A DNA stretch of 64,000 nucleotides. Origin: Mucilaginibacter ginkgonis (lineage in GTDB: Bacteria; Bacteroidota; Bacteroidia; Sphingobacteriales; Sphingobacteriaceae). Positions 1-64,000 of the stretch are shown in pieces. A program made the translations under genes and the position numbers. The stretch is taken from positions 1,302,001 through 1,366,000 of the forward strand of contig NZ_CP066775.1 of assembly GCF_009754905.2 (NCBI RefSeq), in the 5' to 3' direction. Under the pieces are notes generated by a model that saw only the letters and a program-made list of their open reading frames with translations, had not been told where the DNA came from and did no database searches. The first letter of the stretch is position 1. The number at the start of each line of letters is the position of its first letter.

Positions 1-204
1 GCTAATGATGATGAATGCTGCTCGCTGCCGCTGATCAAGATACTGAATGCTTATCGCGCGGTTGGAGCGCATGCTGAGCTGCATATTTTTGCAAAAGGAA
101 ACCACGCGTTTAATATGGGTAAACGCTCTGAATTTAAATCGCTGAAAGAATGGCCATTGTTATTGGCTAATTGGTTTGCCGATTACAAGTACTTTAAACA
201 ATAG
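1..204 (+). CDS. C-terminal end of an alpha/beta-hydrolase fold esterase (partial)
   Basis: Frame 1 is open from the window edge for 67 residues and stops at TAG 202-204; the start lies outside the window. The segment HIFAKGNHAFNMG carries the Gly-x-His-x-Phe pattern that holds the catalytic histidine near the end of dienelactone-hydrolase or xylan-esterase-like alpha/beta hydrolases, and the last 20 residues form the usual closing amphipathic helix (WPLLLANWFADY). Only the final fraction of the enzyme is visible, so the nucleophile, any signal peptide and the substrate cannot be judged. The family assignment is by motif only. Confidence 0.7.
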   Translation, partial: ANDDECCSLPLIKILNAYRAVGAHAELHIFAKGNHAFNMGKRSEFKSLKEWPLLLANWFADYKYFKQ

Positions 205-311
205 GACTTTATTGCGCGATTAATTTTTTAACTATTATGCTATAAGTGCCCGTTTGCGGATGCCCACAGGCGAAAAAGTAAACCTTATCAAAATTTCCTT
301 ATATTAATCGA

Positions 312-319
312 TATATTTG
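312..319 (+). promoter_or_regulatory. Candidate -7 promoter box for the GT8 gene
   Basis: TATATTTG fits the Bacteroidetes primary-sigma -7 consensus TAnnTTTG and lies 53 bases before the ATG at 373. No convincing -33 TTTG/TTG partner is seen at the usual distance, so this rests on one half-site. Confidence 0.4.
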
Positions 320-372
320 AAATGGCCTGATAGATATATGAGGCTTGCAATTAAACTCCGATACCATAGTTT

Positions 373-1260
373 ATGGCAGTTGAAAAACCGCAGTACAACA
401 TTGTTTACGCTTGTGATAACAACTTTGCGCCTTTGCTGGCGGCGTCTATAAAATCTGTCGAAATAAATTCTCCCGGCTCCATAAAAAACATCTACATCAT
501 TGATGATGGCATTAAGCCGGAGAACGTTGAAAAGATAAAGCAGTCATTTACATCACCAGAGATCATACTTCACTTTCATTTGGTAAAGGATGTAATGGGG
601 AAGAACGTTAACATCCCATATTTTAACAATCCGCGATTACCGGTAACCACATTCTTCAGGTTGTTCATCGCCAGCTTTATGCCGGCAGATACTGAAAAGG
701 TTTTGTACCTCGACTCGGACATGATCGTTCTCGGCGACCTGAAAGAGTTGTTTGATCTGGACCTAAGCAACCACATAATTGGTGCGGTGCAAGACCCAAA
801 TATCGTAACCTTAGGCTGCTCTTGGGGTGGAGGTGTGCAAAACTGGGAAGCGCTGGGCTACCAGTCAGACGACCCGTATTTTAACGCGGGGCTGCTGCTT
901 ATCAACTTCAAAAAGTGGGTTGAGTTTGACGTGACCAGCAAAGCGCTCGAGGCTGCCGCCAAGTATCAGCGTTATATCAAATGGGGCGACCAGTACTGTT
1001 TGAACGTTGTATTGGCTAACCGCTGGCTACACTTAGACCCGGAATGGAACCACCTGGTGGATAATAATAATCCGGGTGGAAAATTGATCCATTACATAGG
1101 CAATAAACCTATTTACGATAATTATCCTTACAGTAAAGCGTACCAGGATATCTTCTTCAGTTATTTAAATCAGACCCTGCTTAAAGATCACAAACCGGTA
1201 ACCAAACTTCAGCGCCAAATACAAATGGTAAAGCGTTTTATAAGGAAGATCACCGGTTAA
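373..1260 (+). CDS. Glycosyltransferase family 8 protein
   Basis: A 295-residue soluble enzyme expected to move a sugar from a nucleotide-sugar donor onto a growing surface glycan at the cytoplasmic face. The N-terminal half has the GT8 nucleotide-binding fold (NIVYACDNNF at 9-18) and the metal-binding DSD motif at residues 114-116 inside LYLDSDMIVLGDL. It is followed by the acceptor-side motif YFNAGLLLINFKKW and, near the end, HYIGNKPI, which matches the HxxGxxKPW motif of the family. Relatives include LPS galactosyl/glucosyltransferases (RfaJ-like) and glycogenin. A second glycosyltransferase follows after 26 bases and a flippase after that, so this looks like one small polysaccharide operon. 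Donor and acceptor cannot be read from the sequence. Confidence 0.88.
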   Translation: MAVEKPQYNIVYACDNNFAPLLAASIKSVEINSPGSIKNIYIIDDGIKPENVEKIKQSFTSPEIILHFHLVKDVMGKNVNIPYFNNPRLPVTTFFRLFIASFMPADTEKVLYLDSDMIVLGDLKELFDLDLSNHIIGAVQDPNIVTLGCSWGGGVQNWEALGYQSDDPYFNAGLLLINFKKWVEFDVTSKALEAAAKYQRYIKWGDQYCLNVVLANRWLHLDPEWNHLVDNNNPGGKLIHYIGNKPIYDNYPYSKAYQDIFFSYLNQTLLKDHKPVTKLQRQIQMVKRFIRKITG

Positions 1261-1286
1261 CTACGCAATCAAATCATTTTAATAAG

Positions 1287-2075
1287 ATGTCTGATAATAC
1301 ATTCGACCAGGTAACGCTACTTATTACGCATTACAACCGCAGTAATTCTTTGGGCTTGCTTTTGGGCGATGTAGTAAAGGAAGGGCTTAAGTTTCATGAC
1401 ATTGTAGTTTCTGACGATGGCAGCCGCCCCGAACATCTGGACATTGTAAAAGAATTGCAGCAGAAATACAACTTTACTTTAGTAACCACACCTGTAAACA
1501 AGGGCTTAGGTAATAACCTTAACAAGGGGCAGGACGCGGTGAAAAGCGAGTACACGCTTTATGTACAGGAAGACTTTGAACCCACGCCAGACTTTGTGCC
1601 AAATTTCAGGAACGCCGTAAAATTGATGAATGAAGAGCACCAATGGGATATCATCCGGTTTTACACCTTCCCTTGGGCGCCGTTTCCCTACCTTAAAGAT
1701 TACAAGTTAGGTTTTGCTGAAATGATCTTCAGGCCGCAGTTGTGGCATACAGACCATTTAAAATTCAGGGTATATAGCGACCATCCACACATACGGCGCG
1801 CTAACTTCTTTGAGAAATTCGGTCGCTATGATGAAGGCATTAAAGGCGACATTACGGAATACAACATGTGCCTGCGCTTTTTGCGTGCAAAAGGCCGCGC
1901 ACTCATTTACAACCGCGGCGAATTGTTTACCCACCGACATGACGAGGTTGAACCAAGCACTATGGTACGCAGTGCCTGGAAGTTAAGCAATTCTGCTTTT
2001 ATAAGATTTTTGCGTTATGTTTACCTAAAAGGAAAGGTAATTAACAGCACCTACAAACTAAGGTTTAAAAAATAG
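1287..2075 (+). CDS. Glycosyltransferase family 2 protein
   Basis: A 262-residue GT-A fold enzyme. The N-terminus TLLITHYNRSNSLG followed by DIVVSDDGS is the classic GT2 nucleotide-sugar binding start. The usual DxD is represented by a QEDFEP segment near residue 93, where the Asp pair is shifted but acidic. The middle carries SDHPHIRRANFFEKFGRYDEG, typical of the acceptor half. There is no membrane segment, so it should act in the cytoplasm on a lipid-linked acceptor. It sits between the GT8 gene and a Wzx-like flippase on the same strand with short gaps, pointing to assembly of a short exported glycan. The sugar is not predictable. Confidence 0.85.
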   Translation: MSDNTFDQVTLLITHYNRSNSLGLLLGDVVKEGLKFHDIVVSDDGSRPEHLDIVKELQQKYNFTLVTTPVNKGLGNNLNKGQDAVKSEYTLYVQEDFEPTPDFVPNFRNAVKLMNEEHQWDIIRFYTFPWAPFPYLKDYKLGFAEMIFRPQLWHTDHLKFRVYSDHPHIRRANFFEKFGRYDEGIKGDITEYNMCLRFLRAKGRALIYNRGELFTHRHDEVEPSTMVRSAWKLSNSAFIRFLRYVYLKGKVINSTYKLRFKK

Positions 2076-2110
2076 GCTGCCGCAAAATATTTAACTTATA
2101 ACTACCATCT

Positions 2111-3457
2111 GTGTTTAAAGCAGTTCTTCAAAAATTAAGAAACCCGCACTTTATAAACCTGGTTGGCAACGCCATTATGTCTTTGCTTAACATGATACAG
2201 GTAGCCATCCTCTTCAACTATCTCTCTATGCCCGATATGGGTATTTGGTTTTTCTTCCAGGGGACTATTAGTTTAGTGGATACATCACGCGCGGGGTTTT
2301 TAAGTACGGCTTTTATTACCAGTTACGCGGGCACTACTAAAGAACGTGCGGCAGACGTTGCCGGGTCGGCATGGTATCTTTCGCTCATTATAACCGCCAT
2401 TATTGTGATGGTGAACATTGGCTACATATTTAGCCCCTGGCATGTGAAAGATGCAGGTACAGACCTCATACTTAAATGGATAGGTGTGGTATTCATTATT
2501 ACCCTGCCATCGTTTATTGCCAGCTGCGTCCTGCAGGCAGAACAGCGTTTTGATAGGTTATTGATTATCAGGTCGGTAAGCACATCAATCTCTATCATTC
2601 TCATCATTGTTTTCATCGCATTAAAAAAGGTAACACTAATGAACGTGATCTACATCGGGTTTGTGGCCGGCGGTGTTACCGGGTTGATGACAGTTGTTAC
2701 AGGCTGGTCGCGTATTAATACTTTGATCAACAAAACAGGCACTACAGTAAGGGCTTTATTTAATTACGGTAAGTACAGCATTGGCACGGCATTGGGGACA
2801 AACCTGTTTAGCACCACGGATACCTACATTATAAACTTTACCCTTGGGCCGAGCGCATTAGCTATTTACAATTTGGGTTTAAGGCTAATGGAACTGGTGG
2901 AGATACCGCTCCGCAGTTTCGCCGCGACTATCATCGCGCCGCTTGCAGCAGCTTACAACAGGGGAGAGAAGTCGTACTGTATCTACCTGCTGAAAAAATA
3001 TGCCGGCATGACAACTATTTTACTGCTGCCTATTGTTGCAGGCTCCCTGGCCTTTGCCGAAGTAGGCGTATGGATTGTTGACAAACATTACCTGAGCACC
3101 CCGGCGGCCAACGTGTTGCGTATTTTCATGAGCTTCGCGCTTTTATATCCAATAGAACGTTACATGGCACTTACGCTTGATGCCATAAACCAGCCGAGGG
3201 TTAATATGATAAAGCTGTTCTTTATGGTGATAGGTAACCTGGTCGGCGATTTCCTTGGTGTCTACATTTTTAAAAGCGTGTACGGCATAGCATTTGGCAC
3301 CATTATCCCTGTATTAATAGGCTACGGCATAGCCTACGTTTACCTTCAGAAATACACGCAGTTCACGCTTAAAGACACTTACAAAATCGGCTGGGACGAG
3401 ACGCTGAAGTTATTGCGAGGCGCCAAAAATATGCTGCGTAAAAAGCAAACTGTTTAA
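2111..3457 (+). CDS. Polysaccharide flippase / Wzx-like MATE-fold membrane protein
   Basis: A 448-residue protein made almost wholly of hydrophobic segments (about 12-14 predicted membrane helices), the pattern of Wzx/MurJ/MATE-type lipid-linked oligosaccharide flippases. The start is GTG at 2111, which gives the expected short basic N-terminus (FKAVLQKLRNPHF) before the first helix. The middle section FSTTDTYIINFTLGPSALAIYNLG is typical of the polysaccharide biosynthesis C family. It would flip the product of the two upstream glycosyltransferases across the inner membrane. The stop codon directly abuts the stop of the convergent peptidase gene at 3458, leaving no room for a separate terminator. 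Confidence 0.85.
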   Translation: MFKAVLQKLRNPHFINLVGNAIMSLLNMIQVAILFNYLSMPDMGIWFFFQGTISLVDTSRAGFLSTAFITSYAGTTKERAADVAGSAWYLSLIITAIIVMVNIGYIFSPWHVKDAGTDLILKWIGVVFIITLPSFIASCVLQAEQRFDRLLIIRSVSTSISIILIIVFIALKKVTLMNVIYIGFVAGGVTGLMTVVTGWSRINTLINKTGTTVRALFNYGKYSIGTALGTNLFSTTDTYIINFTLGPSALAIYNLGLRLMELVEIPLRSFAATIIAPLAAAYNRGEKSYCIYLLKKYAGMTTILLLPIVAGSLAFAEVGVWIVDKHYLSTPAANVLRIFMSFALLYPIERYMALTLDAINQPRVNMIKLFFMVIGNLVGDFLGVYIFKSVYGIAFGTIIPVLIGYGIAYVYLQKYTQFTLKDTYKIGWDETLKLLRGAKNMLRKKQTV

Positions 3458-5437
3458 TCACTTCACTTTTATCGAGTTGTTTGCACGGTTGATATCCGGT
3501 ACCTCGTGATCCGGGTCCAATTCTACAGACGCGATTTCCTTTATGGTCTCTAAGTTTATCACCGCAATCTTATTTTGTATCCAGGTAACAACCGGTAATC
3601 GTTTATACATGATGCCGCCGTCTTTAAATTTTACAGCCACCTTTACGGGCATAGCCATTTGTTCTTTATTGGCGATGGTAACGTTAAGTCCTCGCTTCTT
3701 GTCTTTATCCGCATACCGTGCATCGATCACCGCCACATCAAGCTTATAGTTGTTATAGTACCAGCTTCGCCAAAACCAGCTAAGGTCTTCTCCGGCGGCA
3801 TTTTCCATCGACCTGAAAAAATCTTCAGGCTGTGGATGTTTGTACGCCCAGGTTTCTATGTAATGCTTAAACGCGTAATCGAAACGGGCCGGCCCTAAGA
3901 TATGCTCGCGCAGCATGACCAAACCCAACGCGGGTTTAAAATAGGTGATCGGGTGCCGGTATTTCTCGGGCGTGGCGTCGGGTATCGACATAATCGTAGG
4001 CGCGTTAGGATCTAAAATTGTAGGCACAATTTCGTCAGCAGGATAGCCACCTTTAGGCGCATATTCATCGTCGCGCTTCGGCGCATATTCTCCTCCATTA
4101 AAATTATCAGAGGCATAAACATCAATAAATGTATTGAAGCCTTCGTCCATCCAGCCAAAGCGGCGTTCGTTTGAGCCTACGATCATAGGGAACCAGTTGT
4201 GGCCGATCTCGTGCGCCGTTACCCAATACAGTTCTTTGCCTTTGTCGGTAATGCCATCGAACACTATACCGGGATACTCCATGCCCGCAGCGGTTCCGGC
4301 TTCATTAATCGCAACCGGCCACGGATACACAAACCATTTCTTTGAAAAGTATTCGATGGATTCTTTCAGGTATTCCGTCGCCCGCCCCCACGCATCATTG
4401 CCGGCACTTTCAACAGGATAGACAGACATAGCCAGGCAAGGCTTGTTGTTGGGCAGATTTACTTTAGCCGCGTCCCATATATATGCCGACGACGCACCAA
4501 AGGCCACGTCGCGGGTGTTCAGCATTTTAAAGTGCCACGTCTTAGTGCCCTTTAATGATGTTTTTGTTGCCGTTAATACTTCATCCGCTGTGCGGATCAT
4601 TATAGTTTTGTCGCTCTTTCGTGCATTTGCAAGGCGCGCAAGTTGCAAGGCGTTCAATACTTCCTGCGGATTAAGCAGTTCGCCTGCACCGGCAACGATC
4701 ATTCCCGTAGGTACTGTAACCTTGTAATCAAAGTCGCCGTACTCTAAATAAAATTCTCCCGAGCCTAAAAAGGGCAGCGTATCCCAGCCTTGTGCATCAT
4801 CGTAGACACACATGCGCGGGTACCACTGGGCTATTTCATAAATCTTACCGTTTTTAGTTTGGTTCCAGTCGGTGCGGTTGCCAAATGTTCCGGGGATGGT
4901 GTATTTGTAGGCAATATTGATCGAAATTGTACCCCCGTCTGCATTAAGTGGTGAGGCCAGTTTAATCTGCATGCGGGTATCTGTTACCAGGTAATTGGCT
5001 TTTTGTGTCTTGCCGTTTACTGTAACCGTTACAGAAGATATTTCGTAGCCCCTGGTGCGCTCTTTCGCCACATAGCTGGTAAAGCTGTTTGAAAGCGCGT
5101 CTGCTTTGTAGGTGTTTTGGTCAAGCTGTAGCCATAGAAAGTCCAGTTTGTCCGGGCTGTTATTTTTGTAGTTGATAGTGGCATTGCCGGTAAGCGTGTT
5201 AGCGATGGTGTCGATAGTGGCGTTTAAAATGTAGTCAGCACGGTTTTGCCAATATTTTGGCCCCGGCGCACCATTGGCCGAATGGTTTTGACTGCCGCGA
5301 TATTTATAAAACAAAGGTGCGAACAGTTCGGCCGGGTTGTAAGATGAGATCACGGTATCCTGACGGTTGGCCTGTTGCGCGTTTACAGTCCCTGAAAATA
5401 ACAATGCAACGCAAACGCAGGTGTAGATAAATTTCAT
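3458..5437 (-). CDS. Secreted M1 family metallo-aminopeptidase
   Basis: A 659-residue exported zinc peptidase that removes N-terminal residues from peptides. A cleavable signal peptide is clear (MKFIYTCVCVALLFSGTVNA, then QQ). The N-terminal half is the beta-sandwich domain of M1 enzymes. The catalytic motif HEIGHNW begins at about residue 409, and the third zinc ligand is the Glu in WMDEGFNTF some 19 residues after the second His. The C-terminal part includes the Tyr-containing helix region (YFKPALGLVMLREHILG). Length is that of Bacteroidetes M1 proteins lacking the long ERAP-type C-terminal domain. It is transcribed away from the ABC transporter across a 141-base spacer and converges on the flippase gene. 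Confidence 0.9.
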   Translation of the reverse strand: MKFIYTCVCVALLFSGTVNAQQANRQDTVISSYNPAELFAPLFYKYRGSQNHSANGAPGPKYWQNRADYILNATIDTIANTLTGNATINYKNNSPDKLDFLWLQLDQNTYKADALSNSFTSYVAKERTRGYEISSVTVTVNGKTQKANYLVTDTRMQIKLASPLNADGGTISINIAYKYTIPGTFGNRTDWNQTKNGKIYEIAQWYPRMCVYDDAQGWDTLPFLGSGEFYLEYGDFDYKVTVPTGMIVAGAGELLNPQEVLNALQLARLANARKSDKTIMIRTADEVLTATKTSLKGTKTWHFKMLNTRDVAFGASSAYIWDAAKVNLPNNKPCLAMSVYPVESAGNDAWGRATEYLKESIEYFSKKWFVYPWPVAINEAGTAAGMEYPGIVFDGITDKGKELYWVTAHEIGHNWFPMIVGSNERRFGWMDEGFNTFIDVYASDNFNGGEYAPKRDDEYAPKGGYPADEIVPTILDPNAPTIMSIPDATPEKYRHPITYFKPALGLVMLREHILGPARFDYAFKHYIETWAYKHPQPEDFFRSMENAAGEDLSWFWRSWYYNNYKLDVAVIDARYADKDKKRGLNVTIANKEQMAMPVKVAVKFKDGGIMYKRLPVVTWIQNKIAVINLETIKEIASVELDPDHEVPDINRANNSIKVK

Positions 5438-5578
5438 AAGCAGCAGATAGATCAGCTAATATAGAGCATTTGCGCAAAAGCGGTCTAAAGCGTAGATATT
5501 CTATTTTTTTTATAGCCGGTAACATTTTAAGAACAATTTTATCTAATTTAAAACCCATAAACTATTTGACCCACAATT

Positions 5579-6487
5579 ATGCTTAGTGTTAATCACATTG
5601 TGAAGCGTTATGCAGGCCATACCGCTTTAGATGATGTAAGCCTGGAAGTAGAAACCGGCAAAGTGTTTGGCCTGCTTGGGCCCAACGGCGCAGGGAAAAC
5701 CTCACTTATCCGTATCATCAATCAAATTACCGCGCCCGACTCGGGGCAGGTACTTTTCAACGGAGAAAAACTTAATCAATCGCACATCGACCGTATCGGC
5801 TACTTACCGGAGGAGCGCGGCTTGTACAAAAAGATGGAGATCGGCGAACAGATGATCTACCTGGCCAGATTAAAAGGCCTTAGCCGCGATAAAGCCCGTA
5901 CTCGCATCAAATATTGGTTTGAAAAACTGGGTATGGAAAGCTGGTGGAATAAAAAGGTAGAAGAACTTTCTAAAGGTATGCAGCAAAAGGCCCAGTTTGT
6001 TGCGACCATTCTGCACGAACCAGAGTTGCTGATCCTCGACGAACCCTTTAGTGGATTTGACCCTGTTAATGCCGAGATCATAAAAGATGAAATACTTGCC
6101 CTTAATAAAAAAGGCGCAACCATTATTTTCTCTACTCACCGCATGGAGTCTGTAGAAGAGCTTTGCGATTCCATTGCGCTGATCAATAAATCGCATAAAA
6201 TATTAGACGGCAAGGTTAAAGCTATCCGCCGGTCGTACCGTAATGATGTGTACCTACTAGAGTATGCAGGAGAACCAATTGTAGTTAACGGGACTGAGCC
6301 CTTTGAATTGCAGCAAAACGTATCTGAAGACGAAGGTTTGTACACGGTAAAGCTTAAGCTTAAACCCGGCAGCACCTCTAACGATATATTGGGTTATTTT
6401 ATGCCTAAAGCCCGTGTAAGCATGCTGCAAGAAGTGATACCGACCATGAACGAGATCTTTATTCAGAAAGTAAATCAAATAGCCTAA
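5579..6487 (+). CDS. ABC transporter ATP-binding protein, NatA-like (DUF4162 C-terminus)
   Basis: A 302-residue ATPase subunit. Walker A is GPNGAGKT at residues 34-41, the signature is a variant LSKGMQQ at 130-136 (the usual LSGGQ has become LSKGM, normal for the NatA group), Walker B LLILDEP is at about 150-156, and the switch His is H187. Residues after about 210 form a DUF4162-type C-terminal domain. The next gene, six bases downstream, is a NatB-like permease, so the pair forms one exporter. In NatAB the substrate is sodium, but relatives export drugs or peptides, so the substrate is open here. Confidence 0.92.
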   Translation: MLSVNHIVKRYAGHTALDDVSLEVETGKVFGLLGPNGAGKTSLIRIINQITAPDSGQVLFNGEKLNQSHIDRIGYLPEERGLYKKMEIGEQMIYLARLKGLSRDKARTRIKYWFEKLGMESWWNKKVEELSKGMQQKAQFVATILHEPELLILDEPFSGFDPVNAEIIKDEILALNKKGATIIFSTHRMESVEELCDSIALINKSHKILDGKVKAIRRSYRNDVYLLEYAGEPIVVNGTEPFELQQNVSEDEGLYTVKLKLKPGSTSNDILGYFMPKARVSMLQEVIPTMNEIFIQKVNQIA

Positions 6488-6493
6488 GACCCC

Positions 6494-7747
6494 ATGAACA
6501 AAATCTTACTTATCATAAGCCGCGAATACCTTACCCGCGTGCGCAAAAAATCATTCATCATCATGATCTTCGTTGTGCCCCTTCTTATCATTGGCATGGG
6601 CGCGTTAACGGCATTTATTGCTAAAAACAGCAGCGACCTTGATACCCAGCAAACCGTAAAGGTAATAGATCAAAGCAATATTTTTAAAGATAAATTTCAC
6701 AACGAGCCGAACATCAAATTCGAGAAATCCAATCTGTCTTTAAAAGAGGCTAAGAAGCAATCCTATAAAAAGGAAGGCGTGTGTGTATTATATATACCAG
6801 CTAACTATAGCGCGAAAGATTCTGTGGAGATATTTTCTGCCAAGAAACCTTCTGTAAAGATGACCTCATCTATTGAAAAGCAAATGAATGATATCGCCAT
6901 TCAGCACAACTTTGCAGAACATCACATAGATGCGTCGCTGGTGCAGGTGATCAGCAAAAGCGATATTTCGTTAAAAGCGATTGAGATCACAGAAACCGGC
7001 GATAAAGATGCCAACATCGGCGCAAACGTCGGCGTGGCCATCGCGTGTTCGATATTAATCTACCTGGCTTTATTCATCTATGGCGCGCAGGTAATGCGTG
7101 GTGTAATAGAGGAGAAGACCAGCCGTATTATAGAAGTAATTATTTCATCGGTAAAGCCCTTTCAATTAATGCTGGGCAAGATCATTGGCGTAGGTCTGGT
7201 TGGCTTAACGCAGTTTGCGGCGTGGATCGTACTTTCAGTAGTTGCCAGCAAAATTGCAGGCCACGCGGTTGGCCCGCAAGGTGGTGCCATCATGACTTTA
7301 ATCAACGGACTTAAAACAATCCAATTTGGTTATATATTAAGCTGTTTTCTGTTTTACTTTACAAGCGGCTATTTGTTGTATAGTGCCTTATTTGCCGCCG
7401 TTGGTTCTGCAGTAGACAGCGAGACAGAGACACAACAATTTATGTTCCCCATAACTTTGCCATTGCTGTTTACCTATTTCTTATCTGTGTCTGTGCTATT
7501 CCAGGCGCCGAACAGTCCGCTGGCAGTATGGCTGTCTATGATACCATTTACAGCGCCTGTAGCAATGATGGTACGTCTGCCATTTAACGTTCCGGTATGG
7601 CAGTTAGCCATATCGATGTGTTTAATGGTTGTCGGATTTTTATTTACAGCTTGGGTGGCTGCCCGAATTTATCGTGTAGGTATTTTAATGTACGGCAAAA
7701 AAGCAAGCTACAAGGAACTAAGCAAATGGTTCTTCTACAAAGAATAG
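6494..7747 (+). CDS. ABC transporter permease, NatB-like
   Basis: A 417-residue membrane subunit of the ABC-2 type. One helix lies near the N-terminus (SFIIMIFVVPLLIIGMGALT), followed by an extracytoplasmic domain of about 150 residues, then a block of five or six helices with the family motif RGVIEEKTSRIIEVIISSVKP (about residues 200-220), the coupling region that touches the ATPase. The architecture matches NatB/ABC2_membrane_3. It starts six bases after the ATPase gene and ends four bases before the Ppx/GppA gene, so all three are probably co-transcribed. The exported substrate is unknown. Confidence 0.9.
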   Translation: MNKILLIISREYLTRVRKKSFIIMIFVVPLLIIGMGALTAFIAKNSSDLDTQQTVKVIDQSNIFKDKFHNEPNIKFEKSNLSLKEAKKQSYKKEGVCVLYIPANYSAKDSVEIFSAKKPSVKMTSSIEKQMNDIAIQHNFAEHHIDASLVQVISKSDISLKAIEITETGDKDANIGANVGVAIACSILIYLALFIYGAQVMRGVIEEKTSRIIEVIISSVKPFQLMLGKIIGVGLVGLTQFAAWIVLSVVASKIAGHAVGPQGGAIMTLINGLKTIQFGYILSCFLFYFTSGYLLYSALFAAVGSAVDSETETQQFMFPITLPLLFTYFLSVSVLFQAPNSPLAVWLSMIPFTAPVAMMVRLPFNVPVWQLAISMCLMVVGFLFTAWVAARIYRVGILMYGKKASYKELSKWFFYKE

Positions 7748-7751
7748 CAGC

Positions 7752-8678
7752 ATGCCGCGCCGCATTGCCGTAATGGATCTGGGCACCAACACTTTTCATC
7801 TGCTTATTGCAGAAAAAGATGGTGCCCATTTTAAAACCCGGTGCCACCTGGAAAACTCTACGCGTTTAGGTGAGGATGGCATGCCCGACGGTTATATCAA
7901 AGCGTCGGCTTTTGAACGGGGCGTTGCAGCTTTAGTGAACTTTAAGAAAGCAATCGACAAGTTTGGTGTAACCGATATCAAGGCTATCGGCACATCGGCG
8001 TTACGCAGTGCTAAAAACGGGACTGACTTTATCCAGCAAGTAAAAAGCGAAACCGGCATCGAGATCGTTTCTGTTGATGGCGAGACAGAGGCCGGTTATA
8101 TCTATCAAGGGGTACGGTCGACCGGAATTTTGCCTTCTGATATTAGCCTGATACTTGACATAGGCGGCGGAAGTATAGAGTTTATCATTTGCGATAACCA
8201 AAGTATTTTCTGGAAACGCAGTTACGAAATAGGAGCAGCCCGGCTGATGAAGCAATTTCATCACTCAGACCCGATCAGTGCTGATGAGATCGCCGATCTG
8301 GAAAGGTATCTGGATGAGGTATTGCCGGATATGTATGCTGCAACAACCGAACACAATGTTACCAATCTGGTGGGATCATCAGGCGCGTTTGAAACATTTG
8401 CAGAATTGATTGAGTCACAAAAGGGCAATGACTTCGACATGGCGACAATTAAAGCATGTAGGTTTGATCAAAACGAATTGATGCGGCAGCTGGCCGACCT
8501 TATTTGTTCGACGCATCCGGAACGGGCCGCGAACAAACACATTCCGCATGTACGCACCGACATGATAGTGGTTTCGTCTGTAGTAACGCGTTATCTTATC
8601 CAAAAATTAAATATCAGAAGCACAGCAATGTCGGTATACTCCTTAAAAGAAGGCGTGTTGGCTGAGATGCTTCGATAA
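7752..8678 (+). CDS. Ppx/GppA family exopolyphosphatase / guanosine pentaphosphatase
   Basis: A 308-residue member of the ASKHA-fold phosphatases that trim polyphosphate or convert pppGpp to ppGpp. The phosphate-1 motif is AVMDLGTNTFHLLIAE near the N-terminus, the catalytic Glu region is DGETEAGYIYQGV, the phosphate-2 loop is ILDIGGGSIEFI, and a GSSGAFETFAEL segment follows. The short length fits the single-module Ppx2-type enzymes lacking the HD-like C-terminal domain of E. coli Ppx. It follows the ABC permease by four bases and ends in a strong hairpin that overlaps its stop codon. Sequence cannot say whether polyphosphate or pppGpp is preferred. Confidence 0.88.
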   Translation: MPRRIAVMDLGTNTFHLLIAEKDGAHFKTRCHLENSTRLGEDGMPDGYIKASAFERGVAALVNFKKAIDKFGVTDIKAIGTSALRSAKNGTDFIQQVKSETGIEIVSVDGETEAGYIYQGVRSTGILPSDISLILDIGGGSIEFIICDNQSIFWKRSYEIGAARLMKQFHHSDPISADEIADLERYLDEVLPDMYAATTEHNVTNLVGSSGAFETFAELIESQKGNDFDMATIKACRFDQNELMRQLADLICSTHPERAANKHIPHVRTDMIVVSSVVTRYLIQKLNIRSTAMSVYSLKEGVLAEMLR

Positions 8679-8713
8679 CTAAAACGCCCGCTAATTCAGC
8701 GGGCGTTTTAGTT
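8677..8713. terminator. Strong symmetric hairpin terminator after the Ppx/GppA gene
   Basis: A perfect 16-bp inverted repeat (AACTAAAACGCCCGCT / AGCGGGCGTTTTAGTT) with a 5-base loop. The G+C-rich core flanked by A and T runs serves both directions, ending the rightward ABC/ppx unit and the leftward dnaJ unit. The left arm begins inside the stop codon of the ppx-like gene. Confidence 0.85.
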
Positions 8714-8780
8714 GTAATATGCTTATATCTCAAGAGCCTCTATATGACGCATCTTGATTCTTGTCTCTTGATTCTTGAGT

Positions 8781-9944
8781 CTACTCAAAGTACTCCTTCA
8801 TCCGTTCAAAGAAACTTTTCTCGTTCTTGCCGGGCGCGGGTTTAAAGTTTGGCGAATCCTGCAATTTCTCCAATAGGTCGCGTTCTTCTTTATTCAGTGC
8901 CTTTGGTGTCCAAATGTTGATATGTACCAGTTGATCACCGCGATGGTATGAGTTAACCTCAGGCACGCCTTTACCTTTCAGGCGTAATATTTTACCCCCC
9001 TGGGTGCCGGCATCTATCTTGATCTTAGCTTTACCATCGATGGTTGGCACCTCTACGCTTGATCCTAAAGCCGCGTCCACAAAACTGATATGCAGATCAT
9101 AGATCACATTGTTTCCGTCGCGCTTCAATGTTTCATGAGGGATCTCTTCTATCAGGATGATCAAATCACCCGGCACACCGCCCCGTGGGGCCGCATTGCC
9201 TTTGCCGCTCATGCTTAATTGCATGCCTTCGCTTACACCGGCCGGAATGTTTATGCTGATGGTCTCCTCGCCGCGAACAACACCGTCGCCATGGCATACA
9301 TTACATTTTGATGTAATAACGGAGCCTTCGCCATTACAGGTAGGGCAGGTGCTGGTAGTTTGCATCTGGCCTAAAATAGTATTGGTCACCCTGCGTACAG
9401 AACCTTGGCCGCCGCAGGTAGAACAGGTTTGAAATGCCGATTTATCTTTGGCACCGGTACCATCGCAGGTTTTACAGACAACCTGTTTGTTAACTTTAAT
9501 CTTTTTCTCTGCACCATTAGCAATTTCTTCCAGAGTTAGCTTAACCTTTATGCGCAGATTGCTGCCACGGGCAACCCTTCGTCCGCCGCCGCCCTGGCGA
9601 CCGCCGCTGTTACCAAAAAAGTCGCCAAACGGACTGCCGCCGCCGAATATATCCCCAAACTGGCTGAATATGTCCTCCATATTCATGCCGCCGCCATAAC
9701 CGCCACCTGCAGCAGAGCCGGCGTTTGCCGCATGGCCAAACTGATCGTAACGTGCGCGCTTATCGTTGTTGCTTAACACTTCGTAAGCTTCAGCAGCTTC
9801 CTTGAAATGCTCTTCGGCTTCTTTATCACCCTGGTTTTTATCGGGGTGGTATTTTATAGCCATTTTGCGGTACGCTTTTTTAATCTCGTCCGCGCTGGCA
9901 CCTTTGCTTATGCCAAGAATATCGTAATAATCTCTTTTTGCCAT
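8781..9944 (-). CDS. dnaJ: Molecular chaperone DnaJ
   Basis: A 387-residue type I J-protein, the Hsp40 that delivers unfolded substrates to DnaK and stimulates its ATPase. The J domain spans residues 1-70 with the essential HPD at 33-35. A long Gly/Phe-rich linker follows (about 80-125), then the zinc-binding region with four CxxCxGxG repeats ([32 protein letters not shown]), then the substrate-binding C-terminal domains. All key residues are present. It lies 142 bases downstream of grpE on the same strand, and the two form a heat-shock unit; dnaK is not in the window. Confidence 0.97.
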
Positions 9945-9974
9945 CTTATTTAATGATAGAATGAGCGAAGGATA

Positions 9975-10061
9975 GAATGATAGAATTAAAAAGCTATCAT
10001 CGCTACATCAGTCATCTTTTCCAGTATCTTTAAATGATAAATAGTGAAAATTCTATCATTC
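9975..10061. repeat. 13-bp inverted repeat in the grpE-dnaJ spacer
   Basis: GAATGATAGAATT at 9975-9987 is matched by its exact complement AATTCTATCATTC at 10049-10061, 61 bases apart. Further GATAGAATGA and ATCATTCTTTCATT copies lie alongside. It could form a stem between the two heat-shock genes, or be a decayed dispersed repeat. It lacks a U run for a terminator. Confidence 0.5.
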
Positions 10062-10086
10062 ACTAATTCAATCATTCTTTCATTTT

Positions 10087-10701
10087 CTACGCTCCAACAA
10101 CAACTTTGGCAAAGCGTATCACCTTTTCGTTTAAGTAATAACCTTTTTCTAACTCATCCACAACTTTACCTTTAAGGTCGTCAGAAGGGGCGGGGATGCT
10201 GGTTATCGCCTCGTGGATATCAGCGTCAAAAGGTACACCCTTGGCCTCCATCTCTGTAAGGCCTTTTGCAGCTAAAGCTTTCTTTAATTTATTTTGAATA
10301 AGCGCCACACCTTCTTTAACCGGGATGATGTCTGTCGCGGTATCCATTGCTTTTATAGCGCGCTCAAAATCATCCAATACCGGCAATAAAGCTGTAATGG
10401 TATCCTTGCCGGCATTAAGCCTTTCATCCGCACGCTCTTTGTTGGTACGGCGACGGAAATTGTCAAACTCGGCATACAGGCGCAGGTATTTGTCATTCGC
10501 GCTAACCAGGTCGGCTTTCAATTTATCTTCGGCAGACAATCCCTCAGTTTCCGGTTGCTCATCAGCAACAGGTGCTTGCGGATCAACGTTCAACTCTTCT
10601 TCTGCCGGGTTTTGTTCGTATTCGTTATTTTCTGTATTCACTGTATTTTTATTTGATGCCTTACCGGCTTTGTTGCGGTTAAGCATGTCCTTAAAATTCA
10701 T
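10087..10701 (-). CDS. grpE: Nucleotide exchange factor GrpE
   Basis: A 204-residue cytoplasmic protein that releases ADP from DnaK. The first 60 residues are low-complexity and acidic (NTVNTENNEYEQNPAEEELN), as is normal for GrpE. A long coiled coil follows (about 60-115, with LRLYAEFDNFRRRTNKER), then the beta domain with the conserved segment VPFDADIHEAI and the end VDELEKGYYLNEKVIRFAKVVV close to the GrpE signature. The start at 10701 is preceded by a 171-base region full of TGCCA/TGGCA palindromes. dnaJ follows on the same strand. Confidence 0.96.
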   Translation of the reverse strand: MNFKDMLNRNKAGKASNKNTVNTENNEYEQNPAEEELNVDPQAPVADEQPETEGLSAEDKLKADLVSANDKYLRLYAEFDNFRRRTNKERADERLNAGKDTITALLPVLDDFERAIKAMDTATDIIPVKEGVALIQNKLKKALAAKGLTEMEAKGVPFDADIHEAITSIPAPSDDLKGKVVDELEKGYYLNEKVIRFAKVVVGA

Positions 10702-10719
10702 GGTAATTGTTGCTAATCA

Positions 10720-10840
10720 AGTTTCCTGCCACCGGGTAAATCTTGCCACGTTGGCAGAGTTAGAAAAGTTGCAGTGGCAGCGTGGCAGTAGTAATATGCC
10801 ATCTGGCAACTATAAGGTAGTAGTGTCAGTTCAGGAAACT
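10720..10840 (-). promoter_or_regulatory. Nested palindrome cluster upstream of grpE (candidate heat-shock operator)
   Basis: The spacer before grpE holds TGCCA-cgt-TGGCA at 10744-10756, a direct repeat TGGCAG-cg-TGGCAG at 10775-10788, and TGCCA-tc-TGGCA at 10797-10808, all enclosed by a 9-bp inverted repeat (AGTTTCCTG 10720-10728 / CAGGAAACT 10832-10840). No CIRCE element and no clear TAnnTTTG box is seen. The position in front of a heat-shock gene suggests binding of a stress regulator, but the regulator is unknown. Confidence 0.5.
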
Positions 10841-10872
10841 GGTCTTATTACGATTGCTATTAAAAACTCCCA

Positions 10873-11556
10873 CTAATTAAACTGAACATCCTCCAATACT
10901 TTACCGTTTTCGCATTTGATGATACGCGATGGAAAAGCACGTATGATATGGTAATCATGTGTGGCAATCAGCACAGCGGTGCCTGACTGGCTGATCTGTT
11001 TCAGCAGCATTACGATCTCTTCGGATGTATCAGGGTCCAGGTTACCCGTAGGTTCGTCAGCCAGGATGATTTCAGGGTCATTGATCAATGCACGGGCAAT
11101 AACCACGCGCTGCTGTTCACCGCCCGAAAGCTCATGAGGCATCTTTTTTAATTTAGAACGAACGCCCACTTTTTCCAACACGTCGAGCGTGCGCTTGGCA
11201 ATTTCTGCCTTGTCTTTCCAGCCGGTGGCTTTCATCACAAACTCCAGGTTTTGCTCAACGGTACGGTCTGTCAGTAACTGAAAATCCTGGAAAACTATAC
11301 CCAGTTTGCGGCGCAGAAACGGCACCTCCTTTGATGGTAAATTCTTCAACTGATAGCCGCCCGCGTGCGCGTCGCCGGCAGAAACAGGCAGGTCACCGTA
11401 GATCACTTTAAGCAAGCTGCTTTTACCAGAGCCGGTCTGACCGATCAGCCAAACAAAATCGCCTTTGTCTATATGCAGGTCGACGTTTGAAAGCACCAGG
11501 TGCTTTTGCTGAAAAATATCGACGCCCTGTAGTTTTATAATAGAATTTCCAATCAT
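10873..11556 (-). CDS. ftsE: Cell-division ABC ATPase FtsE
   Basis: A 227-residue ATPase that with FtsX controls septal peptidoglycan hydrolases at the divisome. Walker A is GQTGSGKSS (about 36-44), the signature LSGGEQQR, Walker [14 protein letters not shown], and the switch segment IATHDYHI. Length and the GNLDPDTS segment match FtsE rather than a LolD or MacB ATPase, although these are close relatives. ftsX is not adjacent, which is usual in Bacteroidetes. It starts one base after the small unknown gene at 11558, so the two are translated from one message. Confidence 0.85.
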
Positions 11557-11557
11557 C

Positions 11558-11767
11558 TTACAATTCGAGTTTTAATATGCGGCCAAATGGCAGTTCATTC
11601 ACCAGGCTCATGATCTGCTCGGCCTTGTCAGCCAAACCTATCTTGTCCAACGATTTCTCGGGCCTGTCTACCCTAAAGTAGGCCAGCAAAGTGAACTTGT
11701 CGTCGCGCAATTGTACATAATCAGGTATTTTGGCTACGCCTTTTACTTTAATGATGTACATGCCCAA
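11558..11767 (-). CDS. Small conserved hypothetical protein (69 aa)
   Basis: A 69-residue protein with no motif I recognise. It has mixed beta/alpha character: a basic-hydrophobic opening (MYIIKVKGVAKIPDYVQLRDD), then FTLLAYFRVDR and a helix ending in NELPFGRILKLEL. No signal peptide, membrane segment or cysteine. The next ATG (MYIIKV) two codons in is an equally good start. Its tight placement between the acyl-CoA reductase gene (13 bases upstream) and ftsE (1 base) supports real translation. Function unknown. Confidence 0.75.
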   Translation of the reverse strand: MGMYIIKVKGVAKIPDYVQLRDDKFTLLAYFRVDRPEKSLDKIGLADKAEQIMSLVNELPFGRILKLEL

Positions 11768-11780
11768 AGATATTGTTATT

Positions 11781-12803
11781 TTAAAGACTGCACAAGAATT
11801 GCATGGTGTCTACACCGTCTGCATAGTCCCATAAACGCGGTGCCTGGCTGTTACCAAAGTCGACCACCTGGTTGCTAATTCCACCTGCAACTTTACCCAC
11901 AACACACTGGATCTGGTCTTCCTGTTCCCGAAGGATGGTTATCGCATCGTCAAGGGTTTCATAATACCTAAAATAAACCACCGCAAGGGGCGAGGCTATA
12001 CGTTCATCTTCTTTTAACAGCAAAAAGCCATTATCGAGATGTTTGTCGCGGTTCACCAGGTAAATGGCTTTATTGTAGTCGTAATTATTGTTGTATTTAC
12101 TGTGCATAGCAACAGTCTCAAATTGTTGTATCCCCTCAAAAAAGGAATCGAATTTATAATCTTTAGGCACCAACAAGGCAGATACGTTGCGGCACCCCAG
12201 ACCAAAGTAGTCGAATATGTCATGACCAAGCGCTGCAAAATCTTCGGCGGCTTCAAAACCCGTAAGTAAAGCCACACTGTTGCGGTTTTTACGGATGATA
12301 TTCGGCACTTTGCCGAAGTAATAATCAAAATACCTGCTGGTGTTGTTACTGCCGGTGGCTATCACGGCGTCGAAACCGGTTAACCGGTCAGTATAAATGA
12401 CACGATCTTTTAGTAACGGTGCGATCTCAAATAATAACTGAAGAACATATTTAATTAGGCGGTCGTCTTGCGATGATGGTTTGATTAGCGCGGTGTTGCC
12501 GCTGGCCAATACGCACAAGATATCGTGAAACCCTACCAGCGGAATGTTTCCTGCCAGGATGAGGCCAACTTTTTTAGGTACGTGGTCTTTTATATCGAAA
12601 CTGTGTAACCATTGCTGCAAGTCTGCTTCATTGAGCATTTTGCCTGTTGCTGTGATTGCATGCTCAACGTTTTCTGTCGTAAACCAAGGATTACGAAAAG
12701 CCTCGTTTTGAATAAGCGACGACAAGTTATCATCGGGCAATAAAAGCCTGTTACCCAACTGGCTGAAGGCTTGTACGAGGTAATTTTTATCTGTGGCTGA
12801 CAT
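11781..12803 (-). CDS. Acyl-CoA reductase (LuxC-like)
   Basis: A 340-residue aldehyde-dehydrogenase-fold protein related to LuxC, which reduces activated fatty acids to aldehydes with NADPH. Visible features are the cofactor-binding region GLILAGNIPLVGFHD, the helix segment NTALIKPSSQDD, and LGCRNVSALLVPKDY, where the Cys is the expected acyl-thioester nucleophile. It lacks the luxD/luxE partners, so it is not a bioluminescence gene; in Bacteroidetes such lone genes are common near ftsE. It is divergent from the ferredoxin gene, with 90 bases between. The physiological acyl substrate is not known. Confidence 0.82.
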   Translation of the reverse strand: MSATDKNYLVQAFSQLGNRLLLPDDNLSSLIQNEAFRNPWFTTENVEHAITATGKMLNEADLQQWLHSFDIKDHVPKKVGLILAGNIPLVGFHDILCVLASGNTALIKPSSQDDRLIKYVLQLLFEIAPLLKDRVIYTDRLTGFDAVIATGSNNTSRYFDYYFGKVPNIIRKNRNSVALLTGFEAAEDFAALGHDIFDYFGLGCRNVSALLVPKDYKFDSFFEGIQQFETVAMHSKYNNNYDYNKAIYLVNRDKHLDNGFLLLKEDERIASPLAVVYFRYYETLDDAITILREQEDQIQCVVGKVAGGISNQVVDFGNSQAPRLWDYADGVDTMQFLCSL

Positions 12804-12817
12804 TACGGCGAAGTATG

Positions 12818-12851
12818 TTGAAACCCTTAACGGGCTTTTTTGTTATATTTG
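12818..12851 (+). promoter_or_regulatory. Candidate promoter of the ferredoxin gene
   Basis: TTG at 12818-12820 and TATATTTG at 12844-12851 fit the -33 / -7 elements of Bacteroidetes promoters (TTG and TAnnTTTG). The spacing of 23 bases is at the long end. Transcription would begin near 12858, about 36 bases before the ATG. Confidence 0.55.
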
Positions 12852-12893
12852 CGGCTGCAAAGGTAACTGAGAATATAAGACTTTAAGAATAAT

Positions 12894-13247
12894 ATGGCGA
12901 TTAAAATCACCGATGAATGTATAAACTGCGGAGCTTGCGAACCCGAGTGCCCTAACAATGCCATCTATGATGCTGGTGCTACATGGCGCTTTTCTGACGG
13001 CACCGGTTTAAGGGGTGTGATAGACTTTGGCGATGGCAATACCCTTGATGCCGGCGAGACACAGGCTGCGTTAAGCGACGATATTTACTACATAGTTCCG
13101 GACAAATGTACAGAGTGTGTTGGCTTCCATGACGAACCGCAGTGTGCTGCTGTTTGCCCTGTTGACTGCTGCGTAGACGACGAAGATATTCGCGAAAGCA
13201 AGGAAGAACTGCTGGCCAAGAAAGATTGGCTGCACATGGGCGAGTAA
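12894..13247 (+). CDS. 4Fe-4S dicluster ferredoxin
   Basis: A 117-residue electron carrier. The first cluster motif is CINCGACEPECP near residue 10; the second is CTECVGFHDEPQCAAVCPVDCC near residue 82. The wider spacing in the second motif is the hallmark of the bacterial Alvin-type 2[4Fe-4S] ferredoxins (FdxA/YfhL-like). Between them lies an insert of about 50 residues typical of Bacteroidetes versions. Eight cluster cysteines are present, with one extra in CC. It is monocistronic, with its own promoter box and a terminator downstream. The redox partner is unknown. Confidence 0.92.
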   Translation: MAIKITDECINCGACEPECPNNAIYDAGATWRFSDGTGLRGVIDFGDGNTLDAGETQAALSDDIYYIVPDKCTECVGFHDEPQCAAVCPVDCCVDDEDIRESKEELLAKKDWLHMGE

Positions 13248-13291
13248 TAGCCTCACCTCAGCCGTCTCCGAAAGAGAGGGAGTTGATATTT

Positions 13292-13322
13292 AAAGGGAAC
13301 ACAATTTGTGTTCCCTTTTTTG
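13292..13322 (+). terminator. Rho-independent terminator after the ferredoxin gene
   Basis: The inverted repeat GGGAACACAA / TTGTGTTCCC around a single central T, flanked by AAA on the left and a run of seven T on the right, gives a stable hairpin with a U tract 45 bases after the stop codon. Confidence 0.85.
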
Positions 13323-13386
13323 TTTCTCGAGGTTTGCCTTTGTCCTGCTTCTTGTCCGTTACTTCTTGTTTCTATAACTTAGCCCT

Positions 13387-14157
13387 ATGGAATACGGCAT
13401 TTGCACATTACCTATTATCCCGATGCGGGCGGCCCCTTCAGAGAAAAGCGAAATGGTTTCGCAACTGCTCTTTGGTGAAATTTACCAGCTAATTCCGCAT
13501 ACAGAAGGTGAGCAGAAGAACTGGGTGTACGTGAGTGCTCTGCACGATGGGTACGAGGGCTGGATCAGCCGCAACCAGGTAACTTTAGCTGATACCGTTG
13601 CTTATGATAGTTACCAAAATAGCAATGTGCTTACAACAAAGCCGGTTAGCGCCCTGGTAAAACAGAGCGATGGCTCGTTGATCTATATCCCTTTTGGCAG
13701 TTCTCTGTCCGGGCTTAATGAAAATAAATTAGCATTGGCGACTGAGCAGTATGATGTTAGTAACGTTGACGCTAACAAAGGCGATGTCTTATCGCTAGCG
13801 CAAACATTCTTAAACACACCTTACCTTTGGGGTGGCCGAACACACTTTGGCATAGACTGCTCGGGATTGGTGCAGGCTGTTTTCCGTCAGCAAGGGATCA
13901 ACCTTAAAAGAGATGCTTACCTGCAAGCCGAAGAAGGCTCAACAGTTGATTTTTTAGCCGAAGTTAAGCCCGGTGATGTTGCATTTTTTGACAATGATGA
14001 GGGGCGCATCACCCACGTGGGCATCCTGATGAGCCAGGATAAGATCATACATTCATCGGGGCGTGTTAAGATCGAGCATATCGACACGCAGGGCATCTAT
14101 TCTGAAGAGTTTAAGAAGTATACGCACAAGCTGCGCATTATTAAACGTTTTGCTTAA
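13387..14157 (+). CDS. NlpC/P60 (C40) peptidoglycan endopeptidase with SH3-like N-terminus
   Basis: A 256-residue cysteine peptidase expected to cut gamma-D-glutamyl-diaminopimelate links in wall peptides. The N-terminal 110 residues resemble bacterial SH3 domains (PMRAAPSEKSEMVSQLLFGE, WVYVSALHDGYEGWI). The catalytic domain begins at about 135 with YLWGGRTHFGIDCSGLVQ (nucleophile Cys) and continues to THVGILM (catalytic His) and IIHSSGRV. No signal peptide is visible at this start, so it may act in the cytoplasm on recycled peptides, as YkfC-type enzymes do. The stop overlaps the convergent WD40 gene by four bases. Confidence 0.88.
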   Translation: MEYGICTLPIIPMRAAPSEKSEMVSQLLFGEIYQLIPHTEGEQKNWVYVSALHDGYEGWISRNQVTLADTVAYDSYQNSNVLTTKPVSALVKQSDGSLIYIPFGSSLSGLNENKLALATEQYDVSNVDANKGDVLSLAQTFLNTPYLWGGRTHFGIDCSGLVQAVFRQQGINLKRDAYLQAEEGSTVDFLAEVKPGDVAFFDNDEGRITHVGILMSQDKIIHSSGRVKIEHIDTQGIYSEEFKKYTHKLRIIKRFA

Positions 14158-15056
14158 AAGCCGATATCCCAAACTTTTACCAATTTGTCGTCGCCTACAG
14201 AGATGAGCTGATCGCCGTTCCATGCAAGTTTATTGACCGATAAATGGTGACTTGGATATCCTTTTTCGCGGCTGATGATCTTGTATAGTTTAAAATCGTC
14301 GCTGCCCCATATCTTAATGCTTTTATCCATACTGGCGCTGGCAAAATATGGCCGGGTTGGATGTTGCATTATGTGATTTATCGCAAAGAGGTGCGCAGGA
14401 ATATTTTTAACCGGCTCAAAAGTATTCACATCCCAAATCTTGATTTGCGCATCGCGTGCCCCCGAAAGAATGTACTGGCCTGTATTATTAAATTCTGTTG
14501 TAAAAACCGCCATGGTGTGACCCGTTAATTCCGCCACAGATGAATAATCTTCGGTGTGGTAAATACGTACAATATTGTCGCGGCAGCCTAAAGCCATAAG
14601 TTTATTATCAGGTGAAATAGCGATTGAGCGCACCGTATCCGCAGAAACTTTTAATACGTGCAGCAGATTTAGCTTGTTAATATCCCAGATGGAAACGGTG
14701 CCATCTTCGGATGCGATCAGCAATTCTTTCTTGTGGGCAAGGTATTTAATATCAAATACTGATTTGGTGTGATGCCTCAATTGCATAACTACCTTTTGTT
14801 CAATAAAGTTGAAAACTAGAACTTCGCCGCTGCGAAGCCCGGTAATCATTAGTGGCAAACCTTCGGGGCAGCAAATAGCATAGACAGACGCCCGCACCGG
14901 GAACATCACTTTAATAAATTGTTGCTTAGCTAAGCTCCATTCTACCAGTCCTTTGTCATTGCCTGCAGTAAATAAGATGCCTGGCTTTTGTGAAAGTGAC
15001 GCAGCAAATATCGGGTTCTGATGCCCGCTAAGCTCAAAGGCTAATTTGGCTTCCAT
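14154..15056 (-). CDS. WD40 repeat protein
   Basis: A 300-residue single-domain beta propeller. About seven repeats can be followed, with recurring WD-type ends such as GTVSIWDINK, AQIKIWDVNT, KSIKIWGSDD and the final KLVKVWDIGF, and GH-type starts (LTGHTMAVFTTEF). There is no signal peptide or enzymatic motif, so it is a cytoplasmic scaffold or binding protein of unknown partner. It lies six bases upstream-to-downstream after hisIE on the same strand, and so may be the last gene of the histidine transcript; nothing links it functionally to histidine. Confidence 0.88.
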   Translation of the reverse strand: MEAKLAFELSGHQNPIFAASLSQKPGILFTAGNDKGLVEWSLAKQQFIKVMFPVRASVYAICCPEGLPLMITGLRSGEVLVFNFIEQKVVMQLRHHTKSVFDIKYLAHKKELLIASEDGTVSIWDINKLNLLHVLKVSADTVRSIAISPDNKLMALGCRDNIVRIYHTEDYSSVAELTGHTMAVFTTEFNNTGQYILSGARDAQIKIWDVNTFEPVKNIPAHLFAINHIMQHPTRPYFASASMDKSIKIWGSDDFKLYKIISREKGYPSHHLSVNKLAWNGDQLISVGDDKLVKVWDIGF

Positions 15057-15062
15057 TTAAGA

Positions 15063-15674
15063 TCAGTGCCCGCTTTTGGGTGCCTTTACAGCGTGGCGTG
15101 CCTCAAGGTTCTTAGCAATGGTCTCTAAGGTTAAACCCTTTTCGCGCAGGAGCATTAATAGGTGAAAAACCAAATCTGAGGACTCATTGATCAAGTCGGT
15201 ATCAGTTTCTGCCAGCGCAGCTATAACCGTCTCTACCGCCTCTTCGCCCACTTTTTGCGCAACTTTATTTAAGCCTTTGCCGTGCAGCTTATTCACATAG
15301 GAGCCTTCAACCGGGTTGTCAAAGCGGTCGGCAATAATGTGTTCTAATTTCAGGATAAAGTTTTGGTTATAACCGGTATTAAAACAGCTGCGCGACCCTG
15401 TATGGCAGGTTGGCCCATCGGGTTTTACTTTGATCAAAAGGCTGTCGTTATCGCAATCAATATCAATGCTTTGCACATGCAAAAAATTACCACTTGTTTC
15501 ACCCTTTGTCCACAGGCGGTTCTTAGTACGCGAAAAGAACGTGACCTTATGCTCTTTAACCGTTTGATCATATGCTTCGGCGTTCATATAGCCCACCATC
15601 AGCACTTCTAAGGTTTGCGCGTCTTGTATAACGGTTGGCACAAGTCCGCCGGCTTTATTAAAGTCTATTTGCAT
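15063..15674 (-). CDS. hisIE: Bifunctional phosphoribosyl-AMP cyclohydrolase / phosphoribosyl-ATP pyrophosphatase
   Basis: A 203-residue fusion doing steps 2 and 3 of histidine synthesis. Residues 1-105 are the HisI cyclohydrolase domain with DCDNDSLLIKV and CHTGSRSCF supplying the zinc and metal ligands. Residues from about 110 are the HisE pyrophosphohydrolase, all-helical, with GEEAVETVIAAL and the acidic pair ESSDLVFHLL. Both halves have their key residues. It is the last his gene, nine bases after hisF. Confidence 0.95.
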   Translation of the reverse strand: MQIDFNKAGGLVPTVIQDAQTLEVLMVGYMNAEAYDQTVKEHKVTFFSRTKNRLWTKGETSGNFLHVQSIDIDCDNDSLLIKVKPDGPTCHTGSRSCFNTGYNQNFILKLEHIIADRFDNPVEGSYVNKLHGKGLNKVAQKVGEEAVETVIAALAETDTDLINESSDLVFHLLMLLREKGLTLETIAKNLEARHAVKAPKSGH

Positions 15675-15682
15675 TGAAATTA

Positions 15683-16435
15683 TTATCTAACATTAATGTT
15701 GTGTTGGCTAAGCGTGGTCTTTAAGTCAGGTATCAATATTTCGCCGTAGTGAAACACAGAAGCAGCCAACGCCGCGTCCACATTCGTTTTCTCAAACACA
15801 TCTACAAAGTGTTGCACGGTGCCTGCACCACCGGAAGCAATAACCGGAATATTTACCGCGTCATTAACCACCTTTAGCAGATTATTATCAAACCCTGCTT
15901 TTGTGCCATCGTGATCCATAGAAGTAAGCAGGATTTCGCCCGCACCACGATTCTCAGCTTCTCTAATCCAGCTTAAAGTTTCTTTATCTGTGGGCACGCG
16001 GCCGCCGTTTAGATGAACAATATTGCTGTTACCGTCGTGTCGGGTATCAACCGCTACAACTACAAATTGCACCCCAAATGCTTTTGCCAGATCATCTATC
16101 AATTGCGGGTTGCGTACTGCTGCAGAATTGATCGAAATCTTATCCGCCCCCGCATTTAATAGCGCGTCTGCATCTGCGATCTCGTTGATGCCTCCGCCAA
16201 TGGTAAACGGAATGTTTATTTGCCTGGCAACGGCTTTAACCAAATCGACCATTGTTTTGCGGCGCTCGTGGGTCGCGGTTATATCCAGAAATACCAGTTC
16301 GTCGGCACCCTGATGCGAATAGTTCCATGCCAGTTCAACGGGGTCGCCGGCATCGCGCAAGTCAACAAAGTTTACACCTTTAACAGTGCGGCCATCCTTT
16401 ACATCAAGGCAGGGAATGATTCGTTTGGCAAGCAT
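15683..16435 (-). CDS. hisF: Imidazole glycerol phosphate synthase cyclase subunit HisF
   Basis: A 250-residue TIM barrel that closes the imidazole ring using ammonia from HisH, giving imidazole glycerol phosphate and AICAR. It opens with [21 protein letters not shown], in which the Asp is the first catalytic acid; the second is in [13 protein letters not shown]. Phosphate-binding loops are GGGI and ASGGAG. The ATG overlaps the last base of hisA (16435), so translation is coupled, as expected for consecutive steps. The length is normal for the family. Confidence 0.97.
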
Positions 16436-17184
16436 TATATAGATACCAAAGCCTGCAAGTTCCAGTTTTTCACTTCTTCTATGGTGATCCGGTTTTCGTA
16501 AATGGCTTTTCCAACCACACAGCTTTCCACCCTAATTTTGTTTAATTGTTCTATGTCTTTCATAGAACTCACACCGCCGGACGCGATCAGTTTTATAAAA
16601 GGGGAGTGGTCGAGCAATTTCTCGTAAAGTTCAATCCCGGCACCACCCAATTTCCCGTCTTTGTCAATATCGGTGCATAAGAATCTAAAAAAGCCTAAAG
16701 ACAAGCATTTATCTACATAATCGATCAATTTAACGGGCGAACTTTCCATCCAGCCCGAATATTTGATCACTTCGTCTAACACATCAATAGCGATAACTAC
16801 CTGGTTTGCCTGTTTCTCTTTCACACACAGCGCCTCACTCAACTCACCTAAAAAAGCGGGGTTTGTAATGGCTTGAGTGCCGACAATAACCCTGTGGACG
16901 CCGGCGCCGATCAACTCTTTAACTTTTTCGATTGTCCGCACGCCGCCACCGTATTGTACCTTCATATCTGTTTTTTTGATGATATTAAACAGATATTCCT
17001 GGTTGCTGAAATCGCCTTTGGCGCCGTTAAGATCTATGATGTGGATAAAGTTGGTGCCGTGCGATTGATACCGCTCTATCATTTCTTCAAGCGTGACATC
17101 GTAATTGGTGATTTGGTTATAGTCGCCCTCGCGCAGGCGCACCACTTTTTTATCTAATATATCTATTGCCGGAATGATGTACAT
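16435..17184 (-). CDS. hisA: ProFAR isomerase HisA
   Basis: A 249-residue TIM barrel that isomerises the aminoaldose ProFAR to the aminoketose PRFAR. The N-terminal motif is [15 protein letters not shown] with the catalytic Asp, and the second acid sits in [12 protein letters not shown]. Phosphate loops are YGGGVR and ASGGVSS. It lies between hisH (three-base gap) and hisF (one-base overlap), in the standard order H-A-F. Confidence 0.96.
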
Positions 17185-17187
17185 AGG

Positions 17188-17871
17188 TTAAAGTTTTGAA
17201 AAGTTTTTTAACAGCATTTCACCGTACTCGCCCGATTTTTCGGGGTGAAATTGAACGCCATAAAAATTGTTATACCAAATTGATGCCGAAAATTTATCGA
17301 TGTAATTTGTTGATGCTAAAGTATATGCATCTGTATGTTCTATAAAATATGAATGCACGTAATAAAAATGTGTACCGTTGGGTATGCCTGCAAACAGTGG
17401 ATTGTCTTGTTGCTGCGAAACGTTGTTCCATCCCGTGTGAGGTACTTTGTAACCTTCGGTGTCTTTAAATTTCAAAGTTTTAACAGGGATGATGTTTAAA
17501 AGATCGGCGTCACCTTCTTCTGAGTGGGCAGTAAGCAATTGCATGCCAACACATACACCCAAAGTTGGCTTGGTGAGCGATTTAATTTTAGGCACTAATC
17601 CTGTTTGTTGAAGCTTTGCCATGGCAGCACCTGCGTGACCTACACCAGGAATTATATAGCGATCAAACTGATCAAAATCTTCCTCGCGGTTAATCATGCC
17701 ATAGCTGATGCCCAGCCTGTCTAACGCAGAAGTAAGCGAGAAGATATTACCGGCGCCGTAATTGATAATACCTATGCCGCCAGAGGCGGAATCCTTATTA
17801 TGGTTTCTAATATTTTCCATATCCATCTTGTCATTGCGAGCCGCTTGCGGCGGGGCAATCTCATAGGACAA
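17188..17871 (-). CDS. hisH: Imidazole glycerol phosphate synthase glutaminase subunit HisH
   Basis: A class I glutamine amidotransferase feeding ammonia to HisF. The domain proper begins at GIGIINYGAGNIFSL; the oxyanion region is PGVGHAG, the nucleophile Cys is in GVCVGMQL and the His/Glu pair in QFHPEKSGE. The longest frame, from 17871, adds 15 residues (MSYEIAPPQAARNDK) that are encoded by an intergenic palindromic repeat at 17828-17908. The start is more likely ATG at 17826 or 17820, giving about 210-212 residues. Only the short forms match normal HisH length near 200. Confidence 0.93.
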   Translation of the reverse strand: MSYEIAPPQAARNDKMDMENIRNHNKDSASGGIGIINYGAGNIFSLTSALDRLGISYGMINREEDFDQFDRYIIPGVGHAGAAMAKLQQTGLVPKIKSLTKPTLGVCVGMQLLTAHSEEGDADLLNIIPVKTLKFKDTEGYKVPHTGWNNVSQQQDNPLFAGIPNGTHFYYVHSYFIEHTDAYTLASTNYIDKFSASIWYNNFYGVQFHPEKSGEYGEMLLKNFSKL

Positions 17872-17908
17872 TTTTATGCTGAGATTGCTTCGTGCCTCGC
17901 AATGACAA
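17828..17908. repeat. Dispersed palindromic repeat, GTCATTGCGAGG family, copy 1
   Basis: An 81-bp element in the hisB-hisH spacer with perfect 13-bp ends (TTGTCATTGCGAG / CTCGCAATGACAA) and an inner pair GGCAATCTCA / TGAGATTGCT. Its right two thirds are nearly identical to the copy at 22144-22223. It contains no gene and overlaps the doubtful N-terminal extension of hisH. It would fold into a long stem in the his mRNA. Confidence 0.9.
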
Positions 17909-17923
17909 ATTTGTTTAGACTTT

Positions 17924-19072
17924 CTAAAGTAAGCCCTTTGTACTCGGTACTACCATATTATTCGCGTCACGACGTACGGCCATTTTAATGGCTTTGGCGA
18001 ATGCTTTGAATATTGCCTCTATTTTATGGTGTTCGTTTTGTCCTTCGGCTTTGATATTAAGGTTGCACTTAGCCGCATCGCTAAACGACTTAAAGAAATG
18101 ATAAAACATTTCTGTCGGCACATCGCCCACTTTTTCGCGTTTAAAATCAGCGTCCCAAACCAGCCAGCTGCGACCGCCAAAATCTATCGCAACCTGCGCC
18201 AGGCAATCGTCCATTGGCAGGCAAAAACCATAACGCTCAATACCACGCTTATCTCCTAACGCAGTAGCGAATACTTCGCCTAAAGCAATTGCTGTATCTT
18301 CTATAGTGTGGTGCTCATCTATATGCAAGTCACCTTTGGCGTCAATTTCCAGATCAATACTGCCGTGACGTGCGATCTGATCCAGCATGTGATCAAAGAA
18401 ATGCAGCCCGGTTTTTGCCTTTGCCTCGCCGGTGCCATCGAAATTTATCTTGATATAGATGTCAGTTTCTTTAGTGGTGCGACGGCGTTCGGCTACCCTT
18501 TCACCCAGCTTAAGAAATTCGTATATCTTTTGCCAGTCGGTAGTTTCCAGGGCTACAGTTTGCTTAATGGCCGCATTTTCTTCAGCAGAAAATTCGGCAT
18601 TGCCTAGGCCACTATTGTTATTTAGCCAAATGGCTTTACAGGCTAAATTTTTTGCCAGCAACACATCGTTTTTACGGTCGCCAATAACAAAAGAATTGGC
18701 CAGGTCATATTTTGCATCGTCAAAATACTCGGTCAACATTCCCGTGCCCGGCTTGCGTGTAGGGGCGTTATCTTTTGGGAAAGTGCGGTCTATATGAACG
18801 GCGGAAAATACAGCGCCTTCATTTGCAAACGTTTTGATGACCAGGTTTTGCACCGGCCAAAAGTTTTCATCCGGGTGGCTTATGGTTCCCAAACCGTCCT
18901 GGTTGCTTACCATCACCATTTCGAAATCCAGTTCCTGAGCGATGCGTGGCAAGTATTGCAGGGCTTTATTGTAAAACTCCAGCTTGTGAAAAGAATCGAT
19001 CTGCTGGTCTGCGCTTTCTTTTATCAGCGTACCGTCCCGGTCAATAAATAATATTTTCTTTAAGCCGCTCAT
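17924..19072 (-). CDS. hisB: Bifunctional histidinol-phosphatase / imidazoleglycerol-phosphate dehydratase
   Basis: A 382-residue fusion for two histidine steps. Residues 1-165 are a HAD phosphatase with the nucleophile motif [10 protein letters not shown], the Lys/Asp region [13 protein letters not shown] and [10 protein letters not shown]. Residues from about 190 are the dehydratase, with the manganese-binding His clusters [15 protein letters not shown] and [15 protein letters not shown], and the second repeat [11 protein letters not shown] and [15 protein letters not shown]. Both halves look intact. It overlaps hisC by four bases (ATGA), so the two are coupled. Confidence 0.96.
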
Positions 19073-20115
19073 CTATACTGCTGTAAAGTTTCTAATAATT
19101 TTTTGTTTTCATCGGGCGTACCTATTGTTATTCGCAGCGAACCTTCACAAAGCTCCACACTAGTACGGTTACGAACAATGATACCATGCTCCACTAAAAA
19201 CCGGTAAATGCCGTTAGGGTCTGTAGTTTTAACCAAGATAAAATTGGCATCAGACGGGTAGATGTCCACTACAAATTCGAGGTTTTTCAGTTGAAGAACA
19301 AGATTATCCCGTTGCGCTAAAGTTTCTTTGATCCAAAGGTTTACGAGATCAGTATTCTGTAAGGCCTGCAATGCCAGCTGCTGCGAAGCTTCATTGATGT
19401 TGTAGGGCGGTTTAACCTTATTCATCACTTCGACGATCTCTTGACTAGCAAATGCCATACCTACACGCAAGGCGGCCAGGCCCCATGCTTTTGATAATGT
19501 TTGCAATACTACCAGATTGGCGTATTCTGTCAGTTCCTGAATAAAGGTCTTCTGCCGACTGAAATTGATATATGCCTCATCGACGACCACAATGCCATTA
19601 AAGTTTGCGAGGAGGGTTTCGATATCATCGCGATTTATGGAATTACCTGTAGGATTATTTGGCGAGCAAATGAAAATCAGTTTGGTATGTTCATCAATAA
19701 CCTCGGCTATACCTTCCAGGTTAAGCTGGTATTCTTCAGTAAGGTGCACTTTCTTGGTGGCAACGTCATTAATATTTGCCGACACTTCATACATTCCGTA
19801 AGTCGGTGGTACCAGTATCACGTTATCAATGCCGGGATTACAAAACGCACGAAAAAGAATGTCGATGGCCTCATCGCTGCCGTTTCCTAAAAAGATGTTT
19901 CGTGCAGGAACACCTTTGATCTCGCTTAAACGCAGCTTTACTTTATGCTGCAGCGGATCGGGGTAGCGGTTATATTGCTGCTCTAACGGCGAACCGTAGG
20001 CATTTTCGTTAGCATCCAGAAAAACGCTGGCCTCGCCTTTGAACTCGTCGCGTGCGGATGAGTAAGGCACCAGGTTTTTTATGTTTGGGCGAAGAATTTT
20101 ATTTATGTCGAACAT
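19069..20115 (-). CDS. hisC: Histidinol-phosphate aminotransferase HisC
   Basis: A 348-residue PLP enzyme of fold type I. The substrate-side opening [13 protein letters not shown], the [13 protein letters not shown] phosphate-side loop, the SPNNPTGN motif, VVDEAYINF and the PLP lysine in [13 protein letters not shown] are all present. It transfers an amino group from glutamate to imidazole acetol phosphate. Its end overlaps hisB by four bases; a 32-base gap separates it from the lipoprotein gene upstream. Confidence 0.96.
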
Positions 20116-20147
20116 GATAAATTACCAATATTGAAAGTCGCAGGACG

Positions 20148-20843
20148 TTAATTGTATGGCTTAAAATCGACGGAGAACTTTTTAATTTTGTCGTCGCCAC
20201 CGTAATAATATATAGTGTCGTTTTTTAGATAGGGATCGAGAAAATAACCGCTATCATCAGTTCCCATATCATCATCATACAAATAAATACTTTTGGTTTG
20301 CCTGGTTGCAAGATCCAGCTTTGATGCAAAAATTTTTTCCTTGCCAATAGAATCACTTTTAGTATGTTGCCAGTAGTAAATATTGCCGTTAATAACGCTT
20401 GGGGATGAAAAATAATTGTCGAAATTTGGAGCAATATCCTTTAATCTTTTTTTGATATTTTTATCTGTAATGACATAATCGGACAGATTTAAAAACAAAA
20501 AATTTTTCCGCTTATCTGACGCCTCAAAATCATACTTGGACATCGTTAACAATTCATAAAAGAAAATGCCCGGTGCTACTCTTTCTATGCCATACCCCAA
20601 AGATATCGTGTCTACTATGTTTTGACGATTTCTTACGATCGCGTACGTTCCGCCCATCGGCCCATTTTCAAATTCTCCTGTATCAATAACTAAATAACCT
20701 TCAGCCAAATAATATGGCTTGAAGGTCTTTAATTTGCCCCGTTGTGGTTTTATGTTTCTCGGAACCTTAGATAAATTTTTGGATGGTTGCCTGTTACAGG
20801 ATAAAATAATCAAACATGAAAATATAACCACGATGCTTTTCAT
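20148..20843 (-). CDS. Hypothetical lipoprotein inserted in the his operon
   Basis: A 231-residue protein with a lipoprotein signal (VVIFSCLIILSCNRQ, predicted lipidated Cys in the LSC box), so it should sit in a membrane facing the periplasm. The rest is beta-rich with repeated YxFL and YYW/YYGGDD segments; I recognise no family. Base composition is more A+T-rich than its his neighbours (many AAA, ATT, AAT codons), which suggests a later arrival. It lies between hisD (one base) and hisC (32 bases) and must be co-transcribed with them. No role in histidine synthesis is implied by sequence. Confidence 0.75.
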   Translation of the reverse strand: MKSIVVIFSCLIILSCNRQPSKNLSKVPRNIKPQRGKLKTFKPYYLAEGYLVIDTGEFENGPMGGTYAIVRNRQNIVDTISLGYGIERVAPGIFFYELLTMSKYDFEASDKRKNFLFLNLSDYVITDKNIKKRLKDIAPNFDNYFSSPSVINGNIYYWQHTKSDSIGKEKIFASKLDLATRQTKSIYLYDDDMGTDDSGYFLDPYLKNDTIYYYGGDDKIKKFSVDFKPYN

Positions 20844-20844
20844 A

Positions 20845-22140
20845 TTAACTGTTTAACCTCACACTCACCGCATTCTTATGCGCATCTAGTCCCTCCAGTT
20901 CCGCAAGCAGTTCAACCGCCGGACCAATGTTAATAATGCCTTCTTTATTGATATATTGAAAGGTGATCTTCTTTAAAAACGAGTCGACCGATACACCCGA
21001 GTAGGCTTTTGCATAAGCACTGGTTGGCAAGGTATGGTTGGTGCCCGATGCATAGTCACCAACACTTTCGGGCGACAGGTTACCTAAAAACACCGAGCCT
21101 GCGTTTATGATCTTATCAGTTATTTGCTGCCAGTTTTCAGTCGCCAGTATCAAATGCTCCGGCGCGTATAGATTGCTGAAGTCTATAGCCTGGCTCAAAT
21201 CATCGACCTGGATAGCATACGAATTAGCGATAGCCTTTGCGGCTATCTCAGCACGCGGAAGCGTGCTAATCTGCTTTTCTACTTCGGCAATTGCATTATC
21301 AATAATTTGCTGAGAAGTTGCCACCAAAACGGCTTGACTGTCGGGTCCGTGCTCACATTGTGCAAGCAGGTCTGCAGCGATAAAAATCGGGTTTGAGGTT
21401 TCATCGGCGATTACTAAAACTTCGGATGGCCCTGCCGGCATGTCAATGGCCGCAAGCGTGGTTGACTGGATGATGGTCTTGGCCTTTGTAACAAACTGGT
21501 TTCCGGGGCCAAATATCTTATCAACTTTCGAGATACTTTCAGTTCCGTAAGCCATAGCAGCGACAGCCTGGGCGCCGCCAACTAAATAAATCTTGTCGAT
21601 CCCTAAAAGTGTAGAAACAAAAGCAATGAAGGCGTTTATCTTACCATCCTTTTGCGGCGGCGAGCAAACCACAATTTCACGGCAACCCGCAATACGCGCC
21701 GGAATGCCGAGCATCAGCAGGGTAGAAGGCAGCACCGCCGAGCCACCCGGCACGTACAAACCAACCTTTTCGATTGGACGGTTTTCGCGCCAGCAAATAA
21801 CGCCGGGCATGGTCACAACCTTCTCTTCAGCCTTTAATTGGGTTTGGTGAAATTTGTAAATATTATCGTAAGCAAGCTTTAGTGCGTCTTTTTGTTCTGT
21901 GGAAACCGTCGAAGCCAGTTCAGCTATCTCGCTACCATCCAGGTACAGTTTATCAAGATCCACCTTATCAAATTGCGCGGCGTAGCTATACAAAGCAGCA
22001 TCACCGTTGTCGCGTACGTTTGCAATGATATCTTCAACAACCTGGCGGATCTCGTTAGCCGGATCAACATTACGTTGAACCAATGTTGTGATATCTGTTT
22101 TGCTTAAGTCGCTGTATTTGTATGTTTTCATTATTAACAA
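20845..22140 (-). CDS. hisD: Histidinol dehydrogenase HisD
   Basis: A 431-residue zinc enzyme making histidine from histidinol with two NAD. Family markers are VPGGSAVLPSTLLMLGIPA, DKIFGPGNQFVTKAK, IDMPAGPSEVLVIAD, the zinc/catalytic region CEHGPDSQAV and YAPEHLILA with the catalytic Glu-His. The first codons (MLIMKTYKYSDL) offer a second ATG three codons in, which is more likely the start. The upstream spacer to hisG is filled by a palindromic repeat. Confidence 0.97.
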   Translation of the reverse strand: MLIMKTYKYSDLSKTDITTLVQRNVDPANEIRQVVEDIIANVRDNGDAALYSYAAQFDKVDLDKLYLDGSEIAELASTVSTEQKDALKLAYDNIYKFHQTQLKAEEKVVTMPGVICWRENRPIEKVGLYVPGGSAVLPSTLLMLGIPARIAGCREIVVCSPPQKDGKINAFIAFVSTLLGIDKIYLVGGAQAVAAMAYGTESISKVDKIFGPGNQFVTKAKTIIQSTTLAAIDMPAGPSEVLVIADETSNPIFIAADLLAQCEHGPDSQAVLVATSQQIIDNAIAEVEKQISTLPRAEIAAKAIANSYAIQVDDLSQAIDFSNLYAPEHLILATENWQQITDKIINAGSVFLGNLSPESVGDYASGTNHTLPTSAYAKAYSGVSVDSFLKKITFQYINKEGIINIGPAVELLAELEGLDAHKNAVSVRLNS

Positions 22141-22143
22141 TCA

Positions 22144-22223
22144 TGTCATTGCGAGGAGCGAAGCGACGCGGCAATCTCAAAGGACAATTTTATGCTGGGA
22201 TTGCTTCGTGCCTCGCAATGACA
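22144..22223. repeat. Dispersed palindromic repeat, GTCATTGCGAGG family, copy 2
   Basis: An 80-bp element occupying almost the whole hisG-hisD spacer, with 13-bp perfect ends (TGTCATTGCGAGG / CCTCGCAATGACA). The block from GGCAATCTCA to the right end differs from copy 1 at only a couple of positions, so the two copies are close relatives although 4.3 kb apart. The copy is flanked by 3-4 bases on either side. Confidence 0.9.
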
Positions 22224-22227
22224 AAAA

Positions 22228-23079
22228 TTACAATATTATCTTCTCTATCGGCATTACTACAATTCCCTGCGCACCGGCTTGTTTTAAACCGGTAATCCGT
22301 TCCCAAAAATCGCGTTCGGGGATAACGGTATGCACTGCTACCCAGTTTGCTTCTGCCAAGGGAACAACCGTCGGGCTTTTTACGCCCGGAAGCAGGTCTA
22401 AAACTTTATCAAGATTGTCGCGATTGATATTCAGCACTACATATTTAGTTTCCTTCGCCCTCAATACTGATTGTACGCGCTGTATCAATTCCTGAATCAG
22501 CAATTCATTTTCAGAACCTTTGCGGCCTATCAATACCGCTTCCGACGACATTACATCCGCAAATGGCTTTAATCCGTTGCTTTTAAGTGTCCCGCCAGTC
22601 GAAACCAAGTCGCAAATCGCATCGCTCAAACCTAATCCCGGTGATATTTCTACAGAGCCCGAAATGGTGCGTATATCAGCGCTAATGCTGTTATCCTTTA
22701 AAAATTTGTCAAGGATAACAGGATAAGTGGTAGCAATGGAGCGACCCTCCAGTTGCTTAATATCCTCAATATCGCTGTTATTGGTAATGGCTATCTTTAA
22801 TGAGCATTTCCCAAAACCCAGTTTTTGCAGGTAAGCAACCTCGACTTCGGTTTCCTGGATCACGTTTTCGCCTACGATGCCTAAATCGGCAATACCATCC
22901 TGCACATATTCAGGAATGTCGTCATCGCGAAGAAAGAGAATTTCTAAAGGGAAATTTGATACAGGTGATATCAGCGAACTTTTGTAATTCTCGAAGTTGA
23001 GCCCGCAATTTTTTAGCAGTTCAACAGATTTCTCGTTAAGCCGACCCGATTTTTGGATCGCTATTTTTAATGTTTTCAA
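22228..23079 (-). CDS. hisG: ATP phosphoribosyltransferase HisG (long form)
   Basis: A 283-residue enzyme for the first committed step, joining ATP and PRPP; it is the normal target of feedback by histidine. The N-terminus LKIAIQKSGRL, the DLGIVGENV segment, and the PRPP loop DLVSTGGTLKSNGL are present. The C-terminal 75 residues are the ACT-like regulatory domain of the long form (SPTVVPLAEANWVAVHTVI), so HisZ is not needed. The start codon is TTG at 23077-23079; no ATG fits better. It is preceded by a leader peptide rich in histidine. Confidence 0.96.
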   Translation of the reverse strand: MKTLKIAIQKSGRLNEKSVELLKNCGLNFENYKSSLISPVSNFPLEILFLRDDDIPEYVQDGIADLGIVGENVIQETEVEVAYLQKLGFGKCSLKIAITNNSDIEDIKQLEGRSIATTYPVILDKFLKDNSISADIRTISGSVEISPGLGLSDAICDLVSTGGTLKSNGLKPFADVMSSEAVLIGRKGSENELLIQELIQRVQSVLRAKETKYVVLNINRDNLDKVLDLLPGVKSPTVVPLAEANWVAVHTVIPERDFWERITGLKQAGAQGIVVMPIEKIIL

Positions 23080-23100
23080 GATTGGAAGATTATTAAGCTA

Positions 23101-23131
23101 TAAAATAAATAAAGGATACACGTTTCGCGTA
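23101..23131 (-). terminator. Possible attenuator hairpin between the histidine leader peptide and hisG
   Basis: On the minus strand TACGCG-AAA-CGTGTA (complement of 23117-23131, one G-U pair) forms a short hairpin followed by a U-rich stretch (CCUUUAUUUAUUUUA). The second arm GTGTAT (23116-23121) could instead pair with ATACAC inside the leader reading frame (23188-23193). This alternation is what an attenuator needs, but the U tract is interrupted and no folding was computed. Confidence 0.35.
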
Positions 23132-23143
23132 GAAACAACACAA

Positions 23144-23206
23144 TTAATTCAACACCACATGGTGGTGATGATGCAGATGCAATTGGTGTGTATATAAATC
23201 CTTCAT
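23144..23206 (-). CDS. hisL: Histidine operon leader peptide (20 aa, seven His)
   Basis: ATG at 23206-23204 opens a 20-codon frame ending in TAA (23144-23146). Histidine occupies residues 7, 10 and 12-16, so five His codons are consecutive. The reading frame lies directly downstream of a good promoter and 65 bases before hisG. The codons CAC CAC CAT GTG GTG at residues 14-18 can form a CACCAC / GTGGTG hairpin that a stalled ribosome would cover. This is the layout of transcription-attenuation leader peptides in other bacteria: low His-tRNA stalls the ribosome and lets the operon be read. It is too short for ordinary gene finding. No Shine-Dalgarno is present, as usual here. Confidence 0.82.
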   Translation of the reverse strand: MKDLYTHQLHLHHHHHVVLN

Positions 23207-23234
23207 TTTATAGCAAACTTGTGGTGAGCTGCCG

Positions 23235-23265
23235 CAAATATATACAGTAATTCGTTAAATCAAAA
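23235..23265 (-). promoter_or_regulatory. Promoter of the histidine operon
   Basis: On the minus strand TTTTG (23261-23265) and TATATTTG (23235-23242) match the Bacteroidetes -33 and -7 elements with an 18-base spacer. Transcription should begin near 23228, about 22 bases before the leader peptide ATG, leaving a leader of about 150 bases before hisG. Confidence 0.7.
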
Positions 23266-23281
23266 TGATGTTTCAGGCTTG

Positions 23282-24793
23282 TTACCTTTCGGGCACATCA
23301 TACTGATAAATATCGCCATCATTAAAGTGCATTACGAGCTTTAAGTTTTGTTTTTGACGAATATCTTTCAGGCCAATCAATTCGGGGTTTGCCAAATCTT
23401 TAAACCAAATAAGGTAGTAATGGGGCAACTGGTAAAACTGATCGATGTCGTTATCAAAGTAAACATGCGGAAGCAATTTAACAGTGCGCTCGCCGGTAAA
23501 GAAATAAACCGCTTCGTACGCGTCGGAATAGATCGGCACATCAGTTTTAAAGAACTGACGGTGGCTTTTTAAATAATTGATCATTCCCGATTCTTTCCAG
23601 CTATCGTCTGTGTAGCCCGGCATACCATAATCGTATTGATCATCATAACGCTGGTAATCTATTTGGTACAATCTAAACTCTGTCCATAAAATGATGGCTA
23701 TCAGCGGTAAATATAACGCCCATTTTAAAAGTGGCTTCCATGAAACAGGTACGCTTATTATCCACCAGGTGAGTGCGATAAATAGTGAAATATACATCGG
23801 TGATAGCAAGCGGTTATTGATCTGCTCGTATCTTGAAAATGTGGATGACACGACGATAAACAAACCATAAACAACAGCGAATGCTGTTGCCAGCGTAACT
23901 AATTTGTTAGCTTTTCTTTTTATCAGCAGATAAATTAGCAGAGCAAACAGAATTATGAAAACGGCGGCTGCAGTAATGATATTTGCCGGTTTCAATAGTT
24001 CCGGGAGTGTTAACCAGTTTGCTATGGTCGCTCCGAAATAGGAGAGGTTATCTGCGAAACCGGTTATTGATTTTTCGCGCGGGCCGGTACTGTTACCGCT
24101 TAAAATGCGGTTGCGCACTAGATTCGCAATAAGTAAACTGCAGGAAATTATTGAGTAAATGATGATGGCTTTCCAGCGCTTTCTAAGCGGTATCGCGTCG
24201 TCAAATAAAAGTATCAATCCACCCGTGGCGATCACCGTTACTCCGGCATATCTGATCACCGCGCTTATTGCCGCAACGAAAGCGGCCAGTATTAAAGCGC
24301 TAACTGTACGCTTGTCAAGGTAATTGTTAAAGGCAAAAAAGAACACCAATATCCAAACCGTAAAAAGCGTTTCTGACCATAAATAGGTATAAACCTGCAG
24401 CAGCGCCTGGCTTAACAATATTGCAGCCAGCATAAGCCATTTGTAAATGATCGCCTTTGGCGCGTATGCCTGAATGATGATGCCGCTTAAAAGTATCAGC
24501 GTGCCGAATAAGATACCATCCAGCGCTGTACCGGTCATTATAGGGTCGACGCCGGTAATGAGGTAGATAATCCCTAAAAATATCGGGTAACCCAGCGGGA
24601 AATCTACTATAGGCTGGTTGTTAAAAAAGTTGAGCGTACCGTGGTCATGGATGTTTCGCGCCGTACTGATATACATAATCGCATCGGGCGATACGCCCAC
24701 ACCGCTATGGCGTGTAAACAGGTAGACAACAACAAAACCTATGATCGCAGCAATAGAAGAGTCGATATGTTTTACGAAGCTGGGTGCCAACAT
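23282..24793 (-). CDS. Polytopic membrane protein, glycosyltransferase-39/ArnT-like
   Basis: A 503-residue protein with about ten membrane helices and a C-terminal soluble region of about 130 residues. The early extracytoplasmic loop contains SPDAIMYISTARNIHDHG, and a later loop DFPLGYPIFLG, resembling the Asp-containing first loop and Pro-rich segment of GT-C fold enzymes that use polyprenyl-linked sugars. I see the general shape but not a diagnostic family motif. The gene starts two bases after the gmhB-like gene, so the two are co-transcribed; heptose-phosphate or glycan metabolism would be consistent. Substrate unknown. Confidence 0.7.
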   Translation of the reverse strand: MLAPSFVKHIDSSIAAIIGFVVVYLFTRHSGVGVSPDAIMYISTARNIHDHGTLNFFNNQPIVDFPLGYPIFLGIIYLITGVDPIMTGTALDGILFGTLILLSGIIIQAYAPKAIIYKWLMLAAILLSQALLQVYTYLWSETLFTVWILVFFFAFNNYLDKRTVSALILAAFVAAISAVIRYAGVTVIATGGLILLFDDAIPLRKRWKAIIIYSIISCSLLIANLVRNRILSGNSTGPREKSITGFADNLSYFGATIANWLTLPELLKPANIITAAAVFIILFALLIYLLIKRKANKLVTLATAFAVVYGLFIVVSSTFSRYEQINNRLLSPMYISLFIALTWWIISVPVSWKPLLKWALYLPLIAIILWTEFRLYQIDYQRYDDQYDYGMPGYTDDSWKESGMINYLKSHRQFFKTDVPIYSDAYEAVYFFTGERTVKLLPHVYFDNDIDQFYQLPHYYLIWFKDLANPELIGLKDIRQKQNLKLVMHFNDGDIYQYDVPER

Positions 24794-24795
24794 CG

Positions 24796-25332
24796 CTATA
24801 AGATTTGATCCGCTATTGAACTGATTGGCTGATCGCTATCTATCAAAATACCCTTAACACCAGCTTTGGTGCCTGCTTCCACATCGCGTTCGCGGTCGCC
24901 GATAAAGTAGGATATGGCAGGGTCTATGTCGTACTTATCTATCGCCTTTAACAGCATTCCGGGCTTTGGTTTACGGCAGTCACAATCGCCGGTAAAATCC
25001 GGGTGGTGCGGGCAATAAAATATATCCGTGAACTCAATACCTTTTTCTTGATAGCTCTGTCTTAAATGAGCATGCATTTCGGCCAGCTGATCTTCGTTGT
25101 ACCAACCTTTAGCCAGCCCACCCTGATTGGTTGCTACGATAAGCATGTAACCGCGATCCTGAAAATCTTTCAATACTTCAAAATTGTCGAGGATGTGAAA
25201 ATCTTCCACACGGCAAACGTAATCGCCCATTTCGCGGTTCAGAACGCCATCTCTGTCTAAAAATACTGCTTTGTTTGTGCCGGGCATGTAGTTTGAAGTT
25301 TCTGCAAAATTACATTTTAACAATTGCATCAT
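24796..25332 (-). CDS. gmhB: HAD-IIIA phosphatase, GmhB-like (D-glycero-D-manno-heptose 1,7-bisphosphate phosphatase)
   Basis: A HAD phosphatase with motif I AVFLDRDGVLN, motif II VATNQGG, and motif IV YFIGDRERDVEAGTKAG. The insert CPHHPDFTGDCDCRKPKPGM holds the Cys/His set that binds zinc in GmhB, and RKPKPGM supplies the motif III Lys. In LPS heptose synthesis the enzyme removes the C7 phosphate. The annotated start adds 15 residues (MMQLLKCNFAETSNY) ahead of MPGTNKAVFLDRDG; the inner ATG at about 25287 gives the usual length and is preferred. Histidinol-phosphatase is excluded because hisB already has one. Confidence 0.82.
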   Translation of the reverse strand: MMQLLKCNFAETSNYMPGTNKAVFLDRDGVLNREMGDYVCRVEDFHILDNFEVLKDFQDRGYMLIVATNQGGLAKGWYNEDQLAEMHAHLRQSYQEKGIEFTDIFYCPHHPDFTGDCDCRKPKPGMLLKAIDKYDIDPAISYFIGDRERDVEAGTKAGVKGILIDSDQPISSIADQIL

Positions 25333-25342
25333 TAAAAAGATT

Positions 25343-25409
25343 GAATACGATTGTAAGATTTGTAATTATCAAGTCATTAAATTTCCATATCCTTACAATC
25401 CAAGTATTC
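25343..25409. repeat. Long inverted repeat upstream of gltB
   Basis: GAATACGATTGTAAG at 25343-25357 is complementary to CTTACAATC plus GTATTC at 25392-25409, with a 3-base bulge and a 34-base loop. It lies 108 bases before the gltB ATG, in the otherwise A+T-rich spacer between the divergent gmhB-like gene and gltB. It could be an operator or an mRNA stem; there is no T run to make it a terminator. Confidence 0.45.
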
Positions 25410-25517
25410 GTTCTTTTAATTTTTAAGGATATTTTAAAAATAAGTAGGTAATTTTTATTAAAATATCAATTCACTAACTTCGGATTACAGACCTATTCAA
25501 AAACGGTTTTTTGACTC

Positions 25518-28500
25518 ATGGCATTAACTGACGAACATCAGCAGGGATTATACCGCCCCGAATTTGAGCACGACTCTTGCGGCACTGGCTTTATCGCCAA
25601 TATCAATGGTATAAGGTCAAACGAGATAGTCCGTGATGCGCTAACGATGCTTGAAAATATGGAGCACCGTGGCGCCTGCGGTTGCGACCCTGAAACAGGC
25701 GATGGGGCTGGCATCCTTATCCAGCTTCCGCACGAGTTTCTGATGGAAGAATGTTTCAACCTGGAGATGAGTTTGCCACAAGCGGGCAACTATGGAGTAG
25801 GTATGGTATTTTTCCCCAGGGATAATGCTGACAAAGCAGCTTGCCGCGAAATAATTGCACAAGCCGCAAAGAAACTTGGTATGCCGGTTTTAGGTTACCG
25901 CCCGCTGCCGGTAGATAACAGCAGTGTGGGCGAAACAGCCCGCCAGGCAGAGCCTGATGTGGAACAGCTATTTATATCGAAGCCTAAGTCAATAACCACT
26001 CCTGAAGAATTTGAGCGTAAGCTTTTCGTACTGCGCCGCTATATTAATAAGACAGCAAGCGAAACAATTGGTACATCTGCAGACCAATTCTATTTTACGT
26101 CGCTGTCGAGCAAAACAATTATTTATAAAGGTCAGCTTACCACTTACCAGCTGCGTAAATATTACAGCGACCTGAACGACCCGCGGGTGGTATCGGGCTT
26201 TGCAATGATACATTCACGGTTCTCAACCAACACATTTCCATCTTGGAAACTAGCGCAGCCATTCAGGTTAATAGCTCACAATGGCGAGATCAATACGCTC
26301 ACAGGTAACTTAAACTGGTTTTACGCGGGCGTTAAGTCGCTAACATCGGCCTACTTTTCGCCAGAGGAAATGGAAATGCTGCTGCCGCTGATAGACAATA
26401 ACCAGTCGGACTCTGCATGCCTTGATAATATCATCGAAATCCTGCTGCATTCCGGCCGCTCGTTACCTCATGTAATGATGATGCTCATACCCGAAGCGTG
26501 GGATGGCAACGAGCAGATGGACCCCATCAAAAAGGCGTTTTATGAATATCATGCTACGCTGATGGAGCCTTGGGACGGCCCGGCCGCCATTACATTTACA
26601 GATGGTAAACTGATAGGGGCGCTACTTGATCGTAACGGACTTAGGCCTTTACGTTACGCGGTCACAAACGACCAGCGCATCATTGCTGCGTCAGAGGCCG
26701 GGGTTTTAGAGATAGACGAAAGTACGGTGATCAGCAAAGGCCGCTTACAGCCGGGTAAAATGCTTTTGGTTGATACAGAACAAGGCCGCATTATTACCGA
26801 CGAAGAGATCAAGATGCAGGTTGCATCACAGCAGCCTTATGATCGCTGGCTGGAGAATTACCAGATAAGGTTGGAAGAACTTGCCGAGCCGCGTTTAGCT
26901 TTCGCCAGCCTCTCGCCCGATTCTGTTTTCCGTTATCAGCAGGTATTTGGTTATAGCCGCGAAGATATCGACGTGATCATTAAACCAATGGCGCTCGATG
27001 CTAAAGAACCTATCGGCTCTATGGGCACAGATGTGCCGCTGGCAGTATTGTCAGACAAGCCGCAGCACCTGTCAAGTTATTTCAAACAATTTTTTGCTCA
27101 GGTAACTAATCCGCCGATAGATCCTATTCGTGAGCGGTTGGTAATGAGCCTGGCTACCTTTATTGGTAACAATGGCAACCTGCTCGACGAGGACAAGATG
27201 CACTGTCACAGTGTAAAATTAAAGCAGCCCATTTTGACCAATTATGAGTTGGAGAAACTGCGCAGTATAGATACAGGAGTGTTTCATGCCAAAACCCTGC
27301 AAACTTATTTTAAGGCAGACGGCAAACCCGGTTCGATAGAAAAAGCTTTGGAAAGGCTTTGCCGCTACGCAGAAGATGCTGTTGCTGACGGTTTTGAAGT
27401 ACTGATTTTGTCAGACCGTGCAATAGATTCCGAGCATGCGCCAATACCAACCTTGCTTGCAACATCTGCCGTGCATCACCATCTCATCAAACTGGGTAAC
27501 CGTGGCGCGGTAGGTTTGGTTGTTGAAGCTGGTGATGCCTGGGAAGTCCATCATTTCGCTGCTTTGCTGGCATTCGGCGCAAGCGCTATCAATCCGTACC
27601 TGGCGCTATCGACCATCGAGAACTTGAAGATAAGCGGCAATTTAGAAACGGATCTAAAAACAGATGCCTTATTTAAAAATTATGTAAAATCTATATGTGA
27701 TGGTCTGTTAAAAATATTTTCTAAAATGGGTATTTCAACCTTACAGTCTTATCACGGCTCGCAAGTATTTGAGATACTGGGTATTAACCAGGAAGTTGTC
27801 AGCAAATATTTTTGCGGGGCGGTTACACGTATTGGAGGGCTTGGGCTTGATGAGATCGCCAAAGAAGCATTGGGCAAACACCGTATGGGCTTTAACCACT
27901 CAAAAGGCGAAACACGCTTACTGCAGGAGGGTGGCATCTACCAATGGAAACGCCGCGGCGAACAGCACCTGTTTAATCCGCAAACTGTGCATTTGTTGCA
28001 GCACGCTACCCGTACCAATGACTTCGAGGTTTATAAAAACTATGCCCGCCTTGTAAACGAGCAAACTGAAAAGCACTTCACCATCAGAGGGCTGTTAGAC
28101 TTCACTTATCACCGCCAGGCAATTTCCATCGATGAGGTGGAACCTGCCGAAAGCATCATGAAGCGTTTTGCGACGGGCGCCATGTCTTTCGGATCGATAT
28201 CACACGAAGCACATAGCACCCTGGCCATTGCCATGAATCGTATTGGCGGCAAAAGCAATACCGGCGAAGGGGGCGAGGATGAAATGCGCTACAAAGTGTC
28301 AGAAAATGGCGATTCTATGCGCTCTGCTATAAAGCAAGTAGCATCAGCAAGGTTTGGTGTAACATCAAATTACCTGACCAATGCCGATGAATTGCAAATT
28401 AAGATGGCACAAGGTGCCAAGCCTGGCGAGGGCGGCCAATTGCCCGGTCATAAGGTTGATGAGTGGATTGCCAAAACGCGCCACTCAACCCCGGGTGTTG

Positions 28501-30044
28501 GTTTGATATCGCCCCCGCCACACCACGATATTTATTCGATCGAAGATCTGGCGCAATTGATATTCGACCTTAAGAATGCTAACCGAGCCGCACGTATTAA
28601 CGTTAAGCTGGTTTCTAAAGCAGGTGTAGGTACTATTGCGGCGGGTGTGGCAAAAGCACACGCGGACGTGATCCTGATAGCGGGTTACGACGGCGGTACA
28701 GGTGCATCGCCCATAAGCTCTATCAAACATGCCGGTTTGCCCTGGGAACTCGGCCTGGCAGAAGCGCATCAGACTTTAGTCCGCAATCAACTTCGCAGCC
28801 GCGTAGTTTTACAAGCCGACGGCCAAATGAAGACAGGTCGCGACTTAGTAATTGCTGCCTTAATGGGTGCCGAAGAATGGGGTGTGGCCACTGCTGCACT
28901 TGTGGTAGGTGGCTGCATCATGATGCGTAAATGCCATTTAAATACCTGCCCTGTAGGTGTGGCCACGCAAGACCCCGAATTGAGGAAGCTATTCAGCGGT
29001 AAGCCGGAGCATATTGTAAACCTGTTTAAGTTTTTGGCCGAGGATATGCGCGAGATCATGGCAAGCCTTGGTTTCCGTACAATAAATGAGATGGTTGGCC
29101 GCGTGCAGTTTCTCCGTGCAAAGGACGATATTCATAACTGGAAAGCGAAGACAGTGGACCTTTCGGCGATTTTGCACCCTATGCAAAACGTAAAAGGCAA
29201 TACGCTTTATAACAGTGAACAGCAAGACCACGGAATGGATGCGATCATTGACTGGCAGTTATTAGACAAAGCGCAACACGCTTTGGAAGATAAAACGCCT
29301 GTTTTCCATACGTTCGAATTAAAAAATACCGACCGTACTTTAGGTACGCTACTATCAAACGAAATATCTAAAAAATATGGCTCCGCCGGATTACCGGACA
29401 ATACCATCAATTACAAATTCAAAGGATCCGCGGGGCAGAGTTTCGGCGCATTTGCAGCCAAAGGCATTTCCTTTGAACTGGAGGGCGAGGCAAATGATTA
29501 CGTAGGCAAAGGCCTGTCGGGGGCGCAACTGGCAATCTATCCGCCGGCATCTGCAACGTATCAGCCCGAAAATAATATTATCATCGGTAACGTAGCCATG
29601 TATGGTGCTACCAGCGGCGAGCTATTTGTGCGCGGTTGCGCAGGAGAGCGTTTCGCCGTACGTAATTCTGGCGCCACAGCTGTTGTAGAAGGCGTAGGCG
29701 ACCACGGATGTGAATACATGACGGGTGGTTTCGCGCTTATTTTAGGCGACGCAGGCCGCAACTTTGCTGCCGGCATGAGTGGCGGCATTGCCTGGATATA
29801 TGACCCGCAGCACCGGTTTGCAGCAAATTGCAATCAGGAGATGGTTGATCTGGATAAACTCACGCCTAAAGATGAAGACCGTATCATCACGTTATTAAAA
29901 AAGCACCATAGCCTTACAGGTAGTGAAGTGGCTAAGCATCTTTTAGCCAACTGGACAATCGCTACTAATAGTTTTGTAAAAGTATTCCCTAAAGAATACA
30001 AGAAGGTTTTGTTAGAAAAGAAATATCACAGCATAAGCGAATAA
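25518..30044 (+). CDS. gltB: Glutamate synthase large subunit
   Basis: A 1508-residue enzyme that, with GltD, makes two glutamates from glutamine and 2-oxoglutarate. The glutaminase nucleophile is Cys21 in HDSCGTGF after a short propeptide, with ENMEHRGACG following. The amidotransferase domain contains MIHSRFSTNTFPSW and AHNGEINT. The synthase domain has SFGSISHEAHSTLAIAMN, GEGGQLPGHKV and GYDGGTGASPISSIKHAG. The 3Fe-4S cysteines are C1133, C1139 and C1144 in CIMMRKCHLNTC. The end is the GXGXG-type beta-helix domain (NNIIIGNVAMYGATSGELF). Full length and intact. gltD follows two bases later. Confidence 0.98.
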   Translation: MALTDEHQQGLYRPEFEHDSCGTGFIANINGIRSNEIVRDALTMLENMEHRGACGCDPETGDGAGILIQLPHEFLMEECFNLEMSLPQAGNYGVGMVFFPRDNADKAACREIIAQAAKKLGMPVLGYRPLPVDNSSVGETARQAEPDVEQLFISKPKSITTPEEFERKLFVLRRYINKTASETIGTSADQFYFTSLSSKTIIYKGQLTTYQLRKYYSDLNDPRVVSGFAMIHSRFSTNTFPSWKLAQPFRLIAHNGEINTLTGNLNWFYAGVKSLTSAYFSPEEMEMLLPLIDNNQSDSACLDNIIEILLHSGRSLPHVMMMLIPEAWDGNEQMDPIKKAFYEYHATLMEPWDGPAAITFTDGKLIGALLDRNGLRPLRYAVTNDQRIIAASEAGVLEIDESTVISKGRLQPGKMLLVDTEQGRIITDEEIKMQVASQQPYDRWLENYQIRLEELAEPRLAFASLSPDSVFRYQQVFGYSREDIDVIIKPMALDAKEPIGSMGTDVPLAVLSDKPQHLSSYFKQFFAQVTNPPIDPIRERLVMSLATFIGNNGNLLDEDKMHCHSVKLKQPILTNYELEKLRSIDTGVFHAKTLQTYFKADGKPGSIEKALERLCRYAEDAVADGFEVLILSDRAIDSEHAPIPTLLATSAVHHHLIKLGNRGAVGLVVEAGDAWEVHHFAALLAFGASAINPYLALSTIENLKISGNLETDLKTDALFKNYVKSICDGLLKIFSKMGISTLQSYHGSQVFEILGINQEVVSKYFCGAVTRIGGLGLDEIAKEALGKHRMGFNHSKGETRLLQEGGIYQWKRRGEQHLFNPQTVHLLQHATRTNDFEVYKNYARLVNEQTEKHFTIRGLLDFTYHRQAISIDEVEPAESIMKRFATGAMSFGSISHEAHSTLAIAMNRIGGKSNTGEGGEDEMRYKVSENGDSMRSAIKQVASARFGVTSNYLTNADELQIKMAQGAKPGEGGQLPGHKVDEWIAKTRHSTPGVGLISPPPHHDIYSIEDLAQLIFDLKNANRAARINVKLVSKAGVGTIAAGVAKAHADVILIAGYDGGTGASPISSIKHAGLPWELGLAEAHQTLVRNQLRSRVVLQADGQMKTGRDLVIAALMGAEEWGVATAALVVGGCIMMRKCHLNTCPVGVATQDPELRKLFSGKPEHIVNLFKFLAEDMREIMASLGFRTINEMVGRVQFLRAKDDIHNWKAKTVDLSAILHPMQNVKGNTLYNSEQQDHGMDAIIDWQLLDKAQHALEDKTPVFHTFELKNTDRTLGTLLSNEISKKYGSAGLPDNTINYKFKGSAGQSFGAFAAKGISFELEGEANDYVGKGLSGAQLAIYPPASATYQPENNIIIGNVAMYGATSGELFVRGCAGERFAVRNSGATAVVEGVGDHGCEYMTGGFALILGDAGRNFAAGMSGGIAWIYDPQHRFAANCNQEMVDLDKLTPKDEDRIITLLKKHHSLTGSEVAKHLLANWTIATNSFVKVFPKEYKKVLLEKKYHSISE

Positions 30045-30046
30045 TT

Positions 30047-31525
30047 ATGGGAAAGCCAACCGGATTTCAGGAATTTAACAGAGAACTGCCCGCTAAAAGA
30101 CCGCCTGCTGAAAGGGTGAAAGACTATAAAGAATTTGTAGGTATGTATTCGCCCGAAAAGCTGAACCAGCAGTCTGCAAGATGTATGGACTGCGGTATCC
30201 CGTTTTGCCATTCGGGCTGCCCGTTAGGCAATATCATACCCGAGTTTAACGATGCGGTATACAATAAACAATGGGAAGAAGCATATGAGATCCTATCATC
30301 TACAAACAACTTTCCTGAATTTACTGGCCGCATTTGCCCGGCACCATGCGAATCTGCCTGTGTTTTAGGAATCAATAAACCCGCGATCACTATTGAAGAA
30401 ATTGAGAAGCACATTATCGAAATAGCTTATCAAAAAAACTTAGTGAAACCAATGGCCCCGCTTATCAAAAGCGGAAAGAGAGTAGCTGTGGTAGGGTCGG
30501 GGCCGGCAGGATTGGCTGCGGCCGCTCAGTTGAGTAAAGCAGGGCATGAGATTACGGTTTATGAACGTGATGACCGCCCCGGAGGCTTGCTGCGTTATGG
30601 CATTCCAGATTTTAAGCTACAGAAGGACGTTGTCGACCGCCGTTTAAAAGTGATGGAGGCCGAGGGCATTCAATTCATTTGCAATACAGAGGTAGGTGAA
30701 GACATCGACGCGCAGCAATTGGTTGAAGATTTCGACGCCATCGTCTTAGCCGGCGGGTCAACCATTCCACGTGACCTTAATATCCCCGGGCGGGAACTGA
30801 AAGGTATCCATTTCGCCATGGATTTTCTGAAACAGCAAAACAAACGCGTGAGTAACATTGCTGTCGCAGGCGAAGATATTACGGCAAAAGATAAAGATGT
30901 AGTAGTGATAGGTGGCGGCGATACCGGTTCTGACTGCGTGGGTACATCAAACCGCCAGGGTGCAAAGTCTATTCTGCAGTTTGAGTTTATGCCGCAGCCG
31001 CCACAACAACGCACAGGTGCTATGCCATGGCCAAGCTACCCTATGTTACTGAAAACAACCAGTTCGCATGAAGAAGGCTGCACACGCCACTTTGGTATCA
31101 ACACTAAAGAATTTTTAGGCGATGAAGTCGGGAACCTGCGTGCATTGAAAGTGACAGATGTGAGTTGGGAGACGGACTTTTTAGGCCGCCCAACCAAGTT
31201 TAGCGAGGTTGAGGGCTCTGACCGCGAGATACCTTGCCAGCGTGTTTTCCTGGCAATGGGTTTCCTAAATCCGCAATATGATGGTATGCTGCAGCAGTTG
31301 AGCGTAGAGTTAGATGAGCGCAAAAACGTAAAAGCCAAAGAAGGCATTTACAGCACCAGCGTAGATAAGGTTTTTGCTTGCGGTGATATGCGCAGAGGGC
31401 AATCGCTGGTGGTTTGGGCTATTTCAGAAGGTCGTGAGGCTGCCCGCAAGGTTGACGAGTTTCTGATGGGGCACACGCTTTTAGAAAGTAAAGAAGCCGT
31501 TAATTTTTACGAGCAGGCTTTTTAA
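30047..31525 (+). CDS. gltD: Glutamate synthase small subunit
   Basis: A 492-residue flavoprotein that passes electrons from NADPH to GltB. The N-terminal region binds two 4Fe-4S clusters ([17 protein letters not shown] and [12 protein letters not shown]). The FAD site is [17 protein letters not shown], and the NADPH site [17 protein letters not shown]; the C-terminal FAD contact is [18 protein letters not shown]. All motifs of GltD are present. The ATG lies two bases after the gltB stop, as expected for equal production of two subunits. Confidence 0.97.
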
Positions 31526-31536
31526 GATTACTCTTA

Positions 31537-31613
31537 TGTCATTCCGAGCCTGGGAGGAATCTTATGCGTAAATGCATTGCTGAATAAGATTCTTCACTTC
31601 GTTCAGAATGACA
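31537..31613. repeat. Dispersed palindromic repeat, GTCATTC family, copy 1
   Basis: A 77-bp element just after gltD. The outer ends are TGTCATTC and GAATGACA, and an inner stem is GAATCTTAT (31557-31565) / ATAAGATTC (31584-31592). The same GAATCTTATGCGT core occurs in the copy at 39479-39568. It may serve as the gltBD 3' end structure. Confidence 0.8.
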
Positions 31614-31629
31614 TTCTTTAGAATGATAG

Positions 31630-32292
31630 TTACTTGTCGTTAGGATTTTTCTTTTTATTCTGCAGCATGGTGAACATCTTTTCCAGTCTTGCCAAACGCG
31701 TTTTTTCTTGCTTCGCCTCTAATATCCAAACAACATATTCCTTTTTATGCGAATAGGCGAGTCCCTCGAAATAAGATAATGCTGCGGGATCGTCTTTGAG
31801 CATTTCTAAAGCATCTTCGGGCAGGCGCACTGTTTTTGTGTCGACGTCGATATATTCAGAGAATTTATTCTTACCTCTTATTTCTTCGTTACATGATTCA
31901 GATGCTTTTACTTGCAACTTTGGTTTGAAACGTAACGCCGTCCATGTTTCATTTACAGATACAGCCGATACACCATCCAACCCATATTTACCCAACTCTT
32001 CCCAAGGCCCCATCATCTCCAGGTCGGTTTTAACGCCCGAGCTTTTTTTAGGATAAGTTATCCAGAAGATGGTGTCGGGTTTAAGCAGAAGATGTGCTGT
32101 TTTTAATTCTTCGACAAGCTCGGCGCTGTTTTTCACAAACAGTTGTACACCGTTTGGTTGCGCCGTGAGAGCGTCACTCAAATTAACGCCGTCGGGCAGT
32201 GGATCAAGCAATGACTGGTATCCTTCAGGCGCATTGATCAGTAACCAGGTTGTTCCGGGTTTTATTTGTAATTTTTTGGCGAGTGCGTTCAT
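31630..32292 (-). CDS. YdeI/OmpD-associated family protein with an extra N-terminal domain
   Basis: A 220-residue cytoplasmic protein. The C-terminal 80 residues have the YdeI-type pattern: VRLPEDALEMLKDDPAALSY followed by YSHKKEYVVWILEAKQEKTR and a basic helix (RLARLEKMFTML). The N-terminal 130 residues form a separate alpha/beta domain (KPGTTWLLINAPEGY, FWITYPKKSSGVKTD, WEELGKYGLDGV) like the DUF3052-type proteins. The role of the YdeI family is poorly known; some members are linked to peptide resistance. It lies one base after the methyltransferase gene on the same strand. Confidence 0.75.
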   Translation of the reverse strand: MNALAKKLQIKPGTTWLLINAPEGYQSLLDPLPDGVNLSDALTAQPNGVQLFVKNSAELVEELKTAHLLLKPDTIFWITYPKKSSGVKTDLEMMGPWEELGKYGLDGVSAVSVNETWTALRFKPKLQVKASESCNEEIRGKNKFSEYIDVDTKTVRLPEDALEMLKDDPAALSYFEGLAYSHKKEYVVWILEAKQEKTRLARLEKMFTMLQNKKKNPNDK

Positions 32293-32293
32293 G

Positions 32294-32827
32294 TTATTTT
32301 AGATTTAATTTGGCAAAGAAATCCCACAGCACTATCCCGGCAGAAACCACAATATTAAACGAATGCTTAGTACCAAATTGCGGAATTTCAATGCAAGCGT
32401 CGATATTTTGCATAACATCATCAGCAACACCATTTACTTCGTTACCAAAGATCAGCGCGTATTTTTTATTGGTTTCGGGGTGAAAATCATTCAGCATAAT
32501 GCTTCTCTGTGCCTGTTCAATCGCGATAATGACATAACCGTCCTCTCGCAATTTATTTACTGCCGATAGTGTGTCTGTCTCATAAACCCATTCGATGGAT
32601 TGCGTGGCACCTAAAGCTGTTTTCTCTATTTCGCGATGTGGTGGTTGCGCCGTGATTCCGCAAAGTACGATTTGTGAAACCGCAAACCCATCAGAAGTGC
32701 GGAAAATGGAGCCCACGTTGTGCATGCTGCGCACATTGTCCATTACTACTACAACAGGTAACTTTTGCTGCGCTTTAAATTCTGAAACCGTGGCGCGGTT
32801 CAGTTCGTCTAATTTTAATTTTTGCAT
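32294..32827 (-). CDS. SpoU/TrmH family RNA 2'-O-methyltransferase
   Basis: A 177-residue SPOUT enzyme that methylates ribose 2'-OH in tRNA or rRNA using S-adenosylmethionine. Motif 1 is VMDNVRSMHNVGSIFRTSDG, motif 2 ALIFGNEVNGV and motif 3 IEIPQFGTKHSFNIVVSAGIV, the knot region that binds the cofactor. It lacks the N-terminal RNA-binding extension of RlmB, so the target RNA cannot be told. The stop/start overlap with galK is one base (32827), so it is translated with that gene. Confidence 0.9.
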   Translation of the reverse strand: MQKLKLDELNRATVSEFKAQQKLPVVVVMDNVRSMHNVGSIFRTSDGFAVSQIVLCGITAQPPHREIEKTALGATQSIEWVYETDTLSAVNKLREDGYVIIAIEQAQRSIMLNDFHPETNKKYALIFGNEVNGVADDVMQNIDACIEIPQFGTKHSFNIVVSAGIVLWDFFAKLNLK

Positions 32828-33984
32828 TACGCCAAACGCCTTACGCCATCCCCAATAACAGAATTATAAACCGATGGCGCATAGCCGATCTTTTCTGAAT
32901 AATATTTCGTAATGTTTTCTCTGAAACTTTCAAATGCATCCTTCTGCACCAACGCTATCGCGCAGCCACCAAAGCCGGCACCCGTCATTCGGGCGCCTAT
33001 CACACTGCCATCAGTTTTGCAATAGTCGACAATAGTATCCAACTCAACACCGCTAACTTCGTATAAGTGCTGCAATGAATAGTGCGAAGCATACATCAAC
33101 TTGCCAAATGCCTTAAGATTTCCGACCGATAATTCTTGTGCCGCCTGCTTAACCCGGTCGTTTTCCTGCACTATGTGTTGAGCGCGTTTTTTTATAATGT
33201 CATCTGTTATAAGATGTTCGCATGTTTTAAGTGAATCACCATCAATATCGCAAAGGTTTATTAAGTCTAACTCTGCTTGAAGCGCGGCCAATGCCGTGTG
33301 GCATTCCGCTACCCGTTCATTGTATTTAGATTCGGCCAGGCGTCGGGGCTTATTAGTGTTGATGATCGCCAAAACATAGTCGCCCAGGTCACAATCTACT
33401 GCTTCATAATCAAGTGTAGCGCAATCAAGTTTCAACGCTTTGTTGGTTTCGCCAAAAGCAACTGCAAACTGATCCATAATACCGCTGCTTACACCGATAA
33501 AGTTGTTTTCGACAATTTTGCACAGCTTTACCAAATCAAGTTTAGTCAACCCGCAGTTGAATATCTCGTTTAGCGCGTATGCGGTAACGATCTCTATGGA
33601 CGCCGATGACGACAATCCGGCACCGATAGGTAAGTTGCCATAGAATAACATGTCTACACCCTGTACCCGGCAGCCGTTTTTCATCAGCTCATTTACTACG
33701 CCGATAGGATAATTATACCAGTGATCCTGATCTTTGGTGTAGGATGAATGAATTTTAACTTCCGCTTTCTCCTCAAAGTTTAAACTATTAAAGCTAAGTA
33801 GATTATCATCGTTAACATTAAGTAAAAGATATGTACCGAAAGTTACGGCGCAGGGCATTACCAGGCCGCCATTGTAGTCGATGTGTTCACCTATCAGGTT
33901 TACACGCCCGGGCGAAAAGTAGACGTGCTCGGTCTCGCGACCATATATTTTCTTGAATTGCTCCTGCAGTTGGTAGAGTTCCAT
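32827..33984 (-). CDS. galK: Galactokinase
   Basis: A 385-residue GHMP kinase phosphorylating galactose at C1 (Leloir pathway). The galactokinase signature GRVNLIGEHIDYNGG lies near residue 28. The ATP loop is LPIGAGLSSSASIE, and the third motif GARMTGAGFGGCAIALV. The catalytic Asp region is VSSGIMDQFAVAFG. All are intact. No galT or galE is adjacent. Upstream at 33985-34077 is a 93-base divergent spacer shared with the YciI gene. Confidence 0.95.
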   Translation of the reverse strand: MELYQLQEQFKKIYGRETEHVYFSPGRVNLIGEHIDYNGGLVMPCAVTFGTYLLLNVNDDNLLSFNSLNFEEKAEVKIHSSYTKDQDHWYNYPIGVVNELMKNGCRVQGVDMLFYGNLPIGAGLSSSASIEIVTAYALNEIFNCGLTKLDLVKLCKIVENNFIGVSSGIMDQFAVAFGETNKALKLDCATLDYEAVDCDLGDYVLAIINTNKPRRLAESKYNERVAECHTALAALQAELDLINLCDIDGDSLKTCEHLITDDIIKKRAQHIVQENDRVKQAAQELSVGNLKAFGKLMYASHYSLQHLYEVSGVELDTIVDYCKTDGSVIGARMTGAGFGGCAIALVQKDAFESFRENITKYYSEKIGYAPSVYNSVIGDGVRRLA

Positions 33985-34077
33985 TTAAAGTTGTAGAAAC
34001 AAATATTGTAAAATTTGCGGGCAAGACGCCGAACATTTGCTCACAGTTGCTACTTTGTGCAATAAAATATCAAAACC

Positions 34078-34374
34078 ATGAATCAATACTTGATAACAGC
34101 ATACGATTACACAGACGCCGAAGCCTTTGACCGCCGCATGGCTGTACGCCCGCACCATTTGGATGGTGCCGCAGAGTTAAAGAAGAACGGTAATTACGTT
34201 TTTGGCGGCGCAATGCTTAACGACGAGGACAAAATGATAGGCTCTGTTATGGTTGTGCAATTTGAAGATGAGGAGCAACTGGAAAACTGGAAACAAAGCG
34301 AACCTTATATCACGCAGAAGATCTGGGAAACAGTAGACATTAAGCCCTTCAAGACGGCAACGGTAAATTCCTGA
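34078..34374 (+). CDS. YciI family protein
   Basis: A 98-residue ferredoxin-like-fold protein. The typical opening is YLITAYDYTDAEAFDRRM, followed by RPHHLDGAAELKKNGNYVFGGAM, with the conserved His-Asp pair, and the end EPYITQKIWETVDIKPFKTA. YciI homologues are small enzymes or dye-decolourising relatives whose physiological function is largely unknown. It precedes an aldo/keto reductase gene by 73 bases on the same strand. Confidence 0.88.
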   Translation: MNQYLITAYDYTDAEAFDRRMAVRPHHLDGAAELKKNGNYVFGGAMLNDEDKMIGSVMVVQFEDEEQLENWKQSEPYITQKIWETVDIKPFKTATVNS

Positions 34375-34447
34375 TATTACATTTCTCTTACCTTTTGCCG
34401 CGAACATAACCTTGCAGGGAATGTTGCCCTACTAAATAATTGAAATC

Positions 34448-35296
34448 ATGAGCGAAGCAAAATTTAAAGAGACTTTCACCATTGGGGGCGACCTGACTAT
34501 AAACCGCCTTGGATATGGCGCAATGCGCATTACCGGTAAGGGCATCTGGGGGCCGCCGGCAGACCATGACGAGTCTGTCCGCGTGTTGAAACGTGCAGTC
34601 GAATTAGGCGTAAACTTTATCGATACGGCTGATAGTTATGGCCCGTATGTGTCAGAAGAGTTGATCGCAGAGGCATTGCATCCCTACGCGGACGGATTAT
34701 TGATAGCAACTAAAGGCGGTTTGCTGCGCACGGGCCCCGACCAATGGCCTGTGGACGCCAGCCCCGAGCATTTGAAAGAAGCCTTGGAAGGCAGCCTGAA
34801 ACGTTTAAAAGTCGACCGGATAGACCTGTATCAATTGCACCGCATAGACGAAAAGGTTCCGGCAGAGAAAACATTTGAGTTTTTGAAACAGGCGCAGCAA
34901 GACGGAAAAATCAAACATATCGGTCTGTCAGAAGTGAGCGTGGATGACATAAAGAAAGCACAGCAATATTTTGAAGTGGTGTCGGTCCAAAACATGTACA
35001 GCGTAGATAACCGCAAGTGGGAGGCGGTGCTGGATTACTGTAAAGAGCAGAACATCGCGTTTATCCCTTGGTTCCCGCTTAATGCCGGCAATGTAAAAGC
35101 GGTAGAGGTTATTCAAAAGATTGCTGATAAGCACGGGGCAACTGTTCACCAGGTGGCGCTAGCGTGGTTACTGCAGCATGCAGATAACATCCTGCTCATC
35201 CCGGGTACGTCAAGCGTGGATCACCTGGAAGAAAACATGAAGGCAGCAGATCTGGAACTCTCAGCAGATGACGTAGCCGAACTGGATAAAATTTAA
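34448..35296 (+). CDS. Aldo/keto reductase
   Basis: A 282-residue TIM-barrel NADPH-dependent reductase. The start is LTINRLGYGAMRITG and the catalytic Asp-Tyr pair lies in NFIDTADSYGPYVSEELIAEAL. The catalytic Lys is in LLIATKGG and the His in YQLHRIDE. The cofactor end is LLIPGTSSVDHLEENMKAA. Members act on a wide range of aldehydes and ketones (YajO/PdxI-like group), so the substrate is open. A terminator follows. Confidence 0.92.
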   Translation: MSEAKFKETFTIGGDLTINRLGYGAMRITGKGIWGPPADHDESVRVLKRAVELGVNFIDTADSYGPYVSEELIAEALHPYADGLLIATKGGLLRTGPDQWPVDASPEHLKEALEGSLKRLKVDRIDLYQLHRIDEKVPAEKTFEFLKQAQQDGKIKHIGLSEVSVDDIKKAQQYFEVVSVQNMYSVDNRKWEAVLDYCKEQNIAFIPWFPLNAGNVKAVEVIQKIADKHGATVHQVALAWLLQHADNILLIPGTSSVDHLEENMKAADLELSADDVAELDKI

Positions 35297-35319
35297 ATGC
35301 TGAAAACGGCTTTCACAAG

Positions 35320-35347
35320 AAGGGCACCCATTTGAGGTGCCCTTTAT
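35320..35347. terminator. Terminator between the aldo/keto reductase and metallo-hydrolase genes
   Basis: AAGGGCACC / GGTGCCCTT, a perfect 9-bp stem with a 7-base loop followed by TTATTTAT. It sits 24 bases after the reductase stop and 20 bases before the end of the convergent gene, so it can serve the rightward gene and perhaps both. Confidence 0.8.
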
Positions 35348-35366
35348 TTATACCGATACTTATTTA

Positions 35367-36260
35367 TCACAAAGTCAGTTCTTCGTATGCCGCGGTAAGG
35401 CTTCTGCCTATGCCGTCACCCTGCCAGTCAGTTACTCCGGGGATAGATTTAGCGGCCAGTATATCATCTTTTGTTTTGCCGGCCTTTATACCGCTTTGTA
35501 CAAAATCAACCAGGCGTTCCATATAATTTTGCATCGCTTTAAGATCGTCGCGTGTGCCAACAACTTTTTCGGGGTCGAAGGCGTGGCCAAAAACAAACAT
35601 CGTATCCTTATCGAATTCTTTCTGCGCCTTTTCTAAAACCACAGACCAATTTGTAACTGATGCGCCCGCCTTGTTATCTACAAAGGGGTAGCGGCGGTTA
35701 AACACCAGGTCGCCGGTGTGTACAATGTTGGCGTTCTCAAAATGGATCATGGCGTCGCCATTAGTATGGCCCGGTCCCCAATAATGAGTCTTGATGTGCT
35801 CATCGCCCAGTTTTGTTTTCCAATGGTTAGTGTAAGTAACATCGGGGTACAATTGTTTATCCTCGTTCTTGGCGGCTACAGCGGCAGCCTTTTGGTTCGT
35901 TAGCGAATTTTCATGTGCCACTACGTGCTTCACCAATCCTTTGAAGGCAATATTGCCGGATGTATGGTCGCCATGGTGGTGCGTGTTCATTAAGTAGGTA
36001 AATGGCTTGTCCGACTGTTTTTTCAACTCCGCGATTAGGTGTTGTGCCTGCGCGGGAAACTCTGCATCCACAACCAAAATACCGTCCTTATTAGATAACC
36101 AGGCGATGGTACCGCCTTGTTCTGCAAACATGCCTACGCTGCCACGTAATAACTTAAACTGGTAAGCAGGATCTGCCATTGCTGCAAAACTGCGTTTAGG
36201 GGCTACGCCAATAGCGGCCAGCGCCACCGCGGTAGATGTTAAAAATTTACGACGTTCCAT
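35367..36260 (-). CDS. Exported metallo-beta-lactamase fold hydrolase
   Basis: A 297-residue protein with a Tat-like N-terminus (MERRKFLTSTAVALAAIG, twin Arg followed by a hydrophobic stretch ending in SFAA). The zinc motif is NTHHHGDHTSGN, followed by the third His ligand in HTNGDAMIHF and the bridging Asp in VHTGDLVFNRRYPF. This is the MBL fold with a normal pair of zinc sites; relatives include SoxH/quinoprotein-type hydrolases rather than clinical lactamases. It should act in the periplasm. Divergent from the creatininase-family gene. Confidence 0.88.
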   Translation of the reverse strand: MERRKFLTSTAVALAAIGVAPKRSFAAMADPAYQFKLLRGSVGMFAEQGGTIAWLSNKDGILVVDAEFPAQAQHLIAELKKQSDKPFTYLMNTHHHGDHTSGNIAFKGLVKHVVAHENSLTNQKAAAVAAKNEDKQLYPDVTYTNHWKTKLGDEHIKTHYWGPGHTNGDAMIHFENANIVHTGDLVFNRRYPFVDNKAGASVTNWSVVLEKAQKEFDKDTMFVFGHAFDPEKVVGTRDDLKAMQNYMERLVDFVQSGIKAGKTKDDILAAKSIPGVTDWQGDGIGRSLTAAYEELTL

Positions 36261-36317
36261 AGTACTGGCTAAGATACAACGGACAGCAGCAAAAAATCAA
36301 CAGCACGTGTAAGCATC

Positions 36318-36337
36318 ATGTAATTAATCCATTACAT
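36318..36337. promoter_or_regulatory. Inverted repeat in the divergent spacer before the creatininase-family gene
   Basis: ATGTAAT-TAATCC-ATTACAT, two 7-bp arms 6 bases apart, lies 39 bases before the ATG at 36376. Position and size suit an operator for one of the two divergent genes. No regulator gene is nearby. Confidence 0.35.
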
Positions 36338-36375
36338 TGATTAGCTTTACCGCATAACCTAAGTAAAATTCCATC

Positions 36376-37245
36376 ATGAAAAATCTATTGCTATTTATCG
36401 CATTGCTTTTTTGCGCCCCTGTTTTTGCACAGCAACTGCCCACCCGCTGGGACGAATTAAGCGCTGTTGACTGGCCCGCCGCGCTGGCTAAATCAAACAA
36501 AACCTGCGTTTTACCAATCGGTATTTTAGAAAAGCATGGCCCGCATGCGCCCTTGGGTAACGATTTGATTCATGTGCGCGAAATTGCAGCAAGGGTAGTG
36601 AAAAATGAATACGCGGTAGTTTTTCCCGATTATTTTTACGGCCAGATCAACGAAGCACGCCAGCAACCCGGGACGTTTGCCTTACCTGCCGACCTGATCT
36701 TTAAAATGCTGGAAGCAACCTGCGATGAAATTGGCCGAAACGGTTTTACCAAGATAGTGATCATTAACGGGCATGGCGGTAACCCCGAGTTTCTGCATTT
36801 CTTTATGCAGAACCTGCTCAACAAGCGCCATAATTATGCAGTGTATTTGTACGAGCCATCAAACGACCCGGAATACAATAAGCAGATGGCCGCGTTACAC
36901 AAAAGCGATCCGTCTTATGACATGCACGCGGGTGAGCGCGAAACATCTACAATTATGGCCTTACGCCCCGACCTGATCCATGTTGAGCGGGCGGGAGAGC
37001 AGTCGGGCGAAGACCAAAAACGACTAAAACTTACCAACCTGTATACACCCATCTGGTGGTACGCAGGTTTCCCTAATCATTACGCTGGCGTTGGTGGCAA
37101 AGCAAGCCTGGAGTTGGGCAGAGTGATCGTAGACCATGAGATAGCCTCATTCACAAAAGCTTTAAAAGATGTTAAAGCCGACACGCAGACGTTGAAACTT
37201 CAAAATGAATTTTATGATAAGGTGGATAACCTTGGCAAAAACTGA
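36376..37245 (+). CDS. Secreted creatininase family protein
   Basis: A 289-residue metal-dependent amidohydrolase of the creatininase/FAPy-deformylase (ArfB/MftE-like) family. A signal peptide is clear (LLLFIALLFCAPVFA, cleaved before QQ). Metal-ligand motifs are LPIGILEKHGPHAPLGND, the segment IINGHGGNPEFLHFF, and HAGERETSTIMALRPDLI with the later Glu. Family members hydrolyse cyclic or linear amides, but exported versions have no established substrate. Single gene. Confidence 0.88.
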   Translation: MKNLLLFIALLFCAPVFAQQLPTRWDELSAVDWPAALAKSNKTCVLPIGILEKHGPHAPLGNDLIHVREIAARVVKNEYAVVFPDYFYGQINEARQQPGTFALPADLIFKMLEATCDEIGRNGFTKIVIINGHGGNPEFLHFFMQNLLNKRHNYAVYLYEPSNDPEYNKQMAALHKSDPSYDMHAGERETSTIMALRPDLIHVERAGEQSGEDQKRLKLTNLYTPIWWYAGFPNHYAGVGGKASLELGRVIVDHEIASFTKALKDVKADTQTLKLQNEFYDKVDNLGKN

Positions 37246-37290
37246 TAGCTTCTTTTAATGCGTTAGCGATAGAAGCGTATAGCCCGGAAT

Positions 37291-37315
37291 CTCGTCTCGA
37301 TAAAATCGGGACGAG
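37291..37315. repeat. Palindromic hairpin containing a TCCCGAT-type unit
   Basis: CTCGTCTCGA-TAAAA-TCGGGACGAG, a 10-bp stem with one G-T pair, in the 158-base gap after the creatininase-family gene. On the minus strand the core reads TCCCGATTTTATCGAGA, a relative of the 18-bp palindromes at 62067 and 62286. The rest of the gap (to 37403) shows no gene. Confidence 0.6.
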
Positions 37316-37403
37316 ATGAGGACTTGGAGCGGATAGCGCGGCACCAACGAACGTTGGGGCAACGCCCAAACATTTTTTAAACGATCTCAATACTAACTGC
37401 CAA

Positions 37404-39152
37404 ATGAATATCAAAAGAGCGCTTATAATTTTAACCATTATACCATCCCTGATCGCTTGTAAAAACAAAGAAGTTCAGCAAGAATCAAATTCATCTGCTG
37501 AAAAACAATGGTGGAAAGAAGCTATAGTTTACCAGATATATCCTCGCAGTTTTAAGGATAGCAACGGCGATGGTGTGGGCGATCTTCGGGGCATTATTTC
37601 GAAACTCGATTATATTCAGAGCCTTGGTATTACAGCAGTGTGGTTAAATCCTATCTACAGTTCGCCAAATGATGACAATGGTTATGACGTGAGCGACTAC
37701 CGTAACATCATGAAGGATTTTGGCACCATGAAAGACTTTGATGAGTTGCTTAAAGGATTGCACGACCGTAAGATAAAACTGGTGATGGACTTGGTGGTTA
37801 ACCACAGCAGCGATGAGCACGAGTGGTTTAAACAAGGCCGCAGTTCGCGGACCAGCCCATATCGCGATTATTACCATTGGTGGAATGCCGAGCGCGGCAA
37901 ACCGCCGTACCGCTACAGTTTGTTTGACTTGAACCACGATGCCTGGCGGTATGACGCGACAACGAATGCCTATTACCTGCATTATTTTTCGCGCAAACAG
38001 CCCGACCTGAACTGGGAAAATCCAAAACTGCGGCAGGAGGTGTACAACATGATGAAATTCTGGGCCGACAAAGGGATAGACGGTTTCCGCTTAGACGCTT
38101 TCCAATTCGCGGCGAAGGACACTACCTTTAAACCTTTGCCTAAAGGCTATGAAAAGAATTTTACGCAGTATTATGCTGTGCAACCTGGCTTGCACAAATA
38201 CCTGCGCGAGATGAATGATCAGGTGTTTAGCAAATACAACGTTATGAGCGTGGCAGAAGGTGCCGGCCGCAACCTGCAGGATGCCCATGATATGGTAGAT
38301 GCAGACCGCCATGAGTTGAATATGGCTTACGCGTTTGACGCTGTAGATCTGGCAAAACCAAACGGCTACAGCCTGGTGAAACTGAAACAGGTATTTACGC
38401 ATTGGGATAGCGCCTTTGCCGACAAAGGCTGGTTGTCTATCTTCCTAGCGAACCATGACCAGGCAAGATTGGTCACCCGTTTTGGAAATGATAGCCCTCA
38501 GTTTCGTGAGCCATCAGCTAAAATGCTGGCAACATTTATTATGACCATGCGCGGCACGCCATATTGGTATAACGGCGATGAGTTGGGCATGACTAACATT
38601 CGCTTCACGGATGTGAAAGACTACCGCGATGTGCAAACCTTAAATGAATACCAGAACCAGAAAAATAAAGGTGCCGATATGAACGCCTTTATGAAACAGA
38701 TAGCCTTTAGCAGCCGCGATAATGGCCGCACGCCGTTTCAGTGGGACGCTTCCGCGAATGCAGGTTTCACAACTGGTACGCCGTGGATTAAGATAAATCC
38801 GAATTACACGAGCATCAATGCCGCTGTAGAAGAAAAAGATGCAAATAGTCCGTTGAGCTACTTTAAAAAGATAGTGCAGTTGCGCAAGGATAATCTTACG
38901 CTGGTCTACGGCAAATACACGCTGCTGGATAAAGGCAACGATAAAGTTTACGCTTACCTGCGCGAAGGCGAAGGGAAGAAAATGCTGATTGTGCTGAACT
39001 TTTCTAAAGATTCAGCAGAAACAAATCTTGAGTTGAACATAGCAAACGCGAAAGTATTAATGGATAATTATGCTGCCGGCTCGTCCGTCGCGGATGCTAA
39101 TGGCCATATCAAGCTGAAACCTTATGAGGCGGTGGTTTGCGAATTAAAATAG
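37404..39152 (+). CDS. GH13 alpha-glucosidase (oligo-1,6-glucosidase-like), lipoprotein
   Basis: A 582-residue glycoside hydrolase. The N-terminus is a lipoprotein signal (RALIILTIIPSLIACKNK, Cys19). The barrel contains DLVVNHSSDEHEWF (region I) and GIDGFRLDAFQF with the nucleophile at D231. The acid/base is E285 in VMSVAEGAG, and the transition-state Asp D352 is in FLANHDQARL. The start AIVYQIYPRSFKDSNGDGVGD is typical of the GH13_31/17/40 oligosaccharide enzymes that split isomaltose, sucrose or maltose-type ends. The C-terminal beta domain ends in LKPYEAVVCELK. A 15-codon relic of a second such gene lies 270 bases downstream. Confidence 0.93.
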   Translation: MNIKRALIILTIIPSLIACKNKEVQQESNSSAEKQWWKEAIVYQIYPRSFKDSNGDGVGDLRGIISKLDYIQSLGITAVWLNPIYSSPNDDNGYDVSDYRNIMKDFGTMKDFDELLKGLHDRKIKLVMDLVVNHSSDEHEWFKQGRSSRTSPYRDYYHWWNAERGKPPYRYSLFDLNHDAWRYDATTNAYYLHYFSRKQPDLNWENPKLRQEVYNMMKFWADKGIDGFRLDAFQFAAKDTTFKPLPKGYEKNFTQYYAVQPGLHKYLREMNDQVFSKYNVMSVAEGAGRNLQDAHDMVDADRHELNMAYAFDAVDLAKPNGYSLVKLKQVFTHWDSAFADKGWLSIFLANHDQARLVTRFGNDSPQFREPSAKMLATFIMTMRGTPYWYNGDELGMTNIRFTDVKDYRDVQTLNEYQNQKNKGADMNAFMKQIAFSSRDNGRTPFQWDASANAGFTTGTPWIKINPNYTSINAAVEEKDANSPLSYFKKIVQLRKDNLTLVYGKYTLLDKGNDKVYAYLREGEGKKMLIVLNFSKDSAETNLELNIANAKVLMDNYAAGSSVADANGHIKLKPYEAVVCELK

Positions 39153-39170
39153 AAGAATAATTAAACCGCA

Positions 39171-39277
39171 TGTCATTGCGAGGAGCGAAGCAACGCGGCA
39201 ATGTTCGCATACTCGATGGAATGTCGTTTAAGATTGCTTGCGCGACAAAATCGGGAGCGTCCTGCCTCGCAATAACA
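39171..39277. repeat. Dispersed palindromic repeat, GTCATTGCGAGG family, copy 3 (interrupted)
   Basis: TGTCATTGCGAGGAGCGAAG opens this copy as in copy 2, and CCTCGCAATAACA closes it. Between them GATTGCTT is followed by an extra stretch CGCGACAAAATCGGGAGCG not seen in copies 1 and 2. That stretch resembles the TCCCGAT palindrome of the window, so this copy looks interrupted by it. Confidence 0.8.
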
Positions 39278-39296
39278 TAATTTGTAAATTACGCCC

Positions 39297-39399
39297 TTGT
39301 CGGTGTTGTTACCGACAAGTTAAGAGGGTATAAAGCTGTTGGTGACAACACCAACAGCGGCAAAAAAATGATTATTATAGCCCTCCCTCCGGGGGAGGG
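39297..39399. repeat. Cluster of three strong hairpins in the 39.15-39.59 kb gap
   Basis: Three stem-loops in a row: TTGTCGGT / ACCGACAA (39297-39318); GCTGTTGGTG-ACAA-CACCAACAGC (39335-39358, a perfect 10-bp stem); and CCCTCCC / GGGAGGG (39381-39399). The 435-base gap between the GH13 gene and the LOG gene consists of these, two dispersed repeats and a gene relic; no intact gene is present. Confidence 0.8.
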
Positions 39400-39422
39400 T
39401 TGGAAGGGGCTTCTACGCCTGA

Positions 39423-39470
39423 CATATTAAACTAAGGCCTTACAAAGCGGTAGTTTGTGAATTGAAGTAA
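39423..39470 (+). pseudogene. Relic: last 15 codons of a second GH13 gene
   Basis: The frame at 39423-39470 reads HIKLRPYKAVVCELK then TAA, against HIKLKPYEAVVCELK at the end of the intact alpha-glucosidase gene: 13 of 15 residues are identical. At the DNA level many third positions differ, so this is not a fresh copy but the end of a diverged paralogue. The frame is blocked by TGA immediately upstream (39420-39422), where a hairpin repeat begins. The rest of the gene is gone. It was too short for ordinary gene finding. Confidence 0.8.
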
Positions 39471-39478
39471 TTAAAAAA

Positions 39479-39568
39479 TTGTCATTCTGAACACAGTGAA
39501 GAATCTTATGCGTTAATGCATCCTGCGCATAAGATTCTTCTCCGTTTACCGACGACTCAGGATGACAA
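39479..39568. repeat. Dispersed palindromic repeat, GTCATTC family, copy 2
   Basis: A 90-bp element with outer TTGTCATTCT and GGATGACAA ends and a perfect 15-bp inner stem GAAGAATCTTATGCG / CGCATAAGATTCTTC (39498-39512 and 39526-39540). It ends 20 bases before the LOG family ATG. Confidence 0.85.
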
Positions 39569-39587
39569 GAACATTTGAAATATCCAT

Positions 39588-40172
39588 ATGAAATCTATCT
39601 GTGTATTCTGTGGCGCTAATTACAACGGTGACCTTTTATTAGGCAAGGCTGTTGAATCGCTCGCCGACATAATGGCAAATAAAGAAATAAGCCTTGTTTT
39701 CGGCGGTGGCAGGGTAGGTGTAATGGGTTTGCTGGCAGATGCCATCATCAAACGCGGCGGAAAAACTATCGGGGTTATTCCGCAATTCTTAATGGATAAA
39801 GAAGTTGGCCACACCGGACTAACCGAATTGCATATAGTTGACAATATGCACCAGCGCAAGCAATTAATGAATGACCTTTGCGACGGAATCATAATGCTGC
39901 CCGGCGGCTTCGGTACGCTCGAAGAATTTTTTGAAGTGCTTACCTGGCTGCAATTAGGTTTACATAAAAATCCGGTAGGCGTTTTAAACGTTAATGGTTT
40001 TTACGATCATCTGCTGATGCAAATGGATGTGATGGTAGAGCAACGCTTCCTGAAACCTATAAACAGGCAATTGGTGATCACATCAACAGATGCAATTGAA
40101 CTGGTGGACATGATGGAGAACTTTAAAACCGAACCTGACGAGGTGTGGTTTAAGGACAGGAATTTAACCTGA
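39588..40172 (+). CDS. LOG family protein (TIGR00730; nucleoside 5'-monophosphate phosphoribohydrolase type)
   Basis: A 194-residue Rossmann-fold protein. It opens with SICVFCGANYNGDL, and GGGRVGVMGLLADA follows. The diagnostic PGGFGTLEEFFE motif contains the catalytic Glu, and MHQRKQLMNDLCDG precedes it. Proteins of this family were once called lysine decarboxylases; tested members cut cytokinin or purine nucleotides into base and ribose phosphate. No operon partner. Confidence 0.9.
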   Translation: MKSICVFCGANYNGDLLLGKAVESLADIMANKEISLVFGGGRVGVMGLLADAIIKRGGKTIGVIPQFLMDKEVGHTGLTELHIVDNMHQRKQLMNDLCDGIIMLPGGFGTLEEFFEVLTWLQLGLHKNPVGVLNVNGFYDHLLMQMDVMVEQRFLKPINRQLVITSTDAIELVDMMENFKTEPDEVWFKDRNLT

Positions 40173-40381
40173 TTATACTTTAACGAGATTAAGTTTCCTA
40201 AACAACGCGAATTGGTTTAAGCGTTCAATTACTTTGAAACGTTTGCAGAGGTAAAGAGCGGTCATGATCAACATCTTTCGTCGTCGTTTAAATTTTTATA
40301 AATGTAAAGAAAGAAATTTAACTCTGTAACATTTTTGTAACAAAAATTTATTAACATCAAACCTCTTAATAGTATTCAGAG

Positions 40382-40909
40382 ATGAGAATTGCATTGATAT
40401 TAACTTTTCTTTTGCTAAATACTGTTTCATCCTACAGTCAACACATTGTCACAACTTATAATGCATCGAGGTATTCAAAGGTTATTATAGGTGATAATTT
40501 TAAAGGTGCAGTTTTTGATAAAGCCTTTTCGTCAAAGTATTTGTCTCAACAGTTGAAGCGAAATGCTAAAAAAAGATTCACACCAAGTGATTTAGAAATT
40601 TTACACACGGAACACATACTACAACACTTCCTCAATGACGAAAAAAATAAATCGTTGAACCTTCAAGCAATATACAAATTTTTGAATATTACAAGAAGGC
40701 AATATTTTGGATATATCAACAACAAAGGACAAAAGGTTATATTTATTAATTGTTTCCGTTACGATAAACGAGAGGACATAGGACCATCTAAAGATGAGTG
40801 GTTTCAAGATTATAGATTTACGTTCGATGGTGGATGTGGGATATGGAGAATGGCTATAAATTTGCATGACAATGCTGTTTCTGGACCTGAATGTAACAAC
40901 CGGTTTTAG
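40382..40909 (+). CDS. Hypothetical secreted protein
   Basis: A 175-residue protein with a signal peptide (RIALILTFLLLNTVSSYS, cleavage before QH). I recognise no family. The sequence is Lys/Phe/Tyr-rich (LKRNAKKRFTPSDLEILHTE, FLNITRRQYFGYINNKGQ) and contains two Cys late in the chain. Codon use is markedly more A+T-rich than its neighbours, suggesting recent acquisition. The 209-base upstream spacer has a TGTAACA direct repeat at about 40325-40341. It stands alone. Confidence 0.65.
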   Translation: MRIALILTFLLLNTVSSYSQHIVTTYNASRYSKVIIGDNFKGAVFDKAFSSKYLSQQLKRNAKKRFTPSDLEILHTEHILQHFLNDEKNKSLNLQAIYKFLNITRRQYFGYINNKGQKVIFINCFRYDKREDIGPSKDEWFQDYRFTFDGGCGIWRMAINLHDNAVSGPECNNRF

Positions 40910-41009
40910 CCCTAAATCAGTAGCCTCTCAAGAAGTTGCTAGACGTTATAAAACCTTTAGCGCTAATGAATTTAGACATGGTTTGAAAACCTACTGACAA
41001 CCCTTTACC

Positions 41010-41174
41010 ATTGTCACACGTGTGACAATATGAAACACCTTTTCAGTTAAAAATGGTGATGGTGTTACACTGACAGGATCGTGCATGCTTGATAAACAAC
41101 AAGTTGCAACGCTGACAAAACGCTGTCAGATACTAATAAGTCAGTTTTACGGGAGAAAGTGTCACATGTTACAC
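41010..41174. promoter_or_regulatory. Palindrome cluster upstream of trxB (candidate stress operator region)
   Basis: In the 395-base gap before trxB: a perfect 20-bp palindrome ATTGTCACAC/GTGTGACAAT (41010-41029); GTGTTACAC (41062-41070) followed by TGACAG; CTGACA-aaacgc-TGTCAG (41112-41129); and GTGTCACATGTTACAC with one mismatch (41159-41174). Such a dense set of TGTCA/TGACA units suggests a multi-site operator. The rest of the gap (40910-41009) shows nothing. Confidence 0.5.
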
Positions 41175-41254
41175 CCGCGAAATTATATCATCGTTTTTTG
41201 GGTAAGTAAGGATTATCAAAGTCCCGATCATGGCAAATTACTGACGGTTATGCA

Positions 41255-41285
41255 TTGGTAAAGGCTGCGCAAAACCTTAGCTTTG
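41255..41285 (+). promoter_or_regulatory. Promoter of trxB
   Basis: TTG at 41255-41257 and TAGCTTTG at 41278-41285, separated by 20 bases, fit the Bacteroidetes -33/-7 elements. The -7 box ends 19 bases before the ATG, giving a very short leader. The palindrome cluster ends 80 bases upstream. Confidence 0.6.
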
Positions 41286-41304
41286 CTCAATTATTACAAA
41301 TCCC

Positions 41305-42261
41305 ATGTCGCAAGAAACAGAACACGTAAAATGTTTGATCATAGGTTCCGGTCCTGCCGGCTATACTGCCGCTATCTACGCCGCAAGGGCAGATCTTAAG
41401 CCCGTTTTATATACAGGTATGTTGGCAGGCGGCCAGTTAACGCAAACTACCGACGTGGAAAATTTCCCGGGATATCCGGATGGTGTAATGGGCCCCGAGA
41501 TGATGGACGACCTCCGCAAACAAGCTGAGCGTTTTGGTACCGACATCCGCTTCGGTTATATCAGCTCTGTCGATTTTAGCAGCCTGCCGCATAAAGTTGT
41601 AGTAGATGAAGCGGTTACCATTACTGCTGATACCGTGATCATATCTACAGGCGCATCGGCAAAATGGTTAGGGTTGGAGTCTGAACAAAAGTTCAATGGC
41701 TTTGGCGTTTCTGCGTGTGCCGTATGCGATGGTTTCTTCTTCAAAGGCCAGGATGTGGCTTTGGTAGGCGCGGGTGATACCGCGGCAGAAGAAGCTACTT
41801 ACTTAGCTAAGCTTTGTAATAAGGTTACCATGCTTGTACGCCGCGACGAGTTCCGTGCATCAAAAGCGATGGTAAACCGTGTAAAGAATACGCCTAACAT
41901 CGAGGTGCTATACAACACAGAAACCAAAGAGATAGTGGGTGATGACAAGGGTGTAAATGGTATACATATCTACAATAATAAAACCAACCAGGAGTCTACT
42001 ATTCCTGTTACAGGGTTCTTTGTAGCTATAGGCCACCACCCTAATACTGACATTTTTAAAGGTATTATTGACATGGACGAAACCGGCTATATCAAAACCA
42101 AGCCCGGTACCACGCAAACCAATATTGAAGGTGTATTCTGCTGCGGCGACGCGCAGGATCATGTTTACCGCCAAGCCGTTACTGCTGCAGGCACAGGTTG
42201 TATGGCTGCTTTAGATGCCGAACGTTATCTTGCTGCCAAAGAAGATGTTGTGGAGGCTTAA
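41305..42261 (+). CDS. trxB: Thioredoxin-disulfide reductase
   Basis: A 318-residue FAD/NADPH enzyme that reduces thioredoxin. The FAD motif is IGSGPAGYTAAIYAARA (from about residue 14). The redox pair is C138 and C141 in SACAVCDG, and the NADPH motif is VALVGAGDTAAEEATYL. The FAD tail motif is GVFCCGDAQDHVYRQAVTAAGTGC. All positions are canonical for low-molecular-weight TrxB. It is preceded by a promoter and a palindrome cluster; the 3' end overlaps the convergent VOC gene. Confidence 0.97.
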   Translation: MSQETEHVKCLIIGSGPAGYTAAIYAARADLKPVLYTGMLAGGQLTQTTDVENFPGYPDGVMGPEMMDDLRKQAERFGTDIRFGYISSVDFSSLPHKVVVDEAVTITADTVIISTGASAKWLGLESEQKFNGFGVSACAVCDGFFFKGQDVALVGAGDTAAEEATYLAKLCNKVTMLVRRDEFRASKAMVNRVKNTPNIEVLYNTETKEIVGDDKGVNGIHIYNNKTNQESTIPVTGFFVAIGHHPNTDIFKGIIDMDETGYIKTKPGTTQTNIEGVFCCGDAQDHVYRQAVTAAGTGCMAALDAERYLAAKEDVVEA

Positions 42262-42646
42262 CCGATTTATATTTTTGTTGCAACTGCCACCTGTGGCCAT
42301 GCGGATCTGTGAACTGGCTTTGCCTATAACCGTAGTCGTAACTCTGCACAGGTGACACGAGTCTGCCGCCCGCTTTTATAGCCCTTTCCGTGTAGGCATC
42401 CACGTCATCAACAAATAAGCCAATGATCGTAGTTATCGCCCCTGCGCTAACCGGGTCAGCGGTGCCTTTGCCTGCTTCATGAAAGTGGAACATAGCCCCA
42501 TTAATGCTGAATTCGCCAACATGGATAGTGCCATCATCATTTAAGATCAATCGCAATTCTTCGGCACCAAGGGCGCGTTTGTAGAAATCGAGATCGGTTA
42601 CTCCGCTTTTGATGACCAGCATTGGAGAGAAATGTGTTTTAGTCAT
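42179..42646 (-). CDS. VOC/glyoxalase family protein (PhnB-like) with a run-on C-terminus
   Basis: A 155-residue protein of the vicinal-oxygen-chelate fold. VIKSGVTDLDFYKRALGAEE is the first beta-alpha unit, and FVDDVDAYTERAIKAGGRLVSPVQ with FTDPHGHRWQLQ the typical end. Family members normally stop right after the HRWxLxxK segment. Here the frame runs on for some 28 residues (SVKPPQHLLW...), of which nearly all are antisense to the 3' end of trxB (83-base overlap). The extension is probably a lost stop codon. The enzymatic role is unknown. Confidence 0.8.
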   Translation of the reverse strand: MTKTHFSPMLVIKSGVTDLDFYKRALGAEELRLILNDDGTIHVGEFSINGAMFHFHEAGKGTADPVSAGAITTIIGLFVDDVDAYTERAIKAGGRLVSPVQSYDYGYRQSQFTDPHGHRWQLQQKYKSVKPPQHLLWQQDNVRHLKQPYNLCLQQ

Positions 42647-42755
42647 AGCATTCGCGTTTTAGACATACATCGTAATTTACGTATTTACAGGTGCCGGGCT
42701 ATCGATTTTCTAAAAAATCTTTTAAATTCACGGCTCCACTAATTGACCATTATTG

Positions 42756-45086
42756 ATGAGCTTTTCTTTTACCAAAAAAATCCCCTTTTTAGTTACTCTC
42801 CTTGCTATCATCACCTTAAATATTTTCGATGCCAGTGCCCAAAACGGTGGTAAATATGCCGGCATTATTCCGGCGCCGGTAAAACTAAGCCCATCTGCAG
42901 GCAATTTTATACTGAGCCGGCAAACCCGCATAATCGCGGATTCAGTTGATAACAAAGCTGTTCGGTTTTTTGCTGCCTACCTGAAAGACAAATGGGCTTT
43001 TAGCAATCAGTTGCTTCCAAATACGGGTAACACCACACAAAATAGTATTGTACTCACAGCGGTGGGTACAGAAGGTTTAGCATCCGAGGGTTACCGCCTA
43101 ACTATAACGCCATCGCAAATAGTGATTGCGGGCAAAGGTGCAGGCTTGTTTTACGGGATACAAACCCTAATGCAACTGTTCCCGCTGGAACGGTCGGGCA
43201 GTGTCGAAATACCATGTTTAACCGCGGAAGACTACCCGCGTTTCGGTTACCGCGGCTTACATCTGGATGTTTGCCGTCATTTCTTCTCTGTTCAAATGGT
43301 TAAGCGGTATATCGATCTGATGGCTGCCTACAAACTGAATACTTTTCACTGGCACCTAACAGACGACCAGGGCTGGCGCATAGAGATCAAGAAATATCCA
43401 AAACTCACTACTGTTGCAAGTCAGCGCGCGCAAACGGTCATCGGCAATTACCACGACCGTACACCTCAGCAATATGATGCCATACCTTACGGCGGCTTTT
43501 ATACCCAAGATCAGATCCGCGAAGTTGTAAAATATGCTGCTGACAGATACATCAATGTCGTTCCAGAAATAGAGATGCCCGGCCATGCGACCGCTGCGTT
43601 GGCTGCCTACCCTGAGCTTGGCTGCGAGCCGGAAAAGCAGGTGCAAGTAGCGCAAACATGGGGCGTATTTAAAGACATCTACTGCCCGTCTGACAAGACT
43701 TTTGCCTTCCTGGAAGATGTGCTGACAGAGGTGATGGAACTCTTTCCGTCGAAATACATACACATTGGTGGCGACGAGGTGCCGAAAGATGCCTGGGTCA
43801 AATCTGCATTTTGCCAGGACATGATCAAACGCCTTAAGCTGAAGAATGAGCACGGCTTGCAGAGCTACTTCATCCAGCGGATAGAAAAGTTTGTAAATAG
43901 CGAAGGCCGCAGCATTATTGGCTGGGATGAAATACTGGAGGGCGGACTAGCGCCAAACGCTACAGTAATGAGCTGGCGTGGCGAGGCCGGTGGTATTGAG
44001 GCGGCAAAGCAAAACCACGACGTTATTATGACGCCCGGCAGCGGTGGCATGTACCTGGATGCTGCCCAGGGAAAATCAGATCTGGAACCTTATGGAATTG
44101 GCAGCTATGCACCATTGAACAAAACATACGCCTACAACCCGACACCTACTGTTTTAACTGATGATCAGAAAAAGCATATTGTTGGTGTACAGGCCAACAT
44201 CTGGACAGAATACATTGCCACGGATGCCAAACTGGAATATATGCTGCTACCCCGGATGCTGGCTTTAGCAGAAGTGGCGTGGTCGCCAATGGCTAATAAA
44301 GATTTTACAGATTTCTCGCAGGCAAGGTTGCCGCGCCACCTGGCCAGGTTAGACATGGCTGGCTATAATTATCGCGTGCCCTCCGCCATAGGCGCGCCGG
44401 ATAGCATCATGGTCGGCCCCGAGCTCAAAGTTTTGCTTAAAAGCCCTGTAGAAGGCGCAAAAATTTACTACTCGATCGACAATTACCAGCCGGGTGAAAC
44501 TGACCTTATTTATCAGAATCCGTTTGCGCTGCCGGTTCCGCAAGATCAATACCGCCAGTTGCAAACTGTTGTAGTCACTCCGGCGGGGCATCGCAGTGTG
44601 ATCACTAAAGGCACCATTTATAACCGGGCAGCATTGGCAGCGTTAAATTTCACTCCGGCAAACCAAGGGGGCTTAAAATATAAACTTCTCGGCGGACGTT
44701 TCACAAACACAGACCAGATCAATACCGCTAACGTTTTAGACACCGGCATAGTGAAAGGGTTTTATACCACCGATTTTAAAAAGGCAAATAAAGGCGGTTT
44801 TGGTGTGGTATATGATGGCTACATCCGCGTAGATGCAGACGGGAAATATACCTTCTCGACAAAATCTTATGATGGTTCTACGTTAACAATAGACGACCAG
44901 CCGGTGGTGGTGAATGATGGCCGTCACAGCACTTTTGAGCGCGGTGGCGAAGTGATGCTGCAAAAGGGTTACCATCGTTTTGTAGTCAAGTACTTTGATT
45001 TCGGCGCTTCCGGTGCATTGCAGATATTCTGGACCGCTCCCGGTAAAATCAAAATGGACCTAACGCCCGATTATCTCTATTATTAA
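42756..45086 (+). CDS. GH20 beta-N-acetylhexosaminidase with C-terminal PA14-like domain
   Basis: A secreted enzyme removing terminal GlcNAc/GalNAc from glycans such as chitin oligomers. The signal peptide is FSFTKKIPFLVTLLAIITLN. A GH20b domain precedes the barrel, with YRGLHLDVCRHFFSV and FHWHLTDDQGWRIEIK. The catalytic Asp-Glu pair lies in HIGGDEVPKDAW at about residues 340-341, and the substrate Trp region is WDEILEGGLAPNATVMSWRG. After about residue 620 a PA14-like sugar-binding region appears (GFYTTDFKKANKGG, GYIRVDADGKYTFSTKSYDG). The longest frame uses TTG at 42753; the adjacent ATG at 42756 is the better start. A lipoprotein gene follows in five bases. Confidence 0.93.
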   Translation: MSFSFTKKIPFLVTLLAIITLNIFDASAQNGGKYAGIIPAPVKLSPSAGNFILSRQTRIIADSVDNKAVRFFAAYLKDKWAFSNQLLPNTGNTTQNSIVLTAVGTEGLASEGYRLTITPSQIVIAGKGAGLFYGIQTLMQLFPLERSGSVEIPCLTAEDYPRFGYRGLHLDVCRHFFSVQMVKRYIDLMAAYKLNTFHWHLTDDQGWRIEIKKYPKLTTVASQRAQTVIGNYHDRTPQQYDAIPYGGFYTQDQIREVVKYAADRYINVVPEIEMPGHATAALAAYPELGCEPEKQVQVAQTWGVFKDIYCPSDKTFAFLEDVLTEVMELFPSKYIHIGGDEVPKDAWVKSAFCQDMIKRLKLKNEHGLQSYFIQRIEKFVNSEGRSIIGWDEILEGGLAPNATVMSWRGEAGGIEAAKQNHDVIMTPGSGGMYLDAAQGKSDLEPYGIGSYAPLNKTYAYNPTPTVLTDDQKKHIVGVQANIWTEYIATDAKLEYMLLPRMLALAEVAWSPMANKDFTDFSQARLPRHLARLDMAGYNYRVPSAIGAPDSIMVGPELKVLLKSPVEGAKIYYSIDNYQPGETDLIYQNPFALPVPQDQYRQLQTVVVTPAGHRSVITKGTIYNRAALAALNFTPANQGGLKYKLLGGRFTNTDQINTANVLDTGIVKGFYTTDFKKANKGGFGVVYDGYIRVDADGKYTFSTKSYDGSTLTIDDQPVVVNDGRHSTFERGGEVMLQKGYHRFVVKYFDFGASGALQIFWTAPGKIKMDLTPDYLYY

Positions 45087-45091
45087 TTGAA

Positions 45092-45847
45092 ATGAACTCA
45101 AAATATTTACTTTATCCGCTGCTGTTATTATCGCTGAGTGGTTGTACAGATCAGTCGGCCAAGATGACCACACCAGTAATTCAGAAAGAAACAAAACCGG
45201 TGCTGATGCAACCGTTCAAGTATCATAAAGCAATTGAAGTTTCGCCGGGAAACTTTTATGATGTATTTAGCTGGGGCAGGGGTGCAGATGGCGGCGGGCA
45301 GTATATGATCCTTCGTTCAGATTCATCAGACCAGCAGTACAACACCATCAACGGCGACTTAGAGGGGCCTATAAAGGAGGTTTTGAACGCCGATATGGAT
45401 GTTGACGGTAACCCGGAGATTATCATTTATGCCAACTCTATCGACACTAACCGCTACACAAATGTATTTGTGTATGAGTATAATAATGACAACGCGCGCA
45501 AAATAGACTTTCCCCGTCTCACAGATTCTCAACGCAAAGGATATCGCGGCGGCGACGACTTCTACATTAAAGAAAGTAAGCTCATGCGCGAATTCCCGAT
45601 CTATAATGGCAGGGGAAAGGAAGCTTTGCCATCGGGGGCTAAACGTGTGATTCAATATAGCCTGCAAAGCAATTCTTTATACGGTAAACAGATCAGTAAG
45701 GATTCTACTTCTACAAGTCAAGTCGCCGAAAAGCGGCCTGAACCCGCAGTGGTTAAGCATTCTTCGACTTCATCCAAGTCTAAGAAAAGGGCAACAATAA
45801 GCAAAAAACACAAAGTCGTTAAGAAAGCAAGAAGGCACAGGCGCTAG
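45092..45847 (+). CDS. Hypothetical lipoprotein with basic C-terminus
   Basis: A 251-residue protein with a lipoprotein signal (YLLYPLLLLSLSGCTDQ, Cys in the LSGC box). The central region has an FG-GAP/integrin-like flavour (VLNADMDVDGNPEIIIYAN), a calcium-loop-like DxDxDG motif. The last 50 residues are Lys/Arg/Ser-rich (SKSKKRATISKKHK, KKARRHRR), a possible polyanion-binding tail. No family recognised. It follows the GH20 gene by five bases. It may contact glycans at the surface, but that is only context. Confidence 0.72.
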   Translation: MNSKYLLYPLLLLSLSGCTDQSAKMTTPVIQKETKPVLMQPFKYHKAIEVSPGNFYDVFSWGRGADGGGQYMILRSDSSDQQYNTINGDLEGPIKEVLNADMDVDGNPEIIIYANSIDTNRYTNVFVYEYNNDNARKIDFPRLTDSQRKGYRGGDDFYIKESKLMREFPIYNGRGKEALPSGAKRVIQYSLQSNSLYGKQISKDSTSTSQVAEKRPEPAVVKHSSTSSKSKKRATISKKHKVVKKARRHRR

Positions 45848-46020
45848 TTATTCTTTTGTCACGGAGGCTTGCGGCATTCAAGTCATAAGCCATTATAATT
45901 TTTTATAATGATATGGCAGTAGTATGTCGCCGTCTTCCAGTTCCTAAAACTTAATAATTTTTTTAGGATAATATATACGATTACAGTAACTTACGCTTCC
46001 TAAATGACCGCTGTTTCCAG

Positions 46021-47964
46021 ATGAAGGGTAAAGTATTATGTATTTACATAGCTATATTATTGCTTTGTACGCCCTTCGTTTTTTCTAAAAGTCAGGATCA
46101 GCAATTATCCCCAACAGAACTTGATGCTTTAAACCGCAATGCGTTTGAAGGTGTGCATCGAAACATGTCGCTTGCGCTAAGTAAACTGGTAGAAGCCGAA
46201 AAGCTTTGTGCGCAGGCAAAGTATCAGAAAGGATTAGCCGAAAATTATTTATATCAGGGCGAGATCTATAATCAACGAGGCTACCTTAAACGTGCGCTTA
46301 CCTATTTCAATAAGGTTTTACAAATAAGTAAGCTAACCAATGACAGCTATAACCAGGCGCGCGCAACGGAATTTATCAGTTCCCTTGAACGTAAAAACGG
46401 GCACTACAAAAATGCCGAAGATTTATTGAAGGGCAGTATAAATGTTTTTGTTAAGTTAAATAAAGACCGCGACATCGCGGCAGCAAAATTACATTTAGCA
46501 AAGATCCAGACAGAACAGAAAGATTTTAAGAACGCCATTACCAACCTGCAAAGCAGCTATAGTTTAAGCCAAAAATTAAATTTAAAAAATGTTCAGCAGC
46601 GCTATTTCTATGAACGCGCAGAGATATTTGCCAAACAGAACCATCAGGATTCGGCCATTGCTTATTACCACAAATCTCTTAAAATAGATACGGCGATAAA
46701 TGACAGGTATGGCAAAACGCTATCTTATTTAGGTTTGGGGAAAATTTACCTGCAAACTAATCAGTTAAAAAAGAGCAGCCAGTACGCTAACGCGGCACAG
46801 CTAACCGCCGACAGCCTGGGTATGCAGCCAATGGTAGAAGAGGCGATAGAAGTATTATTGAACATAGCGACAAAGCAGAACGACCTGGCGGCAATAACCC
46901 ATTTGCAGCAACGGTTACTACAAATAGTACGCGAAACAAATAAAATTGACCGTACAGATGCAGCTCAGTTTTTTGAAGTATTGCGGCAACAGCAAGAAAG
47001 ACAGTTAACCATCCAAAGCGAATTTTCGGGGATGAAGAAACTGTCAGAAACCAAGACCATCATTCTCATATGTGTATTGGTAGTGATGGTCATCTTTATT
47101 ATGCTGGCGTTTTCTATCAGCTATAATTATCGTAGGGCGCGTCATTATGCAGCCGAGTTAAGCAATAAGAATAACCTGATACAGGAACATGCGCATTCTG
47201 TTGCTATGCTCAATCAAAAGATAATTGGGCAAAATGATATATTGGAAGAAGATAATCAGCTTAAAAGTAAGCTGCTATCGGTTATCTCGCACGATTTGCG
47301 CCATCCGCTGACCAATACTAAAAGTATCCTTGATCTGATTCATTTGAAGTTAGTTTCTCATGAGGAAGCGGAAGCATTATTTTCCCAGCTCGAATCGCAA
47401 TATGCGCGGGCAGTTTCTCTGCTCGACAACTTATTATATTGGATAAAAAGCCAGGTACATGGTGGCACCATTGAGAAATCAGATAATAATTTACGGGAAC
47501 TGGTTGATAATCTTATAGAAGAGCAAAAACTAACGCTACAAAAGAAAAACATCAGCGTAGACAATAATTTGGACAAGGAATTGGAATGGCACGCCGAGCG
47601 CGAATTGTTACGCATCATTTTTAGAAACCTGCTTACAAACGCGATTAAGTTCACCCATCTAAATGGTAACATCCAATTTCTGTCAGAAATAAAAAATGGT
47701 AACATGTGCATTTCTGTTAAGGATAACGGTGTGGGCATGAAAGAAGAGATTGTACAAAAGCTTTGCCTGGAAAGTCAGCACTACACTGTGCGGGGAACTG
47801 CTAATGAACAGGGCAGTGGCCTGGGCTTGATGCTGATTAAAGACCTCATTAAGAAAGTTGGCGGTAATCTGCAGATTGAAAGCATATACGGCACGGGCAG
47901 CACTTTTACCGTAAATTTTGTACTGGCCGAAGAAGAGGTATTTGCAGATCAACTACCTGCCTAA
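46021..47964 (+). CDS. TPR-containing sensor histidine kinase
   Basis: A 647-residue two-component kinase. A signal/anchor (LCIYIAILLLCTPFVFS) leads into a periplasmic region of about 300 residues with tetratricopeptide repeats (AENYLYQGEIYNQRGYLKRA, KTLSYLGLGKIYLQTNQLKK). A membrane helix at about 346-368 follows (TIILICVLVVMVIFIMLAF), then a coiled coil. The dimerisation domain has the phosphorylated H424 in VISHDLRHPL. The ATP-binding domain has N box LLTNAIKFTH, G1 VKDNGVGM and G2 GSGLGLMLI. No receiver or DNA-binding domain is attached and no regulator is adjacent. The signal sensed is unknown. Confidence 0.92.
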   Translation: MKGKVLCIYIAILLLCTPFVFSKSQDQQLSPTELDALNRNAFEGVHRNMSLALSKLVEAEKLCAQAKYQKGLAENYLYQGEIYNQRGYLKRALTYFNKVLQISKLTNDSYNQARATEFISSLERKNGHYKNAEDLLKGSINVFVKLNKDRDIAAAKLHLAKIQTEQKDFKNAITNLQSSYSLSQKLNLKNVQQRYFYERAEIFAKQNHQDSAIAYYHKSLKIDTAINDRYGKTLSYLGLGKIYLQTNQLKKSSQYANAAQLTADSLGMQPMVEEAIEVLLNIATKQNDLAAITHLQQRLLQIVRETNKIDRTDAAQFFEVLRQQQERQLTIQSEFSGMKKLSETKTIILICVLVVMVIFIMLAFSISYNYRRARHYAAELSNKNNLIQEHAHSVAMLNQKIIGQNDILEEDNQLKSKLLSVISHDLRHPLTNTKSILDLIHLKLVSHEEAEALFSQLESQYARAVSLLDNLLYWIKSQVHGGTIEKSDNNLRELVDNLIEEQKLTLQKKNISVDNNLDKELEWHAERELLRIIFRNLLTNAIKFTHLNGNIQFLSEIKNGNMCISVKDNGVGMKEEIVQKLCLESQHYTVRGTANEQGSGLGLMLIKDLIKKVGGNLQIESIYGTGSTFTVNFVLAEEEVFADQLPA

Positions 47965-48031
47965 AATAAGCCACCGATTTTTACGGTTACAGTTTATATT
48001 TCGCACTTTTGTGTGATACCTCTACACAAGC

Positions 48032-50053
48032 ATGCATTTTGAATATCCTGCTTTTCTGTTTGCGTTATTCGCATTGCTTATTCCCATCATCATCCATCTG
48101 TTTAATTTTCGCCGGTATAAAAAACTTTATTTTAGCAACGTACAATTTTTAAAACAGGTAGAAGAACAACAGGCATCGGGGCGCAATATTAAAGAACGAC
48201 TCATCTTACTTAACCGTTTGCTTGCTTTGTTATTTCTGATATTGGCTTTTGCTAAGCCATATCTAAGCAAACAAGGGAACGCTGCACTGAATAGCCGGCA
48301 AACTGTCTCAATCTTTATTGACAATTCTAACTCCATGCAGGCGCTGGGTAGCGAGGGCAGTTTGCTGGATGAAGCTAAAAGCCGGGCAAAACAAATCGCA
48401 GCAGGCTATGATTTAAATACGCGTTTCCAGCTACTTACTCAGGATTTTTTTGGTAAAGACCAGCGCTTTATAGACCGTGCGGAATTTGATAATGAAGTTG
48501 ACGGTGTAGCATTAAGTTCGCAAAGTCGCAACATTGCCGATATTATCACCAGGCAACAAAGCTTATTACTAGGCAAGGGGACAAGTTATATCGTTTCAGA
48601 TTTTCAACTTGGTATGAATGATGGCAAAACGTCAAAGTTATCTAACGCCTTAAACCTCATCCAATTGAAAGCTAACAGCCTTCCCAATTTAGCAATCGAC
48701 AGCGTCTGGCTTCAGCGCGCGGTGCACCGTCCGGGTGAGATTGAGAAACTAGTTTTCAAACTGCATAATTATGCCGATGAAAAAGCTGTACAAGTGCTCC
48801 TTAAACTTTATATAAACGGGCAACAAAAGGGTTTGGGCAGCTATAACGTGGCTGCCGGGGCGGTAGTTACAGACACCATCAGCTTTTCGGGGTTGCAATC
48901 GGGTTGGCAACGGGCCGAGCTGCGCTTACAGGATAATCCGGTAATTTTTGATAACAACTTTTATTTCGGTTTTAATGTGTCGGCGCAAATGCCGGTGCTG
49001 CTTATTGGTGACAATACACCCAATTTCTACATCAAATCTGCGTTCGGGAGCGAGCCTTTTTTCAATATCACTGCCACGCCATTCGGCGGTATCAACTATA
49101 GTAGTTTGCAAAACTATCCGCTCATCGTTATTAGCGACGTGCGGGAATTATCCGCCGGACTATCGCAACAGTTGAAGGCATACGTTCAAAAAGGCGGCAA
49201 CCTTGCGATATTCCCGTCTAAAGACGCCGATATAACCTCCTATAAAAATTTCCTTGAAAGTATTAACGGAGGCTATCTGGAGAAAAAGGTTAATGACACT
49301 TTAAAGGTTAGCCGATTAAACCTCAGCGCAGCGTTGTATAAAAACACCTTCGAAAATGTACCACAAAATCCCGACCTACCCAAAGTAACCGCATATTATC
49401 CGTTGACCAATGGTGCATCAAGTGAGCAGTTAATGACCTTGCAAAATAACCGGGCGTTTTGGCAAACGTCGAAATATAAAAGTGGCAGGGTTTACATTTG
49501 TGCCGTACCGGTAGATGAAGCCTTTAGCAATTTACCCCGGCATTCGCTTTTTATAACCACATTGCTGCGGATAGCGCTTTCAAGCGGTAGTGAGCAAGCC
49601 TTATATAGTACCATCGGTCAAACAAAGCCAATCGCCCTTAATAACTTAACTACCAATGCAGATGATGTGTTGAGGCTTGTGAATGGTAAACAACAGATCA
49701 TACCTGATCTTAGAAATATCGACGGCGCTACAACTTTGTACGTTTCAGATCAAATAACGCGTCCCGGAATATATAATCTTTCAAAGAAGGATAGCCTTGT
49801 TGCAGTTTTGTCTTTTAATAGCAACCGCCGCGAATCCAATTTGCACTACTATTCGTCGGCTGCTTTAAAAGAAATTGCAGGTAAAGCCGGAAAAGTAATA
49901 GAGGCTGACCGGTCAGCTGTAAAAAGCCAGACAGGCAACGCGGGTTTAGGCTTTCAATTATGGAAACTTTGCCTAATTTTGACCTTGATCTTCTTAGCAA
50001 TAGAGATATTGCTCATTAGATTTTATAAAGTACCTAAAACCGCAACGGCTTAA
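48032..50053 (+). CDS. BatA-domain membrane protein with vWA-like region
   Basis: A 673-residue protein of the Bacteroidetes BatA-like family. The N-terminal aerotolerance domain is MHFEYPAFLFALFALLIPII with IIIHLFNFRRYKKLYFSNVQ and a second membrane helix (LLALLFLILAFAKPYL). A vWA fold follows with a DxSxS metal site (IFIDNSNSM, about residue 88-96). A long periplasmic beta-rich region follows, then a C-terminal helix (LWKLCLILTLIFLAIEILLI). Such proteins may scaffold complexes at the inner membrane; the biochemical role is not settled. It opens a run of four genes on the same strand. Confidence 0.85.
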   Translation: MHFEYPAFLFALFALLIPIIIHLFNFRRYKKLYFSNVQFLKQVEEQQASGRNIKERLILLNRLLALLFLILAFAKPYLSKQGNAALNSRQTVSIFIDNSNSMQALGSEGSLLDEAKSRAKQIAAGYDLNTRFQLLTQDFFGKDQRFIDRAEFDNEVDGVALSSQSRNIADIITRQQSLLLGKGTSYIVSDFQLGMNDGKTSKLSNALNLIQLKANSLPNLAIDSVWLQRAVHRPGEIEKLVFKLHNYADEKAVQVLLKLYINGQQKGLGSYNVAAGAVVTDTISFSGLQSGWQRAELRLQDNPVIFDNNFYFGFNVSAQMPVLLIGDNTPNFYIKSAFGSEPFFNITATPFGGINYSSLQNYPLIVISDVRELSAGLSQQLKAYVQKGGNLAIFPSKDADITSYKNFLESINGGYLEKKVNDTLKVSRLNLSAALYKNTFENVPQNPDLPKVTAYYPLTNGASSEQLMTLQNNRAFWQTSKYKSGRVYICAVPVDEAFSNLPRHSLFITTLLRIALSSGSEQALYSTIGQTKPIALNNLTTNADDVLRLVNGKQQIIPDLRNIDGATTLYVSDQITRPGIYNLSKKDSLVAVLSFNSNRRESNLHYYSSAALKEIAGKAGKVIEADRSAVKSQTGNAGLGFQLWKLCLILTLIFLAIEILLIRFYKVPKTATA

Positions 50054-50079
50054 ACTACTCAAACAGTTATCAGGCATAC

Positions 50080-51342
50080 ATGAATTTGCTTATCAGATCT
50101 GCTAAAATCATCTATCCAAATTCACCTTACCATAATCAGGTTTCCGATATTTTAATCGAAGACGGCATAATCACTAGTATTGAAAAGGATATTTCTGCTG
50201 ATTATGAAAGTTTCGATGCTGCAGGTTCTATGCTGATGCCTGGCTTTTTTGACCTCAATTGTAACATTGGCGAGCTAGGCAATGAAACCAAAGAAGATCT
50301 TCAAACCGGTACATCGGCAGCTGCTGCAGGAGGTTTCACCGGCTTAGCCCTGATGCCAAACACACAGTCGCCCGTACATTCTAAAGCAGAGGTGGAGTAC
50401 CTGGTCAATAAATCGAAGGGTAATCTGGTTGATGTGTTGCCATTAGGAACCATTTCTAATAAAAGAGAGGGCAAGGATATGGCAGAGCTTTATGATATGT
50501 ATCGCAGTGGCGCTATTGCGTTTACAGACGGTAACAGACCGGTGCAGGATGCGGGCCTTATGGAACGCGCCATGCTATATACCAAAGGCTTTAACGCTTT
50601 GATATTTTCGTATCCCGAAGATACAGCCATTGCCGGTAAAGCGCAGGTAAATGAAGGAGAAGTAAGCACACAATTAGGGATGAAGGGTATACCCGCCTTA
50701 GCAGAAGAACTAATGGTTGCGCGTGATCTGTACCTTGCAGAGTATACGAACTCGCCGGTGCATTTTTCAACAATATCTACCAAGCGGTCTGTGCAACTTA
50801 TCCGCGAAGCGAAGAAGAATGGCATCAAAGTAACCTGCGATGTGGCCGCGCATCATTTAGTGGTCACCGATAATGAGCTAAACTCATTCGATAGCCTCTA
50901 TAAAGTTAAACCGCCGTTACGTACCAGGCAAGATGTTGATGCTTTGATAGACGGATTAAATGACGGCACAATAGACGCTATTGTGTCCCAGCACACGCCG
51001 CACGAAGTTGAATATAAAGATGTTGAATTCGAGATAGCTAGTTTTGGTATCATTGGATTGCAAACCGCGTTCTCGCTGGCTTTAAAGGCCGGACTAACGC
51101 CGGAACTGATTGCAGAGAAGCTATCTGTTAACCCTCGCAAAATTTTAGGATTAGGGCCGGTTAAATTAGAGGTAGGAGCGAAGGCGAATTTCGTACTTGT
51201 TGATCCCAATATTTCCTGGGACTATGCTAAAACCACTAATTTTTCGAAATCGGAAAATTCGCCATATATCGGGCAAACGTTAAACGGTAAAGTGTTGTTA
51301 ACTATAAATAACAATCAACAATTTAAAAACACAAGCAAATGA
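50080..51342 (+). CDS. Dihydroorotase homologue with altered metal site, probably non-catalytic
   Basis: A 420-residue amidohydrolase-fold protein of the type I dihydroorotase group. The fold is evident: MPGFFDLN, TGTSAAAAGGFTGLALMPNT, CDVAAHHLVVTDNE, PPLRTRQDVDALI, GIIGLQTAFSLAL. However, the metal-binding HxH after PGFxD is replaced by N60-C61-N62. The next metal His is T231 (HFSTIST for HICHVST), and the catalytic Asp is Q304 (SQHTPH for TDHAPH); H258/H259 remain. A protein with these changes is unlikely to hydrolyse dihydroorotate. Inactive homologues are known to act as partners of aspartate transcarbamoylase in some bacteria. The stop overlaps the next gene by four bases. Confidence 0.85.
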   Translation: MNLLIRSAKIIYPNSPYHNQVSDILIEDGIITSIEKDISADYESFDAAGSMLMPGFFDLNCNIGELGNETKEDLQTGTSAAAAGGFTGLALMPNTQSPVHSKAEVEYLVNKSKGNLVDVLPLGTISNKREGKDMAELYDMYRSGAIAFTDGNRPVQDAGLMERAMLYTKGFNALIFSYPEDTAIAGKAQVNEGEVSTQLGMKGIPALAEELMVARDLYLAEYTNSPVHFSTISTKRSVQLIREAKKNGIKVTCDVAAHHLVVTDNELNSFDSLYKVKPPLRTRQDVDALIDGLNDGTIDAIVSQHTPHEVEYKDVEFEIASFGIIGLQTAFSLALKAGLTPELIAEKLSVNPRKILGLGPVKLEVGAKANFVLVDPNISWDYAKTTNFSKSENSPYIGQTLNGKVLLTINNNQQFKNTSK

Positions 51343-52004
51343 TCGATCCAAAAGTTCATGCCGCTATAGTGGCCGCGCTAAAAGGCTTTAATGAATATGA
51401 ACCTGTAGAGGCTACTGCCCATCCGCGTTTCGATGAAGTTTTTGGCAGTGATGCCGACTTTCTAAGTAAGGTAGATGCATTAGACGCAGTGTTTGATGAC
51501 ATGCCGCAATTAGAGCCGCTTCGTGAAGTGTTTTTCGACTTGCTGATGATTAATTTCTTTAGCGAAGACGTAAAGAAACTTGAAGAAGACTACCTTGAAA
51601 CAGCTGAATGGGAAAGTATTGAAGAGCAAACTATCGATCGTGGTACGGAGCTTTTAAACGTCCTTTTATACCTTAACGAATGCCGCGACGAAGATATTGA
51701 ACCTTCGCTTGAAGACTTCCTTAAAGAATTTTTATTGGTTGACGAAGATGAGTTTCAGGATGAATACAATATTTATGAACCAATTATCGCTAATCAGATC
51801 CTGATAGAAAGTTCTGAATCAGAAATTCAGCGCATAGCGCAGACTTTACCTAAAGACTCCGAACTAGCAGAACTGTTTTACCCTGTAATGTACTTTTTCA
51901 AAAATCTGCAGGGCGGCACGGAATCAAAACAAGCGTTTATCGATTCGTCTGCGGAGCCTGCATTCGATTCATCGGTGTACAGCATTTTAACAGCATTTAA
52001 ATAA
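51339..52004 (+). CDS. Conserved hypothetical acidic protein
   Basis: A 221-residue, strongly acidic, mostly helical soluble protein with no signal peptide or membrane segment. Segments such as DDMPQLEPLREVFFDLLMIN and EPSLEDFLKEFLLVDEDEFQ show the helix-rich, Asp/Glu-rich nature. I recognise no family. It overlaps the dihydroorotase homologue by ATGA (51339-51342) and touches the next gene by one base (52004), so it is translationally coupled on both sides. This supports a real protein with a partner in the operon. Confidence 0.78.
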   Translation: MIDPKVHAAIVAALKGFNEYEPVEATAHPRFDEVFGSDADFLSKVDALDAVFDDMPQLEPLREVFFDLLMINFFSEDVKKLEEDYLETAEWESIEEQTIDRGTELLNVLLYLNECRDEDIEPSLEDFLKEFLLVDEDEFQDEYNIYEPIIANQILIESSESEIQRIAQTLPKDSELAELFYPVMYFFKNLQGGTESKQAFIDSSAEPAFDSSVYSILTAFK

Positions 52005-52597
52005 TGGCGCTTACAGACGCTGAATTACGCAAACAGGGCGCTTATCAGGGTGTCTTTGTCGGCGCAATTATACTTTTCATCAACGTTTTATCTTACTATG
52101 TGATAACGGCGATGTCCCTGCCGTTTTGGTTTATAACGGTGGGGTTAAATGTATTGCTATTTATCCTTTACATCGCCACCACAGCGTCTTTCATTGTAAG
52201 TTTGCGAACAAAGATTGGTGGCTATTGGTCATTTAAACAAGCGGCTACTGCTATCTTCTTTTTAGCTGTTGTTGCTTACGCGATCAATTATGTTGGTCGC
52301 GATTTGGTATTCGCACGTTTGATCGAAAAAAACATGGCGACCAAAACTAAAGACGCGATTGTAAATGCTAACGTGAAACGCCTGCAAGCAGAGCATATCT
52401 CTCAAGATTCTATTCAGAAAAGCACTGTGATCATTAACAAAAAGATAGCCGCTACTGATACCACAACGGCGTTTCAAGACGCCGCGGGTTTGCCAATTAT
52501 TCTGATCATGTTATTTGTAGCAGCTATAATTTTCGCGGCTATGTTTAAGAAAGACCCTCCACAATACGTAAAAATTGAGCGCGACCGAACTGCGTAA
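52004..52597 (+). CDS. DUF4199 family membrane protein
   Basis: A 197-residue protein with four membrane helices: three in the first half (GVFVGAIILFINVLSYYVIT; FWFITVGLNVLLFILYIATT; QAATAIFFLAVVAYAINYV) and one near the C-terminus (LPIILIMLFVAAIIFAAMF), separated by a charged loop. This is the DUF4199 layout common in Bacteroidetes; the function is unknown. It is the last gene of the coupled unit that begins with the BatA-like gene. Confidence 0.85.
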   Translation: MALTDAELRKQGAYQGVFVGAIILFINVLSYYVITAMSLPFWFITVGLNVLLFILYIATTASFIVSLRTKIGGYWSFKQAATAIFFLAVVAYAINYVGRDLVFARLIEKNMATKTKDAIVNANVKRLQAEHISQDSIQKSTVIINKKIAATDTTTAFQDAAGLPIILIMLFVAAIIFAAMFKKDPPQYVKIERDRTA

Positions 52598-52607
52598 GTC
52601 GGAAATA

Positions 52608-53810
52608 TTAGTTGCAGGGGATAGGGTTAAGCCTAAAGGATTTTACTTTGACCGGCACTATGTTCGACCCTTGCCCAAAACCTTGTAAAGCAAATAACGC
52701 AATGAATTTAGGGTGAATATCCAATTCTTTGCTCAGCACTTCTCTGTATGCGAAATTTTGATACCTACCTGACGCGAATAGAAACCGATATCGGTTTCCT
52801 TTTTTAATTATTTTCAAAGCCGAGTTGCTGAGATTCTTTTTAATGATGTTTATGTCGATATTTTCAAAATTAGCTATGGCGACGTGTGCAATTTCCTCGG
52901 GCTTAGTAACATCATTAGGGTTTGACACAATAGCTTGCACAATAATTTCAGCAGGATGCACATAGCCGCCAAAAAAATTATTATACGCTAAAGACAAGCG
53001 TAATGTCTTAGTGGTTATAACACTATCTTCCATTAGGAGAAGTCCTGCTTGTTGCCATCGTGCTTGGGGAATAAAGTCCTGCAATTGAATTTCCGTTTCG
53101 AAACAATCGTTCTTCACTTCTCTGATCAACAAATTTTTTATACCTGGCTGGTGTGTCGAATCAGCCCAATTGTCTCCTGTTAATGTGTACAGGGTTAACA
53201 AGCCGGGATTAATATCACGTTCTTGCCATTCTGCTTTATCTTCATTGTGTAAAACCCAACCATGCCTTTTCAAGTAATTGTTACTAACGTTTGCAAAATT
53301 TTCTTTAACAGACAATGATGCGTGCCGGAAAACTACCAGGTAAACTGCCGTAATAACACACACCGCAAGGCATAGATAGAAAACTGGCTTGCTTCTTCCG
53401 GGTCTGCGTACAACCTCGGCCTCAGAAGCGTGTGTTGCATGTTCATTGCGGTATTGAAACCAATAAGGGAAATGCCCTTCGTTATCTTTTCGAAACACCT
53501 CATTTGTATAAGGCGCATTTAAAACATAACGGGCTAAAGTGTCTAGTGTGGCCGTTGAAGGCCGCTCTGCTTTCGATTCAAAATCGCTTGTTATATATAT
53601 CGAATAATTTTTTAAGCTTTTGGCGCCAATGGTAAGTCCGGTGGCAGCAAATATCTTAGAGCTAAAATGCCTGGCTTCTGCCTCGGTAATAGAGTGCGTC
53701 AAGAGGTTTTTAAAACACTTTTGGTATGCAGCTCTATAAAGTGCTACAAAAGCGGAATCGTCCGTTGCTGGCATTAATACTAATATAAACTTATGTGTAT
53801 TGTCAGCCAA
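52608..53810 (-). CDS. Membrane-anchored protein with N-terminal helical module and C-terminal lectin-like region
   Basis: A 400-residue protein without a signal peptide. Residues 1-110 form a cytoplasmic helical module (SITEAEARHFSSKIFAATGL, SLKNYSIYI, TATLDTLARYVLN) of a kind found at the N-terminus of several Bacteroidetes proteins and resembling a helix-turn-helix. One membrane helix spans 142-161 (VFYLCLAVCVITAVYLVV). The C-terminal region from about 175 is beta-rich (LQDFIPQARWQQAGLLLMED, LRLSLAYNNFFGGY) and looks like a DUF1349/concanavalin-type fold. The layout suggests sensing outside with output inside, but this is inference. It is convergent with the DUF4199 gene. Confidence 0.65.
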   Translation of the reverse strand: MADNTHKFILVLMPATDDSAFVALYRAAYQKCFKNLLTHSITEAEARHFSSKIFAATGLTIGAKSLKNYSIYITSDFESKAERPSTATLDTLARYVLNAPYTNEVFRKDNEGHFPYWFQYRNEHATHASEAEVVRRPGRSKPVFYLCLAVCVITAVYLVVFRHASLSVKENFANVSNNYLKRHGWVLHNEDKAEWQERDINPGLLTLYTLTGDNWADSTHQPGIKNLLIREVKNDCFETEIQLQDFIPQARWQQAGLLLMEDSVITTKTLRLSLAYNNFFGGYVHPAEIIVQAIVSNPNDVTKPEEIAHVAIANFENIDINIIKKNLSNSALKIIKKGNRYRFLFASGRYQNFAYREVLSKELDIHPKFIALFALQGFGQGSNIVPVKVKSFRLNPIPCN

Positions 53811-53852
53811 ATTTCCGCTACAATTCTAAACGTTTCCGGCGCTATTCCGCTT

Positions 53853-53860
53853 TAGATTTG
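53853..53860 (+). promoter_or_regulatory. Candidate -7 promoter box for the DUF5020 gene
   Basis: TAGATTTG matches TAnnTTTG and lies 24 bases before the ATG at 53884. A -33 partner is not clear. Confidence 0.45.
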
Positions 53861-53883
53861 ACGCATACTGCAACTTTGGAACC

Positions 53884-54627
53884 ATGAAATATTTGTTTGC
53901 AGTTTTGCTCATTGCCATTAAACTTTCCGCCCGCTCACAGTCCCTCCAATTTTACTATGATGTGAGACATACGCTCGACCCAAGTAACAATCCCAAGAAT
54001 TTTCCGTCGATATATTTCGAATATTATCAGACCCCCGATACGGGAAACCTTTTCATTAAACGAGGACCGTTTCTGTTTAAAGCTCAAGCTGATCTAAGTG
54101 GAGACCAGACAAATCTCGGGAAGTATTATACACAGATATCGCAAGAGGTGCGATTTTGGCAGCGCCCCTCCGATTTATATTTAAATCTGCAATACAGTGG
54201 CGGTTTAGGCGTAACAACGCCAAAACAGTACAGCTACTTCATATCAAACACTTATTTGGCGGGGGCTAGTTACCATTATAAAATAGGGCAGGCCTTTTTG
54301 ACAAGTGTATTAAACTTCAGGTACGTGTCATACGTATTGCCCAGTAAGGATTTATTGTATACAATGTATTTTTATCGCGGCCTGTTTAATTATAGGGCAG
54401 AAGTCTCCGGCGATTTTTCTCTATGGACCGAAAATAACAATCATGGCGATGAGGCTACCATTGAATTAACAGGAAAACGCTTTTATTTTTTTGCTGAGCC
54501 GCAGATATGGTTGAATGTTTCCAAGCATCTAAGCATCGGCTCAAAAATTAACGTTTATTATCATGTAAACGTAGCCGCAAACAGCGTACAGATTTACCCA
54601 ACTGCGGCATTACGTGTAAAATTATGA
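53884..54627 (+). CDS. DUF5020 family outer-membrane protein
   Basis: A 247-residue exported protein with signal peptide YLFAVLLIAIKLSARS (before QS). The mature chain is a run of amphipathic beta strands with alternating aromatic residues (LQFYYDVRHTLDPSN, FPSIYFEYYQTPDTG, YLNLQYSGGLGVTTPK), ending in LRVKL, a typical outer-membrane barrel end. It fits DUF5020, which is related to Tsx-type channels. Possibly it takes up small molecules; substrate unknown. It has a promoter box and a strong terminator of its own. Confidence 0.82.
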   Translation: MKYLFAVLLIAIKLSARSQSLQFYYDVRHTLDPSNNPKNFPSIYFEYYQTPDTGNLFIKRGPFLFKAQADLSGDQTNLGKYYTQISQEVRFWQRPSDLYLNLQYSGGLGVTTPKQYSYFISNTYLAGASYHYKIGQAFLTSVLNFRYVSYVLPSKDLLYTMYFYRGLFNYRAEVSGDFSLWTENNNHGDEATIELTGKRFYFFAEPQIWLNVSKHLSIGSKINVYYHVNVAANSVQIYPTAALRVKL

Positions 54628-54632
54628 TATGA

Positions 54633-54663
54633 AAAAGGCCATCCGGTAAATGGATGGCCTTTT
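54633..54663. terminator. Terminator after the DUF5020 gene
   Basis: AAAAGGCCATCC / GGATGGCCTTTT is a perfect 12-bp stem with a 7-base loop, six bases after the stop codon. The A and T runs make it usable from both sides; the convergent rseP gene ends at 54685. Confidence 0.88.
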
Positions 54664-54684
54664 ATAAGTGTCGACTTAGTGGTT

Positions 54685-56034
54685 TTACTTACCTATGTGT
54701 TTAATGATATCATTTCCGAAAACAAAGACCATTAACGTGATCAATACTACAAAACCAACTATTTGGGCTCGTTCCAAAAACTTATCACTTAATGGTTTGC
54801 CTTTGATCATTTCAATTAATAAAAATAACGCATGGCCACCGTCAAGTGCCGGTATCGGCAGTAGATTCATCAATGCTAAAGCCATCGATAGCAAGCCAAC
54901 AATGCTCCAAAAGCGTGTCCAGTCTATATGACTGCCGAATAACGTAGCAATGCCCACAGGGCCGGTGAATGCTTTATTTGCTTTAACCTCACCTTTGAAT
55001 ACTTTGCCTAAACCTTTAGCATTATCTGCAAATGACCCCCATGCTTTTGACGCGCCAACCGGAAGAGAGCCAAGGAAGCCATATTTTACCGTCTGTAGGC
55101 CGGGTTCGTCCTGAGTAAGTTTAATACCCCAGCTGCCATCTGCGAAGCCAAGGGATCCTTCCTTATTAACCTGGGAAGTAATCGGCAAAAGGCTGCCATT
55201 ACGCTTAACGGTCAGTTTAACCGTCTTGTTAGCGTACCTAAGCATTTGTTCCTTCAGCTCGTCAGCAAATGTTACAGGCACAGTGCCAACTAACTTTATG
55301 CTATCACCTTTTTGAAGGCCGGCGGTAGCTGCATAGCTTTTGGCAACAACAGAATCGATAGCAAATTTGCTACGCGGCACAGGTGCAATAAATTCGGCAA
55401 GCCCAAGATCAGAAACCTCGTTTAATATATTCGCCGGTACAACCACAGTAGTGTCCTTAGCACCTCTTTGAACAGAAAGTGTTGTATTGCCCATCAGCAC
55501 TTTAGAACTCATCAGATCCTCAAAGCGCCTCACAGGTTTACCATTTATGGCAGTAACCTTGTCTCCGGCTTTCAATCCTATCTCACGACCGATCTTACCC
55601 GGAACAATACCGTATTTAAGGCTATTATTCGGAATATAAGTTTCGCCATATTTTAGAGTCAGCATCCAGAAGATAAGCACGCCTAAAATGATGTTGACAG
55701 TAACACCGCCCAACATTACTATCAAGCGTTGCCAGGCTGGTTTAGAGCGAAATTCCCAGGGTTGCGGTTCGCCGGCCATTTGTTCGGTATCCATAGACTC
55801 GTCTATCATACCGGCAATTTTTACATAACCACCAAGGGGCAGCCAGCCAATTCCATATTCCACACCTTTATAATTAAATTTAAAAAGCCTGAAATTCCAG
55901 GCATCAAAGAATAAATAAAACTTCTCTACTTTGATCCCGAATGCACGGGCCGCTAAAAAGTGCCCAAGCTCATGCAGGATCACCAAAATTGAAAGGCCCA
56001 GTATCAACTGGCCCACCATAATCACTATACTCAT
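54685..56034 (-). CDS. rseP: RseP-type site-2 protease (M50 zinc metallopeptidase)
   Basis: A 449-residue intramembrane protease that cleaves membrane-bound anti-sigma factors or signal-peptide remnants. The zinc motif H21-E22-x-x-H25 (ILHELGHFLAA) is in the first helix, and the LDG motif LPIPALDGGHALF in the third. Two PDZ domains sit between (KYGIVPGKIGREIGLKAGD; ATAGLQKGDSIKLVG). Four membrane helices as expected. It follows dxr by 11 bases, a common pairing. Confidence 0.94.
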   Translation of the reverse strand: MSIVIMVGQLILGLSILVILHELGHFLAARAFGIKVEKFYLFFDAWNFRLFKFNYKGVEYGIGWLPLGGYVKIAGMIDESMDTEQMAGEPQPWEFRSKPAWQRLIVMLGGVTVNIILGVLIFWMLTLKYGETYIPNNSLKYGIVPGKIGREIGLKAGDKVTAINGKPVRRFEDLMSSKVLMGNTTLSVQRGAKDTTVVVPANILNEVSDLGLAEFIAPVPRSKFAIDSVVAKSYAATAGLQKGDSIKLVGTVPVTFADELKEQMLRYANKTVKLTVKRNGSLLPITSQVNKEGSLGFADGSWGIKLTQDEPGLQTVKYGFLGSLPVGASKAWGSFADNAKGLGKVFKGEVKANKAFTGPVGIATLFGSHIDWTRFWSIVGLLSMALALMNLLPIPALDGGHALFLLIEMIKGKPLSDKFLERAQIVGFVVLITLMVFVFGNDIIKHIGK

Positions 56035-56045
56035 TCTTTAATTGT

Positions 56046-57230
56046 TCAATGTGTTAATGCCTTGGGCATTTTTTGCAGTAGTTCGCGCGCAAAGATGCGT
56101 GTTTGTTTATCAGTATTCAAATAGTCGTCCAGATTAGGATCGGCTATAAATTCTATCCTTTCCATGCAGGTTTCGATGATATCGCTCATAGCCAAAAATC
56201 CTGTTTTATGTTTCAAGAACCCCTCTACTGCTATCTCATTAGCGGCATTTATGACACAAGGCGCGTTGCCGCCTTTACCTAATGCTTTATAAGCGATATC
56301 AAGATTTCTAAATGTTGCTGTATCGGGCTTATCGAAAGTTAAAGTGGGGTACTCGGTAAAGTCAAATCGCTTAAAAGCGTTTTTTACCCGGTTTGGATAA
56401 GTTAACGCGTACTGGATCGGCAATTTCATATCCGGTAGACCCATTTGTGCTTTTATGGATCCGTCTCTAAATTGAACCATTGAATGTATGATAGATTGTG
56501 GATGTACCACTACATCGATCTGCGACAGATCTAAATCAAACAGCCATTTGGCCTCTATCACCTCTAAACCTTTGTTCATTAACGAAGCAGAGTCGATGGT
56601 TATTTTAGCACCCATCACCCAGTTAGGATGCTTCAAGGCTGACTCGGGGGTTACGTCCAATAAAAATTCTGCGGTTTTGCCGTAGAATGGCCCCCCGGAG
56701 GCGGTAATGATCAGCTTCTCTATCTCATTATTTTCTTCACCAACAAGGCATTGAAAAATTGCCGAATGCTCGGAATCAACGGGCAGCAAACGTACCTTAT
56801 GTTTCGCAGCTAATGCGGTGATTAATTCTCCTGCAACTACCAGGGTCTCTTTATTGGCAAGGGCAATGTCTTTACCGGCTTTAATGGCATCTATGGTAGG
56901 CTCAAGCCCGGCAAAGCCCACCATTGCAGTAATAACAATATCAATATCCGCGTCGGTAACTACTTGCTTTACACTTTCATAGCCGCTTAACACCTTAGTT
57001 ACGGTGCCCGCCAATGCTGTTTGGACTTCACCATACTTACTTTCATTGCAGATGACAGCATACTTAGGTTGAAATTCCAGGCATTGTTTTATAAGCAGCT
57101 CCGCGTTGTTTTGCGCTGTTAGGGTATGTACCTTAAAGAGTTGGCTGTTTTGGCTAATTACCTGCAGGGCCTGAGTACCGATGCTGCCGGTGGAGCCTAA
57201 AATGGCAATATGCTTGGAGGTATTTATCAC
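56046..57230 (-). CDS. dxr: 1-deoxy-D-xylulose-5-phosphate reductoisomerase
   Basis: A 394-residue enzyme of the MEP isoprenoid pathway. The NADPH site is IAILGSTGSIGTQALQVI. Metal and substrate motifs are LLPVDSEHSAIFQCL and LIITASGGPFYG, and IDSASLMNKGLEVIEA with the catalytic Glu, plus VVHPQSIIHSMVQF. The tail contains CVINAANEIAVEGFL. Complete. It lies between the GH3-like gene (54-base gap) and rseP. Confidence 0.97.
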   Translation of the reverse strand: MINTSKHIAILGSTGSIGTQALQVISQNSQLFKVHTLTAQNNAELLIKQCLEFQPKYAVICNESKYGEVQTALAGTVTKVLSGYESVKQVVTDADIDIVITAMVGFAGLEPTIDAIKAGKDIALANKETLVVAGELITALAAKHKVRLLPVDSEHSAIFQCLVGEENNEIEKLIITASGGPFYGKTAEFLLDVTPESALKHPNWVMGAKITIDSASLMNKGLEVIEAKWLFDLDLSQIDVVVHPQSIIHSMVQFRDGSIKAQMGLPDMKLPIQYALTYPNRVKNAFKRFDFTEYPTLTFDKPDTATFRNLDIAYKALGKGGNAPCVINAANEIAVEGFLKHKTGFLAMSDIIETCMERIEFIADPNLDDYLNTDKQTRIFARELLQKMPKALTH

Positions 57231-57284
57231 TTATCTGTACCAGACCGCAACACAAATCTTATCGGCCTTAAGGGTTTAAAGTTA

Positions 57285-58787
57285 TTAATTTATTACAAAC
57301 TTGGTTAGCTCGTCGGCTATCTTTCTGTCGTTTGATAGACGCGCGACCTTGTTTTGCCCGCCAAGTTTACCGGCAGAGCGCATATAGTCTACAAATGCGT
57401 TTTTCTTCAGTGGTTTGACTATCAAAGGCTGCAAAATGTTACCGGTAATCAAGTCCTTGTAGTAAATATTTTTTTGCTGAAGGATAACGTCAACTTCAGC
57501 AGCAAATTGCTTCAGGTCCATTAGTTGGTTGCCAAATTCTATAAACCACTCGTGATAAGGCAGTTCGCCTGCTGTGGGATTTACTTGCGGGGCAACCGTA
57601 AATTCAACTATATCAATATTGTACTTATTGGCTACGGCCATTAAAGATTGTTCAACTTCTTCTCCAATTACATGCTCACCAAAGGCTGATATATAATGCT
57701 TTATGCGGCCTGTTACCTGGATGAGATATGGATCTTTGGACAGAAACTTAATGGTGTCGCCTAAACTATAGCCCCATAACCCGGCAGTTGTATTCAGGAT
57801 CACAGCGTAGTTTTTATTTAGTTCGATGTCTTTTAGACTTATCCGCGTTGGGTTGTCATTAAAGAATTCTTCGCTCGGGATAAACTCATAAAATATTCCT
57901 GCGTCACAAAGCAGAAGCAACCCTCTATCTTTTTGAGAATTCTGATAAGCGATGAACCCTTCAGAAGTCGGATAAGTTTCTATACTGTCTATCGCGAAGC
58001 CAATGCTTTCTTCTATCCGCGCGCGATACGGTTCGTAATTGACGCCGCCATAAACGAATAGTTTGAAGTTAGGGAAGATGTCTTTTATTTTTTTTCCACT
58101 GGTTTTGGCAGATAACCTGTCGAAATACATTTGACACCATGGCGGGATCCCGGATATGAGGCGCATATCGGCGTTAATGGTTTCATCAACAATAGCATCA
58201 ACCTTCTGTTCCCAATCGTCGATGCAATTGGTTTCAAAAGAGGGGAGGCGGTTGGCTTGCAAGTACGCCGGAACATGATGGGCTACAATTCCGGAAAGGC
58301 GCCCTGTAGGGATACCTGCCGTTTCATACATTTCGGGGCTGCCTTGTAAGAAGATCATTTTCCCGTCAAATACATCTGTCTTCCCGGTTTCATAAGCATA
58401 ATTGAGCAAGGCGTTACGGGCTGCCCGTATATGCTGCGGCATGCTTTCTTTAGATATTGGGATATATTTCACACCAGATGTTGTACCCGATGTTTTCGCC
58501 AGGTAAGCGGGCTTCCCGGGCCAAAGAACGTCCTCCTCTCCGGCAGTGATCTTGTCTATGTACGGCCGCAGATCCTCGTAATCACTTACAGGGACGTTGA
58601 TCTTAAAATCTTCGTAAGATTTTATCAGCGCAAAATTATGCTCTTTACCGAACCTTGTTTCAGCCGCATTTTTGACCAGGTGTTTTAGCGTGGTGTCTTG
58701 AAGTTTGAGGGCGTTAAAGCGATTTTTGTTTATTTGCTTTTGTACAATACCGGCAAATATCTTGGCTGCGAAGGCTTTAAAACCCAT
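57285..58787 (-). CDS. GH3 auxin-responsive promoter family protein (acyl-adenylate fold)
   Basis: A 500-residue member of the ANL adenylating superfamily named after plant GH3 acyl-amido synthetases. The ATP motif is YLAKTSGTTSGVKYIPIS (P-loop-like), and the later motifs FKLFVYGGVNYEPYR and YPTSEGFIAYQ follow. The C-terminal hinge is LIQVTGRIKHYISAFGEHV. Plant enzymes join amino acids to jasmonate or auxin; bacterial members have no settled substrate. It starts two bases after the membrane-protein gene and is part of the leftward glycosyltransferase-to-rseP run. Confidence 0.9.
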   Translation of the reverse strand: MGFKAFAAKIFAGIVQKQINKNRFNALKLQDTTLKHLVKNAAETRFGKEHNFALIKSYEDFKINVPVSDYEDLRPYIDKITAGEEDVLWPGKPAYLAKTSGTTSGVKYIPISKESMPQHIRAARNALLNYAYETGKTDVFDGKMIFLQGSPEMYETAGIPTGRLSGIVAHHVPAYLQANRLPSFETNCIDDWEQKVDAIVDETINADMRLISGIPPWCQMYFDRLSAKTSGKKIKDIFPNFKLFVYGGVNYEPYRARIEESIGFAIDSIETYPTSEGFIAYQNSQKDRGLLLLCDAGIFYEFIPSEEFFNDNPTRISLKDIELNKNYAVILNTTAGLWGYSLGDTIKFLSKDPYLIQVTGRIKHYISAFGEHVIGEEVEQSLMAVANKYNIDIVEFTVAPQVNPTAGELPYHEWFIEFGNQLMDLKQFAAEVDVILQQKNIYYKDLITGNILQPLIVKPLKKNAFVDYMRSAGKLGGQNKVARLSNDRKIADELTKFVIN

Positions 58788-58789
58788 AA

Positions 58790-59569
58790 CTAAACAGTTT
58801 CGGAAACGTCGTCGTCTACATCAAGGTGACTGTAAACCAGTTTGCGGTAAGTAACCATTATCATCACCTGAACAATGGGGAAGGAGATAGCGAACCAGCA
58901 AATTACGGCAGCATATATAGCAAAACTGCGCATAGAACTATCCTCGTCCACGAGTAGCGTAATAATCCCGGCAATTATTAGCAGTAATAAAAAAACAGTT
59001 GCAATAACAATGATGATCAATGCAACTATCTTAAAAAAATTGCCGCGCGTAACCCTAAAGCTTTGTTTTAAGGATTCGCTTGCGCCCGAGTCATCATCTA
59101 CTATAAAGCACAGACAGAATATAGACCTTACCAATAGATAACCTATGCCAACCATTTCGATCTTATCTAAGACGTAAAAGATTTGGTCATGGTCTGCAAG
59201 CCTGAAGTTTATGAATGATAACGTCCCGATTAAAAATCCATAGCCAATGGCGATCAATACAAGGTTGCCTACCATCCTTAAAGATGGCAGAATATCGCTG
59301 AAGCTGAATTCATAAAACTCCCGGTCTATAAGTGTTAATATGAGTTTATAAAAACTCAATACCAGAAAGGATTGAAAAAGCAGCATCAGTAAGCCAAAAA
59401 TGATCTGACTGTAAAAGTTGTCTGATACAAAAAATAATGTCACTGCAAACTTTACCGCTGTACCGATAGCTACAGATAGCACCGAGTAAATAATTAGAGA
59501 GATATAATTTTTCTTGAAAACATTCCAAGCCGATTTAATGGTCTCTGCTATGGAAAAAGGGTGATACAT
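58790..59569 (-). CDS. Hypothetical polytopic membrane protein
   Basis: A 259-residue protein with about six membrane helices (SLIIYSVLSVAIGTAVKFAV; YSQIIFGLLMLLFQSFLVLS; LVLIAIGYGFLIGTLSFI; GIGYLLVRSIFCLCFIVDDD; IVALIIIVIATVFLLLLIIA; FAIYAAVICWFAISFPIVQV). The short cytoplasmic segment ASESLKQSFRVTRGNFFKI resembles the loop of DUF975/glycerophosphoryl-type membrane proteins, but I cannot name the family. It is spaced six bases from the upstream GT2 and two bases from the downstream GH3-like gene, so it belongs to their operon. Confidence 0.75.
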   Translation of the reverse strand: MYHPFSIAETIKSAWNVFKKNYISLIIYSVLSVAIGTAVKFAVTLFFVSDNFYSQIIFGLLMLLFQSFLVLSFYKLILTLIDREFYEFSFSDILPSLRMVGNLVLIAIGYGFLIGTLSFINFRLADHDQIFYVLDKIEMVGIGYLLVRSIFCLCFIVDDDSGASESLKQSFRVTRGNFFKIVALIIIVIATVFLLLLIIAGIITLLVDEDSSMRSFAIYAAVICWFAISFPIVQVMIMVTYRKLVYSHLDVDDDVSETV

Positions 59570-59575
59570 GCTTGA

Positions 59576-60577
59576 CTATGAGTTTTTTAAAATTACGCGT
59601 TTCCAGAAATCCTGCATAAAGCCAAGCCCGTAGGCAACAAGCTGGATAAGGGCAGCCGGTACACTCAAAATTGCAACTTTAAACGATTTGTTTTTAACCC
59701 ATGCATCAAAAAATATCAACAATAAAAAGGTTACTAACAATATATTGCACAGGAAAGCTATAGGCGAGGTGAACGCGTTGCTTATCAGCCAGAAAAGCAT
59801 GAACAGCGTAAACGCTGCGGGGAAAAAGTGTACTGCCTTTAATCCGCCGGTTGGGAAGAATTTAAAAATGTTGATTCGTGCCCGTCCAAAAAAATGTAAC
59901 TGTTTGTAAAATTGGTAAAAGCTGGTACGGCGTTTATGAAATACTTTTGCCTCGGGTATCAAACCTATTTTGAATCCTATCGAGTGGATGCGGATACTTA
60001 ATTCGATGTCCTCACCCAAGCGGGTAATGATAAAGCCGCCGGCCTTTTCCCAAACCTGCCGCGACAAGCCCATGTTAAAGCTACGCGGATGAAACTGACC
60101 GATTCCTTTTTTGTTCCCCCTGATGCCGCCTGTGGTGAAAGGCGACGTCATGGCATAGCTAATGGCTTTTTGGGTAGGGGTGAAGGAGGGGTGCGAATCA
60201 TCAGGGCCGCCGTAAGCATCCAGCCAATCTGTTTGCAAACGGTTATTAACTATTTCTAAATAATCGGCCGGTATCAGGCAATCTGAATCGAAAATGATGA
60301 AGTAATCACCTTTTGCTTGTTCAAACCCAAAATTTCGCGAAAAACCCTGACCTGTATTTGGTTTGGTAAAATATCGCAGGTTTAGTTTGTCCTGAAACAA
60401 GGCAACAACATCAGCAGCATCATTAACAGACCCATCTTCTATAACCAATACCTCGAAATTCCGGTACGTCTGGAGCACCAAAGTCTCCAGCAATTCTTTG
60501 ATCTCTTGCGGGCGGTTGTAAAGCGGAATGATGATGGAGTAGAACAATTTATTGGATTTCGGATTTCGAACTTTCAA
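59576..60577 (-). CDS. Glycosyltransferase family 2, membrane-associated
   Basis: A 333-residue GT2 enzyme. The donor site is FYSIIIPLYNRPQEIKEL, then LVIEDGSVNDA and YFIIFDSDCLIPADYL with the DSD metal motif. GEDIELSIRIHSIGFKIGLI carries the acidic ED catalytic pair. Two or three membrane helices close the C-terminus. The longest frame begins with TTG at 60577, but its first eight residues or so (KVRNPKSN) are encoded by the inverted repeat of the inserted cassette. TTG at 60547 (FYSIIIPLYN) may be nearer the original start. No ATG is available. Sugar unknown. Confidence 0.88.
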   Translation of the reverse strand: MKVRNPKSNKLFYSIIIPLYNRPQEIKELLETLVLQTYRNFEVLVIEDGSVNDAADVVALFQDKLNLRYFTKPNTGQGFSRNFGFEQAKGDYFIIFDSDCLIPADYLEIVNNRLQTDWLDAYGGPDDSHPSFTPTQKAISYAMTSPFTTGGIRGNKKGIGQFHPRSFNMGLSRQVWEKAGGFIITRLGEDIELSIRIHSIGFKIGLIPEAKVFHKRRTSFYQFYKQLHFFGRARINIFKFFPTGGLKAVHFFPAAFTLFMLFWLISNAFTSPIAFLCNILLVTFLLLIFFDAWVKNKSFKVAILSVPAALIQLVAYGLGFMQDFWKRVILKNS

Positions 60578-60991
60578 TTTCGGAATTATTTTGAATTTCG
60601 ATTTTGCTTAGCAGTTTTTCCTATTGCGGTAAATATAGCAGTTAGTTCGTTAGCCTCTTTTTTTTTGAATCAGCAATTCTGGTTTGTCTACTAAGCCGGC
60701 CTCTTCCATTAATTCCAACCAGTAAACCGACTCATCCGCTTCTTCTTCGACGATTACGATCTTATTAATAAAATCAGCTGTCGATTTGCCCCGGCAAGCA
60801 GACCTATAATTTGCACCAACTGAAGACGAACTTCTCAAAAGCTGATTTGCTAATCTTCTAATAGTTGTTGTTTGCGGTAAGCTTTCAATAAACCTTATCG
60901 CATGCACGGCAAATAGTTGAGTTCTTCTTTTTAATTCGACCTTGTCCATTTTAAAGCAAAATCCGAAATTGAAAATTCGAAATCCGAAATC
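60555..60991. mobile_element. Candidate inverted-repeat cassette carrying a four-helix-bundle gene
   Basis: A 437-bp unit bounded by 29-bp inverted repeats (60555-60583 and 60963-60991, 28 of 29 identical; the core reads GATTTCGGATTTCGAA). Just inside both ends ATTTTGCTT recurs, so the similarity extends with a small indel on the left. The only gene inside is a S23/IVP-type four-helix-bundle protein. The unit fills the gap between two GT2 genes exactly: the stop of the upstream gene lies at one edge and the start of the next gene inside the other. No transposase or clear target duplication is seen. Mobility is inferred. Confidence 0.55.
60650..60949 (-). CDS. Four-helix-bundle protein (23S rRNA intervening-sequence / S23 family), frameshifted near the end
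   Basis: The 99-residue frame has the family pattern RTQLFAVHAIRFIESLPQ, ANQLLRSSSSVGANYRSACR and FINKIVIVEEEADESVYWLE. Family members are about 115-120 residues; this one ends early in QKKRG after a run of nine A (60658-60666). Removing one A restores EANELTAIFTAIGKTAKQ up to TAA at 60586, giving 120 residues, the normal family C-terminus. So this is a frameshift by homopolymer slippage, a sequencing error, or regulated slippage. The family occurs in rRNA intervening sequences and, as Avd, in diversity-generating retroelements; here no reverse transcriptase is near. Function unknown. Confidence 0.85.
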   Translation of the reverse strand: MDKVELKRRTQLFAVHAIRFIESLPQTTTIRRLANQLLRSSSSVGANYRSACRGKSTADFINKIVIVEEEADESVYWLELMEEAGLVDKPELLIQKKRG

Positions 60992-61941
60992 TAGATAGTC
61001 TCCTCAATTTGGTATTTATTTCGGTCTACAGCGCTGCGGGAAACTAATTCTGCAATGAAGCCGCTTAGAAATAATTGTGCGCCCAACAATATTGCTACCA
61101 GGCCGATGTAAAATAGGGGATGGTCTGTAGCATCGCGGTATTTCTGGTGGTTGGCTATGTCAACTTGTTTTTCTACGATGATCCATATAGCCATAATGAT
61201 ACCCGTAAGAAAGCTTAGTACGCCCAGGGAACCAAAAAAATGCATCGGCCGTTTACCGAATTTGCCAACAAAAAATATGGAAAGGAGATCAAGGAAACCA
61301 TTGACGAAACGGCTCATGCCAAACTTTGTAGAACCGTACTTACGTGCACGATGTTCAACAATTTGCTCATCAATCTTGCTAAAACCCGCCCATTTAGCCA
61401 GTACAGGTATGTAGCGGTGCATTTCGCCGTAAACCTCGATGTTCTTCACAACCGCTTTGCGGTAAGCTTTTAGACCGCAATTAAAATCATGCAGGTTATT
61501 TATCCCCGACATTTTACGCGTGGCGGCATTAAACAACTTTGTAGGAATAGTCTTGCTAAGCGGATCATAACGTTTAGCCTTCCAGCCGGATACCAGGTCG
61601 AATTTCTCAACTGTTATTCGGCGGTACAATTCGGGTATTTCATCGGGGCTATCCTGCAGGTCGGCGTCCATAGTAATTATTACATTGCCTTGAGCAGCTT
61701 CGAAACCTGTATTCAGGGCAGCCGACTTACCATAATTACGACGGAACTTGATGCCATGTATCGCGGGATTACCCTGATTAAGCTGATTGATAACGTTCCA
61801 TGATTCATCGGTGCTGCCATCGTCGATTAAAAGCACCTCGTAAGAAAAACTATGCTGAGCCATAACTCTTGCAATCCATTCTGTAAGTTCAGGCAAAGAT
61901 TCGGCTTCGTTAAGCAGCGGTACTACAACAGATATATCCAT
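60991..61941 (-). CDS. Polyprenyl-phosphate glycosyltransferase, GtrB/DPM1-like (GT2)
   Basis: A 316-residue GT2 enzyme that loads a sugar onto undecaprenyl phosphate. The start is ISVVVPLLNEAESLPEL. YEVLLIDDGSTDESW, YGKSAALNTGFEAAQGNVII and TMDADLQDSPDEIPEL give the DAD metal motif. KYGSTKFGMSRFVNGFLDLL is the GtrB-type interface helix, followed by two membrane helices (FGSLGVLSFLTGIIMAIWII and LFYIGLVAILLGAQLFLSGF). It heads the leftward run; its stop codon sits at the edge of the inverted-repeat cassette. The sugar is not known. Confidence 0.92.
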   Translation of the reverse strand: MDISVVVPLLNEAESLPELTEWIARVMAQHSFSYEVLLIDDGSTDESWNVINQLNQGNPAIHGIKFRRNYGKSAALNTGFEAAQGNVIITMDADLQDSPDEIPELYRRITVEKFDLVSGWKAKRYDPLSKTIPTKLFNAATRKMSGINNLHDFNCGLKAYRKAVVKNIEVYGEMHRYIPVLAKWAGFSKIDEQIVEHRARKYGSTKFGMSRFVNGFLDLLSIFFVGKFGKRPMHFFGSLGVLSFLTGIIMAIWIIVEKQVDIANHQKYRDATDHPLFYIGLVAILLGAQLFLSGFIAELVSRSAVDRNKYQIEETI

Positions 61942-62053
61942 TTATCAGCACAAAAATATAAAAAAGAGTGAGGTTTTAATGTCGATTGAAACTGACAGAT
62001 CGCAAACATTCTGCAATAAAAAAGCCCTATTATTTCTGTCAAGGTTTTCGCTG

Positions 62054-62104
62054 TACCCAGCGCTGGTCCCAATTTAAATCGGGACGAACCGGCACGGTTT
62101 CCCA
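62054..62104 (-). pseudogene. tRNA-Leu 3' fragment broken by an 18-bp palindrome
   Basis: Minus-strand sequence TGGGAAACCGTGCCGGTTCG and AGCGCTGGGTACAGC match the variable arm, T arm and acceptor end of the intact tRNA-Leu next to it. Between them, in the T loop, sits TCCCGATTTAAATTGGGA (62067-62084). The downstream terminator region is also duplicated in decayed form (62015-62050). It cannot make a working tRNA. Confidence 0.85.
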
Positions 62105-62145
62105 AATGGCTTTAGATAAACTAGGCTTTGCCATAACTCAAAAAT

Positions 62146-62176
62146 AAAAAAGCCCTGATATTTCTATCAAGGCTTT
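62146..62176 (-). terminator. Terminator of tRNA-Leu
   Basis: On the minus strand AAAGCCTTGATA-GAAA-TATCAGGGCTTT forms a 12-bp stem with one mismatch, followed by T residues, five bases after the end of the tRNA. A decayed relative follows the 3' fragment further on. Confidence 0.85.
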
Positions 62177-62181
62177 AGCTG

Positions 62182-62261
62182 TACCCAGCGCCGGAGTCGA
62201 ACCGGCACGGTTTCCCACAGGTGTTTGAGACCAGCGCGTCTACCAATTCCGCCAGCTGGGC
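62182..62261 (-). tRNA. tRNA-Leu (anticodon CAA)
   Basis: An 80-base class II tRNA. The acceptor stem is GCCCAGC / GCTGGGT, the D arm GCGGAATTGGTAGACGC and the anticodon loop CTCAAAC (anticodon CAA, reading UUG). It has a long variable arm TGGGAAACCGT, and T arm GCCGG-TTCGACT-CCGGC. One T-T mismatch occurs in the anticodon stem. CCA is not encoded. Broken copies of its 5' and 3' halves lie on either side. Confidence 0.92.
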
Positions 62262-62270
62262 ATTTGTTTT

Positions 62271-62316
62271 CCTCAGCGTCTGCCATCCCGATAGTTATCG
62301 GGACCGCCAGCTGGGC
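62271..62316 (-). pseudogene. tRNA-Leu 5' fragment broken by an 18-bp palindrome
   Basis: Minus-strand GCCCAGCTGGCGG (62304-62316) is identical to the first 13 bases of the intact tRNA-Leu, and TGGCAGACGCTGAGG (62271-62285) aligns to its D-arm continuation TGGTAGACGCGCTGG. Between them is the palindrome TCCCGATAACTATCGGGA (62286-62303), in the D loop. The fragment ends nine bases before the intact tRNA. Confidence 0.8.
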
Positions 62317-62328
62317 TTACGGTAATAA

Positions 62329-62856
62329 TTACCGGGCTGCAAATGTATTTAAAGTCTCCTTAATCCGCAACAAATATTTTTGGCGGTAATAAATATCAGC
62401 AATCTTATTTAAACGGTCTTCGCGGGCTGTATCATCAAGTGTTTCGTAATCTCCTGTGTAGCAATTTAATTGCTGTTGCAGGCCTTCTCCAATTTCGGCA
62501 ACCTCGGCACCTATCCTTCCAATTTCATCCTCATCGTCTGCTTCCATAAGTCGCTCATTAATGTCCATCATCTCCATTAGAAAGTCGCCGGGCAATTGCG
62601 GTTTTGAACCTTCATCAAGCAACCCATGTGATGTTAAAATGTAAGCCAGCCGTTTTGTTGGGTCAGATAATGTTTGGTAAGCCTTGTTATTAATGGTAGA
62701 TAGCTCTAAGATCTCTTGCTGCTTTTCATCGCCTTCATTCGCAAAAAAATCGGGATGATATTCTTTGCTTAGGCCATAAAATTGCTTTTTTAAAGCAACT
62801 TCATCGGGGTTAAAAGACTCCGGAATATTATAAAACTCAAAATAATTGATCATCAT
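62329..62856 (-). CDS. hscB: Fe-S cluster assembly co-chaperone HscB
   Basis: A 175-residue J-protein. The J domain covers 1-75 with INYFEFYNIPESFNPDEVAL and the HPD in KEYHPDFFANEGDEKQQE. The C-terminal helical domain (FLMEMMDINERLMEADDEDE) is the IscU-binding part characteristic of HscB. It works with HscA/DnaK to move Fe-S clusters from IscU. The isc genes are not nearby. Two start ATGs in tandem (MMINYF); either is possible. Confidence 0.9.
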   Translation of the reverse strand: MMINYFEFYNIPESFNPDEVALKKQFYGLSKEYHPDFFANEGDEKQQEILELSTINNKAYQTLSDPTKRLAYILTSHGLLDEGSKPQLPGDFLMEMMDINERLMEADDEDEIGRIGAEVAEIGEGLQQQLNCYTGDYETLDDTAREDRLNKIADIYYRQKYLLRIKETLNTFAAR

Positions 62857-62888
62857 ATGTGCATTTGCTTTAAAACACGCAATCGTTG

Positions 62889-62896
62889 CAAAAGTA
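62889..62896 (-). promoter_or_regulatory. Candidate -7 promoter box of hscB
   Basis: TACTTTTG on the minus strand matches TAnnTTTG and lies 33 bases before the hscB start. A -33 partner is not evident. Confidence 0.4.
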
Positions 62897-63000
62897 ATTG
62901 CAATTCTAATTCTTATTTGTTAAAACGCCATTCTTAAAAGTTTTAAATGCTTTTGTGTCTGCTAAAAGCATTTTGATGGCGTGATTTTTGAAAACCTGAG

Positions 63001-63008
63001 TATATTTG
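63001..63008 (+). promoter_or_regulatory. Candidate -7 promoter box of the 63041 gene
   Basis: TATATTTG, exact consensus, 33 bases before the ATG at 63041. TTTG-like sequences upstream lie at 12 or 25 bases, neither ideal. Confidence 0.5.
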
Positions 63009-63040
63009 ATTTACGAAGTAACTGACCCCGGCCGAACATT

Positions 63041-63322
63041 ATGGAATCGATGACCACATTATCTGAAATTATAAACAAGTTACGCGCCGAAGGGTATACC
63101 GAAGACTTCAATAAAGGCGCGCAGCTGTCTCCCACAGAATACATAATTGATAAGCACTATCGTTTTGAAGGTGAATCTGATCCCGAAGACGAGGCCGTAG
63201 TATATGCTATATCGGCACTCGACGGAAAAACAAAAGGCATTCTTGTTAATGGTTACGGCCCGTCGAGCGATCCTGCAAATGACAACATCGTGAAATCTCT
63301 GCTAGATCGCGAAGGGCTGTAA
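63041..63322 (+). CDS. Small conserved Bacteroidetes protein (93 aa)
   Basis: A 93-residue soluble protein with the pattern LSEIINKLRAEGYTEDFN, LSPTEYIIDKHYRFEGESDP and VVYAISALDGKTKGILVNGY. Such proteins are widespread in Bacteroidetes and often labelled phosphoribosylpyrophosphate synthetase, but the length is far too short and no PRPP-binding loop is present, so I do not accept that name. Function unknown. It is followed by a VOC gene six bases later, probably one transcript. Confidence 0.82.
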   Translation: MESMTTLSEIINKLRAEGYTEDFNKGAQLSPTEYIIDKHYRFEGESDPEDEAVVYAISALDGKTKGILVNGYGPSSDPANDNIVKSLLDREGL

Positions 63323-63328
63323 ATCGTC

Positions 63329-63697
63329 ATGAGTTTACTATCAGTTATTCCTACTATCTTTTATAAAGATCTGAATGTTGCTATACGCTTCTTTACCCTT
63401 GGCTTGGGTTTTAAGATAATGTATCTTGAAGACAATTTTTGTGTAGTAAAAAGGGATGAGACCACCATCCATCTAGTTGAAAATAATGACCTTGCTCGTG
63501 GCAACCGCCCAGAAATACGCATTGCTACAGATGATATCGACAGCTATTATGACGAAATCATAACCAATCACCCCGAGATCTTACATCCCAATCTGAATAT
63601 TATCAAAGACCAACCTTGGGGCTTGCGTGAATTTGCCTTGATGGATGAAACTATGTCTTGCATCATTATTCAGCAGGAGATGGAGGCCGCTGTATAA
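63329..63697 (+). CDS. VOC family protein (glyoxalase/bleomycin-resistance fold)
   Basis: A 122-residue single-domain VOC protein. SVIPTIFYKDLNVAIRFFTL is the first beta-alpha unit. LEDNFCVVKRDETTIHLVEN and IATDDIDSYYDEIITNHPEI follow, and LREFALMDETMSCIIIQQ is the end. Metal-ligand His and Glu candidates are present (HLVE, REFAL...). Members include antibiotic-binding proteins and dioxygenases; nothing here settles which. It sits six bases after the 63041 gene. Confidence 0.85.
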   Translation: MSLLSVIPTIFYKDLNVAIRFFTLGLGFKIMYLEDNFCVVKRDETTIHLVENNDLARGNRPEIRIATDDIDSYYDEIITNHPEILHPNLNIIKDQPWGLREFALMDETMSCIIIQQEMEAAV

Positions 63698-63735
63698 ACA
63701 GGTTTATTTAACCAATTATTGTTTCACCTTAAAAC

Positions 63736-64000
63736 CTACACATTTAAAATGTCTTCCTCTACGCCGATCTTACTCACCTTATCCAAAATTTCATGGATCT
63801 TTTGGTCAAGACGGTTTACTGCATCATCCAGCAACGTGATATACTCTTGAGGTAAGGTGTGGGCCTCCATTTTAATTACGTTCATCATCCCGATGATCGA
63901 GGTAAGCGGGCCACGTATCTCATGCGACTGTATGTGGGCGATCTTTAACAGAGACTGGTTCTGCTGCAAAATCTTCTCTTCGTAAAGCTTACGCTTGGTT
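63736..64000 (-). CDS. C-terminal end of a histidine-kinase-like protein lacking an ATPase domain (partial)
   Basis: The frame is open to the window edge; the apparent TTG start at 63969 is internal, since codons upstream continue (TKRKLYEEKI). A coiled coil leads into AHIQSHEIRGPLTSIIGMMN, the phospho-acceptor helix of a HisKA domain, then a second helix (EYITLLDDAVNRLDQKIHEI). The chain stops about 20 residues later without an ATP-binding domain. Bacteroidetes have PAS proteins that end this way; the upstream part is outside the window. Confidence 0.75.
   Translation of the reverse strand, partial: TKRKLYEEKILQQNQSLLKIAHIQSHEIRGPLTSIIGMMNVIKMEAHTLPQEYITLLDDAVNRLDQKIHEILDKVSKIGVEEDILNV

Follow-up and report, generated by a model that had tools for sequence, protein, structure and literature searches.

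A histidine leader peptide before hisG in Mucilaginibacter ginkgonis and other Sphingobacteriaceae that lacks an intrinsic terminator and probably acts on hisG translation

Amino-acid leader peptides serve as the standard textbook example of how transcription is attenuated. The region upstream of hisG in Mucilaginibacter ginkgonis raises the question of how a histidine leader could control its operon when no conserved intrinsic terminator follows it. A previous sequence-only reading had described this region as a histidine leader peptide with a possible classical attenuator. The leader lies on the minus strand of the window, the 64-kb stretch of M. ginkgonis DNA that was analysed, and precedes the genes in the order hisG, hisD, a 231-aa gene, hisC and hisB:

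22228..23079, minus strand: hisG, ATP phosphoribosyltransferase, the regulated gene, TTG start (Pfam HisG and HisG_C)
20845..22140, minus strand: hisD, second gene of the operon (Pfam Histidinol_dh)
20148..20843, minus strand: 231-aa frame between hisD and hisC, with a lipoprotein-like start and without a Pfam match
19069..20115, minus strand: hisC, downstream in the operon (Pfam Aminotran_1_2)
17924..19072, minus strand: hisB, bifunctional, downstream in the operon (Pfam IGPD and HAD-type phosphatase)

The closest relatives of HisG were found within Mucilaginibacter, at 90% identity. As a separate observation, a repeat of the form CGAAGCAATC..CAGCATAAAATTGTCC..GAGATTGC occurs in two copies on the minus strand, one in the gap between hisG and hisD (22171..22208) and one just past hisB (17855..17892); the chance expectation for this pair is 0.

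The elements upstream of hisG to which we refer below are the following:

23261..23265, minus strand: −33 promoter element TTTTG, assigned from the sequence (Bacteroidetes TTTG/TANNTTTG type, spacing 18 nt)
23235..23242, minus strand: −7 promoter box TATATTTG, assigned from the sequence
23188..23214, minus strand: 5′ arm A of a long-range helix, covering the end of the 5′UTR, the start codon and codons 1–6 (duplex GCTATAAAATGAAGGAT...ATACAC with GTGTATCCTTTATTTATTTTATAGC; family-wide coevolution)
23144..23206, minus strand: His leader frame MKDLYTHQLHLHHHHHVVLN, ATG to TAA, kept in 145/151 Sphingobacteriaceae loci
23153..23167, minus strand: hairpin C, CACCAC-CAT-GTGGTG, in the last His codons and the Val-Val codons, assigned from the sequence
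23122..23136, minus strand: hairpin D, GTTTC-TACGC-GAAAC, just past the leader stop, assigned from the sequence and alignments
23097..23121, minus strand: 3′ arm A′ of the long-range helix, containing GTGTAT and ending 17 nt before the hisG start codon, assigned from the fold and coevolution

The sequence-only reading had reported a 20-codon frame with seven His codons, a consensus promoter and a CACCAC/GTGGTG stem within the His codons, and all three were recovered. The frame runs from an ATG at 23206 to a TAA at 23144, five of its seven His codons are consecutive, and its stop lies 64 nt from the TTG start of hisG (23079). The promoter matches the Bacteroidetes type, with TTTTG and TATATTTG separated by 18 nt, and the stem is hairpin C. 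Among small open reading frames with HHHHH and at least six His, the his leader stood alone in the window, and none appeared in 20 shuffled windows. The predicted fold of the leader RNA was also more stable than that of shuffled sequences (−37.9 versus a mean of −26.1 kcal/mol; z −3.25).

To examine conservation, hisG loci were taken from 80 named relatives and from genomes sampled across the family, class and phylum, and were oriented by HisG; any ATG frame that is rich in His codons and terminates before hisG was counted as a leader. Of the 151 Sphingobacteriaceae loci, 145 carried such a leader. Among the 87 loci from other Bacteroidota families the count was at least 62, and several of the remaining loci there have a leader with a GTG start or at a greater distance from hisG. 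Some loci represent one species present in two collections, and we therefore recalculated the statistics for non-redundant sets (40 and 53 members, <35% shared 6-mers). Typical leaders are MNGYTLHHLHLHHHHHVVIR and MPLVFTHHVHFHHRHCGDR in Sphingobacteriaceae, where the first His is usually codon 7, and MKQITHIHHHHFLTNG and MFINQLHHHHFHNCSQAMC in the other families. Thus the His run is kept in relatives, as the sequence-only reading had anticipated, and this conservation across family and phylum strongly supports the view that MKDLYTHQLHLHHHHHVVLN is a genuine His leader peptide.

The distance between the −7 box and the leader ATG is 28 nt in M. ginkgonis, and if transcription starts about 4 nt past the box, the leader 5′UTR would be approximately 25 nt. 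To our knowledge, the Bacteroidota are a phylum without Shine-Dalgarno sites, and the question posed earlier, how a ribosome loads on a leader of about 22 bases, is pertinent here; the inferred 5′UTR is longer in Sphingobacteriaceae than in other Bacteroidota. Indeed, a box within one mismatch of TANNTTTG was found 5′ of the leader in all 145 Sphingobacteriaceae members at a median of 32 nt before the ATG, versus 15 nt in the other Bacteroidota, and the extra 5′UTR bases constitute the 5′ arm of the long-range helix. In several other Bacteroidota (e.g. loci L108 and L102) the leader ATG lies only 4–9 nt past the −7 box, so that the leader mRNA may be nearly leaderless there.

The leaders of the two groups differ in what follows them. 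A canonical intrinsic terminator after the leader was detected in 52 of 62 loci from other Bacteroidota (46 of 53 non-redundant), an example being AAGGGCTTACCGGTACACGGTAAGCCCTT followed by TTTTTTTCA. This count is a lower bound, since at least five of the ten apparently terminator-less loci (L091, L093, L096, L097 and L099) do carry a terminator on inspection, either mismatched or with fewer Ts in its run. Furthermore, the terminator 5′ arm in these loci coevolves with the last leader codons and the stop (z about −5), a pairing that, as read from the sequences, corresponds to the antiterminator in classical attenuation. In Sphingobacteriaceae, by contrast, the same scan detected an intrinsic terminator between the leader and hisG in only 1 of 145 loci and a more lenient scan in 2 of 145, while none of the 145 his leaders had a terminator of −8 kcal/mol or better. 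The lenient match in the window, TACGCG-AAA-CGTGTA TCCTTTAT at 23131..23117, amounts to −3.9 kcal/mol, is not conserved and was not seen in relatives. Since no terminator 5′ arm is present at the M. ginkgonis his leader, antiterminator pairing with such an arm was not found there either.

Two further leaders of M. ginkgonis, both unannotated, one Phe/Tyr-rich and one Trp-containing, gave a comparison within the same genome:

G000:C1, upstream of 1817361: pheA leader (locus L257), assigned from sequence and terminator
upstream of 3322340, minus strand: trpE leader (locus L258), assigned from sequence and terminator

In both cases a terminator of about −19 kcal/mol lies after the leader, which is MKYTGAYYFGFYFYFSSKSRD for pheA and MFNKSAITKYWWLHNSMIAGSDY for trpE. 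The end of the pheA leader is complementary to the terminator 5′ arm (−19.9 kcal/mol), and the trpE case is less striking. As both leaders keep their terminators, the his leader is the exception in M. ginkgonis. By these comparisons, the his leaders of Sphingobacteriaceae have essentially lost the terminator of the phylum.

In place of a terminator, the predicted fold of the M. ginkgonis leader pairs GCUAUAAAAUGAAGGAU, comprising the end of the 5′UTR, the start codon and the first codons, with AUCCUUUAUUUAUUUUAUAGC just before hisG. The ATACAC/GTGTAT stem, previously read as competing with leader pairing in a plausible switch, is real, but it makes up only the inner end of the helix, whose arms are 23214..23188 and 23121..23097; this helix is long-range and family-wide and not a local antiterminator/terminator switch. 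Across Sphingobacteriaceae, the 5′UTR and codons 1–8 pair with the approximately 55 nt preceding hisG, and relatives form the same pairing with other letters, such as AACGG:CCGTT, AATCAG.ACCAA:TTGGTCTGATT and ATTATTAAAAAGAC:GTCTTTTAATAAT. The A and A′ arms are unalignable across genera, and coevolution was therefore assessed with an alignment-free test, in which the 5′ region of a locus was combined either with the 3′ region of that locus (cognate) or with those of other species (permuted). The mean duplex energy of A:A′ was −17.4 kcal/mol for cognate and −11.4 kcal/mol for permuted pairs, a difference (z −11.6) that was reached in 0 of 20,000 permutations, whereas the other Bacteroidota gave only z −2.9.

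When the pairing was mapped in small sequence windows, a single continuous antidiagonal appeared between −24..+26 relative to the leader ATG and about −12..−68 relative to hisG, with z values down to −9 and no pairing signal for the hisG start itself. The 5′UTR scored z −8.0 against the last 45 nt, and codons 1–8 scored z −5.5 against the stretch further up; in a strict selection of 12 highly divergent members, the corresponding values were −5.6 and −3.1. The control regions, namely the promoter, the hisG ORF and the His run, gave z values near zero or of the wrong sign. Column by column, 92% of cells were paired among 16 related members, versus 28–48% when the arms were slid, with few double changes, and covariation inside one closely related subgroup was consistent and modest. 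When 44 diverse members were aligned together, the consensus structure contained hairpin D alone; the helix was missed, since the A and A′ arms of different genera cannot be aligned. A candidate extension of A, in which the leader segment GTTTTCAC would pair with GTGAAAC in the 3′ arm of hairpin D, was 77% paired, without compensatory change.

The two local hairpins are conserved as well. In the 16-sequence alignment of relatives, 99% of the cells of hairpin C were paired, with homologous arms ATCGCC/GGCGAT, and relatives also show ATCACCG/CGGTGAT. The ends of the leader peptides (VVIR, CGDR, AAM and GGAL) look conserved because they encode the second arm of this hairpin. Hairpin D takes the form GTTTTG-TACGT-CAAAAC in other genera, and its UACGY loop is strongly conserved, more so than pairing requires. 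Its sequence GTTTCTACGYGAAAY occurs as a single copy in the genome, and we rejected hairpin D as a genome-wide motif on this ground and as a terminator because it has no U tract.

The helix ends about 13–17 nt short of the hisG start codon, and the codon itself is not closed. This start is weak in the family: only GTG or TTG is available in 136 of 145 Sphingobacteriaceae loci (GTG 73, TTG 63), and M. ginkgonis hisG has no in-frame ATG near its start, whereas 60 of 62 loci from other Bacteroidota offer an ATG. The nine Sphingobacteriaceae loci with an ATG start mostly have a longer spacer between A′ and hisG (median 28 nt) and retain the helix. They include L165, L171, L180, L183 and L194; L165 and L180 carry extra dyads in the longer spacer and are possibly a further variant.

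According to our calculations, masking A lowers the cost of opening the segment −30..−11 before hisG by 3.8 kcal/mol (33 of 35 members) and that of −20..−1 by 2.4 kcal/mol (28 of 35 members), and changes that of −15..+15 little. In this calculation the helix closes −30..−11 and part of −20..−1, and not the start codon. In Flavobacterium johnsoniae, structure within −20..+20 and upstream adenines both tune translation (PMC6847099). Reinitiation at hisG by ribosomes arriving from the leader stop was also considered and rejected, as the two sites are 52–151 nt apart in nearly all loci, which we judged too far.

The conserved helix overlaps the leader frame, so that the position of a ribosome could alter the pairing. 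We propose, with a probability of roughly 0.55, that the his operon is regulated by a His leader peptide working without an intrinsic terminator and that its output on hisG is probably translational. With charged tRNA-His, ribosomes would clear the leader fast and leave A bare; A:A′ would then zip and close two sites, the start of the leader and the ribosome landing region that precedes the weak hisG start, and little HisG would be made. With uncharged tRNA-His, a ribosome would stall in His codons 7–16 and a second one would queue on the leader start codon, which would mask A, keep A′ single-stranded and allow ribosomes to load on hisG. Secondary effects on Rho termination or mRNA decay are possible. 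With one ribosome stalled at codon 7, the 5′UTR half of A stays free and the opening cost of −20..−1 changes by −0.4 kcal/mol; a single ribosome thus frees little and the model needs the second, queued one, a need that appears to be its weakest point.

The absence of a terminator bears directly on the classical attenuator that had been suggested for this locus, with local competing stems and an intrinsic terminator near 23101. The His codons, the promoter and competing stems are all present, and TACGCG-AAA-CGTGTA offers a weak match to a terminator. This match, however, is confined to M. ginkgonis, and 143–144 of the 145 family members lack a terminator while other families carry obvious ones, which leaves the classical scheme very improbable. 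With no conserved terminator and the stem being part of the long helix, the short transcripts ending near 23101 that the sequence-only reading had predicted are therefore doubtful. Conceivably, the A:A′ helix and a U-rich stretch of A′ could themselves stop RNA polymerase as an unconventional terminator, with the stalled ribosome preventing this. Many Mucilaginibacter members do have the AACGG:CCGTT core followed by a U-rich tract, and both the other Bacteroidota and the pheA and trpE leaders of M. ginkgonis use terminators. Such a terminator, however, would enclose a loop of about 100 nt, most other genera have no U tract after A′, and a terminator-like hairpin is lacking from the same 143–144 members; we consider this reading unlikely.

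Less likely still is Rho-dependent attenuation, in which Rho would load on a C-rich, G-poor stretch after the leader ribosome departs and terminate transcription before or in hisG. A short C run does lie between hairpin D and A′ in many members, and terminator-less mycobacterial leader peptides have tentatively been explained in this manner (PMC1262725). Yet this stretch is short and is not C-rich throughout, it would stay uncovered when a ribosome stalls in the His codons, and neither the helix nor the weak start codons would be explained. The helix could also serve mRNA stability, as A starts within a few nucleotides of the inferred 5′ end: pairing would shield the his mRNA from decay and leader translation would open it. 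Starvation would then lower the his mRNA, unless opening stabilises it, and there would be no reason for a His-rich frame to accompany weak hisG starts; we give this explanation very little weight.

The best reading of the sequences is that sensing of charged tRNA-His by stalling at the His codons has been retained, and the data suggest a shift in control, from halting transcription to restricting translation. With a confidence slightly short of even, we further suggest that the ancestor of the Sphingobacteriaceae dropped the terminator, took a weak hisG start and evolved the helix between the leader start and the hisG region, so that stalling or queuing would now control hisG translation without Shine-Dalgarno pairing. 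The His-rich sensor is common to the phylum and the read-out part would be swapped in one family, with pheA and trpE classical in the same genome. This would constitute a natural experiment on how attenuators switch mechanism, and it would let translational control be tested in a lineage that has no Shine-Dalgarno sequences; if true, searches based on terminators would miss such regulators.

Several known systems resemble this leader in part. The enterobacterial his attenuator (HisL; RF00514 His_leader) likewise has a short leader with a His run between the promoter and hisG and senses via the position of the ribosome on the His codons, as the M. ginkgonis leader presumably does. Unlike HisL, the M. 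ginkgonis leader has no intrinsic terminator or 3:4 hairpin and instead has a helix that joins the leader start to the sequence preceding hisG. The leader region gave no match to RF00514 or any other Rfam family up to E 10 apart from chance miRNA and sRNA matches, and RF00514 matched weakly (33.7 and 36.7 of 49 bits, below the cut-off) at two terminator-bearing loci of non-Sphingobacteriaceae Bacteroidota. The Bacteroid-trp motif is a trp leader peptide and so concerns a different amino acid. Rfam lists it for Bacteroidetes (RF01692), and it has no match in the M. ginkgonis genome, including the trpE leader region, where trpE has its own leader and terminator.

Within the phylum, the transcriptome of Flavobacterium psychrophilum showed signs of leader-peptide attenuation at amino-acid operons, and its hisG has a structured 5′ element without an Rfam family that is conserved in other genera (PMC9723704). 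A his leader in the phylum is therefore not wholly new. The Flavobacteriaceae element concerns the same gene and phylum; the Sphingobacteriaceae form is not described there, and the other Bacteroidota sampled here have a terminator-bearing architecture, unlike the Sphingobacteriaceae. The comparative study of Lopatovskaya et al. 2010, as cited in PMC4833913, discusses attenuation via covering of the ribosome binding site. A family-wide change of read-out in Sphingobacteriaceae was not found in the literature searched, though Bacteroidetes may have been mentioned in this context before. In Actinobacteria, cys leaders contain cognate codons and have no obvious terminator, and the codons of the LEU element leader were proposed to pair with a Shine-Dalgarno box (PMC1262725). 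The LEU element, however, is a pseudoknot with an SD box, of unrelated sequence and phylum, whereas the Sphingobacteriaceae pair the leader start region and not the regulatory codons. The proposed mechanism resembles the translational attenuators of the erm type, in which a stalled leader ribosome frees the downstream initiation region. There, stalling is induced by drugs and acts on local hairpins, whereas here it would act on a long-range helix, presumably in response to amino-acid starvation.
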